Shown: positions 1 to 64,000 of the stretch, piece by piece
How the letters are laid out: each line of letters begins with the position of its first letter
Position numbering within the stretch: position 1 is the first letter of the stretch
Origin: Auricularia sp. M13
Taxonomy: Eukaryota > Basidiomycota > Agaricomycetes > Auriculariales > Auriculariaceae
Length of the DNA stretch: 64,000 bases
Assembly: GCA_037042915.1 (NCBI GenBank)
Contig: CM073193.1
Span: 5,766,001 to 5,830,000, forward strand
Direction of reading: 5' to 3'
The notes under the pieces: generated by a model
What the model was told of the DNA's origin: nothing
Database searches by the model: none
The model's input: only the letters and a program-made list of their open reading frames with translations
Position numbers and translations under genes: made by a program

Positions 1-560
1 TCCAACGAACTTGGCGTATTCGCGATAGATGCGCGCGAGTCCGGCGTAATGGGCAAGAATCAGAAGCGTGTTCTGCGCGGGCGTTCAGCCTCTTCAAACG
101 CTATTCGAATGCGGCGACTCACGGAGATTGCGGGCCAGTGCGAGATGAAGAACCCGACTTCATCGGCGTGCGCTTGGTCAGGAGCGCTCACAAGGCGCCC
201 GAGCTGCGTACCGATATCCTGAGCAACGGTGGCATAGAAGTCAAACGCAAGGACAGTAAACTGTCCCGGGTAGACCTTTGCGGGTTCCGGCATCTCGGGA
301 GTCGGGGCGTTTGGATCGAAGTACGTCGAGAGACCAGCCAAGGCAGGGTTCCATCCAAGGGCCATTGAGTCTTGAGATGCGAGCGTCTGGATAACTTTGG
401 CGGCCGTCTTGGTGATGCTATCGAGGGCGCGATAATTCTCGGACACCGCGCGCGAGATGGCCGCGAGCTGAGCATGTTGCGTGGCGATAGCCTCGTCGAT
501 TTCGCGATGACGCTCAACAGCGCGACGGGCGACGTGGGCTTAACGACAGGAACGTCGGGA
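1..560 (-). CDS. Partial gene of unknown function, continuing beyond the left edge
   Basis: I do not recognise this protein. Two exons are clear on the minus strand. The upstream exon (about 560 or lower to 123) encodes a largely helical sequence with a middle part reading ALGWNPALAGL. It ends at GTGAGT, and a 50 bp intron (122-73) ends in GCGCAG. The next exon (72-1) continues in frame as NTLLILAHYAGLARIYREYA and runs off the window. The splice joins the open frames exactly, which supports real coding. The 5' end is unresolved: an in-frame stop lies just upstream of the exon near position 540, so another intron or a short first exon starting near ATG 600 is likely. No signal peptide or named domain is visible. 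The C-terminus lies outside the window. Confidence 0.5.
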
Positions 561-2725
561 AGACGTAGACCTGAGAGAGGGAGGTATTGACGAAAGACTG
601 CATGATGAATGCGGGTTGGAGGACACGACTTAGCATTCCGAGGACCTTTTATGGCGACGCGATTTTGCGGGTCCCTGATGCTTCGCAATTTGATGCACAG
701 GGACGTGCACATTCAAAGTACCCCGCGGATGATCGGGCAGAAATTGACACGCGGAAAAATCGCGTCCCTTTCAAGATAAAGGCGACATAGCAAGACACAA
801 TACAAACTCGAATACAGTACTACCACACATCCCGACAACAACGAAGACCGCAAATCAACAAGAACAGCATCCCGAAATGGAACACGCGACGCACACCGGC
901 AAGACCCGACATCTCTCCAGCATGGACAACTTGGCGACAACGGCTCGGCAACCACAATCCCTTCTATTGGACCTCAAGCACGACTCCCGGATTTGCCTTT
1001 CGAGACTCCCAGAGTATGCGCGAAGGACGAAGGATCCGTCTCTAAGAGCAGGCGAGCATGTTCCACGTTCGCCTCCCGAAAGTGTTCCAGCACACGACCG
1101 CGTGCTACTCCGGCAAAGACACCACGACCACGAAGGTGCGCAGTCGCCCTGGCTGCGAAGGAATATTCTCGACGCCGCTGTCTCCGGTTCCAAGGGATCA
1201 CCAGCAACCGAGAACGATCCTGACTCATTCACCCAAAATCGTTATCGGCACCTGCGCATTCGCGAACACGTCACCCGCTGCGACCTCGGACCATATCCAG
1301 ACCAGGGTCTAGGGCATCCTTCCTCTCTACTGTCCCTGAGCATGTGCACCCTGAGAAACCGGGGAAATGCGGAACACGAAACCCATACTAGGGGAATCCC
1401 GTCATCGTGATCGCAGCGCACTTTCCCACGGTCTATGGCGTCATCCAAACGGCAGGGCAGGCCGCAGCACACTTGTGGACGATCGGTAGTCTTTCCTCGG
1501 AGCAAAGTCTGAATCACACGCTCACGGGATCGGCCTCTCATTGGCTCCCGAGAATGGATTGCGCAACCCGCAGGCGCGCGCAGTCCGCATGTGACAATCG
1601 GGAACTCTTCCTATCGCATGGGCATTATCGGTACAGCTCGGGACATGGTCTTGATTGGCTTGGCATTCTCCTGTATAAAACGCGATAGGTAGTTAGGTAG
1701 TTTTCCCTTAGCACAGCGGCTCACGAGCATCCGGCTCACCAGTAGTTCAGTATCGCGCACTCCGGCGCCCAGTTCTCGTACTCGCACCCGTCCTCCGTTC
1801 TAGTCCGTACGCAATCGAAGTCTCAGTCACCCTCTGCCATCTCCGTTGGCCTCAAGTCCCGTTCTCCCCCTTCCCTCGGTGCGTAGTCGCGACTTCCGTG
1901 ATTGCACACCATCCTCCCTCCTCCCCTACTACGACTTCTCCATCCGAACCGTGCTACTTCTGTTCGTCGCGTTCGCACGCAGTCATAGACTTCGCCAGTG
2001 CAGCAACGAAGAAAAGACGCACTCCCGTCTCACAATCCTCCTCTCCCGTGCACCCTCTTCTCGTAGACGACTCCACACGAGTAGTCTCGAGCTCTCCGGA
2101 TACGAACTCGGGTTCCCCCTCGTCTTCGTGATCCACACTCGGGTTTTGATCATACACACTCGAGACCATATCCCCGTTTCACCCCTACCTCTATATCTAT
2201 TCTCTCGTGTGTTGGGTATACTCCACCCACCCACCCTTTTGATCTGCGGCTCCTCCCTACTCCTGGATTCATTGTCTTAGTCTTCCCTGGCTGTTCACCG
2301 TGCTCGACCGGAGGTCTGGAGGGGCGTCGGCGCCCTAGGAGGTGATGGGGGAGGCGCTCACTATCCCCGGGATCACCCTGGATCGGATCATCGGTCTCTG
2401 GAGATGGGTATATAGGTTGTGGGGTGTAGATGCGTGTACCCTAGGTTTGGTCTGGTCAATTGTACCGCTTGTCCGTTCTTCCTCGTCCCTCTCTCCTCCT
2501 TTTGGGCGTCGGTCTCGGCGAGTGACGAGCGCTCTGCCGTGACAGTAGATTAAGATTTCACATGGCTTGTGAACACTGGACTATGTAAAATCTGATCATG
2601 GGGATCATCAAACAAGGTAGCGGCGCAAATGACGAGGTGGGAACCATCCTCGCATGAGCGCTGCTACCGGTGGCGTACTGCCCAAAGAATAGCAGGTTTA
2701 TGAGCACATGAACACAACCATGTAC
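561..2725. other. Long stretch without a recognisable gene
   Basis: No open frame here has coding character that can be joined by plausible splice sites. The longer frames (for example 877-1410 plus and 1846-2280 plus) are low-complexity, compete with equally long frames on the other strand, and match no family I know. A TATA-box-like TATAAAA lies at about 1674-1680, followed by pyrimidine-rich sequence (about 1780-2300) that resembles basidiomycete promoter or leader DNA. A non-coding transcript is possible but not shown. Confidence 0.4.
1673..1681 (+). promoter_or_regulatory. TATA-box-like element
   Basis: The sequence reads TGTATAAAACG in plus orientation and is followed by C/T-rich DNA. 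No convincing open frame follows within 600 bp, so the transcript it might serve is unknown. Confidence 0.25.
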
Positions 2726-2729
2726 TGAC

Positions 2730-3905
2730 TGCATAAGGTAGCCGGGTTTGCCCGCGAGGGCCCTTGGGGCGTTATCATTCCTTTGCTCCGTTTGGCGGTC
2801 CCTCGAGCATGGTACCTTGACATCACTGTGGAGTCCATGTATTGTCTGCACGTCAAGCACGCTCTATGCCTCAAGGCACCTCATCTGCGCAAACTTTGGC
2901 TCAAATATCACGCCGAACCTCTTCCCGAGTTACCGCACATGCTTCCTCTTGCGTGGGACCGGAAACTGTTTGCCGGACTCACGGGAAGGCTGCGCATCGT
3001 CCATCTCGAAAATATCGTCCTTCCTCTGACACCCACCATGACCTTTCAAGAGGTCGATGAAGTCTGGTTCATGCATGCTATTACAACTGGACAGGAGCTA
3101 TTCCCCTCCTATCTGTTTGATTTCTTCCCCAAGGCCACGCGACTCCGGATGTCCGGCGGGGAAATTGGATTTGCCAATGCACCGCTTCCTCCTGCCATCA
3201 TGGATCTGTTCCGAAATCTCAAGTGGGTTGACCTCACTTTTAGGCTCGATGCGCTGCCTGCATTTTTCGACCATCTGCCACTGGATGACCTTTCCAACTT
3301 GACACTGTGCACCCCGGACGAAGATATGATCTATTGCGCGCTGCAACCACTGCGCAGCTATTTCCACCTCGAGTTCCTTCAGTTCGGACCGAATGAATTC
3401 ATTCTGTCCGTCAAGCGACGACGACCATCGCGTTCGTCGCTTCGCCGAGCCCTTCAGATACTATAATAACGATGGCCGCATAAGCAACGTGCTTCTCGAG
3501 AATGACGAGTTTATGGAGCAGGTTACGGCGTTGAGCATCAGTCTCACGTTCTGGGTTAGGCTGAAGCCCTGGCTTCAGCAATCGTACGGAACGGTTTCAA
3601 AGCTCATTGTCACCATCAACACAGATACTCTCCAAACAGCTCTGTTTCCCGGAGATTCCATATTATTCCCTGTGCTCGAATGTCTGGTCATACAGGCGAC
3701 CGATAAGAACACGGTTGCATATGTCGATGCGGAAGATCTGGTCGCCTTTTCAAGGCGCCTGACCGCAGAACGCGCAGTGACGCTGGAGCTGCGCCGAGTT
3801 TTTGTGGAGGGGAAGAAGGATATACTCGCGACACATTTTGAGGCTGTCAATAACTTCCTCACGACGATTGTAATGGGGCAGCCGCTTATCTGGTTCTCTT
3901 CATAG
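2730..3905 (+). pseudogene. Leucine-rich F-box-type protein relic, frame broken
   Basis: Two successive open frames encode leucine-rich sequence of the sort found downstream of the F-box in Agaricomycete F-box proteins. The first runs from about 2731 to 3400 (motifs such as LRKLWLKY and KWVDLTF). The second runs from about 3400 to 3905 (SKLIVTIN, LECLVIQATD). They overlap at 3393-3466 in different frames with no good intron between them, so one base gained or lost near 3390-3410 is the simplest reading. No F-box is visible upstream. The frame closes at a stop just before 2731, where CTGAC plus TGCATAAG could be an intron branch point and acceptor. The gene could be a decayed paralogue or, less likely, one with an unusual intron. 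Confidence 0.5.
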
Positions 3906-4517
3906 TCCGAATTGTGCATCGAGAAAATGGTACAAAATTTGAGAGTATTCAAGTTAGTAGTTAGTAATAGCGAAGGGGAGAACACTGGACGCTACATTGA
4001 GAACGGTCTGCACCAAAGCAGGGGCCAGAAATAAAGACGATTTCATGGCCAGCGACCCGAGCCCTGACCAGATGTGCCCGAATGCCGACGACAGCTCAGT
4101 ATGAAACAGATAGCGCAATGTGAGACAGCACTCACTGCGTATGAGAGAGCGCAGGATATGTCGAGACCACGAGCAGTGCCCGTGTGCTCCAGGATGGTTA
4201 GCACGGCCTAGATGATAAGTGAGGCTCAACACGTCAGTCAGATGCTCGCCTATTATTGCCCTCCGAGTCTTCGCAAGACACAGTCGTCGATGAGATAACG
4301 TACATTTCGACGAGTGACGGTTTGCCAAGCTAATTTGGAATTACAATGTAGCCTGCTGCTGCTTCAGCAACCGATAGAATGACTGGAAGCCATCTGAGAG
4401 CAGAACGGACATGCAGCCTTACCGGCTTTTAGCGCAAAAAGGAAGTGTATAACAAAGCATCGGGGGCCAAAAAATCGAGAACAGAATGTAGCAATTGTCA
4501 CATATGTGAAAAATAAT
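3906..4517. other. Intergenic region, nothing recognised
   Basis: This stretch lies between the leucine-rich relic and the 3' end of the first duplicated minus-strand gene. Only short shadow frames are present, and I see no RNA gene or repeat. Confidence 0.4.
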
Positions 4518-6087
4518 TTACCGTCCCGCGAACGGTCTCCGGAATACGAGACCCCAGAAGAAAGATCTGAGGCGCAATACGAGCGTCCCCAGGCTCGAGA
4601 GAATCCAGCGGAATGCTAACGCATCTGTCAGTTTCCTTCACTCAACGCTCGGCGGCAGAACACATAATTCACCAGAGAGCCCGTTGTTCCTTGCGTGCAT
4701 TCCTGAAAAAGCATCCGTTCCTTTGGTTGCCCGCGGAACTGGCAGAGAATTCAGGTCGAAGAACGGTCGCTGGGAACCGGACGTTACTCACCTACGGAGC
4801 TGCTGCTCGCAAGCGACATGCTCCGTGACGCAGTGCTGCCTGCAGAGCTCTGTGCATCGCTGCTAGCACATGGATTGATCGCAGGGGAGGCATGCCGGAT
4901 TGGGGATACAGCTCCAGCGCTGTCTGCGTCCTGATCGAACTCCCGAGACTCAACCGCAAACATTTCTTGCGCGACAGAATGAGCGGGATTATCCAGAGTG
5001 ACTGAATTATACGCACCGCGTTCCGCGCGATGTTCGATCGCGTCCTCGGGCGCAATAGAATCGTCGTCAACGACAGCGCTGGAACAATTTCACAACCTGA
5101 GCCTGAAAGCTCGAACTGTGCTCACCCGATGGCTTCGCCCGCATCCGGTGCGTCCGCGTTAGCCGCCGCTTCAAGCCAAGCAGTCGTTTGCGGTTTCTTG
5201 GATAGCAGAGCCGCAAACGTACGCTGCGCCCAGTCCCATTCAATGCTGAAGCAGTCAGTATAAATAATGTGACCAGAATGTTTGACGTACGCCAGAAGAC
5301 GCTGCTTTTCAGCGGCAAGATTCTCGGGACGATCTAAGATATCGAATGCCGTAATATCAACCCACAGATGAACATGATAGCCCATTTGCGGCCGCCCATC
5401 GTCAACGGGGAATTGATTTAGCATAGGGTCGTCGCAATCTTTGAGTACAAATTGCTGTCCCTCCGGAGTCCGAGGGTTGACATTGTCCAACTCGTCGTCG
5501 TCTGGGCGGATGTCTCCGACATGCCGAACGCCCCGTGACTCCGGGATTAGTTGACTGTCCTCTTGCCATAGCTCATTGATGTTGTCTTGTTGGTCCTCAG
5601 TGAAGCTGGGGCCTGTCGAGCGGTGCTGGTAGATGCGCGAGACGCGAGCGGCTAAGTGCTGCAGGGTGTGGAGATAACAATCTGACCAAGGTAATCCAGT
5701 TGATCCCTGTATAGGTTGTCGAATTAATTCTGGGTGGGGAGGCGTTGGCGCTATAGGGACAGCGGCTTTCGAGAATGGAGGACTGGGCAAACCACGACCG
5801 GCAAGCATGAATGACAGCGCCAATTGTACGCCGCCTTCTTCGTGCGAGTAGAGCATTGAAGAGGGCTAAAGAGCGATGTCAGTATGTACGAGGACACAAT
5901 GGCACCGACGGTTACGCACCGCGGTGACCAAGGCAAGATATTTGCCTGGCTGTATTTCCGCGGCTTCCCTCGTGGCCTGTTCGTCTTGCAAAGCTGCTAC
6001 GGAGACAACTGGATCCAAGGATATGACCACGAGAGTACCAAGCTCAACGGGCATGTCGAGGACGGTCGGCCAGTCCACGACGAGCAT
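4518..6087 (-). CDS. Module copy A, minus-strand gene: 423-residue protein of unknown function
   Basis: Seven exons with consistent phases: 6087-5920, 5865-5291, 5245-5126, 5078-5017, 4965-4792, 4738-4673 and 4624-4518, giving 423 residues. I chose ATG 6087 because the paralogue in copy B starts at the equivalent codon (MLVVDWP versus MLFVDWP). The N-terminal about 60 residues, a proline-rich linker, a block with VDITAFD, an EWDWAQRT segment and QTTAWLEAAANAD are shared with copy B. The last exon encodes a hydrophobic, arginine-punctuated segment (FRWILSSLGTLVLRLRSFFW) that could lie on or in a membrane. I recall similar uncharacterised proteins in mushrooms but no named domain. It shares a 304 bp promoter region with the divergent gene at 6392. 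Apparent stops in the raw frame fall inside introns conserved in both copies. Confidence 0.75.
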
Positions 6088-6391
6088 GATGGCAGGAGGA
6101 ACTTGGAAGGCGAGCTGGCGGACTTTGCCGGATGCGGCTTCGCTCCGACCTACCTCCGAGTGTGCGTAGCTAGGCAACCTTGTCTGAATCGTTGTACTCG
6201 ATGGAAACAACAACTCATCTCTTGTGTGCTGCGCATGGAGTCGCACCACAGCACAATGGGCGATGCTACCGGCGGACAAGCAGGTTCCATCTTTGTTCAT
6301 AGCTGTGTCTCAGTTATCTATAATATCTTGAGGCACGAACTGGGCGCTTCAGTTAATACGTGGACGGTCTCGTTTGCCGACGCTACTCGCA
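6088..6391. promoter_or_regulatory. Bidirectional promoter region of module copy A
   Basis: This is a 304 bp gap between the two divergent start codons. The equivalent gap in copy B is 407 bp. An AT-rich CTATAATATC lies near 6318. The head-to-head layout is kept in both copies, which suggests, but does not prove, shared regulation. Confidence 0.45.
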
Positions 6392-8276
6392 ATGGCCCAT
6401 TCTACTGTGTCCTCCACCGCGTCCTTCGTCCCTCATCCGGCCGCGCAGTTTGATGTGCCGGAGGAGGCTTGGCGAGGACAGATCTGGGCTGCCCAGGCTA
6501 GTGCTATCTTACCCATTCTCGAGGCTGCTGCAGCCTGCAGTGCTGTTGGTCTCTCTGCAGCTATGCAGACCGACAAGACCTGGCTAGAACAGAGCGGGGA
6601 CAACCTTCCAACCCGACCCTGTCTTATCATGGGGGTCGGGCGCACCAGTGGAATGATGCAAATCATGGCGTTGACTACTCTGGACAGCGGTGCTACTCAC
6701 ATCTCGGACATGAGCCCGCATTTCAAGCACTTTGCTATAGCTGTGGGCCGTACTGCTGCTTGGCCGACTCCGGAGTCTTGGGTGCTTCCCACCGAACCAC
6801 CCTGGCGCAAGGTCCCCCAGTTTTCAACCGCGTGTGCCATCGACATAAGATAGGCCCGGCCGGGGACCCTGGACATCACATGTTCTTTGACAATATAAAA
6901 AATGAATTAAATGCGTAATTTCAGCCGCAGTGAAGACCTAAATACAGAAAGTTTGCCGTCGGGGCATGGTCTCGTCGGGCCGCTATTAACTCGGCAAGAG
7001 GGGGTGCTTACACCTCTCCGTGTCATGGAACTCAAATCAGTCCCAAACTCAAAATTTCGGCCGCAGTGAAATCTTTACTTTAGCCCAATACAGCATTTGA
7101 GAGCCTCAGATACTCTATAAGTCAATTATTCCGGCTGCCAATAGATTCTCACGCTGCCGGGCCTCAGGCATCACGTGATGTTCCGGGTCCCCGGCCGGGC
7201 CTATCTTACCCTATTCCAGCCTCGTGCACAGATTTCGAACTGGTTCAGGAATCCCTTATAGCTGCACCGCGCGGACCATGGCTCGCCTCGAGCGAAAGAG
7301 CTTCGCCATGACTACGTCGTTCGCAGCGAAGCAGCCGGAAGAAATGGCCGAATGGAATAGGGTTCACGATGTGAGTTGATCTCGACTTACTCATTTCGAG
7401 AGCTGACACTGTGACACAGAATTCGATGAGAACGAAGCCTTCGAAGGGAAGCTCCCAGACTGGGAAGGGCTCATTTTGCATGTCGAGCAGGCAGCATCGA
7501 CCGCTGTCTGTACCGCAAGGTCTTATCTCTCCGAGTTTCCATGCTCATCATACTCTCTTCGCATCTGTATCCGGTCCGCATCCTCCTCTGGGACCTATAC
7601 CACCCGGCCTGTCATTCGCACCTCCGTTCATTAATCCACCGCCCGGTCCCTATCCACCTCCGGAGATCTTACATTCGCCGCCTCTGTGGCCAGAATTCCA
7701 TCATACCCACCACCAGTCTCATTTCTTCCACCCTGCGCAGCTGACGGTCGAATACCGCGCACATGCAGCGCCGCATATGCCACCTGCGGCATTATCGCAC
7801 GACTTCCGCCGTCTCTCGGAGCTTGCTTACCCTGATTCCGTCCCACCCTTATCTCATTCCCCGAATACGTCGCCGAGCGACTCGCCTGAGGTTGCGGAGA
7901 GCCAGATACCATGTGGCTCTGATAACTCGTCGGCCCCACAATACAGCACTCTCGCGTCACCAGCCCACCATGTTCAAGAGGAGGTGCCTGACGTGGTGCG
8001 TGTTTAGCTCTTGCCTTGGCGCAGTAGTCAATCAAGGTCTAGAACACCGAGAAAGACGACATAGACCCAGTTTTCCACAAGCTGAGGAAGTCGGGCAACA
8101 GCTCGTCAAGCCTGCTCTCAATCCAGCCGCCGGCTCCGCCCTGGAATGTCCAAGGTTCAATGTTCTATGGCACCGATCATTCTCAGCGTACGGGCGTTTG
8201 TCCTAGCTTCGAACGGGCCGCTAGAGACTTCAGCATGCGACCACGATTTTGTACCTCGCCTCGCACTGTCCTTTAG
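6392..8276 (+). pseudogene. Module copy A, plus-strand gene interrupted by a terminal-inverted-repeat element
   Basis: This is the paralogue of the intact gene at 10416. Exon 1 runs 6392-7370 but contains the inserted element 6848-7206 plus one duplicated TA. Exon 2 is 7420-7995 and exon 3 is 8043-8276. With the insertion left out, exon 1 is 618 nt, exactly the length of exon 1 in copy B, and the frame is open through to a 475-residue product. As it stands, the insertion puts a stop codon (TAG) three codons past the junction. The N-terminal half shares LPILEAAAACSAVGLSAAMQ-type sequence with copy B. The C-terminal half is rich in proline and histidine and probably disordered, and the end is conserved (MFYG ... 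SPRTV). The function is unknown. It could still be expressed if the element is spliced or has excised in some nuclei. Confidence 0.75.
6848..7206. mobile_element. 359 bp MITE-like element with TA target duplication
   Basis: The left end (AGATAGGCCCGGCCGGGGAC) and the right end are inverted copies over about 22 bp perfectly, with weaker similarity for another 12 bp (GGACATCACATG versus GGAACATCACGTG). TA flanks both sides (6846-6847 and 7207-7208), as expected for Tc1/mariner-type movement. The inside is AT-rich and non-coding, with an internal partial repeat (ATTTC[AG]GCCGCAGTGAA near 6921 and 7055). No transposase is present, so it is a non-autonomous element. It sits inside a coding exon. 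Confidence 0.85.
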
Positions 8277-8461
8277 GTATTTTTGTAGCATATTTATTTT
8301 GAGTCTGCACTATTTCTGTCCATTAGCGTCGGTCGCAAAGAATATTCACTTGCAGGCTGGGAAAGTGGAGCAAAAAGGAAATATATTGCAAAGCAGTAAA
8401 CAAAGGGAAAGCGAAAGCAATGTGTAGCGATGATTCATCGGGGTACATGAGACGGTCGTGA

Positions 8462-10008
8462 TTATGGTGATGCAAACGGTTTCCGCCAGAGGAGACTCCA
8501 GAAGAACGATCTGACGCGCGACAAGAGCGTCCCGAAGCTTGAGAGAATCCAGCGGAATACTAGCGCATCTGTCAGATTCCCTTCGCTCGGGAGAACACAT
8601 GGCTCACCGGAGAGCCCGCTGTTTTTTGCATGTGCATCCGCTCCGCTCGTAGCATGCGGCACTAACAACACAGCGTTCAGGTCGAAGAAGGCGCATTTGG
8701 GAGCCAAGGAAACTTACCCACGATGCTGCTGCTCGCGAGTGATGTGCTGCCTGATGTCGTGCTCGAAACCGAGATTTGCCGGTCATCGTCATTCGCGTGT
8801 AGATCGGCGACAACGGGGGCATCTCTGAGGGCAGGGGATACAGCTCTGGAACTGTGCGCGTCCATATCCAAGTCGCAGGACTCGATCTCCAACGATTCTG
8901 ACGCGAACAGAATAAGCGGTTGGTCCAACGCGCCTTTTCGGACGTACCACGCTCAGCACGGTGTTCGATGGCATCCTCGGGCGCGATAGAATCATCTTCG
9001 ATCTCCCTGGCACAGTTTCAGGGTACGAGTCACAGGATTTCAAATTTGCTGACTCGAGGCGTTCGTCCGCGTCTGGCACGTCCGCGTTAGCTGCTGCTTC
9101 AAGCCAGGCGGTCGTTTGCGGCTCCTTAGACATAATCATTGCAATAGTTCTTCGCGCCCAGTTCCATTCGATCCTGCGGTGTTCAGCACAAGTCAGGTGT
9201 CAAGACGCAGGACGCACGCACTCTCGCAGCCGTTGCTTTTCAATCTCGAGATTCTGGGGGTTATCGATGTCGTCGAATGCCGTAATATCCACCCATAGTT
9301 GCACATGATAAACCACTTGAGGGCGCCGGTCGTTGGACAGTAAAGCAGAGAAGAAAGGATCCTTCGGGCCGTCAGATTCGATGCATTCAAGTTGGTCGTC
9401 TGGTTCCATGATGACAGCATGGCCGTCTTCCTGCACCTCCATTTCACCCTGCTGGCCAGCGTGAATCTGGGCCAACATGTCGCGATCCTCTGCATATAAT
9501 TCACCCATATCGAGTTGTTGATCCTCCGTAAAACCAGGACCCGGTGTACGGTGCTGATAGACTCGCGAGACGCGAGCATGGATATGCTGCAGGGTATGAA
9601 CGTAGCAGTCAGCCCAGGGTAACGGAGCAGATGCTTGAACGGGTTGGCGATTGTTTTCGGGATGCGGTGGCGCTGGGGCGATGGGGATGGCAGCTATCGA
9701 GTGTGGAGGACTGGGTAAGCCGCGGCCGACAAGAACGAACTCGAACGCCAATTGCAGGCCGCCTACTTCGCGTGAGTAGACCATCGCGCCGGGCTAATTG
9801 TCATATAAGTATCTATAAGATGGCCTTGACGCTCACGCACCGCATCAACGAGAGCCAGATACCTTCCTGGTCGAATTTCTGCGGCTTCTCGGGTGGCCTG
9901 CTCATCTTGCAAGGCTGCGACAGAGTTGATAGGATCCAAGGATATGACCACAAGCCTGCCTAGCTCTGTGGGGTCGTCCAGGGCAGTTGGCCAATCCACA
10001 AACAGCAT
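8462..10008 (-). CDS. Module copy B, minus-strand gene: 419-residue protein of unknown function
   Basis: Seven exons in the same order and phases as copy A: 10008-9841, 9793-9222, 9173-9054, 9006-8948, 8897-8718, 8661-8608 and 8568-8462. The product is 419 residues. Exons 1, 3 and 7 have exactly the same length as in copy A (168, 120 and 107 nt), so the gene structure was duplicated whole. Shared blocks include LVVISLDP, AALQDEQATREAAEI, DITAFD, EWNWARRT and QTTAWLEAAANAD. The C-terminus is the hydrophobic segment FRWILSSFGTLLSRVRSFFW. No known domain is recognised. A TGA seen at 9200-9202 lies inside a 48 bp intron (GTGCGT...CGCAG), so the gene is not broken. The 3' end faces the 3' end of the copy A plus-strand gene across only 185 bp. 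Confidence 0.78.
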
Positions 10009-10415
10009 GTTGCCGGAGAAAGGCGTGTGAGCGGACTTGAAAGGCGCGAACAAGCCACCGGAATTCCGCCGGAGGAAACCCGGCATCCAGATGGGCCCAC
10101 TAGCTCCGAATCTACCTATCTACCTACCTACGGGGCCCGGGTGCCTTGTATTCAGGTTGTATAAAACAAAAAAACCGCCTTCGTACATCTGTTGCGCGCG
10201 CACCGCACGGTCTCGACCCACAAGTTACAATGGTCGAAGCTGCTGGCGGACCGTTTACCGTGGGTCGTTATGTGATGTCGCCTTGTTGCACCCCGTCCGA
10301 AGGGACGGCAGTTTGAAACGGTAGCTGTAGCGTTGCACATGTCTAGTTCTCGACATACATACAAACGGCTCACTCCTCCACCGCATCGACTACATACCTT
10401 CACCCGCTCAGTCCA
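10009..10415. promoter_or_regulatory. Bidirectional promoter region of module copy B, with a TATA box
   Basis: This is a 407 bp gap between divergent start codons. TATAAAA lies at 10160-10166 in plus orientation, about 250 bp before the plus-strand ATG. A short CTATCTACCTACC run is near 10111. It corresponds in position to the 304 bp gap of copy A. Confidence 0.45.
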
Positions 10416-12031
10416 ATGGCCCACTCAACTGCATCCTCAATCACTTCCTTCCTTCGTCAGCCGCAGCTAGACCTGCCAGAGCAGGCCCGGCGCGGAGAGA
10501 TCTGGGTTGCTCGTGCGAGCGCCATATTGCCCGTCCTCGAGGCTGCTGCTGCTTGCAGCGTGGTCGGTCTCTCTGCTGCCATGCAGTCAGATAAGAACAG
10601 GCTCGAGCAAAACAACGGCACTCTTCCTAATCGTCCTTGCCTTATCCTGCAGAATGATCCCGTTGGCGGGTTTGTACAGGCTGTAGTATTCACGACTCTT
10701 CATCACGGTGATACTCACGTCTCCGAAATGAGCCGCCATTTCCAGCATTTTGCCTTGGCTGTTGGCAACACTGATGCCTGGCCGACTCCTGATGATTGGG
10801 TGCTCCAGACCGAACCGCGCTGGCGTACCAACCCCCAGTATGCAGTTGCTTACGTGCAAAAGCTAGATTACTCCTGCCTCAGGAGTAAATATAGGATTAG
10901 CCCTAAATCAGGGCTCAGCTATAGGTGCACAGAGCGGACGATGCGCAGACTGGAGCTCTTTTGCGGGCGAAAGGTGCACGAATATATAGCTAAGGAATCA
11001 GACGAGCTGTCCGAATGGAATGACTCCCACGAGGTTCGTCTCACGCGCAGCGCTGCGTGCAATACTGACAAAGTAATGCAGACTTCCAGTATTGCTAGGG
11101 CCGCGAGGGAACAACTTCTTGAGGAGCAAGTCAGCTCATCGAACGCGCTCGGCCTAGGTGCCGTGATCCTCCCCCCTCGTTCTGAGCCGATATTTCCAGT
11201 CAATAACTCTCCTTCTCATTCCTTCGATGCTTTTGGCCCTCGTACAAGTTTTCCCCCACCTGCTAGCCTCCAAGGACCTACCTATTGGCCCGAGGTTCCG
11301 GCACATCTACGTCATTCGATGGATCCGACAGCTCACCCATATCCTCCTCCCCCGATGGTCTATCCAGTGCCGTATACATTTGTGGGTCATTATCATTCCC
11401 ACTCTGTGCACAGCTTCTCTGCCCCTGCTCCGCCTATGCCAATGATTGCTGAGAGCTCTGGTGAAATGGTTCTGGATGACGCGCCTGCGGCTCCCTCTCA
11501 CGTACGGAATGAATTATTCGCGTGTCCTTTCTCCCATCCTGTGCCCCCCTCGTCTGAAATCCCGGATGTGTATTCGGGAGAATTGTCTCAGCTACGGTAT
11601 CCGATAGATCAGACACCGCCAAGCACCAATCCTTTGTTGTCCCGCACTCAGTTCAACGCCTCTAGGTTCCAGCCGTGGAACCAAGGCTCATTCATTCAAG
11701 AGAACCATCCGGGCTACGGAGGCTGCAACATGGTACGTGGTCCAGAAGCCGCCTCAAGGCACTGCTCATTCGAATTTAGGACATTGAAGGACAGGAGCCT
11801 GAAATGCCAGCCCAGCCGATGGCTGAGGGTGTCGGGCAAAACCATGGCGGACTTACACCTACAAGCTCAGCTGCCCACGCTGCCCGGAGATTCGTACGTG
11901 GCGCGATGTTCTATGGCAGCAATCCTGCAGTGCGAGGGGATATCGGTCCTAACTTTCAGCGTCCCACCATGTCCGTGGGGCCCTTCCGTCCCGGTCCAGT
12001 GTTATTTACACAACCCCGCACAGTCTTTTAG
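10416..12031 (+). CDS. Module copy B, plus-strand gene: 506-residue protein of unknown function
   Basis: Three exons: 10416-11033, 11082-11732 and 11780-12031, giving 506 residues. The raw frame is also open across both introns, but these introns have good GT-AG ends and match the positions of introns in copy A. Residues 1 to about 200 form a folded-looking part (RRGEIWVARASAILPVLEAA; NRPCLIL; HVSEMSRHFQHFALAVGN). After that comes a long proline-, serine- and histidine-rich region and a short conserved end. I recall mushroom proteins with the RPCLIL...HFALAV pattern, all uncharacterised. No signal peptide, membrane segment or catalytic motif is evident. It diverges from the gene ending at 8462, and the pairing is preserved in copy A, so a joint role is plausible. 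Confidence 0.72.
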
Positions 12032-12104
12032 TTGCCCTTCTTAATTATGAGCTGTATACGCAGCACTATATGTTCAGTTTCATCCCAATAGAATATAAAT
12101 GTTC

Positions 12105-12580
12105 AACAAGCAGTAGGTACTTAGTCTAGCGACGACGAGGGCGCGGCTTCCCTTTGGCTTCTTGGGCGCCTTGGTCACTTTCTTGGGCTTCGTCTTGGGC
12201 GTCACCTTCCTCTTGGGCTTAGCCTTGCCAGGAGCGCACACGAGCGGTTCTATAGAACATGTCAGAATGGATTTCCCTGAGGAGAACAACATACCGGCGG
12301 GCGTGGGACGACCTTCTTCGGCGTGACGGGTTTCGGTTTGATTTTCGCAGTGGGCGTGCGCGGTGTCTTCGGCGGCGGCGGCTTGGTCTTGGAACTCGTG
12401 CGCCAGGGACAGGGCAGGATGGCGCGGGAGGGGCGTGCGGGCCTGAACGCGCGGCACCGCGCGCTGCGGGTGTCGGTCGAGCTGCTGAACGGTGTTCTAG
12501 AGATGATAGATAGAAATCCGAGCGCAGTTTGCGATGTGCATTCCCCGCAGGTGCGCCATGCGCACCAGGAGGTCTGGGTG
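12105..12580 (-). pseudogene. Decayed 3' fragment related to the basic secreted protein at 16690
   Basis: Read on the minus strand, this segment matches the last two exons of the gene at 16690-18339. It shows SKTKPPPPKTPRTP and KPKPVTPKKVVPRPP, a conserved intron (donor GTATGTTG, acceptor CTATAG, about 12248-12292), and then AAGGCTAAGCCCAAG-type lysine-proline repeats ending in RRR-stop. At least two small deletions break the frame, one just after the intron and one in the last repeat (GGA AGC instead of GGC AAG), and further shifts lie upstream. No homologue of the signal peptide or the central domain is present. It is best read as a partial duplication that has decayed. Confidence 0.65.
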
Positions 12581-13658
12581 CGCTTGGTCCGCCGCAGGTT
12601 GCCTTCCGGCTGCGCGTTTCTCATGATCAGCACAGGCAGGTCCCATCGTAAGGGCAGCGGACGTACGCTGCAGCCTCCTTGACCTTCCTTCCATTTCCGA
12701 CACGGCATAGAATAGGCCAGTGACGAAATTCAAGTTGGAACGCGAGCAAGGCCTAAGAGAGAGCTTGATACACCGTTCGTTCGACGACATGTAGATTTCC
12801 TTAGACGAGTAGATAATTTGACTCCTGAAAGACCAACTCACCCGCTAGTAGGTTTCTGAGGCCGCGAAGCATCGTGGAGTTGAACGTCAGGAGGGGCGTG
12901 ACGCAGCGCAGGTGAGATGGTCATGTCGTACGCATGAGATACTGTAACGGTACCGCTTCCAGCCTGAGGACTGCTCCATGCGAAATTTTTCCTGACTGAA
13001 AGTGGAGCATCGGAGTGGCAATGACTGCATAGCGTAACCGGGAATGAGCATCGCTTGCGCTCGCGGTGATGCAGACAAGAGGCGGTGCTCTGTTGCTCCA
13101 TGGCATTCGCGCTCGCATCACGAGACCAGAGTAGTCAATTTCAACAGTGTCATAAAGTGTGGTCTAGCAGGTGAATGCGCACGGCTCCGAGTAGGATGAT
13201 CGCGACAGAGAGTACTGGACTCGGAGAGCGGTTTTCAACTCCGCTGTCCGCTCGTCTTCCTAGCCTGCTTCCCGTTCCGCTTGGTCGTACGGCATACTCA
13301 GTTACGTTGATGCGGTATACAGGACGATATTCCCGTCCCATTATGACATCCACCCAGCACAGTACATTGGCGCTGTGCAGAAAATTCTGCGCACAAAACA
13401 TCTTCCTGATCTTTGGGCTTCCGTAGGCTTTTGTCCCGCAATTTAGAACGCTTATTGGTGCAAGTCCATCAACTTTATGCTCTCTCGGGCCGCCACATGC
13501 TCCGGGACCGCCTTCATCAGGATGATCGTCTTCCAGCTTCTTGCGTTCTATCTTGCATGTGGTGGGCTCTATGGCGACATTACCTTTGCGTTTCCATAAA
13601 ATGACGGCGCGCAACGGTCTTGTTCTTCAGCTCGGGTCGCTTTGTTCCTTTTTTCGAC
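12581..13658. other. Region with no confident gene; promoter of the aminopeptidase at its right end
   Basis: One minus-strand frame (13614-13150) could encode 154 residues ending in a hydrophobic stretch. It has no homology I recognise and no clear start context, so I do not call it. The last 200 bp before 13659 should contain the promoter of the aminopeptidase gene. Confidence 0.35.
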
Positions 13659-14895
<1,237 letters not shown>

Positions 14896-15156
14896 ATGCT
14901 TCTGCTGTAGCCATACCCCCACACTCACTCTGTAGTACGACTGCAATCTTTCGCTTCTGTGCAATTATCGCGAGCATGAGCGTCAGAGTTGTCCACGGAC
15001 GCGAACTACATCTTGACCATGAGCAACTGCAAACTTGCTCTTCAGGAGAGCGTAGACGTGAAGCGTACAATGCAACCGAGGATCCGAGCAGAAACTCCAG
15101 GCAAATATTTGGCCAGGAAGTTCCGGTGACAGCAGGGGCGAGTCGGACCGAGCCGC

Positions 15157-16059
15157 ATGTCATCTTTGCTTGTGCCACCACACCCGGACTGCAACGATTC
15201 TGACCCAGACGATGACGACTATGTTCCGCCAGCAGCAGGCATGCAAGTTCATGTCAATCTTACTGCCAAACCGACTGACTTGTCGCAGAAGAACCTGGGT
15301 CTGAAGCCAGCGAGGTAGACGAGCCAGCGGCGAAGAAGCGAAGGACCGACTCGGATTTTCCTGCGCAGAGCGCAGAAGAGCGTAAAAGGTGTTTATACAG
15401 CGCTCTCCTCTGCGTCCTAGCTGAATATGGGCAGCGCTTGGGATGCTTTTCAGTCTGCCGCTGTGCAAGACGCACGACCAGTTACCGAGCCACAAAAGAC
15501 GGTCAAAGTGCTCAAGACTTTCCGGTTTGCAGGGCAAGACGAAGTGTAAGCCTGAGTTAGAATGCCATGGTTTGAAATCGTCGCTGAGCGCGTTATTAGC
15601 AAAGTTGTTGAAGTACCAGCCGACTCGGACGACGCGCGCAAATGGCCTTTATGGCAGTCCGACGCGTTATCGTCTGTAGCCACGCCCAGCGCTCCTGAAG
15701 GCGAAGGAAGGTCGCCCCCCGGGAACGGTCCTGCAGCCCTGGCTTCCGGCTCAGTTGCTCCATCCGAAGCTTCTGGCTCGCAACCAGCATCTGGCGCCTC
15801 CACGCCGAAACCAGGGCCGCGCAAGCGCAAGACGCGTCTCGCCTCGCCTCCACGCGCGAAGCCGAAGAAGCTGAGCACGCTGGATAAGTCCGCGCTCGAT
15901 TGGCAGGAGCATGTTGCCTCCACAGACGGCCTGCGTGACGACCTCGAGGCGGCGCGCCGGAGCGGCGCCGGTTTTTTGGACAAGACCGACTTTCTTGACC
16001 GCGTTGGCCAACGGCGCGACAATGTGCTTGCGTCCGCTTCGAGCAAGCGCAAGCGCTAG
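15157..16059 (+). CDS. SWC5: SWR1-complex subunit 5 (BCNT/Swc5 family)
   Basis: Swc5 helps the SWR1 remodeller exchange H2A for H2A.Z in the nucleus. Four exons (15157-15238, 15289-15388, 15435-15545, 15600-16059) give 250 residues. The N-terminus is acidic (DSDPDDDDYVPPA). The C-terminal 80 or so residues form the conserved BCNT-C domain (KKLSTLDKSALDWQEHV ... DFLDRVGQRRDN). Between them lie KTVKVLKTFRFAG and VPADSDDARKWPLW, also typical of the family. Intron 1 (15239-15288) begins with GC instead of GT; it is the only donor that keeps the frame, so a GC-AG intron is inferred. The gene lies 261 bp downstream of the aminopeptidase on the same strand. Confidence 0.9.
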
Positions 16060-16689
16060 CTGTCATTTCGTAGACGGGTGACGAGGGACACTGCTGTAGT
16101 GTATTTTGGTGCGCTTAATAATCATATTCAACTTGCTTGTGGACTTCATGCTGTCGTACATCGAGCCGCATTGCCCAGGACATATCCACGCATTTGACGC
16201 TTCCTCGAGCGAACAGCCGCGCACAAACATGGAATGTGCTCTGGTCACTACATGTCGGTATGAAGCGCCCGCTCCGCAGTCGACGAATACTGTACGTGTG
16301 ATCACGGATGCACTGCACTGCCTCGAGACACTGCACTCGCTGGCGCCTCGGGCCTTGGCACAGGTTGAAGCCCAGGCATCTCGTTAACGACTTCTCCTAC
16401 AACTATCCATTTACCTACGCGTCCACTACTTGCCCAGGGCCACTATGACTGGAACGCGTATTTCAGGCGGGACGCGGGATCTTATATGTATCTGTCATTG
16501 CGTCAATAAAACCGCGCAACGATGACAACCGGGGCACCGGTGGCGGTGGCGATGCATGGTGATTCCACTTTTAAGTGCAGCCCGCCCGCCCGCAGTTGCC
16601 CGTTATTTCCCCGCCTTCCCCTTCTCCTCGCCCCCGAGCGTTTTTCTTTTCTTTCTTCTTCGTTTTTGTTCGTTTCTTTTTCTTCGAAT
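16060..16689. other. Intergenic region with promoter-like end
   Basis: Opposed short frames around 16106-16387 have no recognisable product. AATAAAACC at about 16506-16514 and a long pyrimidine tract just before 16690 look like the core promoter and leader of the following gene. Confidence 0.35.
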
Positions 16690-18339
16690 ATGCGGTGGTC
16701 GGCGACGATCCCCGCGCTTTTGCTGGCGGCGGCCAGCGTGCAGGCTGTCCCGACGTTCGAGTCCGGCGTTGGGAGCGCGAATGTCGAGTTCTTCCAGGTG
16801 CGCCTCCCCTTGTGCGCTTGTGAGAAGATCCGATGGCTGATCTGCCTGTGCAGCCCGAGAAGCTGAGCGACCTGTCGGACTTTGACGAGTTCCTCGCGTC
16901 CCGCTCGTTGGGCAAGCGCGAGAAGGACTGCATCAACCTGCGCGACAATGTCAAGCCTAAGGACTGCCGGGCCGCGCTCTCCACCAACGGCTTCAGGGGC
17001 GCGTTCTTCTACGACGACAACAAGAACTCGTATGTCAAGAAGGACACCGTCCTCTCCCGCGATGCCGTCGTCGTAGAGATCACCGATGCCGAGGTATGAA
17101 ATTGTCGTTGCGATGCACAGGACCAGGAGCTGACGCTTGTTCTTCGTCCAGACGGCGGGCAAGGGCAAGTTCACGTGCGACCACATCCTCGAGCTCAACA
17201 TCCTCAAATCCATCGTCAACCTCGACGGCGGTATGTGCGACAAGGCAGCCGAGATGGAGGATCAGGTCGCTGCGAAAGCTAAGCTTGACAAGGTATGGGA
17301 CACAAAGATCCGTATGTGAGCTGCTCCTCAACGAGATGTAGGTCCGCAAGATTGTGAATCGGCCGCAGAACCTGGTCTTTTTCAAGTGAGTCTCGTAGCT
17401 GCGCAGCAAATAGAGAGGCCAATGCTGAATTTGCGCAGGTCATCGCTGGAGAACATCAAGACGAAGAACACGCAGCAGTTCCAGGGCGAGCCGGTGCTCT
17501 CGACGGGCTCGACGGACCTGACGTACCTCGTGATGTACAACTACCTCGAGAAGACGCTCAGCAAGACGATGCAGACGGCCAAGCTGCTCGACGACGCGAT
17601 CGCCGCCGAGTTCCCCGGCGCAGCGACCGGCGTCGAGAAGCTGTGGGGCGAGTACATCGCGTTCACCAAGCTCAAGGCCGCCAAGGCGCGCTCCGACGCG
17701 CAGAAGGACATCGACAAGAAGAAGAAGGACGCGGAGGAGAAGGCCAAGCAGGCCGCAGCGTGCGTTCTCCCTGGTTGCCTCTTGAGCCGCACTCGTCTGA
17801 CATTCCTCTCTCTGCAGTCGTAAGGCCGCCTGCGGCGCCCCGCCCGCGAAGCCGCCCAGCCGTCCCGGCTCGCCCGCGCCCGGCGGCGCAGGCAAGCGGC
17901 GCCGTGCTGCGCGCTCGGTGAACTACATCTCGTCGCTCGAGCGCCGCGCAGCCGCCCGCCGCCCCGCCGCGCGCGGCGCTGCCAAGTCTGGCCCCCACGC
18001 ACCCGCCGCGCCTTCGTGCCCGCTGCCAAACCAGCAGAAGAAGGTTGTCCCGCGCAAGAACATGAAGACCAAGCCGCCGCCAAAGAAGACGCCGCGCCCC
18101 GTCCAGAACAAGCCCAAGCCGCGTGCAGTCAAGCCCAAGAAGACTGTTCCGCGTCCTAAGGTAGGCCTTCTCATCTATGGGAAGGACATGACTCAGTTTC
18201 TTTTCCTCAGAACCGTCCGCGGCGCGCTCCTGGCAAGGCTAAGCCCAAGAAGCGGGTGACGCCAAAGAAGAAGCCCAAGAAGGTCCCCAAGCCGCCGAAG
18301 AAGCCCAAGGGCAAGCCGCGTCCCCGTCGCCGCAAGTAG
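16690..18339 (+). CDS. Secreted protein with an HNH-nuclease-like motif and a lysine/proline-rich tail
   Basis: The model has seven exons (16690-16797, 16854-17093, 17152-17292, 17342-17385, 17439-17759, 17818-18160, 18211-18339) and 441 residues. A signal peptide is clear (MRWSATIPALLLAAASVQA). The middle contains GKGKFTCDHILELN followed about 45 residues later by RPQNLVFFKSSLENIKTKN. The order DH...E...N/NL...N..K resembles the beta-beta-alpha metal fold of HNH nucleases, but this is inference from motif spacing. A coiled-coil-like lysine stretch follows, then from about residue 295 a strongly basic tail with repeated KPKK/PKPP units like histone H1 or nucleic-acid-binding tails. A broken copy of the tail lies at 12105-12580. 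Nuclease activity is unproven; a cell-wall or polyanion-binding protein is the alternative. Confidence 0.8.
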
Positions 18340-18689
18340 ACGGGCATGCCGGATGAGGGTTACATCGTATATCCTATATTTCCACCACTGCCTTATTCAA
18401 TTTATTTATTTCATTCCAACAATCCTCCTCGCTGCGGTCATTGATTCTGACGCACGGATGTTCTGTGTTGCGACCTCCCAAGCATTTCTCAGGGCTTTGA
18501 TTGTCATTGCAGGAGTGAGCTCATAAAAAGCAATAAATTGATCAGAACTTGGAAAATGCGGGCTCTCGCCCCTGGCTACTCCCTGCTCGCATCCGCGTCC
18601 TAAAACGATTCACAGCATTGTCCATTCTCTATTCATTGATCATACAGCCACAGTGCACGTATCTGCACAGCTCGCTTTCACCGTTGAAT
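18340..18689. terminator. Shared 3' region between two convergent genes
   Basis: This 350 bp stretch lies between convergent stop codons. It is AT-rich near 18370-18420 and again near 18525-18540 (AAAAAGCAATAAATTG), consistent with polyadenylation signals. No gene is seen. Confidence 0.4.
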
Positions 18690-19980
18690 TCATGCATCTC
18701 CTTTCGCAATCCACGCCGAGTGACGCTCAACCAGTTCGCGCACGATGGCGTCTTCGATTTCCTTGCCCGCGTCAAGCTCTTCCTGCGTCAGGCGGATCCA
18801 CGCGCCGTCTGTGTTGTTGGGCGAAACGAGCACGACCTTGAAATTTTCGATTAGACGTGGTCTGATGAATTGGGATTGAGCAGACCTGGTGCTTGCGCGT
18901 GTGCAGCTCGTTTCCGATCACGAGCTGGTGGCGGTAGCGGTCGAGCGACTGGCGCGCCTTGGGCAGCAGCAGATGCATGTCGGTCTCCAGCTTGAAGCTG
19001 ACGATGAACGCGTGCGCGCTCCAGTGCTCGGTCAGCGGGCGCAGGATCTTGGGCACCTGGTCCATCTCAATGTTGAGCGTGCCCTTGCCGCTCTGGATCT
19101 TGTGCTCGCTCTAGACGCATCGAGTAAGCACACAGCACCTCCTGAGGAGATGAAACTTGTACCATCTTCTGCGTGGGAAGGAAGAAATCCGACACTGCGG
19201 CAGCGAGATAGTACAGCGCGCTGCGGCCGGCGGGCGCGAGCGCGTCCTGCGCCAGCGCGCGGAGGAGGAACAGGTATTCGTTGACGGTGACGAAGGTGAC
19301 GGTGTGCAGCGCGTCGGCCTTGCGCGCGCGCTTGTAGCTGCGCAGCACGGCAGCGAGGTGCGCGCGGGTGTCGGCGCGCACGGTGATTCTGTCCTGGCTT
19401 GCGGTGTTGTGGGTGAACTCGTGCGTTGGGGCAGGAATGACGGGCGACTGGCCAGCCACAGCCGGCACGTCGTCGTCGAGCTCGAGCACGTCGAGGAAGG
19501 GGTGCGTCGAGTGCGAGTAGTGGCGCGAGAACGGCTGCAGCGAGTGTTGTCGGTGCATGAACAGCACCCCATAACCGCGCTCCAGAAAATATTCCGCGCT
19601 GGTGGCACCGCGCGTTCCAGCGCTGAAGTTATCCAAGAATCGCACGCTATTTTAAATCGAATCAAATCAACAACTGATAATCCTGGGATTCATCATGCAT
19701 TGCTGGTCTTACACGTTCAGCTCAAGAGGAACAGTCGTCCCGCCGCTCTGAACGGTGTCAAGGCGTCCATCTACCAGGCTGCGGGACGTACGGTGACGAG
19801 CACCACGCGGCGGCCGGCAGCGACCTGGCGCTCGACCCAGGCGCGGGCGTCGGCAACGTCGCGCTCGAGCGTCGGCGGCGCGGGCTGGGTAGCAAAGTAC
19901 GACTCTGCGCTGAACTCAGAGCGCGCAGTACGGCGCGCGTTGGATGATATCGGCGGCGGCGACGGCGGCGGAGTGGCCAT
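18690..19980 (-). CDS. CAB2: Phosphopantothenate-cysteine ligase
   Basis: This enzyme joins cysteine to 4'-phosphopantothenate in coenzyme A synthesis in the cytosol. Five exons (19980-19792, 19747-19713, 19646-19163, 19110-18886, 18836-18690) give 359 residues, close to the yeast Cab2 length. The nucleotide-binding start is VVLVTSGGTTVPLE, followed by VRFLDNFSAGTRGATSAEYF, the best-known signature of the family. YYLAAAVSDFF carries the catalytic-loop region, and VLVSPNNTDGAW-type sequence closes the domain near the C-terminus. Introns are 44-66 bp. I chose ATG 19980 because the upstream in-frame codon is only TTG. The gene is convergent with the gene ending at 18339. Confidence 0.92.
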
Positions 19981-20640
19981 CGTACGGTCTAGGTGGGCTG
20001 AGGTCAAGAGGTGAAGCGCCGAACCGGAAATACATCCGTCATGTGAACTTCCGAACGAACTCGCGAGGACTTGGACAGCATTTGACTATTTTATCATGCA
20101 ACCATTAGTTTCAGAATACATTAGAAAATCAACGATTTAAATGAAAGAAAACGGGAAAGTATTGCTGCACTGGCGCCTCATAGAACTTGAGCGCCCACGG
20201 TCGCACTGTATGCAGTACTTTTTCCTCCTTCAGTTCTCTTCTCATCCCGATGTCATCATCGCATACTCACGGGATACTTTTGTTTCTTACGAACTCTCCC
20301 CCTGGACGTTTCCTCTCCTGAGGCTGCGAGTGCGACTGGGCGGCCGCACCCTGCTCATCGAAGACTCTGCCGAGCATCCTTCACCGGTCACTAACCACAA
20401 AGTACACAAGTCAACCTCAATAAGAATAACCCATCCCACGCCATCCAAGCCGCAAATCCCACATCCGACAGCCGCAGAGACGAGAGAAAAGAAAAGCGAG
20501 CACAAAATGTATTCAGAAAAGAACCGTAGCAAGGGGAGGAAATCATGGGCAAGGGGGGGGGACAGGATGTAGTTCTCAGAAGGACAGGGGGCACTCCGCG
20601 TTGTCCATCAAGTCTTCGAGTTCGCACGCACTACGTCTAT
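19981..20640. other. Intergenic region upstream of CAB2 and downstream of YPT1
   Basis: About 660 bp hold the CAB2 promoter and the YPT1 3' untranslated region, since both genes read leftward. The sequence is AT-rich around 20090-20150. Only shadow frames are present. Confidence 0.4.
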
Positions 20641-22232
20641 CTAGCAGCATCCGCCCGAGGACTGCTGTTGGACGGACTGGCCCGCGGTGACGGTCACGCC
20701 CTTGCCCGTGCCCTGCGATGTCGACGTCGCGCCCATACTGCACGGGGGTGTCAGCGTGAGTCGCAAGGGAAGTAGGGATGAAAGTGATCAGGCGGAGGGA
20801 TGAAGGAACGCACCGGTCCTTAATCTGCTTCGCCATAGTCAAGAAGGCCTGCTCGACATTCGTCGCGTTCTTGGCCGACGTCTCGAGGAACGGGATGCTC
20901 AGCTGGTCCGCGAACTCCTACACACACACACAAAAAAAAGAGCACAAGTCAGCACCAACTCAAAGTAGCAAACAAACCGACGACAGCCCGTCCACCCTCT
21001 TGCGCTGGAACGCCGAGCTCTGATAACATCTAGAAGCTAGATGTTCTCACAGCTTGGGATTCCACCGCAGTAGGGCAGAACACAAGGACCGAGGACCCGT
21101 CGCAGGCTATCTATCTGGGCGAGAAAAAAAAAAGAAAAGAAAAAGACAGACCTTCGCCGCGCCGTACTCGACGACCTTCTTAGCCGTCAAGTCGGACTTG
21201 TTGCCCACGAGCAGCTTGTTGACGCCCTCAGACGCGTAGCGGTCGATCTCCTGGAGCCACTGCTTGACGTTCGTGAATGTGTCTATACCGGCGGTCAGCA
21301 ATGGAGGAAAAGAGGAAAAGGCAAAGGCTAGGGAAGGGGAAAAAATAGGAAGAACGCGCGCGCACCCATGTCCGTGACATCGTACACGACGATGATGCCG
21401 TGCGCGCCGCGGTAGTAGGACGACGTGATGGTCCGGAAGCGCTCCTGGCCTATTTCGAGTCAGCGCGGGGGCTGGGACGGGTCATCTCGACCACAGCGCT
21501 CGGCATACCTGCCGTGTCCCACTGTAACAGCGCATCAGCCAAAGGACGAAAGATGAGAGACGGGGATGCGGAGAAGGACGCACGATTTGCAGCTTGACGG
21601 TCTTGCCCTCGAGCTCGATGGTTCTGATCTTGAAGTCGACGCCGATGGTCGAGATGTAGCTCTCGGTGTACGTGTCGTCCGCGAACCGGAGCAGCAGGCA
21701 GGACTTGCCCACACCAGAGTCGCCTGAGGAGCGCGGTCAGCCGTTGTGCTACGTAAGACGAGGATGGGCAGCGGTGACGAGTGCAGTGGCACGGAGTGAC
21801 GATGCCGCGGGGCGTGCCACAGACGCCAGGTGACATGCTCTGCATGCCGTGGAATGTCTGGCGCCCGGGCAGCAGCAGCCCGAAACGGCGCAAAGCGCAG
21901 TCCCCGTGGCAAGCCCGACTCTGGCCGAGGCGAGGACGGCGAGTTCCAGACATGGACGGACGGCTTTGAGGGCCTCTCGGCCGAGACTTTCGTCGCGCCA
22001 GGCGCCGCGCAGACGTGCTCAGGACGGCTTTGCAGAGCCGTACAATATGTGCGCCTCTGCCGCGTCGCCGTTGTCCAATGCCCGCCACAGAACCAGGCGC
22101 CGCTGCGTGCCGCCGAGAGCAGCCACGGCCACCGGGCTCAAGGTAGGCAAAGGCAGGGCCAAGCGTGTATGAGGGTCTGTGCTCACCGATAAGCAGGAGC
22201 TTGAAGAGATAATCGTATTCGCTTGCGTGCAT
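20641..22232 (-). CDS. YPT1: Rab-family GTPase Ypt1/Rab1
   Basis: Ypt1 controls ER-to-Golgi vesicle transport and early autophagy. Seven exons (22232-22187, 21723-21584, 21521-21509, 21449-21366, 21282-21152, 20917-20814, 20737-20641) encode 204 residues. All GTP-binding motifs are present: [11 protein letters not shown] (P-loop), [10 protein letters not shown] (effector region), WDTAGQERFRT, NKSDL and ETSAKNATN. The C-terminus ends in GGCC for double geranylgeranylation. Intron 1 is 463 bp, about eight times longer than most introns here, and exon 3 is only 13 nt (WDTA plus one base). Both are supported by exact phase matches. Intron 5 (234 bp) contains CA and GA simple repeats. Confidence 0.96.
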
Positions 22233-23764
22233 CTGCGTGCGTAAGACGTGCCGGCGGTGGAGTCAAGGCCAAGGCGGGCGGTTTTGAATGGGTGGTTGGG
22301 TAGTTTAAATGGGTAAAGCCAGTGCCAGTGAGCGCGCAGAGCATTACAGCAGCAGCGTCGGCGGGTGCGCAAAGTAAGAGCGCAAGAACAAGACAGCGGC
22401 GCAAGGATAAGACGCAGAGTCACGAGTAACAAAGAGCAGTAATGACAAAAGTAACATCAGCATCCTGCAAAGTAACAGTAAAGTAAGAGTACGGACCGTA
22501 AGATAAAAGTAAGAGCGGCGGCTACGCTGTGGCCGGCGAGGGTGTGAGTGGTGGGCAGGAGAGGATGATGCAGCCTATCCGGTATTTCCCGTTCAAACAC
22601 CGCCGTTGCCCCCGACCGCTCCTCAACTTCCTCCTTCCTCCTGCTCTCAGCCCTGCTCCCTCAGCTCCGGTGCTGCGTCTAATAGACTCTGTGTCTCTGG
22701 CTGCTGCCGCTGTACGGTCTCCGGCAATGTTCCCTGCACTAGCGCCGTGTGACCGGATTTTGTGGGGCTGTGCACCGACACGAGGCTGCCGTGCCGCGCT
22801 TGAGCTCAGAGCTCCCTGTCTGTGGGGGTCATTCCGCGGACTGCCAGCTTTGGCAGCGACAGTATACGTGGAACCACTGCAAAAGCTTTGTCTAGGCCGC
22901 TGGAGGTTCTGTCTATTCCCAGGAAATATGTTAACTCCTCTCAGTTCTTGAAGTTTGCCATGGCCACATCCTTACTCTATGCGCTGTACAGAACCCAAGC
23001 CGACTGCTGGTGCCTCATGGATACGTGGCATGCTTTTGTCTTTCGCGACTTTCTGGACATGCTTCGCTAAATTTTTCTCCGTCTGCGGCGGAGGATTGTA
23101 AGTATGTCCGGAACGCTGCGTAGAGCTCACTGCGCAATTGCGCCCACTGACTGGGCCTACTCATCCGGTGCGCTTCAGAGTTCAACCCGCGAGTCGCATT
23201 GAGGACCAATATCATTCCTACCGAGCTATCCCCGACCTCAGACTTCGTACGGGCGAATGAGCCCCTCAGAGGGCTCGCCGCGGGCAACGCAACTTCGTCG
23301 TCCGCGCTGAAAGACGCGAGCTTCTCTTTCATCTCGCTCTAGAGGGTGCGGTTCGGCGCCACGCAGCCGCTGAATGGCAATACGAGCTCTTGCTTGAAGG
23401 CCAAGAACGCCATATAATAGGTCAAGATGGGATGACAATCCGTCCCTCGCTCGCTCGTCCTTCACCGCGCTTTACTGTACTTTCCTCGCTGCCTTGTCTC
23501 GCGTAAGTAAGGCTACGCTCCAAATCTTCACGCCGACAACTCCCGCGGCGCATTACTTACTAGTAGACATGTACAGTCGCCTATAACCCGGCACTTGGTT
23601 GTATATTAACGAGTGAGAAGCAGGGACAACGGCCCTACAGCAGCATTACGCGTACGCGCATGCGACATTACCGTAATTATGTAGTAAAGACTGGGAAAGC
23701 CGGCCCACACTCTGGGCCAGCATTAAAACGCCATAAGTAATAACGAATGAAACGAGCTCAGGGC
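22233..23764. other. Intergenic region holding the YPT1 promoter and beta-mannosidase 3' end
   Basis: The 1.5 kb is without a convincing gene. The frames at 22529-22951 (plus) and 23465-23238 (minus) are arginine- and proline-rich shadows without family resemblance. The part next to 22232 should contain the YPT1 promoter and leader. Confidence 0.4.
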
Positions 23765-26700
23765 TCAAGCCGTGCCGTCTCCAAGGAATCGCAGCTTAAG
23801 CTTCCTCCCATTCAGCCCGCGGCCGCGGACGACCTGGACGTCGCCGGGAAAGAGGTCGACAGCCTGGTCGCTCCACTTGACCTCCGCGCCCGAGCGGTCC
23901 GCGACGTCGAGCACGATGGCCTTCACCGGCACCTTCGTCGACAGCGTCACGCTCTCGCCGTCCGCGCCGACGGTGGCGTTCAGGCCGAGAGACGCGGCGG
24001 GCGGGAAGTCGATGTCTTTGTACGGCTCCGGCCTGCAGTTGCACCGTGAGCGCGCTGTCTGAGCAGAAACTAAGTACTTATGAGAGCCCAGACGTACCAG
24101 TTCGACGAACGCGCAATCACCGTCCCGTCCCCAGCAAGGAGTCGCAGCCCAATCACAATCGTGCGCCCCTTCCCATCCACCCCACCTTTGCCTTTGCTCC
24201 CCGACACAAGCGGCCCAGCAAACAGCTCGGTACTGACATTCGGGCCGAGCTCGACATCCCTCTCCCACGCGTCCTCAAAGCTCTGATCGTGCAGATCAAA
24301 CGCGCGCACTTCCAGCGTCGCCTTGACCTTCGCAAGGCCGAGATTCGACGCCCACACCTCCAACGTCCCGTTGCCGCGCACGGCCCCGACGCTGACGGGC
24401 GCCAGCTCGCGCTTGACGGTGTAGTACGCGGCCTTCGGGCGCAGGAAGTAGTCGACGAGCGCCCAGGAGGTCACCGGCCAACAGTCGTTCAGCTGCGATA
24501 CGGGAAGTTGCGTCAGCAACAGCAGCAGCAGCAGGCAGTTCCGAAGACGTCAAGCAACAAAGCTCACCTGCCAGACGAGCACGCCCGAGACGTACTCCTT
24601 GCCCCTTCCCTTCCATTGCCGGCGCCAGACGCGGTACGCCAGAGATACAGCCTCCGACTGCAGGATCTGCGTATAGTAGACGTAGCTAGAATAATGTCAC
24701 CGTCAGACTCGTTCCGAAGATTGAGGAAAGCACTGCTGTACCTTTCAAGGTTGGTAATATCGTGCTTGATGTTCTGCTGGAGGTAGGTCTACAGTAAAGC
24801 GCATCAGTTACTGTCGAGAAATTACGCCGTCGCTAAGTGCTCATGAGTGCAGTACCTGCAGAGTGGCTTCATTCCCTCGGTTGTGGTTCAACAGCGTCCT
24901 AAAGCAACAGCGTGATCAAGAAGCACGTCTCAGCGAGGCAGCAGGGCATGGACGTACGGCGAATGCGGATATCGATCCAGAACGTTTCCTCCCAGCAGAT
25001 AATCCACAGTACGAATATCGGGATAGGCCTGCCTAATAAACCGATGCGCATCAGCACAAAAAATCGCCCGGGGACAGTGAGAATATGATGGTCAGAGGCT
25101 CACATGCCGAATTCCGAGACGAAGCGACCCGCGAGACTGCTCCAGTTTTGGTATGGCGTCGATAACTGGACAAGATTATCGCGCAGTACTCAGTATCTGC
25201 GGCTGCATGGGTTTCCTAGAGACGTACATGCCAAACGTTCCCTACACCGCTCGATCAGCTGGGTAAAATCGCAGAAGAGACATTGCGTACGCACATTGAT
25301 GAAGATCTCCGTATGCCTGATCCGTAGACAGCTTCTGGTGGCCGCTGTACGGCGACCCACGGTGGTAGTACACATCCGAGAGGTTATTAACCACAGGCGG
25401 CTGCAGGCGTTCGTAGATGTAGCGGCCGGGGAAGTTGGTGTCGCGGTAGTCCGAAGTCTCGTCGCTGTAGTCGAGCTCGAGGCCGACGAGCTCTGCGAGG
25501 GTGTAATCTGCAGTAGTGCGGCGCCCATAAGCCTCTCATAATCTCAGTAATGCTAGAATGAATATACCTTCGTTGTTTCCAGCTGCAGTAGTCAAGAGGT
25601 CAGCAAATCAGCACCTTCGGCAGGATTACTGGGACTGACAGAAGAGAACGAGAGAAGGGTGATGCCGAATACGCGCGACGTTGGCTTGCAGGTCCGCATT
25701 CACTTCTTGCAGGAACTCGTCGTACGCAGGAGACTGTGTTCGTAGCATGAGCAAGGCATTCAATATGCCAGTGCGGATCGACCTACCTGTCCGTCCGCGA
25801 AAAGGAAATCTTGCCAGACCATGATGCCAAGCTCTGCAAAATCCCTTAACACGCATGCACCAGCCCCGAGAAAACATACCATCACAAATATCGTAGAAGA
25901 CGTCCGACTCGTAGATCCCGCCTCCCCACACGCGCAGCATCCTTTGGTTGCCGTCCACCGCGAGCTGGAGCCATTCGCGGTAGCGCTCGGGCGTTACGCT
26001 GCGCAAGCGGAGATGTTACATCGTTACGATTTACTGTGGGTATGATTGAGAGAGCTTACGTGGTCAGGAAGCTGTCTGCCGGAATCCAGTTGGAGCCGCC
26101 GGCGAAGATGCGAATGTTGTTGACCTCGAAGAGGAACGAGAGGCCGTCCTGACCGACCAGCTTGTCTTGCACAACGCGAACGCGACGTATACCGAACTTG
26201 TCAACCCGCGTATCGAGCGTGCGGCCATGCTTGGGCGATGGTCAGCCAGAATGCACAGGCTGGAACAGTGAAGGGAATTCGCGCACCGCGTCGAGCAAGC
26301 GCACTTCTGACGTATAGATCGGCTGCTTGCCATAGCCAGCCGGGTACCAGAGCTGGACGTCCTTGGGAGGCGGCGAAAATTGCAGAGTCGCTTTCTGGTT
26401 GCGATCGAGATTTGCTTGCGCCTGGTGAATCGTTTTGCCCTTCGGGTCCTTGATGATGAATGCAGCCGTTGCCGCGCCCGGCGATGCCACGGCAGTGACG
26501 GCAATCTTTGCGTGCAGCGCTTCGTCTACATCAGCCTGAACGCGGACGTCTGAGAGTCGCGCGGTGTAGGCGTGCAGTTGGATCGGCTTCCATGGCCCCG
26601 CGGTCAACAGCGTCGGTCCTGTGGTGCTTGTTGTCAGCAGGTATCCAAATCTTTCTCTTGCACCGTACCCCAGTCCCATCCATAACTGAATTGATAACAT

Positions 26701-27506
26701 ACGTTAGGAAGGGTGTGTTGGATCCTGATGTGGAAGGGAAATACGCACTTGTACGGAGCCTTCCGGACATGCAGCCGGCTGGAATCGCCGTTCAAGTTGA
26801 AGAATTTCCCGTGTTTCAGTTCGAGTTCCCTTCCCTGCAGGGTTAGATATGAGCACGATCCAACAGAATACTCGATGAAACCTCGAAACAGACCTTGCGA
26901 AGACTGCTGGCAAACGTGATTTCGAGTTGGTTGTTGGATTGCTTCAACGCGTCCTTGGCAGCGACGCGGTACGGTACGAATTGGTTGCTTGCACTGCAGC
27001 ATTGACTTAGTACCAGTAAGAAGCTAAGCCGCAGTCCACGCGTACTTGAGAACCGTCTTTCCGTTCTGTCATAAGGCGCGGCTGTGAGCAAAAACGCGCC
27101 GAACAGGATGAAGAAGCTCACCAAGTTGACCGTGGCGAACGTATCGAGGCCTTCAAATACGAGATCGACGTATGGTTGCGCGAGGTCGGCTTTGTCGACG
27201 CTGAATGTCGTCCGGAAAGCCCAGTCGGCATCGCCCACCCCTGCTGTTGTTCAGAACGGCGTCCTCATAGACCTTTCGAACCGTACATTGCACCAGCGCG
27301 TCCCCAAACCCGACAAACTGCACGGATAGTTCAGACTGTGATCTCGCGCGCGCGTCCGCGTGAATTTATCTCACTGGGTCGGGAATCTTGTTCTGCTTGC
27401 GGAGCTCGACGTGGACCGTCGTCGGGACCTGCGAGACAGGCAGCCATGTAGTCCAGGCGATTGGTGCCACTTGGGCAAAGGACCAGTTCGCGGACAGGGC
27501 GCGCAT
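23765..27506 (-). CDS. Beta-mannosidase, glycoside hydrolase family 2, intracellular type
   Basis: This enzyme releases terminal beta-D-mannose from manno-oligosaccharides. The gene has 22 exons, from 27506-27375 down to 24032-23765, which sum to 838 residues with all phases matching. The N-terminal sugar-binding domain includes WLPVSQVPTTVHVEL and YGWDWGP-type sequence. The catalytic barrel shows FAGGSNWIPADSF, RMLRVWGGGIYESD and MVWQDFLFADGQ. The acid/base Glu is in GNNED and the nucleophile Glu in VSEFGMQAYPD. SYVYYTQILQSEA and WQLNDCWPVTSWA follow. No signal peptide is seen, as in type B fungal enzymes. Several exons are tiny: 20 nt (27065-27046), 17 nt (26685-26669), 15 nt (25582-25568) and 14 nt (25241-25228). 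The 15-nt exon carries the catalytic acid/base residue. Serine replaces the usual Cys or Ala before GNNE. Confidence 0.93.
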
Positions 27507-27996
27507 CGACCAACGACGAAGACGGCTGAGCGCTGGGCGCAAGGGGATTCTCGCGCCTGATCCTTATACCTACACTATTTGCGCTTTCCCATCAGGCATC
27601 TGGCGCCACAACAAGTCAGGTGTCCGGGCTGCGGATGACGATTGCCGTGCTTGTGCAATTCTTATTGGCGAACATGCTCGAAACGGAATGCGAACACGAT
27701 CGGGGCCCGTGTACGCGGAAAGGCGGTGTAGCGGTGTTTCAAATGTGTTGTTCCGTGGGAATCATTTGCCTATACTGATTCCGGCAGCTACACCATTCCG
27801 GGCTGATTGGGAAACCGGATCAGAACATACTGCCCTTTGCATAATGCTGGGTTGGTCGTGGTTGTCGGTGGTGCGGAATATTATGTAAAGGGCAGTATCC
27901 GAATCGGATTTCATCCAGCGCGCCCTGGACCAGCCGCCCTGCCAGCCGCCTCGCGTTACTTATCCCGTCATTACTCTTATTTTCAATCCGCTGGCC
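27507..27996. other. Divergent intergenic region with a fold-back repeat
   Basis: This stretch lies between the mannosidase start and the F-box relic. It holds an inverted repeat at 27827-27898, described separately, and no gene. Confidence 0.4.
27827..27898. repeat. Inverted repeat, 19-nt arms
   Basis: ATACTGCCCTTTGCATAAT (27827-27845) and its inverted copy (27880-27898) match at 18 of 19 positions, with 34 bp between them. Weak similarity continues outward (CCGGAT on both sides). It may form a hairpin in DNA or RNA, or be a remnant of a small fold-back element. Confidence 0.7.
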
Positions 27997-29512
27997 ATGC
28001 TTTGCAGCGCACACGAACTACCACAAGAGCTCTACGACGATATTGTCGACGCAGTTGCGCGTGAAAACCTAGGTCACTGCTCACATGCAATAAAACGTCG
28101 TGCGGGTTCCGCTCGCGCGCGCAGTTCCATCTTTACTACACTGTCACGGCCTACTTTTCCTCCACGCGCTATGTGCAATACCGTGCACTGGCAGGAGCTT
28201 TTTATACTCCTGTTATCGACTTGGTTGACTGTGACCGCGACTTGCTATCCTCCATCCGCCGGCTCAAAATTCATACCTCGTGCGAGGGATGTCAGTTGGA
28301 TCTAACGTACAAGCTACTGCTCGAACACTCTTGGTCGCATATGCAGCTGGATTGTTTGGAACTCGCTGGAACTTGCTTGCCCTGGCAGGTCTCATCTGAC
28401 ATTTCGCTGCTGATGCGCGCTCTTCGCGAGGTCGCTAGACGCGGTTGCCACTCGCTCGACGTGCTTCGATGGGACAGGAGATCACTTCATCCCCGATTGG
28501 ATCTTTTTTTAAATTCCGGTCCTTGCATCATCTGGCGCTGAACGTTTACTGCCTCGACCCCGGACGCGATTCCGGGTCAGATTGGAAGGCACATAGGCTG
28601 TATAACCCTGCGACTTGGAATCTCCCCGGCTAAAATCCTCGTTGACATGCTAGGCTGGGACTTTTATCGACATTTTTACGTCGAACTGGTGGTCCGTTGA
28701 TATGTTCTTTCTCATCGTCACTCGCCCACCTGGGCCGCTCCGGAAGATCATGCAACACGACACGCCGCACGAACGCACGACACACCACGCGTTGCGCGGC
28801 GATGATTGTGTGTGCAAGTATGCGCAACGTTGCGCACGCCTTTCGATCCGGTTATTCGGGTGAGTCGCTCACAGTTCATGTCTTCATCCATACTGGATAC
28901 TGAGAGCTCGGACGGACAGTCGAAACGGCGCTGCAACTACTCGAACACATGCCGCACCTCTCTGTCCTGCATTTCCATATACAAAAGGCTGTCCGTGGGA
29001 AATGGGATCTCGCTGCGGTTGCAGCACGAACGCTCTATCAGCGTCGCATCGCTCGTCCCGGGCACCAGATGCCTAGGTTCCTGCTTCTGAGCATAACACT
29101 CCGACTGTGCGACAATGTGTTGGAGTATCTCAAGGCCCAGGATCTGGAGTTCCTACGCGATGAGCTGTCAATGACCCCGTCAGCGATGGAGTTGCTCATC
29201 ATCGTCTTTGTCTCGCTCGGATCTGCGCCGCTTCTCACCCGGGCGCAGGTCGAGATGCAGTGTCGACAGGACATTGAAGCCGCAATGAATGGGAGGGGTG
29301 TAGAAGCGTCGTCTGTTGTTGTATGCGGTCAGATCATCTCTCACTGCGTCGGTTCGATGTTCTTACTTGACGCAGATTCTGCCAGATGGCCGGACGGCCG
29401 ACTTGATCCCGCGGGACTGCAGTGGCTGATCGAAGGGCGCCGCTCCTGTTTGTGCCAATGGCAACTGCATCGCAATCGTGGAGCGCCGGACTCAATTTTG
29501 GCGCAGGTGTAG
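27997..29512 (+). pseudogene. F-box protein gene with frameshifts
   Basis: An F-box start is clear (MLCSAHELPQELYDDIVDAV). The second F-box helix (PRSLLTCNKTSCGFRSRAQF) continues in another frame after about 28067, without a usable intron between. The frame changes again near 28500 in a run of seven T, from ...HPRLDLF to SFFKFRSLHHLALNVY. A third leucine-rich part follows at 28949-29512 (LEHMPHLSVLHFHI). Homologues are single-chain F-box/leucine-rich adaptor proteins of SCF ubiquitin ligases. Repeated shifts in one gene suggest decay; errors in homopolymer runs could explain the second but not the first. Confidence 0.6.
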
Positions 29513-30169
29513 CATCTTTTGGATTGCCCGGGTTCCTACACAACCCGCACGGCATACTATCAGTAGTTCCAGGGGAGAGTACGAGGCGTGATATCACAGC
29601 GCTGTTTGTCTTCCGTCTGCCCCTTCACCCCTGCTTCGTCACAGAGCTGCCGCCTCAGGACCGGGAGCGGTTGCTCATTGTGTGCGGAAGCACAGCTATG
29701 ACTTGCATCCCGCCTACTCGATAATCCCTGATCACAAACTAAGGTTGCCGCCTCTTGCTGAGACTTAGAACATACGCGGATTGGCACTGAAATGCCTTGA
29801 ATCTTGCAGTCGCATAATCGAGGAAGAGCTCGCTGTTTGTCGAACCCGGTGAGCTCGGAATGACTGGGCGCGTTTGGAAGCCTCTCGGGGCGCTTCCTGA
29901 TATTAGTATCCACCTCTGTGCGGGACACGATCTCTCACCTTACAACCGTTTCAAAGCGTCCACCTAAGAAACGCTGTTGCGGATCAAGCTGCATCCATGC
30001 AAACTGTGGCACGAGAAGGGACAGAGCCACGTTGTCTGGTGATCCGTGTTTACAACATGCAAAAACTACCGATCCGTCTGCCGCGCGCCTTCCATTGGAC
30101 GGGAAACTTCTCTTTATATGGCTGACTGGTTGACTCGCCGCATTCCCTGCTTGCTTCCCTACCCCAACC
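29513..30169. other. Intergenic region, nothing recognised
   Basis: The region holds short shadow frames only. The right end should contain the promoter of the following membrane-protein gene. Confidence 0.4.
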
Positions 30170-31690
30170 ATGGCCGAAGGGATAACCCCTACGATGGGGG
30201 CTTACATGCTGGGCGTGATTATCTCCGTGTTGTATGTGCTACCCAACGCTCGAAATGCGACTGCTGACGCCAGCTAGCCTCGTAGGCATTGCGACGCTGC
30301 AGGCCTGGAACGTCAGTAATGCGTTCGGCGCATCCGCCTGTCTGCTAATGATATCGTGTAGTACTTCCGCGTATTCACTCGCGACCCGCTTGGGATCAAA
30401 GCCTTGGTAAGTAATAATCGCCTCAGTACAGCTGGCGTGTGCACACAGGTTATTACTAGGTCACTGTAGTATAGTGAGTGCCGATCCTTCGACAACATTG
30501 TGCCAGGCGCCGTTTGCTGACAGCTGGTTTAGTTGCGCAGAGATCGTACAGACGATCTTTCTTGTACATTCAGTGTACCACTATCTCATTGTCGGCTTTG
30601 GCAATTATCCAGCCCTCGAGGAGACCGTGTGGAGCCTCGAATCCTCCGTTCTTTTTACCGGCGTCATCGCCCTTACTGTTCAGGTGAGTCGACTATTCCC
30701 GGTCCGAGTACTGGTATCGCGCTGAGAGCTTTGCAAAGAGCTTCTTTAGCCTCCGCGTCCGTCGAATAACAGAAAGTCCATTCCTGGCTCTTCTTTGCTG
30801 GATACTGGCGCTTTTTCGCTTCGGCTTCACGGTGAGTTGACGTACAGTCTGAGGCACATTTCGCCGCATCTCACGTCGCACAGACAAGTCTCGGCATACG
30901 CGTCATTTCGGCTAGCAGCTTCGCGGTAGTTGATAATCCTAATTTCAAGTGGCAAGTCGTAGCAAGCCTCTGTTTCGGGGCAGCATCAGACGTCGCCGTC
31001 GCTGCCTGCATTTGTGGCGGCCTTATTCGTCGAAAGACTGGATTCGAGAGAACTGATCGCATCGTCGAAAGAATCATGGGTTATACGATTGGTATGTTGA
31101 TGTTCTGCTCATTGAGGTGGGCTGAGTAGTCCGCAGGCTCTGGTCTCATGACGAGCATCGTCGCAGTCCTGGAACTCATTACCGTGAGTAGCTCTGACCG
31201 ATGCGCTTTTCCCTACTCAATTCCTTCAGTATATGACCATGAACAACTGTAAGAACTCACTCATAGCGTGCCTCACCCTTCGCTCATGAACAATAAGTTG
31301 TTTGGATCGCTTTTTTCACCATCCTCTCGAAGATGTTCAGCAATTCGCTACTTGTGTCTCTCAACCAACGAAGCTCGATTAGAAAAGAATCAGTACTGAC
31401 TGACGGTTTCTCACGGCGCACGGATGCTCATCTGTCGTTCAGAACGGCACGTCAGCCGTTGACATTCACCCTGTGGTCATGCAGGGCTAACCAGTCGTTA
31501 CAGCAACCAGCTCAAACGACGGTTGAGCTAGGTGCGCTGAGTGGAACGGACAGCGTGAGTTTCTCACTTCGAGATATGCGGATGTCAACTGATCGTCCCG
31601 CGCCAGGATGCTACGCGAAAGGGTAGCGTACTCGACGGAGTCACATATTCCGCCGATGACACCGCCTCAACGCGCGGGACAAAGAATTGA
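30170..31690 (+). CDS. DUF6534-type seven-helix integral membrane protein
   Basis: Eleven exons (30170-30228, 30278-30311, 30362-30406, 30460-30473, 30524-30683, 30727-30831, 30884-31091, 31137-31183, 31230-31248, 31298-31554, 31607-31690) give 343 residues, the usual length for this basidiomycete-expanded family. The family pattern is clear: GAYMLGVIIS, LVGIATLQAWNYFRVFTRDP, KALVTVVYWFSC, VYHYLIVGFGNYPAL, VWSLESSVLFTG and TILSKMFSNSLLVSLNQR near the end. Seven hydrophobic segments can be counted. The proteins lie in a membrane, and their function is not established. Exons 4 (14 nt) and 9 (19 nt) are very short but keep the frame. The last exon is the least certain. Confidence 0.85.
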
Positions 31691-32332
31691 ATGGCTGTAT
31701 GTCATGTACTCTTCGTCGCTGAACATGTAGAATGTAAGATTGGGTGCCGATATGTTGGTGCGGGAGCCTGGAGTGCCCCCACTTTTGGAAGGATGACGCA
31801 TCGCTGTATAGCACCAGTTGCCTGAGCAAGCTTTTAGGCGCCATTCATTTCGTCTCATACCACGTCGCATTATCAATTTCGCGTTCGGGCAACATCGAGG
31901 CTTATGATGCCGTGGGAGAAATGCTGAGGAGAACCTTAAGCTTGGAGAATAAAGGAGAGCGCCGGTGGGACATTATCTGGTCAGATGTTTCTGTGTAACG
32001 GACATGAAGTTCAGCGCCGGATCCGCCTGTACAACATGTTGCAAGCTAGCAGCTCCCGTTAATCAGGTCTACATTGGCAGGTGAATTCCTTCTCATCTGG
32101 AACCACAAGTCTCGTCCGCGTGGATGCTTTGACTATACGTCCCGTCGCTGCCGAACTTCGAGACAGATCAGATCGCCCACAGTGCGCCGGACAGTCCGAG
32201 ATTGGAATGGGCACTCTAAATCCGACGTGAGAGAGCTGCTAAATCTGTTCCGTCTTGTCTGCATCCTTGAAACAGAGGGATCCGCATGTGCACCCGGTGC
32301 TTGGGCGACGAAGGTTGTCCTCCTCCAGCTAC
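31691..32332. other. Intergenic region, nothing recognised
   Basis: No frame with coding character is present. It lies between two genes on the same strand and should hold the terminator of one and the promoter of the next. Confidence 0.4.
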
Positions 32333-33628
32333 ATGTCTTCAGCGATGGTCGCATGTCATCCCCCACAGCAGCTCTGCTTTGCAGCCCTCACTGCACTCAT
32401 GCTCTCCGTTCGTGAGGTCGTTTCACTTCCCCAACAAACGACTATCTACGAGGCTGGTTCCTCCGCTTGGAATGTGGAAGGGAACGTGACGACCCTACCT
32501 CGCGCACAGTTTGATTCTTCTTGTGCTACGGGTCCACCAGGCTTCGCCGGGCTTGGTGACGACGGTCTACCAGTCTACGTGCTCTCTTCGCCTCAAGACA
32601 GTGTCAGCATAAACTTCAGCGGTAATACGTCTCGAAGAGTAGAAAGTGCGAGGGACTGACTCAGATTTATCTTAGGGAATGAAATAGCAGTCTACGGCAT
32701 TACCTTTGCCAACAACCCATGCGAAGTCGGTCAGAATCCTACGCGATCCATCCTTGACATTGCGGGTCCGTCGAGCACACCGCCTGGCATGCATCCGGGT
32801 GACTGCCCAAGCCCTGCATTTCCCACGCCGAAAGCTTCCTGCATGCTGCTCGCGCAATGGACGGGTCTCGACGCCACTGCCAGTGACCGTCATCGCGTCT
32901 CCATTTCGACCACCGGCGGTCGTAAGATCGCCGTCCTCAACGCGCAGGTCACAACCGGTACGACAGCGCGAGACGGCGCGCTGGGCGCTAGCCAGGGAGT
33001 CGTCTCTGACCACCTGGCGTCCACTCGTATAATCGGCATCACGAGCGGCGGCGGCGCGACGACAACAGCGCATCGTGTTGCTTCCTCGGCATCTGATACC
33101 CCATTGACAACCGGCTTCTTATCGAAGTCTATTAGAGCTTCCGCTCTGCGGCCAGCGTCGGTGGACCTGTCAGATGCAAGCCCAACAGCCAGCCCATCTC
33201 ACGCGGAAGCCACAACGGGCCCATCTCACCCGGACTCGGAAGTCCCATCAGCCCGCGTGATAGTACCTGCAGTCCTCTGCACCGCGATTGCACTATGTGT
33301 CGCCGCCGCATTGCTCCACATCTACCGGAAAAGGCGCGGGCTAGTCGCTGCACATGTGTCGCCCTTCGCGACATCGGCGTATGGAAGTAGCACTGCTTCG
33401 TTCAGAAGCACACCTTCGCAGAACGAGCAGAAACTGCATCTGGCCACAGTGCCACATGCACGGAGAACAGAAGGGCAGACAGATTCGCTGCAAGCGGCGG
33501 TGGAAGGGACAGGGCTATCAGCCCATGATTTGCTCGCGTCCCTGGATAGACTGCGTGAACAGGCGAGATATAGCCAAACGGTAGCCATCGCAGGTTCAGA
33601 TGTCGCGCCCCCTCGATATGATCCTTAG
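32333..33628 (+). CDS. Single-pass membrane protein with extracellular domain and proline-tyrosine tail
   Basis: Two exons (32333-32621, 32676-33628) give 413 residues. The N-terminus has a signal-peptide-like hydrophobic stretch after MSSAMVACHPPQQ. The extracellular part (to about residue 280) has several cysteines (for example NPCEV, GDCPSP, KASCML) and a Ser/Thr-rich stalk likely to carry sugars. One transmembrane helix follows (VIVPAVLCTAIALCVAAALL), with basic residues HIYRKRRG just inside. The cytosolic tail is about 100 residues and ends in APPRYDP, a PPxY-like motif that could bind WW domains such as those of Rsp5-type ubiquitin ligases. This layout is common in Agaricomycetes as uncharacterised surface proteins. 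The role is not known. Confidence 0.75.
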
Positions 33629-34128
33629 TATTCCGGTTCTCCAGTATGTGCCGTATAGTCGCCTTGGTAATCAGACACGGACATTCGACAGTCGCAAGTC
33701 GGCCACGCAAGTAGGTCGAGCACGAAAGAGGCAAAACGCAAGCATGGCCGGGATCCAGAGCATGGGATTCTGGTCTAATGAGCACTGTCCAATAGCTGGC
33801 GAGCGGGTACCGCTGAGGGACGAAGCGAGCAAAAAACGCAGCCTGCGCCAACGTCAAGTGTTCCGCGCTGCGCGCTTTGCTGCCAGGGAGGCTTCAAGCG
33901 CCGCAAACGCGTCCAGGCTGACGTTTCGCTCCTCCTTGGCATTCTGTTCGGTATGGCCGTATTTCTCCTATGTAAACGCAGGCCATTCAACCATATTACT
34001 CGCGATGCCCGATGGCGAACGAACCTTCCATTCCGCTAACGCTTCAGCGTACAAGTCGTGCACACATACCGCGCAATTGGACATACAGCATTCTATGACA
34101 ACCACAGCACAGCAGCATGAGTAAGCAA
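33629..34128. other. Intergenic region, nothing recognised
   Basis: The 3' flanks of two convergent genes meet here. Only shadow frames are seen. Confidence 0.4.
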
Positions 34129-34488
34129 TTATTTCGAGCAGAAATAACACTGGTCGGTGAGCGCACCTTCCGGTCCAGGCGGAACTGGCTTGGGCGGAAT
34201 GCTCCCCGTATGCGCTATAGGTTGTACCAGTTCGTCACCAGAGGAGCCCGCGCTGGACAGCGGCGCAGGGTCATTGGGCGCGTCGGACGGCTGCTCGGGC
34301 GCGAGCGCGTAGCGGTGCTTGTACTGGATCGATTTAGCCAGCCGAGCGTGTCGTTCAGACAAATTATGACTGGCGCGCTCGCGCAGGTCTTCGTCGCGAG
34401 CGGATAGTTGGCGGTGCATGTGCGCTGCGCGCGCGAGCTGTCGTGGGGTCAGGGAGCTGGCTCGGACATGGAACACGTTGCGGAGCAT
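34129..34488 (-). CDS. Small protein, possibly mitochondrial, unknown function
   Basis: A single exon encodes 119 residues. The N-terminus MLRNVFHVRASSLTPRQLAR is rich in arginine and serine without acidic residues, as in mitochondrial targeting sequences. A helical charged part follows (RDEDLRERASHNLSERHARL), then a proline-rich end finishing in DQCYFCSK. No family is recognised. The call rests on coding-like composition, the presequence and the isolated position between 3' and 5' gene flanks. A chance frame is possible. Confidence 0.45.
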   Translation of the reverse strand: MLRNVFHVRASSLTPRQLARAAHMHRQLSARDEDLRERASHNLSERHARLAKSIQYKHRYALAPEQPSDAPNDPAPLSSAGSSGDELVQPIAHTGSIPPKPVPPGPEGALTDQCYFCSK

Positions 34489-34866
34489 GCGCGGAGGGCT
34501 GAGTCCGAAAACGTTTGTTCTCGGACTTCCCACAAGCAAATTTGGACATAATTTTCTTTATCTCCCGTTAACAAAGTTGATAATTTATCTGTAGAGTAAT
34601 ATGAGGCTGAGGTGACTTGGAGAACTCATTAGGGTGCCTTGGTCGCTAGTCGCGGTGATACAAAGCAGACACAGCGACGACAGTTTCTTCAAAGATGACC
34701 GGAGCAGTCTCATCAAAGTCTCTTAAATTCAGCTTCGCCCATTAAAAGAGCCGTCGACATCAAAAATCTAGTAACTACATAAATCGCATCCAATCTTCCT
34801 GCACTCAAGCCTGGCTCTTCTTCTGGAGCTCCAGTACAGACTTGGCCGTATCTTCAAATCGCGGAA
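34489..34866. other. Intergenic region, nothing recognised
   Basis: This AT-rich stretch lies between the small protein's start and the 3' end of the reductase gene. It probably combines a promoter and a terminator. Confidence 0.4.
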
Positions 34867-36202
34867 TCAGCCAACCCACTCAACATGGAAGCTCAGGGAC
34901 GACGCACCGACAACGCTCTCCTCAAGGGTGCGGAATGTCAGCCCAAGCACGCGCTTAGCCTTGCTGTTATCCGCAATGAAATGCATGCCGTCAGTCTTCA
35001 CCACGCCCGGCTCGCCCACCGGAATCCTATCGCGCAGCTCGGGGAAGCGCCTGCGCAGGATGTCGACGATCTCCTGGCCCGTGAAGTCCGACTTGTCCGC
35101 GGCGACGATGAAGCGCTCGCCGCCCGCGGCGGGCGTGGTGAGCGCGCGGACGTGCGCCGCGGCGAGGTCGCGCGCGTCCACCCACACCTCCTTGTTGTGC
35201 GTGATTTCGGCGGGTATCCCGAGGAGGTAGTCGCTGATGCGCTTGGTGGAGGTGTTGAGCGAGTCGAGGGATTGGTCCTGCCACGCGCACCCACGGTCAG
35301 TACTGTAGACATACGGATGAGAATGCACGCGTACGTTTACGACGGGGCCAAAGATCCAAGGCCTGCACATACCATGTTCAGTAAGGGAGTTAGTTGAACG
35401 GGTGAGACGACGAGGGACGCACGGGTTGAGCACGACAAGGTCGAAGTTCGGCTTCTCCTCCTCGACGAACTTGGTCGCGGCGAGCTCGGCGAACTTCTTG
35501 GACGCCATGTACGTCACCTGGTGGACATTGATGGCCTGCTCCCACGTCACGGGGTTCCAGTCTGCCAGTGGCGCCGTCAGTCCGCGCCTCTCAGGTCAGA
35601 ACGCGAGATGCAGACGCACCGGCCTCGGTGAACCGCGTGCCCGGCCACGCCGCCCTCGACGGGTCCAGGATGGTGGCGAAACTAAATTAACGACAGCGGT
35701 GAGCATACATATACCGATGGCGCTTCACAATGCGATCCGAAATTCGAACCTGCTAGTCACGACGACGCGCCTGACGCGCGGCGCTCTCTTCTTGATGCTC
35801 TCGAGGATGCCGCGCGTGCCCTGCACGGCGGGCCGGAGGAAGTCGCGCTCGGGGTCCGCGACGTTGTTGTGGAACGGCGACGCGGTGTGCACGACGAAGT
35901 CGAGCGCCGGGTCCGCCACGACGGCCGCGTCGAACGCGCCGGGCTCCGCGATGTCCGCGACGATCGCAAAGTCCAGCTGCGCCGCGCGCGAGGGGTACTG
36001 CGCGGCGATGGCGGCCGCCTTGGCCTGCGAGCGCACGGTGCAGCGCACCCAGAATCTAGAGTGGTTGTCGGGTGAGGATATCGCCCCTGATAGCTGAGGA
36101 GGTGTAGATGCAGACGCACCCGTGCTCGAGGAGCGCTTGCAGAACGTGCGCGGCGACGAAGCCGGAGGCGCCGGTGAGAAGGACGCGCGGCGGGGTGGAC
36201 AT
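34867..36202 (-). CDS. NAD(P)-dependent reductase, extended short-chain dehydrogenase family (Gre2/ketoreductase-like)
   Basis: The gene has six exons (36202-36120, 36055-35750, 35681-35620, 35561-35423, 35362-35335, 35277-34867) and 342 residues. The Rossmann start LLTGASGFVAAHVLQ holds the TGxxGF cofactor motif. RSQAKA supplies the basic residues expected for NADPH. DFVVHTASPF, the RVVVTSS strand and the catalytic YMASK (YxxxK) follow, then LNPPWIFGP, typical of methylglyoxal reductase/Gre2 and dihydroflavonol-type reductases. Such enzymes reduce aldehydes or ketones in the cytosol. The actual substrate cannot be read from sequence. Intron 4 (35363-35422) and intron 5 are open in frame, so unspliced forms would still translate partway. 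Confidence 0.9.
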
Positions 36203-37649
36203 GGATGGTGGTTGGTCGAGTTCGAATGGATCACTGCAATATGCTGCAGCTTCGCAATCTCGACGCCTTTTATGATGAGATCCTCATTCCCACTGGCAGG
36301 CCGCCCAATCGGATGTGTCAGCAGCTCGCACACACCGTGCTGGCTGACAAATGCTGATGTGATGCCCTGGCTGCGGACGCACGCGGCATACGCGTCCCCC
36401 TGCCGGAGCCATCTCAACCTCTGGACGAATAACGAAGCAATCTTGGTCCCTAGACTCATGAATTGCCTAAAATCTGCTTCAAAGCTCGTCCTCTTTCACT
36501 CACATTTGACAAATTCCAGATTCAAGCGGCTGCAAGAACCAACCAACCCCCAGGTTGAGCTCAAGTAGCTCCGCCTGCCCTCGGACTCGGAGTAACCAGT
36601 AAAGGAGCAAAACAGGCTTATAAATGCTGACAGAGCAGAGCACGCAAGCGATATGAACACCCTGAGCGTTCTTTCTTGGTCGCCGGTTGTCCGAATAAGG
36701 AGCATTGAAAGAATCGACGATCATTGCTTACGGAGCTAGCCTGAGGAAAGTGATTGAATGACCCACCTATCCACACCTGGCGGCCCATTATGTACCTGAG
36801 AACGCGCTGCGGCAAAAGAGGAGTTGCAGTCTGCGCACGCGTGTTCTGCGTCGAGTTCTACTTACCTCTGCCAGTGCTCCCTACCCGCGGCACGTGCACT
36901 GAATCCAGGGACACGGACTCAGCTCTATATCCAGTAGTATCCGCCAATCTGCCATCGTACCCTCTAGAGTACTTGCAGAACGATTAGCTCCCGCCATCAA
37001 GTCCCTCTGCAGCGAAAGAAAGGGCGAAAACAGGCTTACAAACGCTTACGGAGCAGAGCACGTCAAGGTGTCACGATATGAACGCCGGAGAAGGATAAGC
37101 GGAGGGTCCGCAGACAGCTGCCAGAGGGTGAGTCAGGATCCTAGGAGGGTGGTTGAATTATCCGCGGGCCTCGTAATGTAGCCAAGGGCAATAAATACTA
37201 CGGAGCTCGGCGCAGAACCCATCGCGTGTCAAGCTTATCTATGGCGCGTCACTTGACCGAGTTATGGAGCGAGTTATAATACAGGTAGCATAGTGGGTTT
37301 AAGCGCAGTGGAAGGCTGCCAGAGGATAAACTATCTACGAGTAATCGGGGCGAAGGAGGGGATTATACCATTTACTTTGCTCTTCTAGATGTTGCGCTCA
37401 CAAACTCAGTCTTCAGAGAAATGCGACGTTTTCGCTTACATTTTCACAACGAGCGATTGGCTTGTACGAATCAGTTAGAAGAGTGCATTACGGGACATTG
37501 ACGCTTTGCGAAGCCAGTTGAATCAGATCGTGGAGACAGACGAGAAATGCATTAACATTTCATCGACTTTACTCGTCGCATTCCGGGTACCAATACAGAC
37601 AGAAAAGAAAGAGGATTTAGATCACAAGCAGCAAAGACGACGGAGGCGT
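36203..37649. other. Intergenic region with a diverged direct repeat
   Basis: No gene is recognised. A segment of about 55 bp near 36605-36658 (AAAACAGGCTTATAAATGCT...GATATGAAC) recurs diverged at 37022-37083. The left side holds the reductase promoter and the right side the cyclophilin 3' region. Confidence 0.4.
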
Positions 37650-38312
37650 TCAGAGGGTGCCGCTATCGGAGATGGTGATCTTCTTGGAGGTGGCGCCGGA
37701 GCGGGAGCCAAGGGCCTCGATCTTCTTGACGAGGTCGAAGCCGTCGACGACCTCGCCAAAGACGACGTGCTTGCCGTCGAGCCAGTCGGTCTTGACCGTC
37801 GTGATGAAGAACTGCGATCGTGAGCGATGACGTCAGCGATGGCGATCCCGATAGGCGCCGGGACTCGCGAGCGCACCTGGGAGCCGTTCGTGTTCTTGCC
37901 GGCGTTGGCCATGGAGAGCAGGCCGGGCTTGTGGTGCTTGAGCTGGAAGTTCTCGTCTGTAGGATGGGATCGGGTGAGTTGGGGGTGAATATATGCGCTC
38001 TGGACGGACCGGCAAACTTCTCGCCGTAGATGGACTTGCCGCCGGTGCCGTCGTGGTTGGTAAAGTCGCCGCCCTGGAGCATGAAGGACGGGATGACGCG
38101 GTGGAAGGACGAGCCCTTGTACCCGAAGCCGTGCACGCCCGTCGCCAGCTCCCGGAAGTTCTTCGCCGTCTTCGGCACCACGTCGTCGTACAGCCGGAAC
38201 GTGATCCTCCCCGCGTGCTCGTTGTTGATCGCGATGTCGAACTGCACACAGCACGGAGTTAGCGCCGCTCAGAGCCGTACACGTCGCCGGGGACGCACGT
38301 AGACGTTGGCCA
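37650..38312 (-). CDS. CPR1: Peptidyl-prolyl cis-trans isomerase, cyclophilin A
   Basis: Cyclophilin A isomerises proline bonds in the cytosol and binds cyclosporin A. Four exons (38312-38298, 38241-38010, 37956-37877, 37811-37650) give 162 residues, the standard length. The first exon encodes only MANVY. Active-site sequence is complete: [23 protein letters not shown], the [20 protein letters not shown] stretch across an intron, and [12 protein letters not shown] with the tryptophan needed for cyclosporin binding. There is no signal peptide or extra domain. Confidence 0.96.
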
Positions 38313-40672
38313 TGGTAAGAGCGAGGACTGACTGCTTCCGGCGCGCTGGGCCGTCCAGGGGCAGTCTTATACCCCGCAGGCCCTCAGTGGCGCTGCAATC
38401 GATGGCCATCGATAACCCGATAAAGCATCTGCTCCCGATAGAGTTTTGGACTCTCATCGCCATCGCAGACACGGAGCTCTGAAAGCTTGTGTCTTGTGCT
38501 CAGACGAGTACACGCCGGCCGGGACGGTACATTGACGACGCAATGTTATCGCTCGTAGGCATCTTCGTCCGTGCGTAGAGTCTGAGCGCTACCCGAGTTA
38601 GCACAAGCACATGAACAGATCGTCCAGCCGTGCTGCATGGCGCACAGGACGCGATGCAGCTTCGGTTGTGCGCAGAGTCTGAGCGCCGCAGCGGTGCTGG
38701 CCCGGTTGCACGAACGCCGAGTCGAGACCGCGCAAGAAGCAGGGCTTATTAGGAGTTGCTGCATCGCCCTTTTACCAACTCGGCTCTGCCAGCACAACGA
38801 AAGCAAGCTGCCCGAGTAAGTTATGGCGGGATTCCCCCATGAGCGCGCGACAGGGCAGTCCGTGAAGAGCGGGTAGCGTCGACCATTGACAGTGCTCCAT
38901 TGCTTCAGTAAATATTTGCGAACAGTGTGTTCCCACTGGCAGCATCTCAGCAAACGAGCTGAAGAACGGTTCCAGGGAAGCACTGTCGCCTCCTTGCATG
39001 ACAAATAATGCAACGAGACGATTCCGCGAGCCAAAAGCTTGAAGGAGAAGCACCAGTGCCAGGCCTCGAAACGAAAACAAGCGGGCGCAAGCTAGTCATC
39101 GACATGGGGAATCCCCAGAGACGGCACTACCACTGCAATCCAGCGCCCACGGGTATCGGAAGTCTACGGTACATTGCCCAAGAAGGAACCCGGTGTAGCA
39201 GCGCCCTCCTCGCGAGCGGGCACTGGCACGTGACGACTGAATAAAGGCTGACTGGGAGGAAAAGCCAAGCTCCTTCCCAGCTGGGCCCGCATTCGACACG
39301 ATGCAAGCAAGGTACTCTGTTGCATCGTGTCGAATGCGGGGCCAGTCGGGAAGAAGCTTGAGGAAAAGCCGGTCTGGACTGCGGACAACAGGCTTCCGGG
39401 GGGTTGCGGCCACAGCACAGCACAGCGCACGAAAGCCCAAGGGAAAGATAGCCAGGACCACCAGGAGATTATATAGCGGGCACGACAGTAGAGCACGGCG
39501 ACCGTGACGGAGCCGCATGTCCCGTACAGTCGACCTTGCAGCGCGGGCACGGGGCGGTGTAGCGGCGGACGAGAACATAAAACCTCCACTATACGCCTAT
39601 GTCAACGTCAAAGACAGGCCTGTACCGTAACCGAGCCCAGCATCCGTTATCGCGCCGGGCACACCGAGCCAGCAATTTTTCCGCTGCAAAAAGGGAGTTG
39701 GATGGGTAGACTGGTGATTTCGAGGGCTTAAGCACAGGTGCCAAGGGGTCTAAGCAGAGTATCCTGCATCAGGATAAGTAGACCCAGAGCGCGCGGCGCG
39801 ATGGACGAAAAATGTTGGAGGTTTGGATCCGAGGGTTCGTGTAAACTCCGACTTCCGTTATCTCCACCGGCCAGGCCCGAGGCCTCTTAGGAGTTAGAAC
39901 GTCGTCTCAGGCTGGTCTGGAATTTATATGACCGTAAATGACTTACGCAGAAGCTGAAATAATTTTACTTTCGATATTTGTGCATGTATATTGCGTCTCT
40001 TTTACAATAGCACCTGTATTTTCTAGAACTGTAGACGCACGATACTGTATCTTCTTACTACTGTGATCTCCTTTGCAGATGTTACGTCCGAAGATTAGTA
40101 TCTTCTCGGGATCTGAATCAACTTGAATGCCGCACTATCGTTGTCTCTGCCTCGAGCGGAAATAATGATGGGCCCCAAGGAATCACAGGTGAACGAGCAT
40201 TGCGAGGAGAGGCCAGAGATGCGCAAGCTCACGAGAGTTCAATTATTCGTCGAGCTCGTCAAGCACTCAATCGAGTCAAGCTTTGGAACGCTTGAGAGGA
40301 TTCACGCGCTCGTGAAAGCAAAATTGGCAGAACCGTTGTTGTACGAGCCTGAGTCGCCCATGCACTCACGTACTGGTAGCTCAACGAGGCTTGACGAGCT
40401 TCGTTCTCACTCCTCGATAGCGTAGCAGCGTCTGACTCGTCTAACCGTACCCATGATTCGGCGTCGCCGTCGCAGTAAACAGTTAAGACGCTTATTTCAA
40501 CCAGGGAAGTGACCGTCTCATCTTCCCGTCAGGGATCTTAGTTAGCGCTGCGTCCATTGACCACCATTCTCCCCATCCGGTCCGCTTGTGGAGGCAAGCA
40601 GCACTGGCTGTGTATCGGGGTTTAGGTAAGTATGACACGCATAAGTACAGGTGACCCGATGCGGAGCCAAGA
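38313..40672. other. Long non-coding stretch with a hairpin element
   Basis: This is 2.4 kb without a confident gene. The frame 39034-38546 (minus) is cysteine- and arginine-rich and looks like chance. A small frame with ATG near 40144-40423 (plus) has coding-like composition (KLTRVQLFVELVKHS) but no homology or partner exon I can identify. A TATATAGCGG near 39470-39479 resembles a promoter. The hairpin 39256-39370 is listed separately. Confidence 0.4.
39256..39370. repeat. Fold-back element flanked by an 11-bp direct repeat
   Basis: CCCGCATTCGACACGATGCAA (39286-39306) and its exact inverted copy (39320-39340) enclose a 13-nt loop. The arms extend with mismatches to about 40 nt each. GAGGAAAAGCC occurs directly outside both ends (39256-39266 and 39360-39370) as an 11-bp direct repeat, like a target-site duplication. 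Confidence 0.75.
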
Positions 40673-42444
40673 CTAGCTGGATTGACTCCCATCCGACTCT
40701 ATAACCCACCATCGATTGTCTTCACCATCGCATTCGTTCTCAGAGCTCGAATTCTCCGATTCGGAGGAGTCGTCGCCCGAATCAGTGAACTGCGCCTCGG
40801 GCTCTTCCTCCTCCCCTTTGTCGGCAACCGGAGCATGCTCAACACCGTCTGCGGTCGCCAGGCGCACATGGGTGGGGCCCAGCAGGCAGCCGACGCCCGC
40901 GCGGAACCAGGACGGGATCGACGGCTCAGGCCAGTCCAGTAACGCAAAGTTGAACTGCTTCCCGTGCATAGCGCAGAACACGGCGCGGGTGTGCAGGAAG
41001 CTCAGCAGTTCGGCGAGTACCTGGTCGCTCGTGTCCGAGTGGGGCGCCCAGCGGATTTGAACGGACTCGAGCTCCGCGCAGAGATATCTAGGGGGTCTAC
41101 AGATCCAATCGCGGCAGACGTCCGCGGTCAAGTAGGCGGGCGTCGGCGAATCGCCATTTCGGTCGAAGTCCGAGAGTGAGCCGCTGGGAAACTGGCAATT
41201 AATGAAAGAGATGCTTTTCATGTGTCGCATGCAGTCGTGGGCGTACCAAAGGCGCTGACTGGGCCCGACGAGTTCGATATCGACGATAGTGGGGAAGGCA
41301 TCGAAGAAGGCCTGGCCCAATACCGCGCCCTTTGCGATAGCGTCGGCCCAGATATTCAGTTTCTTGAGCCGGGGAGCCGACAATCCCGGCGGGAGCACGC
41401 TCGCAAAGGCGATGAAGTCATCACCGCCACCACGAAGCTTTAGACATTCCAAGAAAGGGAGCGTGTATCTTAGCGTCGGCGGAGTAATTGTGTTCAGCCT
41501 GGTGAATACCTTAAGCAACGACAACCTCCGCAGTGAGGGGAGCGCGCTCAGAGCGCGCCAGAGATGGTCCAACTCATTCATATAGACGTCAATGTGTGCT
41601 GAGACAACCGTACTGAGTCGTAGCATCGGGGGCGGCTGAAATTTCACACCGCGAGTGCTAAGCGCTTTGAGAGACAAGGCCTTCGACAGCCAGTGCGATT
41701 CCATCGTCTCCTGGAGACCAACAACGTGCAGCTCCTCCAGCAGCGGCGTTGGGCGGTTGAGCAGCAGATCGTCCAGCAACACCATAATGTGCAGCCTTGT
41801 GTGAACTCGAAGCTTCACGGTGCGCCAACGATAGGCATCCTGGGCCACGATGGGCAGCACGGACGCGATACCAGTAGTAGGATCCTCGCTAGGGTAAGCA
41901 AGCCATTGACGGTGAGAGAGCTCAATATGGAGTCCAAGCGCGCGCGACCGTGCGAGGAAAAGTAACTGACCAAGTCTAGCATGGAATTAACTTGCCGCGG
42001 GGATGATGTAGTCCGCGGCAAAGAGATGTGGGTCCATAATTCGGGCGTGTTCAGCGCGACATTTCGCCAATGGCGGCAGACGGCAGCAAGGCGGTTAGGA
42101 GTTATCACGCGCAATGCGTTGAGTCCCCTGGCCTCGGAACCATCTTCTAGCCAGTTTGAATCCTCCAAAGTGCACCATAGCTCGCGCCAGATTGCGGTAA
42201 GGAGTTCAACAGGCAGGCTGTGGATGATGTCCGGGTCAAATGCCAGGAGCTGCCGTATACTTGCGCATTCTTCATTAGCGTGTGAGGAGCGAGCCAGTGC
42301 AGCATTCAAAGCAGCGGTGGCCTCTGCAGCCCGAACCTTGGCCTGCTCGAGTTTGGCATTGAGCAGAGCGCGCCGAGCCTCTTGAAGCTCGAGGTCGCGT
42401 GCCAAACCGTGCCGGCGAGCGAGCCGTTGAGCCTGGGGGATCAT
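40673..42444 (-). CDS. F-box/leucine-rich protein with acidic C-terminus
   Basis: This is probably a substrate adaptor of an SCF ubiquitin ligase. The first part (from ATG 42444) encodes a coiled-coil segment (ALLNAKLEQAKVRAAEATAALN), then the F-box (IHSLPVELLTAIWREL ... LAAVCRHWRNVALNTPELW). The second part (to 40673) encodes leucine-rich repeats (LLEELHVVGL, PSLRRLSLLKV, PFLECLKLRG) and a C-terminus rich in Asp, Glu and Ser. The two parts are in different frames. The join lies between about 41990 and 41890: the first frame reads to SPRQVNSMLDL and the second resumes around LHIELSHRQW. An intron of about 50 bp is likely, but I could not fix its borders, so a frameshift remains possible. This is the only F-box gene here without an obvious disabling change. 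Confidence 0.75.
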
Positions 42445-42703
42445 CAGCGTGACCGCCCAGCGCGACTACGCTTCGTGATTTTTGAGGCGAAAAGTCGAGA
42501 GACAGGTTGCGGGATCTACCGGCCGTGCCCCGGAAGGCTAACAGGGTCATTGAGCGCTTGATCTAACTTCTGGAGCTATGATTTGAGCAAGCGCAGGAAT
42601 ATATATTTAAAGGATAGTTAAAAACAAAGAGCGGAAGCGCGCATCCTCAGCGAGGCACAGCGTCCCCCGCCCGCGCACGAAAAAATACTTAATAATAATC
42701 AGA
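42445..42703. other. Short intergenic region
   Basis: About 260 bp form the promoter side of the F-box gene and the 3' end of the GH78 gene. TATATATTTAAA near 42599-42610 is an AT-rich core that could serve either. Confidence 0.35.
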
Positions 42704-45700
42704 TTACATGCTAACGATGGAATGCTTCCCCGCCGGCAACCTGTTGATGAAGACGTAGTCGCCATTAAAGGTGACGTCCGACCTAATAGCTCTGCGGGAG
42801 ACGTTGGCGGCGTCGTCAGACCATACCGTGCGGCCGTTCAGCACAACCTTGCGCGCTCCGCGTGCCTGCAGGGGGCCCGAGTCGCGGCGCGCAACGGGTA
42901 CGCCAACGCGGGCGACCGTGCTCTTCGGGCCGTCGACGTCGAGCTGCAGCTTCCCATCGACGACCTTCCAGCTGACGCTGATTTCGCCGCGCGGCGTCGG
43001 CATGGTGCCGCTCGCCCACTCGATGTCGCCGGGATGCGGGATGACATCGTATGTCGCAAAGCCCGGCGAGGTCGGCTCGATGCCCAGCACTCTCGTAGAC
43101 TACACCAAAATCAGGATCCATGGATTCCGTGACTGGATCTCCCGTTTACGTACCAAAGCAACAGCAGCGCCAGATGCCCAACCGTGTGCCATGCTGGAGA
43201 AGGCGCCCTCGTACGCGCCAATATCGCCGCCAGTGCCGACGCCCTCCCAGAACGTATTGCCCGGGTCGCGCGTGACCTGGAAGCCCCAGCTGCGGCGGAT
43301 GAGCTCGAGCGCGCCGGCATCGTCACCGACATGGAAGCGTGCCATGACCTCGGGGTGGCTAATGAAGTTGTACACACGGTCGGATGTGCCGCCGCCGAAG
43401 CAGTCTTTGTCGACAAATGCGTTGCCCCATTCGCGCTTGAGCGTGTTGGTGAGGTACGCAAGACTCTGCGTAGAGCGCTCGGGCGTGCTGCTGTTCGAAA
43501 GGATCGCGAACGCCGTCGCGTCCTGCGAGTGACAGTCGTTCGTGCGGCCGCCCGCGCCGGAGTCGCGCCAAGCGCCGGCGCCGGCGTCCCAGAGGTCGGA
43601 CGCTGCGATGGCGGCCGAGACGGCGTCTGCGCGTCCGGCCCATGAGCTGGCTTCGTCGTTGTGCCCGAGGAACTTGGCAATAAGGGAGGCCGAGCGCAGC
43701 GCGCGGACGTAGTTCCCGTTGTAGTATGTGATGACGCCCTGGCGGGGAAGGAAGGCGCTGATACGGCCGTTAGCCACCAACAGCGACAAACCCACACTGC
43801 ACGCACTAGTCTCCGTATCCCGACCAGTCGCCGCTCTTGTCGAGCAGGCCAGCGCCGTTCGTCACGCTGGGGTACCATCCGTCGATGAGCTTCTTGAGCG
43901 CGTCCCAGATCGTCGAGGCGAACTCTTGCTCCCCGGTGTACAGCACGAAATCGCCGCTGGCGACGGCCCACCACGCCGAGTAATCGAAAAGCGTGAGGCC
44001 GTAGTGGGAGATACTTGCAGGTGGGATCCAGCCGTCGTCACGCTGGTGCAGCGCGAGGTCGAGCAGGACGTTGCGCGCGCCCTCAAGGTCGGCGTGGGAG
44101 ACGAGGTCGATGAGTACCTGCACGGCAGTATCTCCGACATACGGGTCGCGGTCGCGCTTCGCGCCGTCGTGCAGCACAACCTTGCCGTCCAGAGAGTCGG
44201 AATACGCGTTGCGCGGGTCGACCGTGTCACGCGTGAACGTGTCGGTGTTGAGCTCGTTCGTGTACACGCAGCCATACCAGATCTTGTTGAGCAGGTCGTC
44301 GGACGAGAGGAAGTGGCCCTTGTAAGTGTCCGGGGTGCCGACGTACGCGGTGAAGGCCAGAGAGACACCGTTGGGTGCGAGCTCCACCCAACCGTTCGGC
44401 GACGAGTGGGACTCGTGACCGGGCGTCTGGCCTAGGTACACGCGCACGTAGCGGAAGCCGCGCAGCCCGTCAGCACAGATCTGTTTGTCGAACTGGCACT
44501 TCTTCTCGTCCGTCCACTTGCCACCGCTCGGAGACGGCACGAGGTCGTCCGTCCCACCGCGCTTGCTATTGTAGTCCGAGGGAGAGTAATCGGAGCTGTA
44601 GCCGAGATACTTGTCCGTCTCGCTGAATGCCAGACGGATCTGCGGTGGTGGGTCGCTCGCAGCAGCGATATTGAGCTCCAGACGACCTGCAACAACTTTG
44701 CCGAAGTCGACGTCGATGAAGGGAACGGCCTCCAAGCGCGGGAGAACTTCCGCCACACGGGTAAATATGCCTCGGCCGTTGTTCTGAGCCTTGGTGACGG
44801 TGATACGGAGGGACTTGATACTTGCGGGTTTGGAAAAGCTGACCGGAATCCAGGTGTTGGCGTTGTCGGTTATCTTGGCCTGAGAGACGTAGTTAGAGCC
44901 ATCTTCAGATGTCTCCACTTCGAAATCCTGCGGCGCTCCTGAAAATGGCTCAATGTCAATAATGTGAGGAATAACATCCATGAGACAGACCATCTGAATT
45001 CGAAACTATCGTGACGCCGGGAACGACGATAGCCTCTCCAGAGACGATGGTCAGTACATCGGGATACGCGTTCTCAGTGTCCTGTGGGTGCGTCAGCATA
45101 GCATGCAGAAGAAGATTACGGCGCAGCCACGCACGTCATTCCAGAATGTGGCCTGGTTGCCGTCGATAGCGTTGCTGGCGGCATACGAAGGTTCGTCCGG
45201 GCTCGGCGGATGTTCGCTGGACGCGGAAGCACGCGTATTAGCTGGCCAACCAGCCTCGCCTTTCACCTCTCCAAGAACGACCTCCGCGATGCGCGTGAAC
45301 ACACGCTTGCCGGTGTTGGTATTCTTCGAAACTGTGACACGCAGGTTGGTGAATGAGACCGACGCTGGAAACGTCACGAAGGGCGCCAGGCTGTCGTTGT
45401 TGGTCACGTTGGCCTGCTTGGTCCAGTTACTGCCGTCTGCAGAAGTCTCGACCACGAAGTCCTACACAAGCTCAGCGCTCACGGCTTCAAATGCATCATT
45501 GACGGCGAACCTGAATGTGTCCATCGGCACTCGAGACGATCGTGACCCCACTCGCGGTTACAGGCGATGGCGAGGTAATCTTGAGCCAGTCGGCGCTGTC
45601 GTTACCTTCGGTGGCATCATTGAAGAACGTTGATGTCGTACCTGTGCAGCCGCCCGAGGTTAACGAGCCGTCATGAGGCGGTGTGAGACGTCGAACGTAC

Positions 45701-46019
45701 CGTCGATGGCGTTCTTCGCGTCGTACGTGCGCGGCCCGTCACCGTTGCCGTTGTTGGGCTCGTGCGTGCTGGAAGCCGAGGCCGTCGTGCCCTGCGGCCA
45801 GCGCGTCTGGGCAGCGCCGGCAGTCAGCCGTGCGGGCTTGTCGCCCTTGCCAATGAGCGCGTCCGCGTTGTCCGTTCCGATGACGGATTTGCGGTGGATG
45901 GCGGTAGGGAGTACAGTACGCGACGACGGGCCGAGAACATAGGATTTCCAATCGGTGCTCTGGCCGTGAGCCGGAACGCCACCCAAAAGAACAAACGCTG
46001 CAAAGACTGCAGCGCGCAT
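42704..46019 (-). CDS. Secreted GH78 alpha-L-rhamnosidase-like enzyme with two discoidin-like domains
   Basis: Alpha-L-rhamnosidases remove terminal rhamnose from plant glycosides and pectin side chains. Seven exons (46019-45701, 45641-45511, 45461-45135, 45081-44991, 44938-43807, 43757-43154, 43099-42704) give exactly 999 residues. A signal peptide is clear (MRAAVFAAFVLLGGVPAHG). Two consecutive F5/8 type C-like domains follow: ASASSTHEP...NAIDGTTSTFFND and ASASSEHPP...NAIDGNQATFWND, each closing with RVTV or RITV plus FTR(I/V)AEV. The (alpha/alpha)6 catalytic part contains GFRYVRVYLG, HDGAKRDRDPYVGD (the acidic motif of the family), DYSAWW and AHGWASGAAVAL. A C-terminal beta-sandwich follows. 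The GDYAFLPRQ join across 43758-43806 is supported by exact phase. Confidence 0.88.
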
Positions 46020-46758
46020 AGCGAAGAAGAGACAGAAGAAAGGTGGCGGAAGGAAGAAATGGGAGAAAGCAAAGAGAGAGCGGGCGGATTGATCGTCAGC
46101 CTAAAGAGGACTCTGAGGAGTTGCAACGGCATGCATCAGCATCTCCGCAGCCGGCCAGAACGGGAAGATATCAGCAAATTTCCCCTAAAAAGATGCGGAT
46201 GATATACAATACTATTAGAGCTTCAGGAGGACAGGAATCGCGAGGATTTATCCTTGCCTTCCGATCTGCTTCGTGGGGGACAATCGTCCTTTGGGAGACG
46301 CATTTACAGTAAGCCTTACTTTCTCTGAAGATCAGAGGACCTGGCCGCTCGACTGCTGCGCGAAGCGATGAATGGTCGCCGTCACGTAGCGATACGTATG
46401 ACGTGGCACACCCGACTTGGGCGAGCGCGCAAGCCAGCGCACGGCAGGATAGTTGCGAAAATGTTCGCTAATTGTAGAAGCCTGCTCAACGCTCAAAGTC
46501 TCGATAGAAGAACCACCACCAATGCTGTTTATAGGAGTCCGAAGAATCAGCTCGGGGTTACTGCTGGGACCCATTGGAAGCCAAGTGTGCGTTTTGCAAG
46601 ACCGAATCTTTGGAGCATGATAGTCTGAATAGAATGGCGGAAATGACCATCTGTCACGTGTGGATGTGGTCCAAGTAATAGTCCAAGGTAGAGAAGAGCG
46701 GGAGATGAACTGAATCGCAAACTGCCGGGGCAACCCTTCGTCCCAACGTTGCCTGTTA
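46020..46758. other. Promoter of the GH78 gene and adjoining region
   Basis: A purine-rich leader lies just upstream of 46019. No other gene is recognised; the frames at 46332-46772 lack family resemblance. Confidence 0.4.
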
Positions 46759-47260
46759 TACACCGCGGGCAAAAGCCATGATAGTACCGACCCGTACTAT
46801 CACTGTAATAGTGGGTGTAAAGCTCTCGGGGATGGTGCCACCTGGGTGCCACGGCCGACTGCGGAAGACTGGGCAACTGCATTCATGAGAGGTCTCTGGC
46901 ACACGGCCGAACTTCCGATCTCGGCCAAGCAGCAGTCGTATTTTCGTGAGCATCCGGTGTCCAACGACTTAAATTTCTTTCAATATCTTGTTGCAGATAC
47001 TGGTGAGACATTCCTCAACACTTGCTGAGTACTTGCTGCCTCCTCTTTCTAGTTATCTCTCCCCATACTGGTCCTCTCAGTGGTCTTCCGACGCCTCCTT
47101 CCGATGGCCCGGAGTCTGACAGAGGCGCCCATGTAACTAACTGTACGGAGCGTCAGAACAATGCCGATCCCCACTGGGTGGCACAATGGAAAACTGGCAG
47201 ATCAAAACTATCACAGTGATAGTATGCACCCATACTATCATGACCTTTGCCCGCGGTGAA
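46759..47260. mobile_element. 502 bp MITE-like element with TTA target duplication
   Basis: Terminal inverted repeats of about 50 bp match with roughly nine differences. The left starts TACACCGCGGGCAAAAGCCA and runs through ACTATCACTGTAATAG; the right is its inverse, ending CCGCGGTGAA. TTA flanks both sides (46756-46758 and 47261-47263), the three-base target typical of PIF/Harbinger transposons. Each terminal repeat itself contains near-palindromes (ACTATCACAGTGATAGT at 47206-47222). There is no transposase, so the element is non-autonomous. Confidence 0.8.
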
Positions 47261-47301
47261 TTAACCCCAGTGAAAACTCGGCATTGGCCATCCGAGCTGG
47301 C

Positions 47302-47319
47302 AGGTTAACGCGTTAACCT
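47302..47319. repeat. Perfect 18-bp palindrome
   Basis: AGGTTAACGCGTTAACCT is identical to its reverse complement. It lies about 40 bp outside the preceding transposon-like element. It could be a dimeric protein-binding site or chance. Confidence 0.5.
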
Positions 47320-48263
47320 TGCACCTTTCTTCCTGAATGAAGGCCAGCGACAGACAGGGTAGACAGCAAGTCAAGATGAGCTTATATTCTTCGATTTTCA
47401 CTATGCTCGTAATGCTGCAGCGTTCTAAGTTTCACAAAGTCGTGACCGCACCTCTCAATGCCTGCAGCGCCGCAATTTCCTGTGCCGCGTACCATCCACA
47501 GAACTTTCCCACCTGCTCTGGGTCAGGCTCACTGCATCATCCCAAGCGTACGGCACTGATTCAACTGATCAAGGAGAAGAGAGTCCTGTGACAACCTAGG
47601 ACAACCTCCGAGTCTGCATCGTAGTCTATCATCATAGATGCTTTCGACACAACTCTTCTCGCTGGATTGCGTTGTCATGCGATGCTCAGATTATTGAACG
47701 ACACTATGTGGTAATTCTTGAAGGGTATACGCGCATATTGAGCTGCCAGTCGATGCAGTTTCCGTGAGGGTACCTTAGGGCTATTTTCCCCAAGCGTGGA
47801 CAAGGTCAGCAATGACGATTTATTTAGATTCTCACAGAGCTGAATCAGCCCAGTGCGAATCCGCGACCTGGACACGGCAGAAGTCGCCATTGATCAATTC
47901 TATGCCTCGGCATGCAGGTGCATGAAGTTCATTCATGTCGATTGCACTTTCATGCGTGTTCTCTTCGCTCATGCACCTTTCATTTTCAGCCAATTTTTTC
48001 AAGTTCTCAACGGCGGACAATGGTCGAATATAAACAGCCTCCCGCGGACGGGGGTTTGGGTGAGATTGCCGTTGCTCGGCGACGCGGGGCCGCCCGTGTG
48101 ATGCGCCGGCTCTCAGTGAGTCTCACGCTTACGCGCGCCAAGCGGATGATCCCTTTTGAGCGCCCAATCTTCTCCAGGGACCGCGCTGGCGGGATACAAA
48201 TACTCTCCCTTACTCTTCGTCCGCCCCGCCCCCGCTCCCCCACACTCGTCGTCCCGCTGGCTC
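47320..48263. other. Intergenic region, promoter of the following gene
   Basis: No gene is recognised. GGGATACAAATACTCT at 48190-48205, about 60-70 bp before the next start codon, is a weak TATA-like core. Confidence 0.35.
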
Positions 48264-49009
48264 ATGCATTGCTCGGCCGACCTCTTGACATCCCACATTT
48301 GCCTAACAGAAGTAGTCCAAGGACGCCACACGACGTTCACGGACCGTCTCGGAGATGCCGACCTCGCCTTCAGCGTCACGCCGCGCAAGTGCAACGGCGT
48401 GCCCCAGGAGGTCCTCGCCATCTCCGGCCCCATTCTCGAATACAGCGGCGGCGGCTTGCTGTCAGCGCCCAACCGCTACCCGGCGCGCGCACCCCCTTGC
48501 CTCACTGGCAACGCACGCGAGCTGGCCGTCGTCGCGGCCCTCCTCGATCTCCCAGGAAAACGCGTCTGGCTGCCCGCGACGGGCTGGAAGTCCCTTGCGG
48601 ACTGGATTCCCCGCGTCTGGTGGCCGTCGGCGGGCGGCCAGCAGGCGCGCAAATTCAAGGCTACGGACGACGAGTACTACGTGTGGCGACGCTGCCGGAC
48701 GACATTGGAGTGGACGGTATGAGACCACTCGTACGCGTCGTTTGGCACGCTTACTCACGCGCTCGCTGTCTTCCAGTGCTGCAACGAGCGCAACTACTTC
48801 GTCGCGTCCTACTACAACGACACCATGTCGCCCGATAGCTTTTCCGAAGGCACGCTCTCCATATCCCCGTCGTTCCAGCACATAGCCCCTTGTACGTCCT
48901 CCGCGCACGCCTCCCGCAGCCCCTCGCTTACCCTTCTCCGGCGCCAGGCATCATCACATCTTTCCTCGCAGTCCGCCACCTCGCCTCGCGCCGTTCACCG
49001 TCGATATAA
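48264..49009 (+). CDS. DUF6593-like small protein
   Basis: Three exons (48264-48716, 48777-48891, 48948-49009) give 209 residues. The pattern resembles the DUF6593 family of basidiomycetes: a TTFTDRLGDADLAFSV opening, a strand-rich middle, RKFKATDDEYYVWRR and EWTCCNERNYFVASYYND, followed by GTLSISPSFQHIAP and a hydrophobic last strand (IITSFLAVRHL). The function of the family is not known. The start ATG 48264 is chosen because the upstream open frame has no ATG. The third exon acceptor could alternatively be at 48990, giving a shorter end. The assignment to DUF6593 is by recall and should be checked. Confidence 0.6.
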
Positions 49010-51010
49010 CCCGCGCTCCGCCGCCGACCATACATACCACCGCATTCGTTTCCATGCACACACACATTGCCCGACATTGTTGACACCCACCCACGCCGCG
49101 CCCGCCTCGCGTATCACGCGGCGGCATCGCCGTGCCTAATTGCACTATCCTTTTAGCATACTGTATCACGCTTCCCTTGCGCCGTTCCACGTTTCTTGGC
49201 CGCCTTGTCCCACGCTCACTCGCACATTCCCTCTGTTGCGCCTGCTACACTCTGCCACCCTGCTATAAGTTCCTCTTACGCCTGCCTGCACACCACCGTT
49301 CTGTCTTCCCCCTTGTATATTTGGATATCTGGACGGATTGGGTTTTTCTGGCACATGTATGATATACAACACCGAATCAAATTTGAACGCAACGATGAAT
49401 TCAGAATTCGATCCCGCGCAGCAGCGTAGGAAATTGCGGGCGCCTGTCAGTGTCATGCAATGGGCACGGGATGATATGACGCCGTCAGGGCAGACTTTCG
49501 GTGATGACAAGCACGCGGAAGCTTTGCGGAAGCTCGCGGAGGTCCCCGGATTGTCCGCCGGGACGTAATAACGGAGATAGACATCACCTCCGACGGGCTT
49601 CTCAATTTGGGCGTGGGGACCCGGCGTCCTGTTCCATCATCTTCTCGGTGCGGGTGCCTGCGTCCAGGGCGCAGCGCTACGCGGACTAGACACACGCGTA
49701 ATACAACCGCGGGGCCCAAAAAAAGAGTCCTGTCGCGAGGATCTATTATAATCTTTCTATAATCTCGTATCTGATCAACTTCAAGTGACAAGAGGGCTGC
49801 CTGAGCTATTTTCAGCGGGTCGATAAGTCAAAGATAGAACTACGCCGATTCTCTCATCGCCCGCCCACGTCGCAGGTGCGTGCTTCGGACTCTGGGAGAA
49901 CCCGTTTGACTGACTGGAAATTCGTGCTGAGGACACGATCGTGGCTGACGGCGAGCGCATCCAGGCGGACAAAAACCAAGACAAACAATCCGGCGAATTG
50001 CTCAGTGTGGCAAGTTCGCAACCAGAGTCCTACGGACTAGAAGACTAGGTACTAGTTCCAGCTATGTTCATAACGATAGACCCCTTCCGAAAAAAGTGAA
50101 CTACGTCGGAACAGCTGATCCGGACGTCCTAAGCGAGCCAACTCGCCACCGGATTGGCTGGCTGCTCGCTTAGGATACCTCGTATGGTAGGCGCCACCTC
50201 GCCGCGTCAAAACGCAGAAATCGGCCGTGGGGTCTATCGTTTTGAACATAGCTGTCAGCGCGCTTTTTGTAGCCGGCGTCGGCGTGCGTGTCCTCGGCCA
50301 GATAATACGAATTGTCCCGGGCCTGTGACGTATTGGTACGCTGAGAAAGCCTCCCAAATATAACTTATTCGAACCTTGGCGGCACTTTGCTCGGGGGCGA
50401 GAAACCGCAGGATGGCCATGAAGCCGCAGAAAATGAGCATTACATATCCATGGAGGATGTTCAAGGCGGAAAGTTGAATATCTTGACACTCCTTACATCC
50501 TGACATACAGAGACACGTCAGAGAGCTACACAATCAAAGGATAGGTAACTGTAAGTTCACGATGGAAGGTTGGCAAACGCTTCTGAACTTAGACAGTGCC
50601 GTTGCGGTTAGTTGTGAACGGTGAGATAAATACTGAGCTCAGGCTGACTGGCAAGATTAAAATTTTCATTACTATGACGGAAATTCTGCTCTGCCTTCCA
50701 TCGCTTTCGGATCGCAGAGGTGCATATTGTTGTCGAAGGACTCGAGTTTGGCGCTGTTGTCACTGTACAGGATCGGCATCACCCGGGAAAGTTCCGAAAC
50801 CTACCTCCTCCATCCTCAAGACCGTCCGCTCGTTGGGTCCGCCGCCGCCCGACGCCCACAAAAGTGCGTCCGCGCTCGATGCCCGCGGCGTTGCGCGTAT
50901 ACATGTTGCGCGCGCTCCTGGAGCGCGCGCTCGACGACGCGCGGCGCTGCTGGCAACATTTTGCATATAGTCGAGCTCGCTGACCTGGGCGACGCAGAAC
51001 CCCGCACGTA
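49010..51010. other. Region without a confident gene; contains nested inverted repeats
   Basis: The frames 49166-49510, 49453-49791 and 50255-50533 have no family resemblance. A 264-nt plus-strand frame at 50720-50983 precedes the ribosomal gene but is GC-rich and shadowed by other frames. The nested inverted repeats 50060-50253 are listed separately. The final 100 bp should hold the eL20 promoter. Confidence 0.4.
50060..50253. repeat. Nested inverted repeats (fold-back remnant)
   Basis: The outer arms, AGCTATGTTCATAACGATAG plus ACCCC (50060-50084) and the inverse at 50229-50253, match at 24 of 25 bases. Inside them TCCTAAGCGAGC (50127-50138) is inverted at 50164-50175. The two are nearly concentric. 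No coding capacity or clear target duplication is seen. Confidence 0.7.
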
Positions 51011-51644
51011 ATGGCCATCAACGAGTACCAGGTTATTGGGCGCCATCTGCCCACGGAGCGTGAGCCGACGCCCAAGCTCTACCGCATGCGCATCTTTGCG
51101 GCCAACGAGGTCATCGCAAAGTCGCGTTTCTGGTACTTCCTCCGGTGCGCCGCTTGCCTTTACTTACTCTGCTGGGTGTACACTTTTACTTACTTTGTTG
51201 CTTAGGAAGTTGAAGAAGGTCAAGAAGACGACGGGCGAGATCGTGTCGGTCAACGCGGTGCGCACCGTGTTCGAACCCGCCCGAGGGCGCCTTTGCTCAC
51301 ATTTCTCGCGTTAGATCTCTGAGAAGAAGCCGCTCAAGATCAAGAACTTCGGCATCTGGCTGCGCTACGACTCGCGTTCGGGCACGCACAACATGTACAA
51401 GGAGTTCCGCGAGCTGAGCCGCACGGCCGCCGTCAAGGCGCTGTACCAGGACATGGCCGCCCGCCACCGCGCCCGCTTCCGGTCCATCCACATCCTGCGC
51501 GTCGTCGAGATCGAGAAGAGCGCGGACATCCGCCGGCCGTACATCAAGCAGCTCCTCACCCCCAAGCTGCGCTTCCCGCTCCCCCACCGCGTCGAGGTCA
51601 CCTCCAAGTCCACCTTCGTCGCCAACCGCCCCTCGACCTTCTGA
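51011..51644 (+). CDS. RPL20: 60S ribosomal protein eL20 (L20/L18a)
   Basis: This is a large-subunit ribosomal protein. The three exons (51011-51144, 51206-51257, 51315-51644) give 171 residues, against 172 in yeast. The sequence is highly typical: [71 protein letters not shown] and [20 protein letters not shown]. The start is the ATG preceding [10 protein letters not shown] short extra non-coding or coding first exon, common in fungal ribosomal genes, cannot be excluded. Introns are 61 and 57 bp. Confidence 0.95.
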
Positions 51645-51857
51645 GCGCCCTAGCTGTAGCTGCTGTGGTTCCTGTGGTGACGATAAAATGTTTTCAGGCG
51701 GTATGATTATGCAGCATGCCTTTTGTCCGCACCTGATGCGATGGTTGGATCATCTGTTGAGTTGAAATCCTGTTGCGAAGCTCGTTCACATAATGTCGCA
51801 ACCGCGCGACCACAGAGTCGGTCTCTGCTTCCAGAATCGGCGTCTGCGCTTTCAATA

Positions 51858-52430
51858 CACGGCTACCCAGATGATTACCTGAAAGGTTGTAACTTTCCGG
51901 TTACCGCGTGTAGACACGGATTAGAAGAAAGCGAGGTAACCTGTGCAAAGACGTGCACGATGTAACCAAGTGACTTTGCTTATGTGACCCAATGACGCAA
52001 CCTGTGTAACACCCATGATCCGAAGTGGGACCAAGGCAAACTCGTTGGACTTGTCTCTCGCAAAGTCTGGGATGAGGCCAAGTATGTGCCCAAAGGCTCT
52101 ATTTTGCCCAAATCTTACTTCCATTGGTAAAAACTCATTGAAAGTTAGATATTTATGCCAGCAGTCGGGTCCCTCCAAGCTTTTCCAGCCACCCTCGAGG
52201 AGGTGGGTTGACACGAGAACGAGCAGTCGATGGGTGGGGCGGAGCTACGGAACGCTCCTCCGTTTTTGGCCGAACGCCGGACACAGATCTGGTGACGGTG
52301 CTAGAACATTCTTGTGTTTGCACAGGTCATGTAATTCTGTTCTGAACTTGAATGATCCAGGTAACATTTTGAGAATATTCTATGTAACACATCAAATCAC
52401 CTCGTTCAGGTAATAACCTGGGTAGCCGTG
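51858..52430. mobile_element. 573 bp MITE-like element flanked by TA
   Basis: The left end CACGGCTACCCAGATGATTA and the inverted right end match over about 25 bp with two or three differences (CACGGCTACCCAG then ATTACCTGAA on both). TA borders both ends (51856-51857 and 52431-52432). The interior has many GTAAC/GTTAC words and no transposase. It is probably a non-autonomous DNA transposon located about 210 bp downstream of the ribosomal gene stop. Confidence 0.75.
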
Positions 52431-53148
52431 TAATGCTCGCAGCCACGGTCGAGAGGCACCGTTGCACGAGTTTGCTACTCGATGCAGTTGAATGCCGTGG
52501 CTAGAAACGACTCAACTGCTCATCGAGTCTCGCGCTCTTCAACATTTCCGGCCGACTTGCCAACAATTTATCGAACGGATAGCTGAGTGCTACTGCGAAG
52601 TCTACCACAACACGGTGTCTGCTTTCTGAGAAGGGCCCTTCGTCCACGGCAGCGCACTCTGCGTCCCCCGGGCCCAACCGAATTATTGTTAGTGAGTATT
52701 CCTAGCGAGACCAGACTTAGCGCAGCCTGCCGCGGTTGTGCTCGCAATTGACTTTAATTGCCATTGGTGCCATCCAAGCATTCCGGAGTAGTTGACATCC
52801 ACTTCGTCCGGTGCTGCTGAGAGGGTCCGGGACTGGTGAAATGTGATGTTCAGACATGACTTAGTCGTTCCCCGAGTAATAGAGCACTAAATCTTATAGT
52901 GATGTACGAGGGCAGAGATGACAATCCCCATTGGCGAATATCTGGATGTCGCGTCCGTGATCCTATGTACCAATTGGTGCCGCGGGTAGGGCGCTTGGCG
53001 AGCTGCACGTAGGGAGGTGAGACTCAATCGAGGGCGCTATTTCCACACAACATGGGCACTGGCGTCGAAGGGTGCGCACGCGAGAAATGTTGGGGGCTCT
53101 GCATAGACACTGTACATCTCGACCGCCGGAGCGCAAAGTTCCGCATTC
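52431..53148. other. Intergenic region, nothing recognised
   Basis: No open frame with coding character and no RNA gene is seen between the element and the next gene. Confidence 0.4.
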
Positions 53149-54900
53149 TCATTCCTGCATCCTATCCTCCTGCAACGTCGTCAACTTAGCATTCCTTGGT
53201 ATAACGATGATTCTCACCTTGCCTGTATCCAAGAGCACGACCTGTGCCTTCCTTATGACTCTGGGCGGTCTCTGATCGCCTGTCCTTGAGGCGATTAGCC
53301 CGGCGGCGATGGTAAGGGCGACGATTGGGCGGGAGTGATTCTTGCTGGAAATGCTTGGGGTTTCGTCGGAACGCATTTCCGCCTGGTTGAAGCTGTCCTC
53401 CGGGGCTGGTGCGAACATCTCGTAGTCGAACGAAAGATGAGAACCGCAGGCACTGTCCTTCCAACGTAGTGTCATCGCGCAAACCTTCCGGGCCTCCTCG
53501 TACAGTTTTTCGAAGGACGTGTCGTGATGCCCAGATTCCGTAAAGTGGTCAATGACGAGTCTCGCATTTGTTGCGATCATTTCAGCAGCGTTGGAAACGT
53601 AGGCGTCGTCGTTTCCTGTGCCTCTGAATGCGTTGTATGTGATTGAACGCCATCGAGCACTATATTCCTGCGTCTCTGGTCATAACGGTGAGTGAGGTCG
53701 ACGTATAGACAATGAATATCTGTGGCCTTCCTCACCTGTAGCCCTTATCTTGCTTTGCACATCACGAAGCATTGCGTTCACCGTCATTTCGACGCGGGGC
53801 GAGAAGGGGCGGAAGAAAAAGTGGTGTAGAACCATGTAGAAGATACCCTGGACGGCCTGCACCAGAGCCTGCTCTAACGGAAGCTGTGCCTTCGCAGAGC
53901 CATCGAGGAACGATGCGAGCAGCCTGCGGAGGCCAGGATCGGCGAGTTCCTGGAAATTTTGCAGCCGCGAAACCCGCACGACGTCGTCGGGCAAGTTGAG
54001 ATCGTTGATGCAGCGGAATGCGGCCTCGTTCACGGCGTCGTTCAGATCGTCGAACGATGTCAGCAGTACTAAGCACGCAAACTAAGAATAAAGGTGTTGC
54101 ACGTAAGTACAGAGAACGCACCGTGAGTATCAACATCCTCAGTCGTCAGGGACCTGAGGTTCGCAAGGTCATTCGAAGCCGTAGCTAGTCGTCGTTCGGC
54201 GTCAGCCAAAGCCCTTCGCAAGGATTGTTCCCGGATCTTTGCGTCGTCGAGCGCCTGGCAAAACTGGCTCTCCCGTTCGGAAGCAGACTTCTCCAACTCG
54301 CGCCAGCGCCTCATCAAATCCTTGTACGCGTCCTCCAGATCTTTCGAGTCGTGGAAGGCGTCGTATTCGGATCCTTTGCGGCCCGGCCCGCCCGGCGTCT
54401 TTGACTTCTGGCCGGCGCTGACAGTGCTACGCGGTATGCGTGACTCGGGCACCATCATAGATGAAAGCTTTCCAGCGGCACTGGTGGAAACGGCACCATG
54501 AGTCGGCGATGTCTGCTGAACTTTTGGGTGACTATGAGCGCGGATTCCAACCCTGATAGTCTGCTCGGCTCACCCTCAAACTCTGGCAGGTTCCTCGTCT
54601 GCCTGGTCCGTACATTGGACCCAGCTATGTTGGATGATTGGGACACTGCGCCTGCGGTGTCGGATGGAATTCTCTGGAAGGACACTGCAACAGACGCACA
54701 GCGCGAGGACGGTAGCTGCACGCTTCCAGCAGCAGAACCAGCAGACATCGTTTCGCGGGTGGCTAGACTCGAGCTGATGCTACGATCTTCTTCACCTCTG
54801 GGAGTCGTGAGACCAAAGTATTGGGCCACCTCCTTCAGAACCTGATGGCAGTTATCAGTGGAGGCAACGAGAGGAAATTCAACGACACTACCATGAGCTG
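53149..54900 (-). CDS. Coiled-coil protein of unknown function, 5' end unresolved
   Basis: Clear coding exons read leftward. One runs from about 54530 to 54116 and encodes KLSSMMVPESRIPRS, then a coiled coil (DAYKDLMRRWRELEKSASER...REQSLRRALADAERRLATAS). The next (about 54064-53730) has LLTSFDDLNDAVNEAAFRCI and a hydrophobic stretch GIFYMVLHHFFFRPFSP. The last (about 53677-53149) has EYSARWRSITYNAF and ends in KVRIIVIPRN... The joins use GTGCG...TTAG and GTGAGG...CAGAG and keep the frame. Serine-rich frames at 54580-54900 (VLKEVAQYFGLTTPRGEE) probably form the N-terminal exon, but their join is ambiguous. I recall similar uncharacterised mushroom proteins with no named domain. The gene diverges from the Hsp70-like gene. 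Confidence 0.6.
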
Positions 54901-55037
54901 GGGCGAGAGCAAAGCAGCCGCGGGGTCGAAAGAGGGTGGCCTCGTGTTCGTCGTGCCGCAGGCGCGGAGCGCGAAGATCCACGGGGCTATTAACCCTCGC
55001 TCAGACTGCTCCCCAACCTTGCCCTCTGACCACCAGC

Positions 55038-56150
55038 ATGTCGACCCAAGCATACAACGGTGACGAGAAGATCGCATTTGCCATTGACTGTGGCACCACG
55101 ATGAGTGCGGATTGTGTCGCGTTTCTCGAGTCGCGGCTGATACTTTGTCTCCTTTAGGTGCAGTCTCATACGTTCATCTTCTTCCGGGAGTCGTGCCTGA
55201 TGTGCACTACGTCAATCGATGGCCGTTCCAGGAAGACGCAGCAGGTTTGCTCAACCTTTCTGCTGCCCAAGGCTTCGTTTTCTCAATAAATTCAGGAAAC
55301 TGCAAAGTTCCGACTGTCGTTCGCTACGATAGCAGTGGATGCGCCATTGCCTTTGGTGCAGGTGCATTGGAGGATAGTGAGGCTCCTGAAGGCACGACTC
55401 TCGCATCTTGGTTCAAACTGCTGCTCCACCCGAAAAGCATGCGCGAGGCACAGGAAATCTCGGCGCCGTCCCTACCACCCCGGGTCACTCTCAGCAAAGT
55501 CTATGCAGACTTCCTTCGCTTCTTATTCAGTCACGCGCGGGACTCCTTCCAGCGCTGCAACCCTGACGGGACAAATCTCTGGCACCGTCTCCGCACCTCG
55601 TTCGAACTCGTGATCGCCATCCCGAACGGTTGGTCTGGTGTCCAGCAAGCCTTTCTCAAGAATGCCGTCGTAGCTGCCGGTATTTTGCCTCCCAACTTCG
55701 CCTCTGGGCGTCTTGCCTTTGTACCCGAGGCAGAAGCCTCTGTGCACTTTGCTCTCGATCACATGAACGTCGCTCATTGGCTCAGGGTCGGATCGTGCTT
55801 CGCCGTGTTAGACGCTGGTGGCTCTACGGTCGACACTACGATATACCGATGCGAGTCTCTGGTCCCGAGGGTCAAGTTGGTCGAAGTGACGTCGAGTGAA
55901 TGCGTGCAGGCGGGGAGGTTAGATTCATTCATATTCCCTGGCTCTATATCCCGCAGTTAACGCCTCCGCAGTGTCTTCGTTGATGGAGTCTTTCAGCGCA
56001 GCATTCGCAAACTTCTGTCAGGCTCAAAATTTGCTGCGGATGAGTACATAAACGAGATAGTGAACGTGTTTGAATCCAAAACCGTGAGCGATCTGAATGT
56101 CACGAGTCCATGATAGATGCTTAATATTCACAGAAACGCCGCTTCACAGG
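55038..56150 (+). pseudogene. Hsp70-superfamily ATPase-like gene, truncated at its 3' end
   Basis: Exons 55038-55104, 55158-55244, 55296-55917, 55972-56083 and the start of a fifth (56134-about 56149) join in frame. The N-terminus has the phosphate-1 loop FAIDCGTTMSAVSY. The middle has VVIAIPNGWSGVQQ-like sequence (VIAIPNGWSG), and CFAVLDAGGSTVDTTIY is the phosphate-2/connect region. It resembles the divergent Hsp70 proteins expanded in Agaricomycetes (HSPA12-like), which are usually about 550-600 residues. Here only about 300 residues can be followed. After KRRFTG the sequence becomes AT-rich and repetitive, and the remaining third (adenosine-binding part and C-terminus) is absent. It is probably a truncated copy, though a very long intron to exons outside my recognition cannot be excluded. 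Confidence 0.65.
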
Positions 56151-56457
56151 TATCCTCTTCCGGTGGTCCTTTTATTCAGTTTATCAATCAACAGACAGAA
56201 ATCGATATATTCATTGACTTCATCGATATAGACAGGTGCTACTTTCGATATAGATTATCATGTGAACACAAGAAAGGGTAAGTGACCTTTGTTCCGTGCC
56301 ATGTGAAGGCATATTTGAGACCCATCGCCCTTTGGAACCTGTGGAAAGTCTGTTGTTACGGCTCGTCAGCACCGTCGACCTCGAGCTGCACTTATTAAGC
56401 TTAACTCATATATCTTGACAGACTGCATGTGTTACGCTGCGTAAGACGACTTACATC

Positions 56458-56545
56458 TGGATTAATGGTGTAGTGGTTAAGTGAGATCGTGAGCTCTATT
56501 TTGCTCTCCACGATGGTGAGTTCAAATCCTGGTTTTGTCTTTATT
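56458..56545 (+). repeat. tRNA-like (SINE-type) segment with A and B boxes
   Basis: AATGGTGTAGTGGTTAAG (about 56464-56481) matches the RNA polymerase III A box. GAGTTCAAATCC (56518-56529) matches the B box, spaced as in tRNA genes. The acceptor and T stems do not pair properly, so it is not a working tRNA. It looks like the tRNA-derived head of a SINE or a decayed tRNA gene. Confidence 0.5.
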
Positions 56546-56556
56546 TTGCTTTCACT

Positions 56557-56604
56557 GTGACTGTGACTTTTGCGCGACTCTCCGCGCAAAAGTCACACGG
56601 TCAC
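56557..56604. repeat. Strong hairpin, 20-22 nt arms with 6-nt loop
   Basis: GTGACTTTTGCGCG (56563-56576) pairs perfectly with CGCGCAAAAGTCAC (56583-56596), and the pairing extends outward with small mismatches (GTGACT versus ACGGTCAC). It lies directly downstream of the tRNA-like segment and may be the tail structure of the same element. Confidence 0.65.
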
Positions 56605-56834
56605 AATGTTTCTTGACACCGTCAATCATCCGCTGTCCTCTGTCTTGCTACGTTGAAGCTGTCTAGCACTGGTACTGCAGGCTACAACACAGGAACACGT
56701 GTGAACTTGTGCAGCGTCGTTCTCTGAAGCTTCATGAACGTGCTGATGCGCGCACAAAGCTCGTCGGCACCAGCTTCGTGTCTGACGCACTCCGGGCTGT
56801 AGCCAGGCGACGCTGAATCAACGAGAACAACGCG

Positions 56835-57540
56835 TTGGGCGCGCTGCCGTCGAATGCAGTCCGGTGCATGCTGTGCGACCTCGTGCTCGACGACGTGCTG
56901 GCCGTCTCGCAGTCATGTCACCGTCTGCGCGCGATGACACTTGCCATGCCCGAGTTCTGGAGCCGAAATCGTTGCTCAGGTTCGAGCAGTTCATCATGCA
57001 GCGCGCAGCGCCCGTCCTGCTGCAGCTCATGCTCGCTGTCGCGTGTCTGCCAGAGCCACCGGAATGGCCGAACACGTGCTGCCAGATGCTCGCGGAGTAC
57101 CTGGGTCGCGTCGGGCGGCTGACGCTGCTCACTGAGCTGTATGGGCTGCTGCCGCTGAGGGAGCACGACGAGTGGGCGCACCTGTGGGGCGGCGTCCCGG
57201 AGCACCATGTCTGCCTGCTGCCGTTCCTGCACCCGTCGCAGTGGTCGCTCATCTGCCATGCGCTCGGCCAGCCCACGCTGATGCTCTGCAGTTCGTCATC
57301 TACCGCACCGTCTTCATGCCAAGCCACTGCTCGCTCTGTGCCCCGACCTCTTCCACGTGCTCGTGCAGGTGTTTGCGAACCTTGTGTCGCTGCATTACCA
57401 CACGTGGAACACGTCGCCCACGCTCCACCTGGAGGACATCAGCGCCAAGCTCACCGTGCTCCCTGTGCTCGGATACTGCGTATCAAAGACCACCTGCTCG
57501 TGGACTACAACGAGGCGATGAACACCATGCCGCTGCCGCT
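56835..57540 (+). pseudogene. F-box protein relic, several frameshifts
   Basis: An F-box-like start (GALPSNAVRCMLCDLVLDDV; SQSCHRLRAMTLAMPEFW) is followed in another frame by LLRFEQFIMQRAAPVLLQLM...RVGRLTLLTELYGLL, and in a third frame by PDLFHVLVQVFANLVSLHYH...LTVLPVLGY. No intron signals explain the changes. The relic faces the 3' end of the BTB gene. Confidence 0.55.
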
Positions 57541-57678
57541 GGTCAGGCACTTGTTGAAGCACTCGCGTGGGAGGTGGACTGCCAGCAGATCCATTGCATT
57601 GTCCACGGCTGCTGGACGTACATATGCAAAAAAAATTGTCATCTATACGTCATTACAAAGCCCTACTACCTGACTGTG

Positions 57679-58687
57679 CTACTCTACCCCCGTTGGAAAA
57701 GGTGCCATTCTGTCAAGGAGGTCCTGTACCGCATCGCTGAAAACTTTCTCTTCGAGGGCAAACACAGTGATGCCATCACCGCCGACCTCCTCGTGCTTGA
57801 GCGAGTAAAGCTTTGTGGACCAGCACCAGGTGCAGAGTGCACCCTTTGGCTCGTGCTCGAACCAAGAAAGAGCATCATATGCATGCATAGGCGCATCTGG
57901 ATGGTTGTACCGCCGTGTGAATCCAGAGTCTGCGAGCTGTCGAAACGCAGCGCGGCAGGTGGCAGGTGCTTCACAGTTGCTATTGGCCCTGAACTCGCCG
58001 ACGAACGCCACAACAGCCTGTCGGCACTGGGTCAGAGTGTGCCGTGTCATCGAGACGTGGTGAAACAGTGCATGTCCCAGGATGACTGCATCGGCAGTGG
58101 TGATCTCCTCGTATTTGTCAATGAGCTGTCTGAAAGCTGGCTGAACCCAGGCTGGGATCTGGCAGTCCATGGCGACCTGAAGTTGTTTCGCAGCTGGGAT
58201 CTCACGCCATGACAGGAGGTCGAGCGCCTTGCTCCGACAGTCCGGGACAAGCAACATGCTGGCAAGCTCGAGCACATGGAGCAACTCGTCCAGGGTATAT
58301 AGTCTCTTCTCCCTTTCATAGCTATGTAATGTTGAGTTTTCATCACTTCGCAGTACAGCGCATGTACAGACCTCCAGTACACGATGCCAAGGAGTAACTC
58401 CAGCTGTTCTGCCCGTACAGAGGGCAGGACAATGGGTGCTTCTTCACTGCCGCCCTCGCACAGTCCTGGGGGTGGTGGAAGCGTTAGGAGGTCCTTGAAG
58501 AGTGGTGATTTGGAATTGAGCATGGACTTGTGCACGCAGAACAGCACGTTCTCGGCCTGCATGGAAGTTGAGTACACAATTGCAGATGTCGCAACGTTGA
58601 GCTTACTTTCAGCCAGATATGAATGTCATCCTCTGCACTGGAAAATTCTGGGTGCTTGACTACGGCAATCTCGGTGTTGGTGGCCAT
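57679..58687 (-). CDS. BTB/POZ-domain protein
   Basis: Three exons (58687-58607, 58556-58372, 58303-57679) give 296 residues. The opening PEFSSAEDDIHIWLK, then ENVLFCVHKSMLNSKSPLFKDLL and the strand LPSVRAEQLELLLGIVYWRLYT form the BTB fold as seen in mushroom BTB proteins. Helical sequence after it (ELLHVLELASMLLVPDCR) belongs to the post-BTB region. Such proteins often link targets to Cul3 ubiquitin ligases, though most fungal members are unstudied. Intron 2 ends in GAG|A, a weaker acceptor, but it is the one that keeps the frame. The start lies only 86 bp from the start of the divergent integrase gene. Confidence 0.8.
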
Positions 58688-58773
58688 CGGAGAGGGAAGC
58701 TAAGGTGCCAGCCGCCGGTTTCAGGGGTCGCCTCTCAGATTTTCCCTCTCACCCTACGCACAAGTGCTCATCA

Positions 58774-60874
58774 ATGAGCCACGCCTTTCCACAGCTGCCC
58801 ACCCCACCAGCAGATGGCTGGTCGAATTCAGTGCTCCGCGCATACGAGAAGCTTGCTAGTGGCCATCTCGCAATCACTCAGGCTCTCGCACAGGAGCAGG
58901 ACGATCCCGCTCGGTATCGAGCACTCAAGTCACGATTGGAGGAAGAATTTATCCCCCTGCTCCTTGCTTTCGAGGAGGCAGGGGCTGTTAGTCAGGAATG
59001 GCTCCAAGATGCGGCTCACGCTCTGGGCCGCTTGCTTCCCGAGCTCGCCGAAGCTGCCTCCATTGCGCAGACCCAGTGAGATTCATTTCTCTGGGTGGAT
59101 TGTTTTGCATTGTCTCACATTGTTGGGCAGAGAGAATGCGGAAATACACCATATCGATCCCACGAGTGAAGCGAGGACGGGTTCCCGCGGACGGCCGCGG
59201 AAAGACGTTGATGCAGGTTTTCTCGCCACAGTCTTCGATCCAAGCAGTGGGATATCAATTAGGAAGCTTGCTCCCATCCTTGGAATGCATCGCCATACGC
59301 TGGAGAAGGTCATGCGCCGTCACGGTATTCGGCGTGCATTCACCGACGTCTCCGATGATGAACTGGACGAAATCTTCCGCCTCTTCAAGCTTGAGAAGCC
59401 AGACAATGGTCTGCACTCTTTCATTGGCTTTCTCCGTCGGAATAACCTCAGGGTACCTCGCTCGCGCATCAAGGCGGCCATGCGCCGCGTGGACCCCCTC
59501 GATGACCAGCTCCGCGCCTCAGTTCCCGAGGTTGAACGCGCATACAACGTTACACGACCTAATAAAGTTTGGCACATGGACGGCCACCACAAGTTAATTC
59601 GCTGGGGGTTTGTTATTCATGGGTTTGTGGATGGTTATTGTCGGACGGTGTGTGCAGCTGCTTCGATACCCAAGAGCCATACTCACGCTTTGCAGGTCGT
59701 TGCAATGAAAGCGCACACCAACAACAGAGCTTCCACTGTTCTTTCACTGTTCAAGAAGGCAGTAGAGCTGTTTGGCATACCATCTCGGGTGCGCGGCGAC
59801 CGTGGAGGGGAGAACATTCTCGTTGCGGTCTGGATGATATGCTATCGAGGAATAAATCGTGCTTCCTTCATGTGGGGCTCGTAAGTGACATGCATTCCAA
59901 TCTACATCATCTGGTGCTGAATATTTTGTGCAGTTCTACGCGGAATACGCGCATTGAGAGGCTGTGGCTCGAGGTTGGCAAGCACTTCGCTCGGCGATGG
60001 CGCGCCTTCTTCCAGCGGCTTGAGCACCTCCATGGGCTTAATCCCGACGATCCCCACCATCTATGGCTTCTGCACACCCTCTTTCTAGACGAAATAAATG
60101 CAGACTGTGACTCGTTCCAGGCAGACTGGAACTTACACCCTATCTCTGGTCCAAAGACCAATAATCGGTCACCGCGGGTCAGTCGAGCATGCTGGCAATG
60201 TTTATTTTAACCAAAAAGCACCTGCAGGACCTTCGTATTCTTGGTCAATTACAGCATGGTGTCTATGACGCAGATGACTGCCAGGGCATTGACCCGGCTC
60301 TCATCCGAAGGTACTATGGGGCAGATGAGCATCTCCCACCACGTCAGCAGGAGGTCCTTGACCTTGCAGATGACAGCGATAGGGAAGGTGAGTCTTGATT
60401 CAACCAACATGGTACCCATTCTTTGTCTCACCTGCCGTGGCAGCTGAGGACAGCGACAACGAGGACGATGAAGACCTTGTCGCTCTCGAAGGTGCTATCG
60501 ACCAGGCTGGCCTCGATTTGGCCGACCTAGAGCAGCAAGTTTTGAGCGACCAGGAGCCGAATATTCGCCATGACGCCATAGAGCCTCCTAAAGCCCAGTG
60601 TCCCTTCACCGACAGCGGGCTGATCGAATTCGCGCGCCAACTTGCCGCGGCAGTAAAGGCAGACTATACTCCTGACAACGCCATGCTCTGGGGCCATGAG
60701 CATGAATCGGGTTCTTATCCACTGACTGAACCGTTAGTCATTGGACGTCTTCGCCGCGCTGTACAGATGGAATTACCGTATGAGATCTGGCTCCCACGCG
60801 CTCTCCGGTGGGTACAGGGCCTACATGTCATGTCCCTTATGTTAGAGCGTGGCAATTCAGACGATGAGACCTAA
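58774..60874 (+). CDS. Integrase core (rve/DDE) protein, transposon-derived
   Basis: Five exons (58774-59075, 59131-59880, 59934-60177, 60228-60387, 60444-60874) give 628 residues with consistent phases. The N-terminal 100 residues are helical. GRPRKDV and a helix-turn-helix-like segment (ISIRKLAPILGMHRHTLEKV) follow. The DDE triad appears complete: Asp in WHMDGHHK, Asp in RVRGDRGGEN and Glu in TRIERLWLEV. NRSPRDLRILGQLQHGVYD-type sequence and an acidic region close the protein. Similar multi-exon integrase-core proteins are abundant in Agaricomycetes, and whether they are active transposases or domesticated is unknown. The intact frame and clean introns argue for recent function. Confidence 0.85.
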
Positions 60875-61090
60875 CTAATGCTGGAGTGAGCCGTGCATGT
60901 GCTCCAGGCCGCAGTTGAATGAGAAGACTGTTTTCAGTGATAAAAATGTCTTTCCCTCGCAACAATAAGTCTGAGACATATTTACCGGCATGGGAAGCCG
61001 TTGAGATGACCGGAGTTTGGTAACCATCACATATTTCTCTCCTTCGCCTTTTTCACTTCTGTCCGCCCGCAGAACACCAGCTGCTCAGTC
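60875..61090 (+). other. 216 bp spacer between the integrase and the next gene
   Basis: This is a short same-strand gap containing a pyrimidine-rich run (CTCTCCTTCGCCTTTTTCAC) just before the next ATG, consistent with a compact promoter. Confidence 0.35.
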
Positions 61091-62698
61091 ATGGGTAGTT
61101 GCACATACCATGATCCCAAGCTTGACGAGGACTGCACGTGCACAGATTTTGTAGCTAACCCTGACAATCCTCGACAGTGTTGGGACTGTCGCCACTACGT
61201 GTCGGTGCATCGCGGTCAAGCAGCGCAACCCGTAGCAGCATCCGCGAACACCACCAACACTTCCAACAAGCTCCTGCCTGCGCCTCTGGCACCACAGGAA
61301 CCATTGGTGCTAGATTTCGTCCGGCGGGGTCAAACAGCGGCTGGGAGGAACCTCGTAGAGCACGCGCGGCCATCCTCATCCGCCATATTGCAGGAGCGTC
61401 GGACCCAATCTCTGCAGGAGACCTTCAAGGGATTCCGGAAACAGGAGGCCGATCTCATTGCCCTCTCAGCAGCCAGCAAGCCAAAGAAAAAGAAGAAGCA
61501 CAGAGGTAGTGCAAACACATCAGACAAACCCGCTGAGCATGTGAGTGCCCACCAGTACATTTGTCACGATGGCTCATCGTTGCCGCAGAAGATTGAGACT
61601 GTCCCAATCCACCTGCTGGTGATGCTTGATTGCGGAGCATCTGTGCGTATCCTAACGCTCGCGTGCCCTTGGTCTCACAAACATCCTAGCACCTGACCAA
61701 GGCCATTGCAAAGCCCGACAACGCCGCGGTGCAGTCGAATTATGTCATGCGAGATCTGGCCGTTCGAGGACCCAACAAGCAGCTCACATTTAGTACATCC
61801 ATGGACGATTTTGAGCAAGTGGCGAGCTGGTTGTGCCAATACATACCCAAGGCCACGACATATATTACTGGCGCAGCCGAACAGTGTCCAGATGAGTGTC
61901 CGCTGGTGCTCCTCGTCCGCAGGAAACGGGAGCTCGCTGTCTGGCAGTGCAAGGATGGCGCACCGACAGCCAAAGACCTCATGCTTGCCAAAGGAAACAC
62001 CACGCAGAGCTACAAGAATCACGAGCTATGGTTCAGTGAGCTCTGCAGTCATTGCATCAAGCTTGTATTTGACAGCAGCCTACGATAGCCTACCGCCGAA
62101 AGCCAACAACAGAGGAGACCGAAGCTGCCCGACAGTCCGGAAACCTGAAAGGGAAGAAGCGCGCTAGATCTCTGAGCACCGATGACGACGACGACGATAG
62201 CGAGTCTGAGTCGGAAGCTGAGGAGGTCGCGCCAAATCGTCGGACAGTGTATGAGCTGCGGTCAAAGCGGAGCAAGTCCCACGCCTCTGACCAGGGTGAG
62301 TAGCCCCACAGAGTTCCATGGACAAATGTTCACGTTACATTGCAGATGGTACAGTGGTCACTGAAGTCACCACGGCCACTCCGCTGTTCCTCGCATCTAC
62401 GCCAAGCAGCCCAGCAGCACAAGCCCCTGCGGGTTTTGAAGAATACAGCCTTGGGCTCGATGGCTTTGAGCTTGCAGAACTTCAAGAGCTCAGAGCCGAC
62501 CCCAAGGCAGATATGTCGGATGCAGAGGGATCAGAGCCAAGCACGAGCGCACCGGCAGCATCGGTGGCCTCAACTAGCACAGCAACCCCCTTCGCCCGGC
62601 GCCCCACTACACCCCCCGCTGTAGCCCCCACTATTGCAGTGTCGCCACCGAAGATGAACGTTGGCTGGGCAGGACGCTATTTGAAGCGCGCTTCCTGA
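61091..62698 (+). CDS. Protein with cysteine-rich N-terminus, unknown function, downstream of the integrase
   Basis: Five exons (61091-61540, 61589-61642, 61690-62035, 62089-62295, 62346-62698) give 469 residues. The N-terminus holds a compact Cys/His pattern (C-x2-H, CTC, C-x2-C, H) in MGSCTYHDPKLDEDCTC...RQCWDCRHYVSVH that could bind zinc. A helical part and a lysine run (SKPKKKKKH) suggest a nuclear signal. The middle (about 160-290) has FSTSMDDFEQVASWLCQYIP and SPLVLLVRRKRELAVW-like sequence (CPLVLLVRRKRELAVW). An acidic Asp run (STDDDDDDSE) and a Ser/Thr/Pro-rich end follow, finishing VGWAGRYLKRAS. I do not recognise the family. It is 216 bp downstream of the integrase on the same strand and may be its partner. 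Confidence 0.7.
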
Positions 62699-62929
62699 TT
62701 TCACTCTGCAACTAGATACCCTCGTTAGCCTGATCCTTTTGTTCATCCAGTGTTATTTATTCAACTCACAGTCTTTACATGGCATAATTATTACCTGCAA
62801 TGGAGTTGCAGCTATATTCGGGTATGGGCATAGGGGGCATGCTCGATAATGCATCGCATCCGCACGAGGTCCGCATTGTGTTGACAAAGTCGCGCACGTC
62901 CGTGTCCTGTGGCTGACAGTAAATGACCC

Positions 62930-63900
62930 TAAGCACACAGACCACGGTTGCTCAGGCCTGGGCTCCTCGTCGAAATCGGCAAGCTGGACGGAGGACGAGG
63001 TGCGCGGCATGAAAAGCTCAGCGGGTCGTACAAGCGCGAGCACGCAGGCGTCACCAGGCGGTGGTGCCAGTCCAGGCTGGACATGCGGTGGTGCATCTTG
63101 GGGCGCACACTGCCGGCATTCTTGGTTTTGGATGCCACAAAGGTGTCGGGCGACAGCACTGACGCGAGCGCAGACGGTCGTCCGAGGCAGCATCCGAGTG
63201 CGGTGCCGACGGCTGCGCATCACAGGCTGCCATGGGCTCGGGCTTCAGCACACTGGGCGACACATCGTCCATGAGCGAAGGCGACAGGCCGAGCGGCAAG
63301 TCCTCCCACATACGCAGCCCCCTGGCGCCAACAGCGGCGTGCCAACGCTCGTGGGACCGCCGGCTGTCATCAGGCTCAGCAGCGTGTCATTCTGCCACGG
63401 CAGCATGTTGAACTTTCGCGGACGGAGAGCGATGTCATGTCGAGGAATGCAGGCGTCAATGGCGTGCTGTTGCTTATGGGCGAGAAGAGCGTATTGTTGG
63501 TGGGCATCAGCAGCATCTTGCCCTTCACTCCGCCAGCCATGCATTCGAAGGCCATGGGCCTTCTCTCCACAATGGGCTCAGGTGGCTGCAGCTCGACAGT
63601 GCTCCCCGGCACACTCTGCAGCGCGGGAAGCAGTGGCTTGGGCGGCTCACTCGCGCAACCCGCCCTCGCGCGACGATGTGCACGCGGTGCTGAAGTTGAA
63701 TGTCGCGGACCTGGGCGCCGAGGACGAGCCGTGTACGTTGCACAGTGCGTGGAAGAACTTGAGCCTTTGCTGTGACGCTGAGCGCTGGCGCGGCGCGAGG
63801 CCGGTGTCTTGCACCTCGTGGTTCGTGCGTGGCGGGGGCGAACATGGACGGCAGGCCCGCCCCCCTACTGGACGCGTATGCGCGACCTGGCGCACTGCAA
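62930..63900 (-). pseudogene. Coding relics in successive frames, possible decayed regulator-like gene
   Basis: On the minus strand, open stretches with normal protein composition follow each other in different frames. From right to left these are LVLGAQVRDIQLQHRVHIVA (63720 region), VPGSTVELQPPEPIVERRPM...NNTLFSPISNSTPLTP (63610-63440), NDTLLSLMTAGGPTSVGTPL (63405-63340), WEDLPLGLSPSLMDDVSPSV (63310-63200) and LSPDTFVASKTKNAGSVRPK (63150-62930). Introns of only 33-35 bp would be needed at two joins, and other joins have none. The serine/proline-rich style recalls transcription-factor tails, but no DNA-binding domain is visible. It may begin beyond the right edge. Confidence 0.3.
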
Positions 63901-64000
63901 ACACATGTGGTAGTTAGTTTATATACAGTGAATATGCAAATAATCAACGTACCTTCATACACACTCCATGACCAGAATACGCCCTCGGAAAGCCATGACA

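Follow-up and report, generated by a model that had tools for sequence, protein, structure and literature searches.

The genome of Auricularia sp. M13 contains a multicopy, conserved divergent gene pair, and two copies of this pair lie in tandem in the window, i.e. the whole stretch of 64,000 nucleotides analyzed here. The two genes are called plus and minus after their strands in the window. As judged from sequence profiles, the plus gene probably encodes a diverged PemK/MazF-like protein. The pairing hints at a system of two parts that has not been described so far and merits tests.

Tandem copies of the gene pair in the window

Positions 4518 to 12031 harbor two head-to-head two-gene units, A and B, arranged in tandem and in the same orientation. 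A tandem duplication had been claimed in the preliminary description and was borne out, the repeat blocks of the two units being 71-83% identical with a copy-to-copy offset, measured from start to start, of mostly 3.92-4.02 kb. The two ATG codons of a unit are separated by an intergenic region of 304 bp in copy A (6088..6391) and 407 bp in copy B (10009..10415). Synonymous differences between the copies are near saturation; the minus proteins share 55% identity in their aligned part and the plus proteins 60% in the part before the insertion.

Minus A is encoded on the minus strand and starts with exon 1 at 5920..6087 (168 nt, ATG at 6087), which is delimited by a GT donor and matches the family profile. 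Exon 2 with the main conserved part (5291..5865) was located by its profile match, and its ends were deduced from the flanking AG and GT. It is followed by an exon of 120 nt with the PQTTAW segment (5126..5245, placed by splice signals), by the conserved PEDAIEHR segment (5015..5089, from segment conservation, with approximate exon ends) and by the last exon of 107 nt, which carries a C-terminal helix with aromatic residues and arginines (4518..4624). Minus B, on the same strand, is built alike, with exon 1 at 9841..10008 (168 nt, the same length as in copy A), exon 2 at 9222..9793 (located by the family profile, ends likewise deduced from the flanking AG and GT), the counterpart of the 120-nt exon at 9054..9173 (120 nt, placed by splice signals), the conserved PEDAIEHR segment at 8946..9017 (segment conservation, approximate exon ends) and the last exon with the C-terminal helix at 8462..8568 (107 nt). 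The exons of 168, 120 and 107 nt were checked directly on the sequence; in both copies, GT follows the first two of them, and AG precedes the last two.

These three lengths agree with the preliminary description, which had also assigned a first exon of 618 nt to both plus genes. Such an exon is present in plus B (10416..11033, plus strand), with the ATG at 10416 and a donor after 11033; it encodes the PemK/MazF-like domain with the RP arginine as residue 73, and the remainder of the gene (11034..12031, plus strand) comprises partly modelled introns and a disordered proline-rich tail. The claim fails for plus A because a 363-bp MITE-like inverted-repeat element (6846..7208) interrupts this copy. 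The arms of the element are 37 nt long and 92% complementary, TA is found on both sides, and five further near-full copies with 81-94% identity occur in the genome. The PemK/MazF-like domain of plus A runs on the plus strand from 6392 to 6850, up to a stop codon supplied by the insertion; the rest of the domain and the proline-rich tail follow 3' of the element, together with introns (7209..8276, plus strand). Probably, the insertion had been read as an intron. The sole 360-nt GT-AG removal found across it retains a stop codon and does not open the frame. With the frame interrupted in this way, plus A is probably a pseudogene or the source of a truncated protein.

Divergent pairing across the genome

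All genome-wide counts refer to the 52.1-Mb genome in 14 contigs. Four plus proteins were used as queries, and 21 plus genes were found, 18 of which have a divergent minus homologue adjoining. Automatic grouping with a minus gene within 1 kb yielded 17 of these pairs; one was added by inspection, namely L040, where the plus gene is in two pieces and the minus gene is divergent. The ATG-to-ATG spacing in 17 pairs is about 180-650 bp and varies with the start chosen. Among the exceptions, the minus gene at C1:5289.5k is adjacent and points in the same direction, the divergent minus partner at C5:3361k is 13 kb off, and at C10:767.5k the 3 kb read contain no minus gene, the nearest known one being 17.5 kb away.

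The search for minus genes gave 61 exon matches, which were joined to 39 groups, a rough count in that one group contains two genes. A plus gene is located within 3 kb of 19 of the 39 groups and 20 have none; here, C1:5262k was scored as paired through a nearby plus fragment only and the true partner C1:5267k as unpaired, two errors that cancel. The conserved pairing proposed from the window is strongly supported within this genome by the 18 divergent pairs and by the co-divergence given below. Usual lack of linkage between homologues of the two genes, named beforehand as an outcome that would speak against the pair, does not apply to the plus genes and is half true for the minus genes, given the 20 groups without a plus gene within 3 kb.

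The distances between plus proteins correlate with those between the minus proteins with r = 0.90 (18 pairs; the set contains plus A although partial, L040 with its plus gene in two pieces and L145, whose genes are co-directional, and leaves out C3:3883k). None of 10,000 permutations was as high, the maximum being 0.50. Co-divergence is also expected from linkage alone. Six of the seven comparisons gave dN/dS values between 0.06 and 0.43; the remaining one, on a very young duplicate, gave 0.68. By this computation, the coding parts compared are under purifying selection. Joint function of the plus and minus proteins is supported.

A comparison of the promoters for shared motifs had been proposed. 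No common motif was found among 17 intergenic regions: the best 8-mer, with one mismatch allowed, occurs in 14 of them, and eight shuffles reach 12-14. In the viral sequence collection, zero relatives of plus B were detected. A transposon carrying both genes was considered and is unsupported; copies on C5 share long flanks in the manner of segmental duplications, and element ends were searched unsystematically.

Resemblance of the plus protein to PemK/MazF

The plus family has a conserved series of motifs, namely G-x-I-W, R-P-x-[IVL]-[IVL], T-T and Y-A-x-A, closed by a helix. It resembles the PemK/MazF proteins (Pfam PF02452) of type II modules, where GxIW, RPxxVL, TT, Y(A/V)xA and a C-terminal helix follow each other in the same order. 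The distance from G to RP is 44-52 residues in all 19 plus members analyzed, as compared to 19 from G to R in E. coli MazF; the excess of about 28 residues would fall between strands 1 and 2. According to an excerpt of PMC11394972, strands 1 and 2 of some MazF proteins are joined by long loops, which affect antitoxin binding. These loops are located at the same place as the insertion of the plus protein.

A PemK profile was built from 32 proteins; 15 were selected plasmid proteins, 16 came from a set of 80 MazF loci, and E. coli MazF was the remaining one. The uncut plus profile from 15 members could be aligned to it over the full length of the domain and in the correct order (P 8.9e-5, probability 60%), and 19 members gave P 1.8e-4 with a probability of 49%. 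The comparison with 15 members weakens to P 0.011 and 4% when hhalign is run without the correlation term, and a narrow MazF set gave P 0.016 and 3%. One-sided reversals scored 11-13 versus 31-33 for the real comparison, and the maximum of 150 column shuffles was 18.5; the decoys were shuffles and reversals rather than a library of real families. When the segment between strands 1 and 2 was omitted by one rule, a choice made on prior suspicion of PemK and favouring a PemK alignment, the comparison reached P 6.6e-6 and a probability of 85%. The score of 37.7 was above all 180 shuffles (maximum 32.6) and above both reversals.

Furthermore, the shortened sequences were compared with libraries. 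PemK_toxin was the commonest Pfam family; 7 of the 19 members matched it, with an E-value of 0.0014 at best, and the next family matched 2 of 19; member 1 scored 13.3 bits, under the curated PF02452 cut-off of 23.1. Six matches were obtained with the shortened profile among 177,635 PDB sequences, all of them MazF and representing about three different proteins (best E 0.07). A control in which another loop was omitted from 10 of the 19 members gave a single PDB match, again MazF (E 1.6), and PemK in 1 of 10 members in Pfam (E 0.099). PHROGs returned a MazF-like growth inhibitor for 2 of 19 shortened members (best E 0.089) and other families for one member each (best E 0.0065). NCBIfam contained nothing PemK-like for the plus family, even with the insertion omitted. 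Initial searches had assigned the plus protein to no family; uncut, it had no PDB match and no Pfam PemK match at E up to 10, and four further members likewise gave no PemK; the Pfam PemK model scanned over the whole genome found zero matches. The PemK/MazF family is marked by an SH3-like, dimeric barrel fold; AlphaFold models built on alignments of only two rows were of no use here (mean pLDDT 33 for the plus domain and 31 for the other model).

The relationship to PemK/MazF is nevertheless persuasive because the library searches agree, each E-value being weak alone, and the plus protein probably represents a diverged form of this type. The preliminary description had called its function unknown and had not suspected this relationship; the protein may be of a partly known kind, as it looks PemK/MazF-like.

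Candidate roles of the two proteins

According to an excerpt of PMC7354611, Arg25 and Thr48 are key catalytic residues of MazF, and changing either of them strongly lowers cleavage. The RP arginine, which is the counterpart of Arg25, is kept in 19 of 19 plus members. For the threonine, two adjacent columns come into question; 13 of 19 members have it in the first and 19 of 19 in one or the other, the register relative to Thr48 being uncertain. We therefore favour, tentatively and at somewhat less than an even chance, a fungal multicopy module of a MazF-like RNase-type effector (plus) and a dedicated partner (minus), because the arginine is kept, a threonine stands in one of the two columns and the insertion sits at the loop affecting antitoxin binding. 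The plus protein would be of PemK/MazF type and eukaryotic, with additional residues between strands 1 and 2 and a disordered tail. Of the residues by which MazF cuts RNA, it has the arginine and, at or beside the second position, a threonine; it would act as an RNase. The insertion may be a loop rebuilt for binding the partner. This partner, the minus protein, would bind the plus protein and restrain or localise it, and the module may function in recognition or defence. A quite improbable extension is that fungi of this group have an expanded system of toxin-antitoxin type with introns in its genes; in it, about 20 specific pairs, each with a MazF-fold RNase, a rebuilt loop and an inhibitor or tethering partner, would serve self/non-self recognition or defence against RNA elements.

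If the effector-partner reading is true, a bacterial RNA-cutting toxin fold is used by a fungus in about 20 co-diverging pairs with a partner of unknown type. A nameless family would gain testable biochemistry, namely RNA cleavage hinging on one arginine; the relation between the partners would become accessible to tests as well, and the pairs would be candidates for a system of recognition or defence. Among the papers listed by full-text searches of an open-access library, no title or abstract opening reports a fungal or eukaryotic MazF/PemK family of this sort.

The same fold evidence (PemK_toxin in 7 of 19 members, the MazF matches in PDB, P 6.6e-6) also agrees with a non-enzymatic MazF-like barrel, which would act as an RNA- or peptide-binding module in a non-toxic heteromeric complex with the minus protein, perhaps as two related barrels. 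We regard this as possible, though doubtful. The first threonine column holds A or G in six of 19 plus members, and selection is purifying with no sign of diversification; the invariant RP arginine, however, argues for an enzyme. As to a second barrel, the N-terminus of the minus protein shows the same register when aligned to PemK (P 0.0085, as compared to 0.46 and 0.19 for the reversals), and a weak resemblance between plus and minus proteins looks plausible on inspection, but is equalled in score by a reversed control. Direct profile searches of plus versus minus gave nothing significant, and the minus profile had zero PDB matches. Both proteins may be related barrels or, as the preliminary description had it, unrelated.

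A different fold, which would confine the likeness to MazF to a local RPxxVL-TT hairpin and make the pair an uncharacterized fungal family, appears unlikely. When columns were shuffled in blocks of six with the RP motif kept whole, the mean score was 21, and much of the uncut signal stems from this hairpin, because 4 of 150 such shuffles reach the real uncut score. The strongest PDB and Pfam alignments are mainly in the first 45 positions, and the missing PemK match of the uncut family and the NCBIfam result would fit as well. However, the end-to-end profile alignment in the right order beats 180 of 180 shuffles with the insertion omitted, and the PDB matches are MazF throughout (6 of 6, and 1 of 1 in the control). 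Passive spread by segmental duplication and possibly by mobile DNA, with an inherited promoter and proteins that need not cooperate, would accord with the C5 blocks, the 20 of 39 minus groups without plus, the co-divergence that linkage alone yields and the lack of a shared promoter motif, but is very improbable in view of the purifying selection on the coding parts and of old pairs, with proteins at least 40-70% different, on four contigs, divergent adjacency being kept in 18 of 21 plus genes.

The effector-partner reading was compared with known systems. PemK/MazF modules share with the pair the invariant RP arginine and an adjoining partner gene, in addition to the motif order. In contrast to them, the plus protein is fungal, intron-bearing, provided with a long disordered tail and about 28 residues longer between strands 1 and 2, and it scores under the family cut-offs. 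Type II toxin-antitoxin modules are organized as operons, whereas the genes described here are divergent and the partner is without a MazE/AbrB-type domain match. The homeodomain mating-type genes HD1 and HD2 of basidiomycetes also form a head-to-head gene pair; such a pair was rejected, as neither protein has a homeodomain match in Pfam. Two-gene cell-death clusters of fungi include het-S/nwd2, HELLP/PNT1 and gasdermin/protease (excerpt of PMC12881547), likewise two neighbouring genes which act together in the known cases covered there. No Pfam match to the gasdermin, HET, NLR, HeLo or protease domains of such clusters was obtained.

The minus protein has no Pfam family match, and none to a MazE/AbrB-type or other known antitoxin domain. 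About 150 conserved residues at its N-terminus are followed by an acidic variable stretch and the PQTTAW segment; a PEDAIEHR-like segment is present in most members and weaker in distant ones. A hydrophobic, arginine-punctuated C-terminus had been described and was found again: the pattern R..FFW.LLWR[KR]PF, at most 3 residues from the stop codon, ends 10 of the approximately 28 minus genes at the loci examined. In minus A and B the C-terminal helix is amphipathic, with hydrophobic moments of 0.44 and 0.51, respectively. Joint action of the two proteins at a membrane, put forward in the preliminary description, would rest on this C-terminus, which may serve as a membrane-association element in the 10 genes that have it; for the effector-partner module, the PEDAIEHR segment and the helix, where present, would be likely elements of contact or membrane association.

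Inserted element and split plus gene

The plus gene of the window that starts at 6392, a member of a probably PemK/MazF-like family, is interrupted by a MITE-like element with 37-bp inverted repeats (window 6846-7208). Six near-full copies of this element, including the one in the window, were identified in the genome, located on contigs C1, C3, and C6; the remaining copies showed 81-94% identity to the window copy. At a second locus (L040), the plus gene consists of two pieces (4281-4841 and 5791-6465) separated by a gap of about 950 bp; possibly, this gene was split by another insertion.

An ORF carrying an integrase core domain (rva_4, E 9.9e-35) is located at window 58778-59881 and is probably a component of a mobile element.

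Atypical gene pairs and duplicated blocks

Examination of the 21 plus genes revealed a single case, L145 (C1:5288900-5291600), in which the plus gene adjoins its minus neighbor with both genes co-directional. Duplicates of the plus and minus genes of the pair at locus L030 (L032 4231-4974 and L046 3984-4999) are now separated by 13 kb; furthermore, the start of this plus copy is unlike that of the rest of the family.

Contig C5 contains duplicated, partly inverted blocks at 2.83-2.85 Mb and 3.32-3.42 Mb (L030-L032 and L042-L046), which share about 77-100% identity. Several minus homologues lacking a plus partner are located inside these blocks.

Further inverted repeats

Window 12126-12390 and 18065-18336 form an inverted repeat of 73% identity; in translation, the former stretch appears lysine/proline-rich. 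Close to the pair on C10, an inverted repeat of about 316 bp with 96% identity was found (L048 7024-7339 and 7625-7935).
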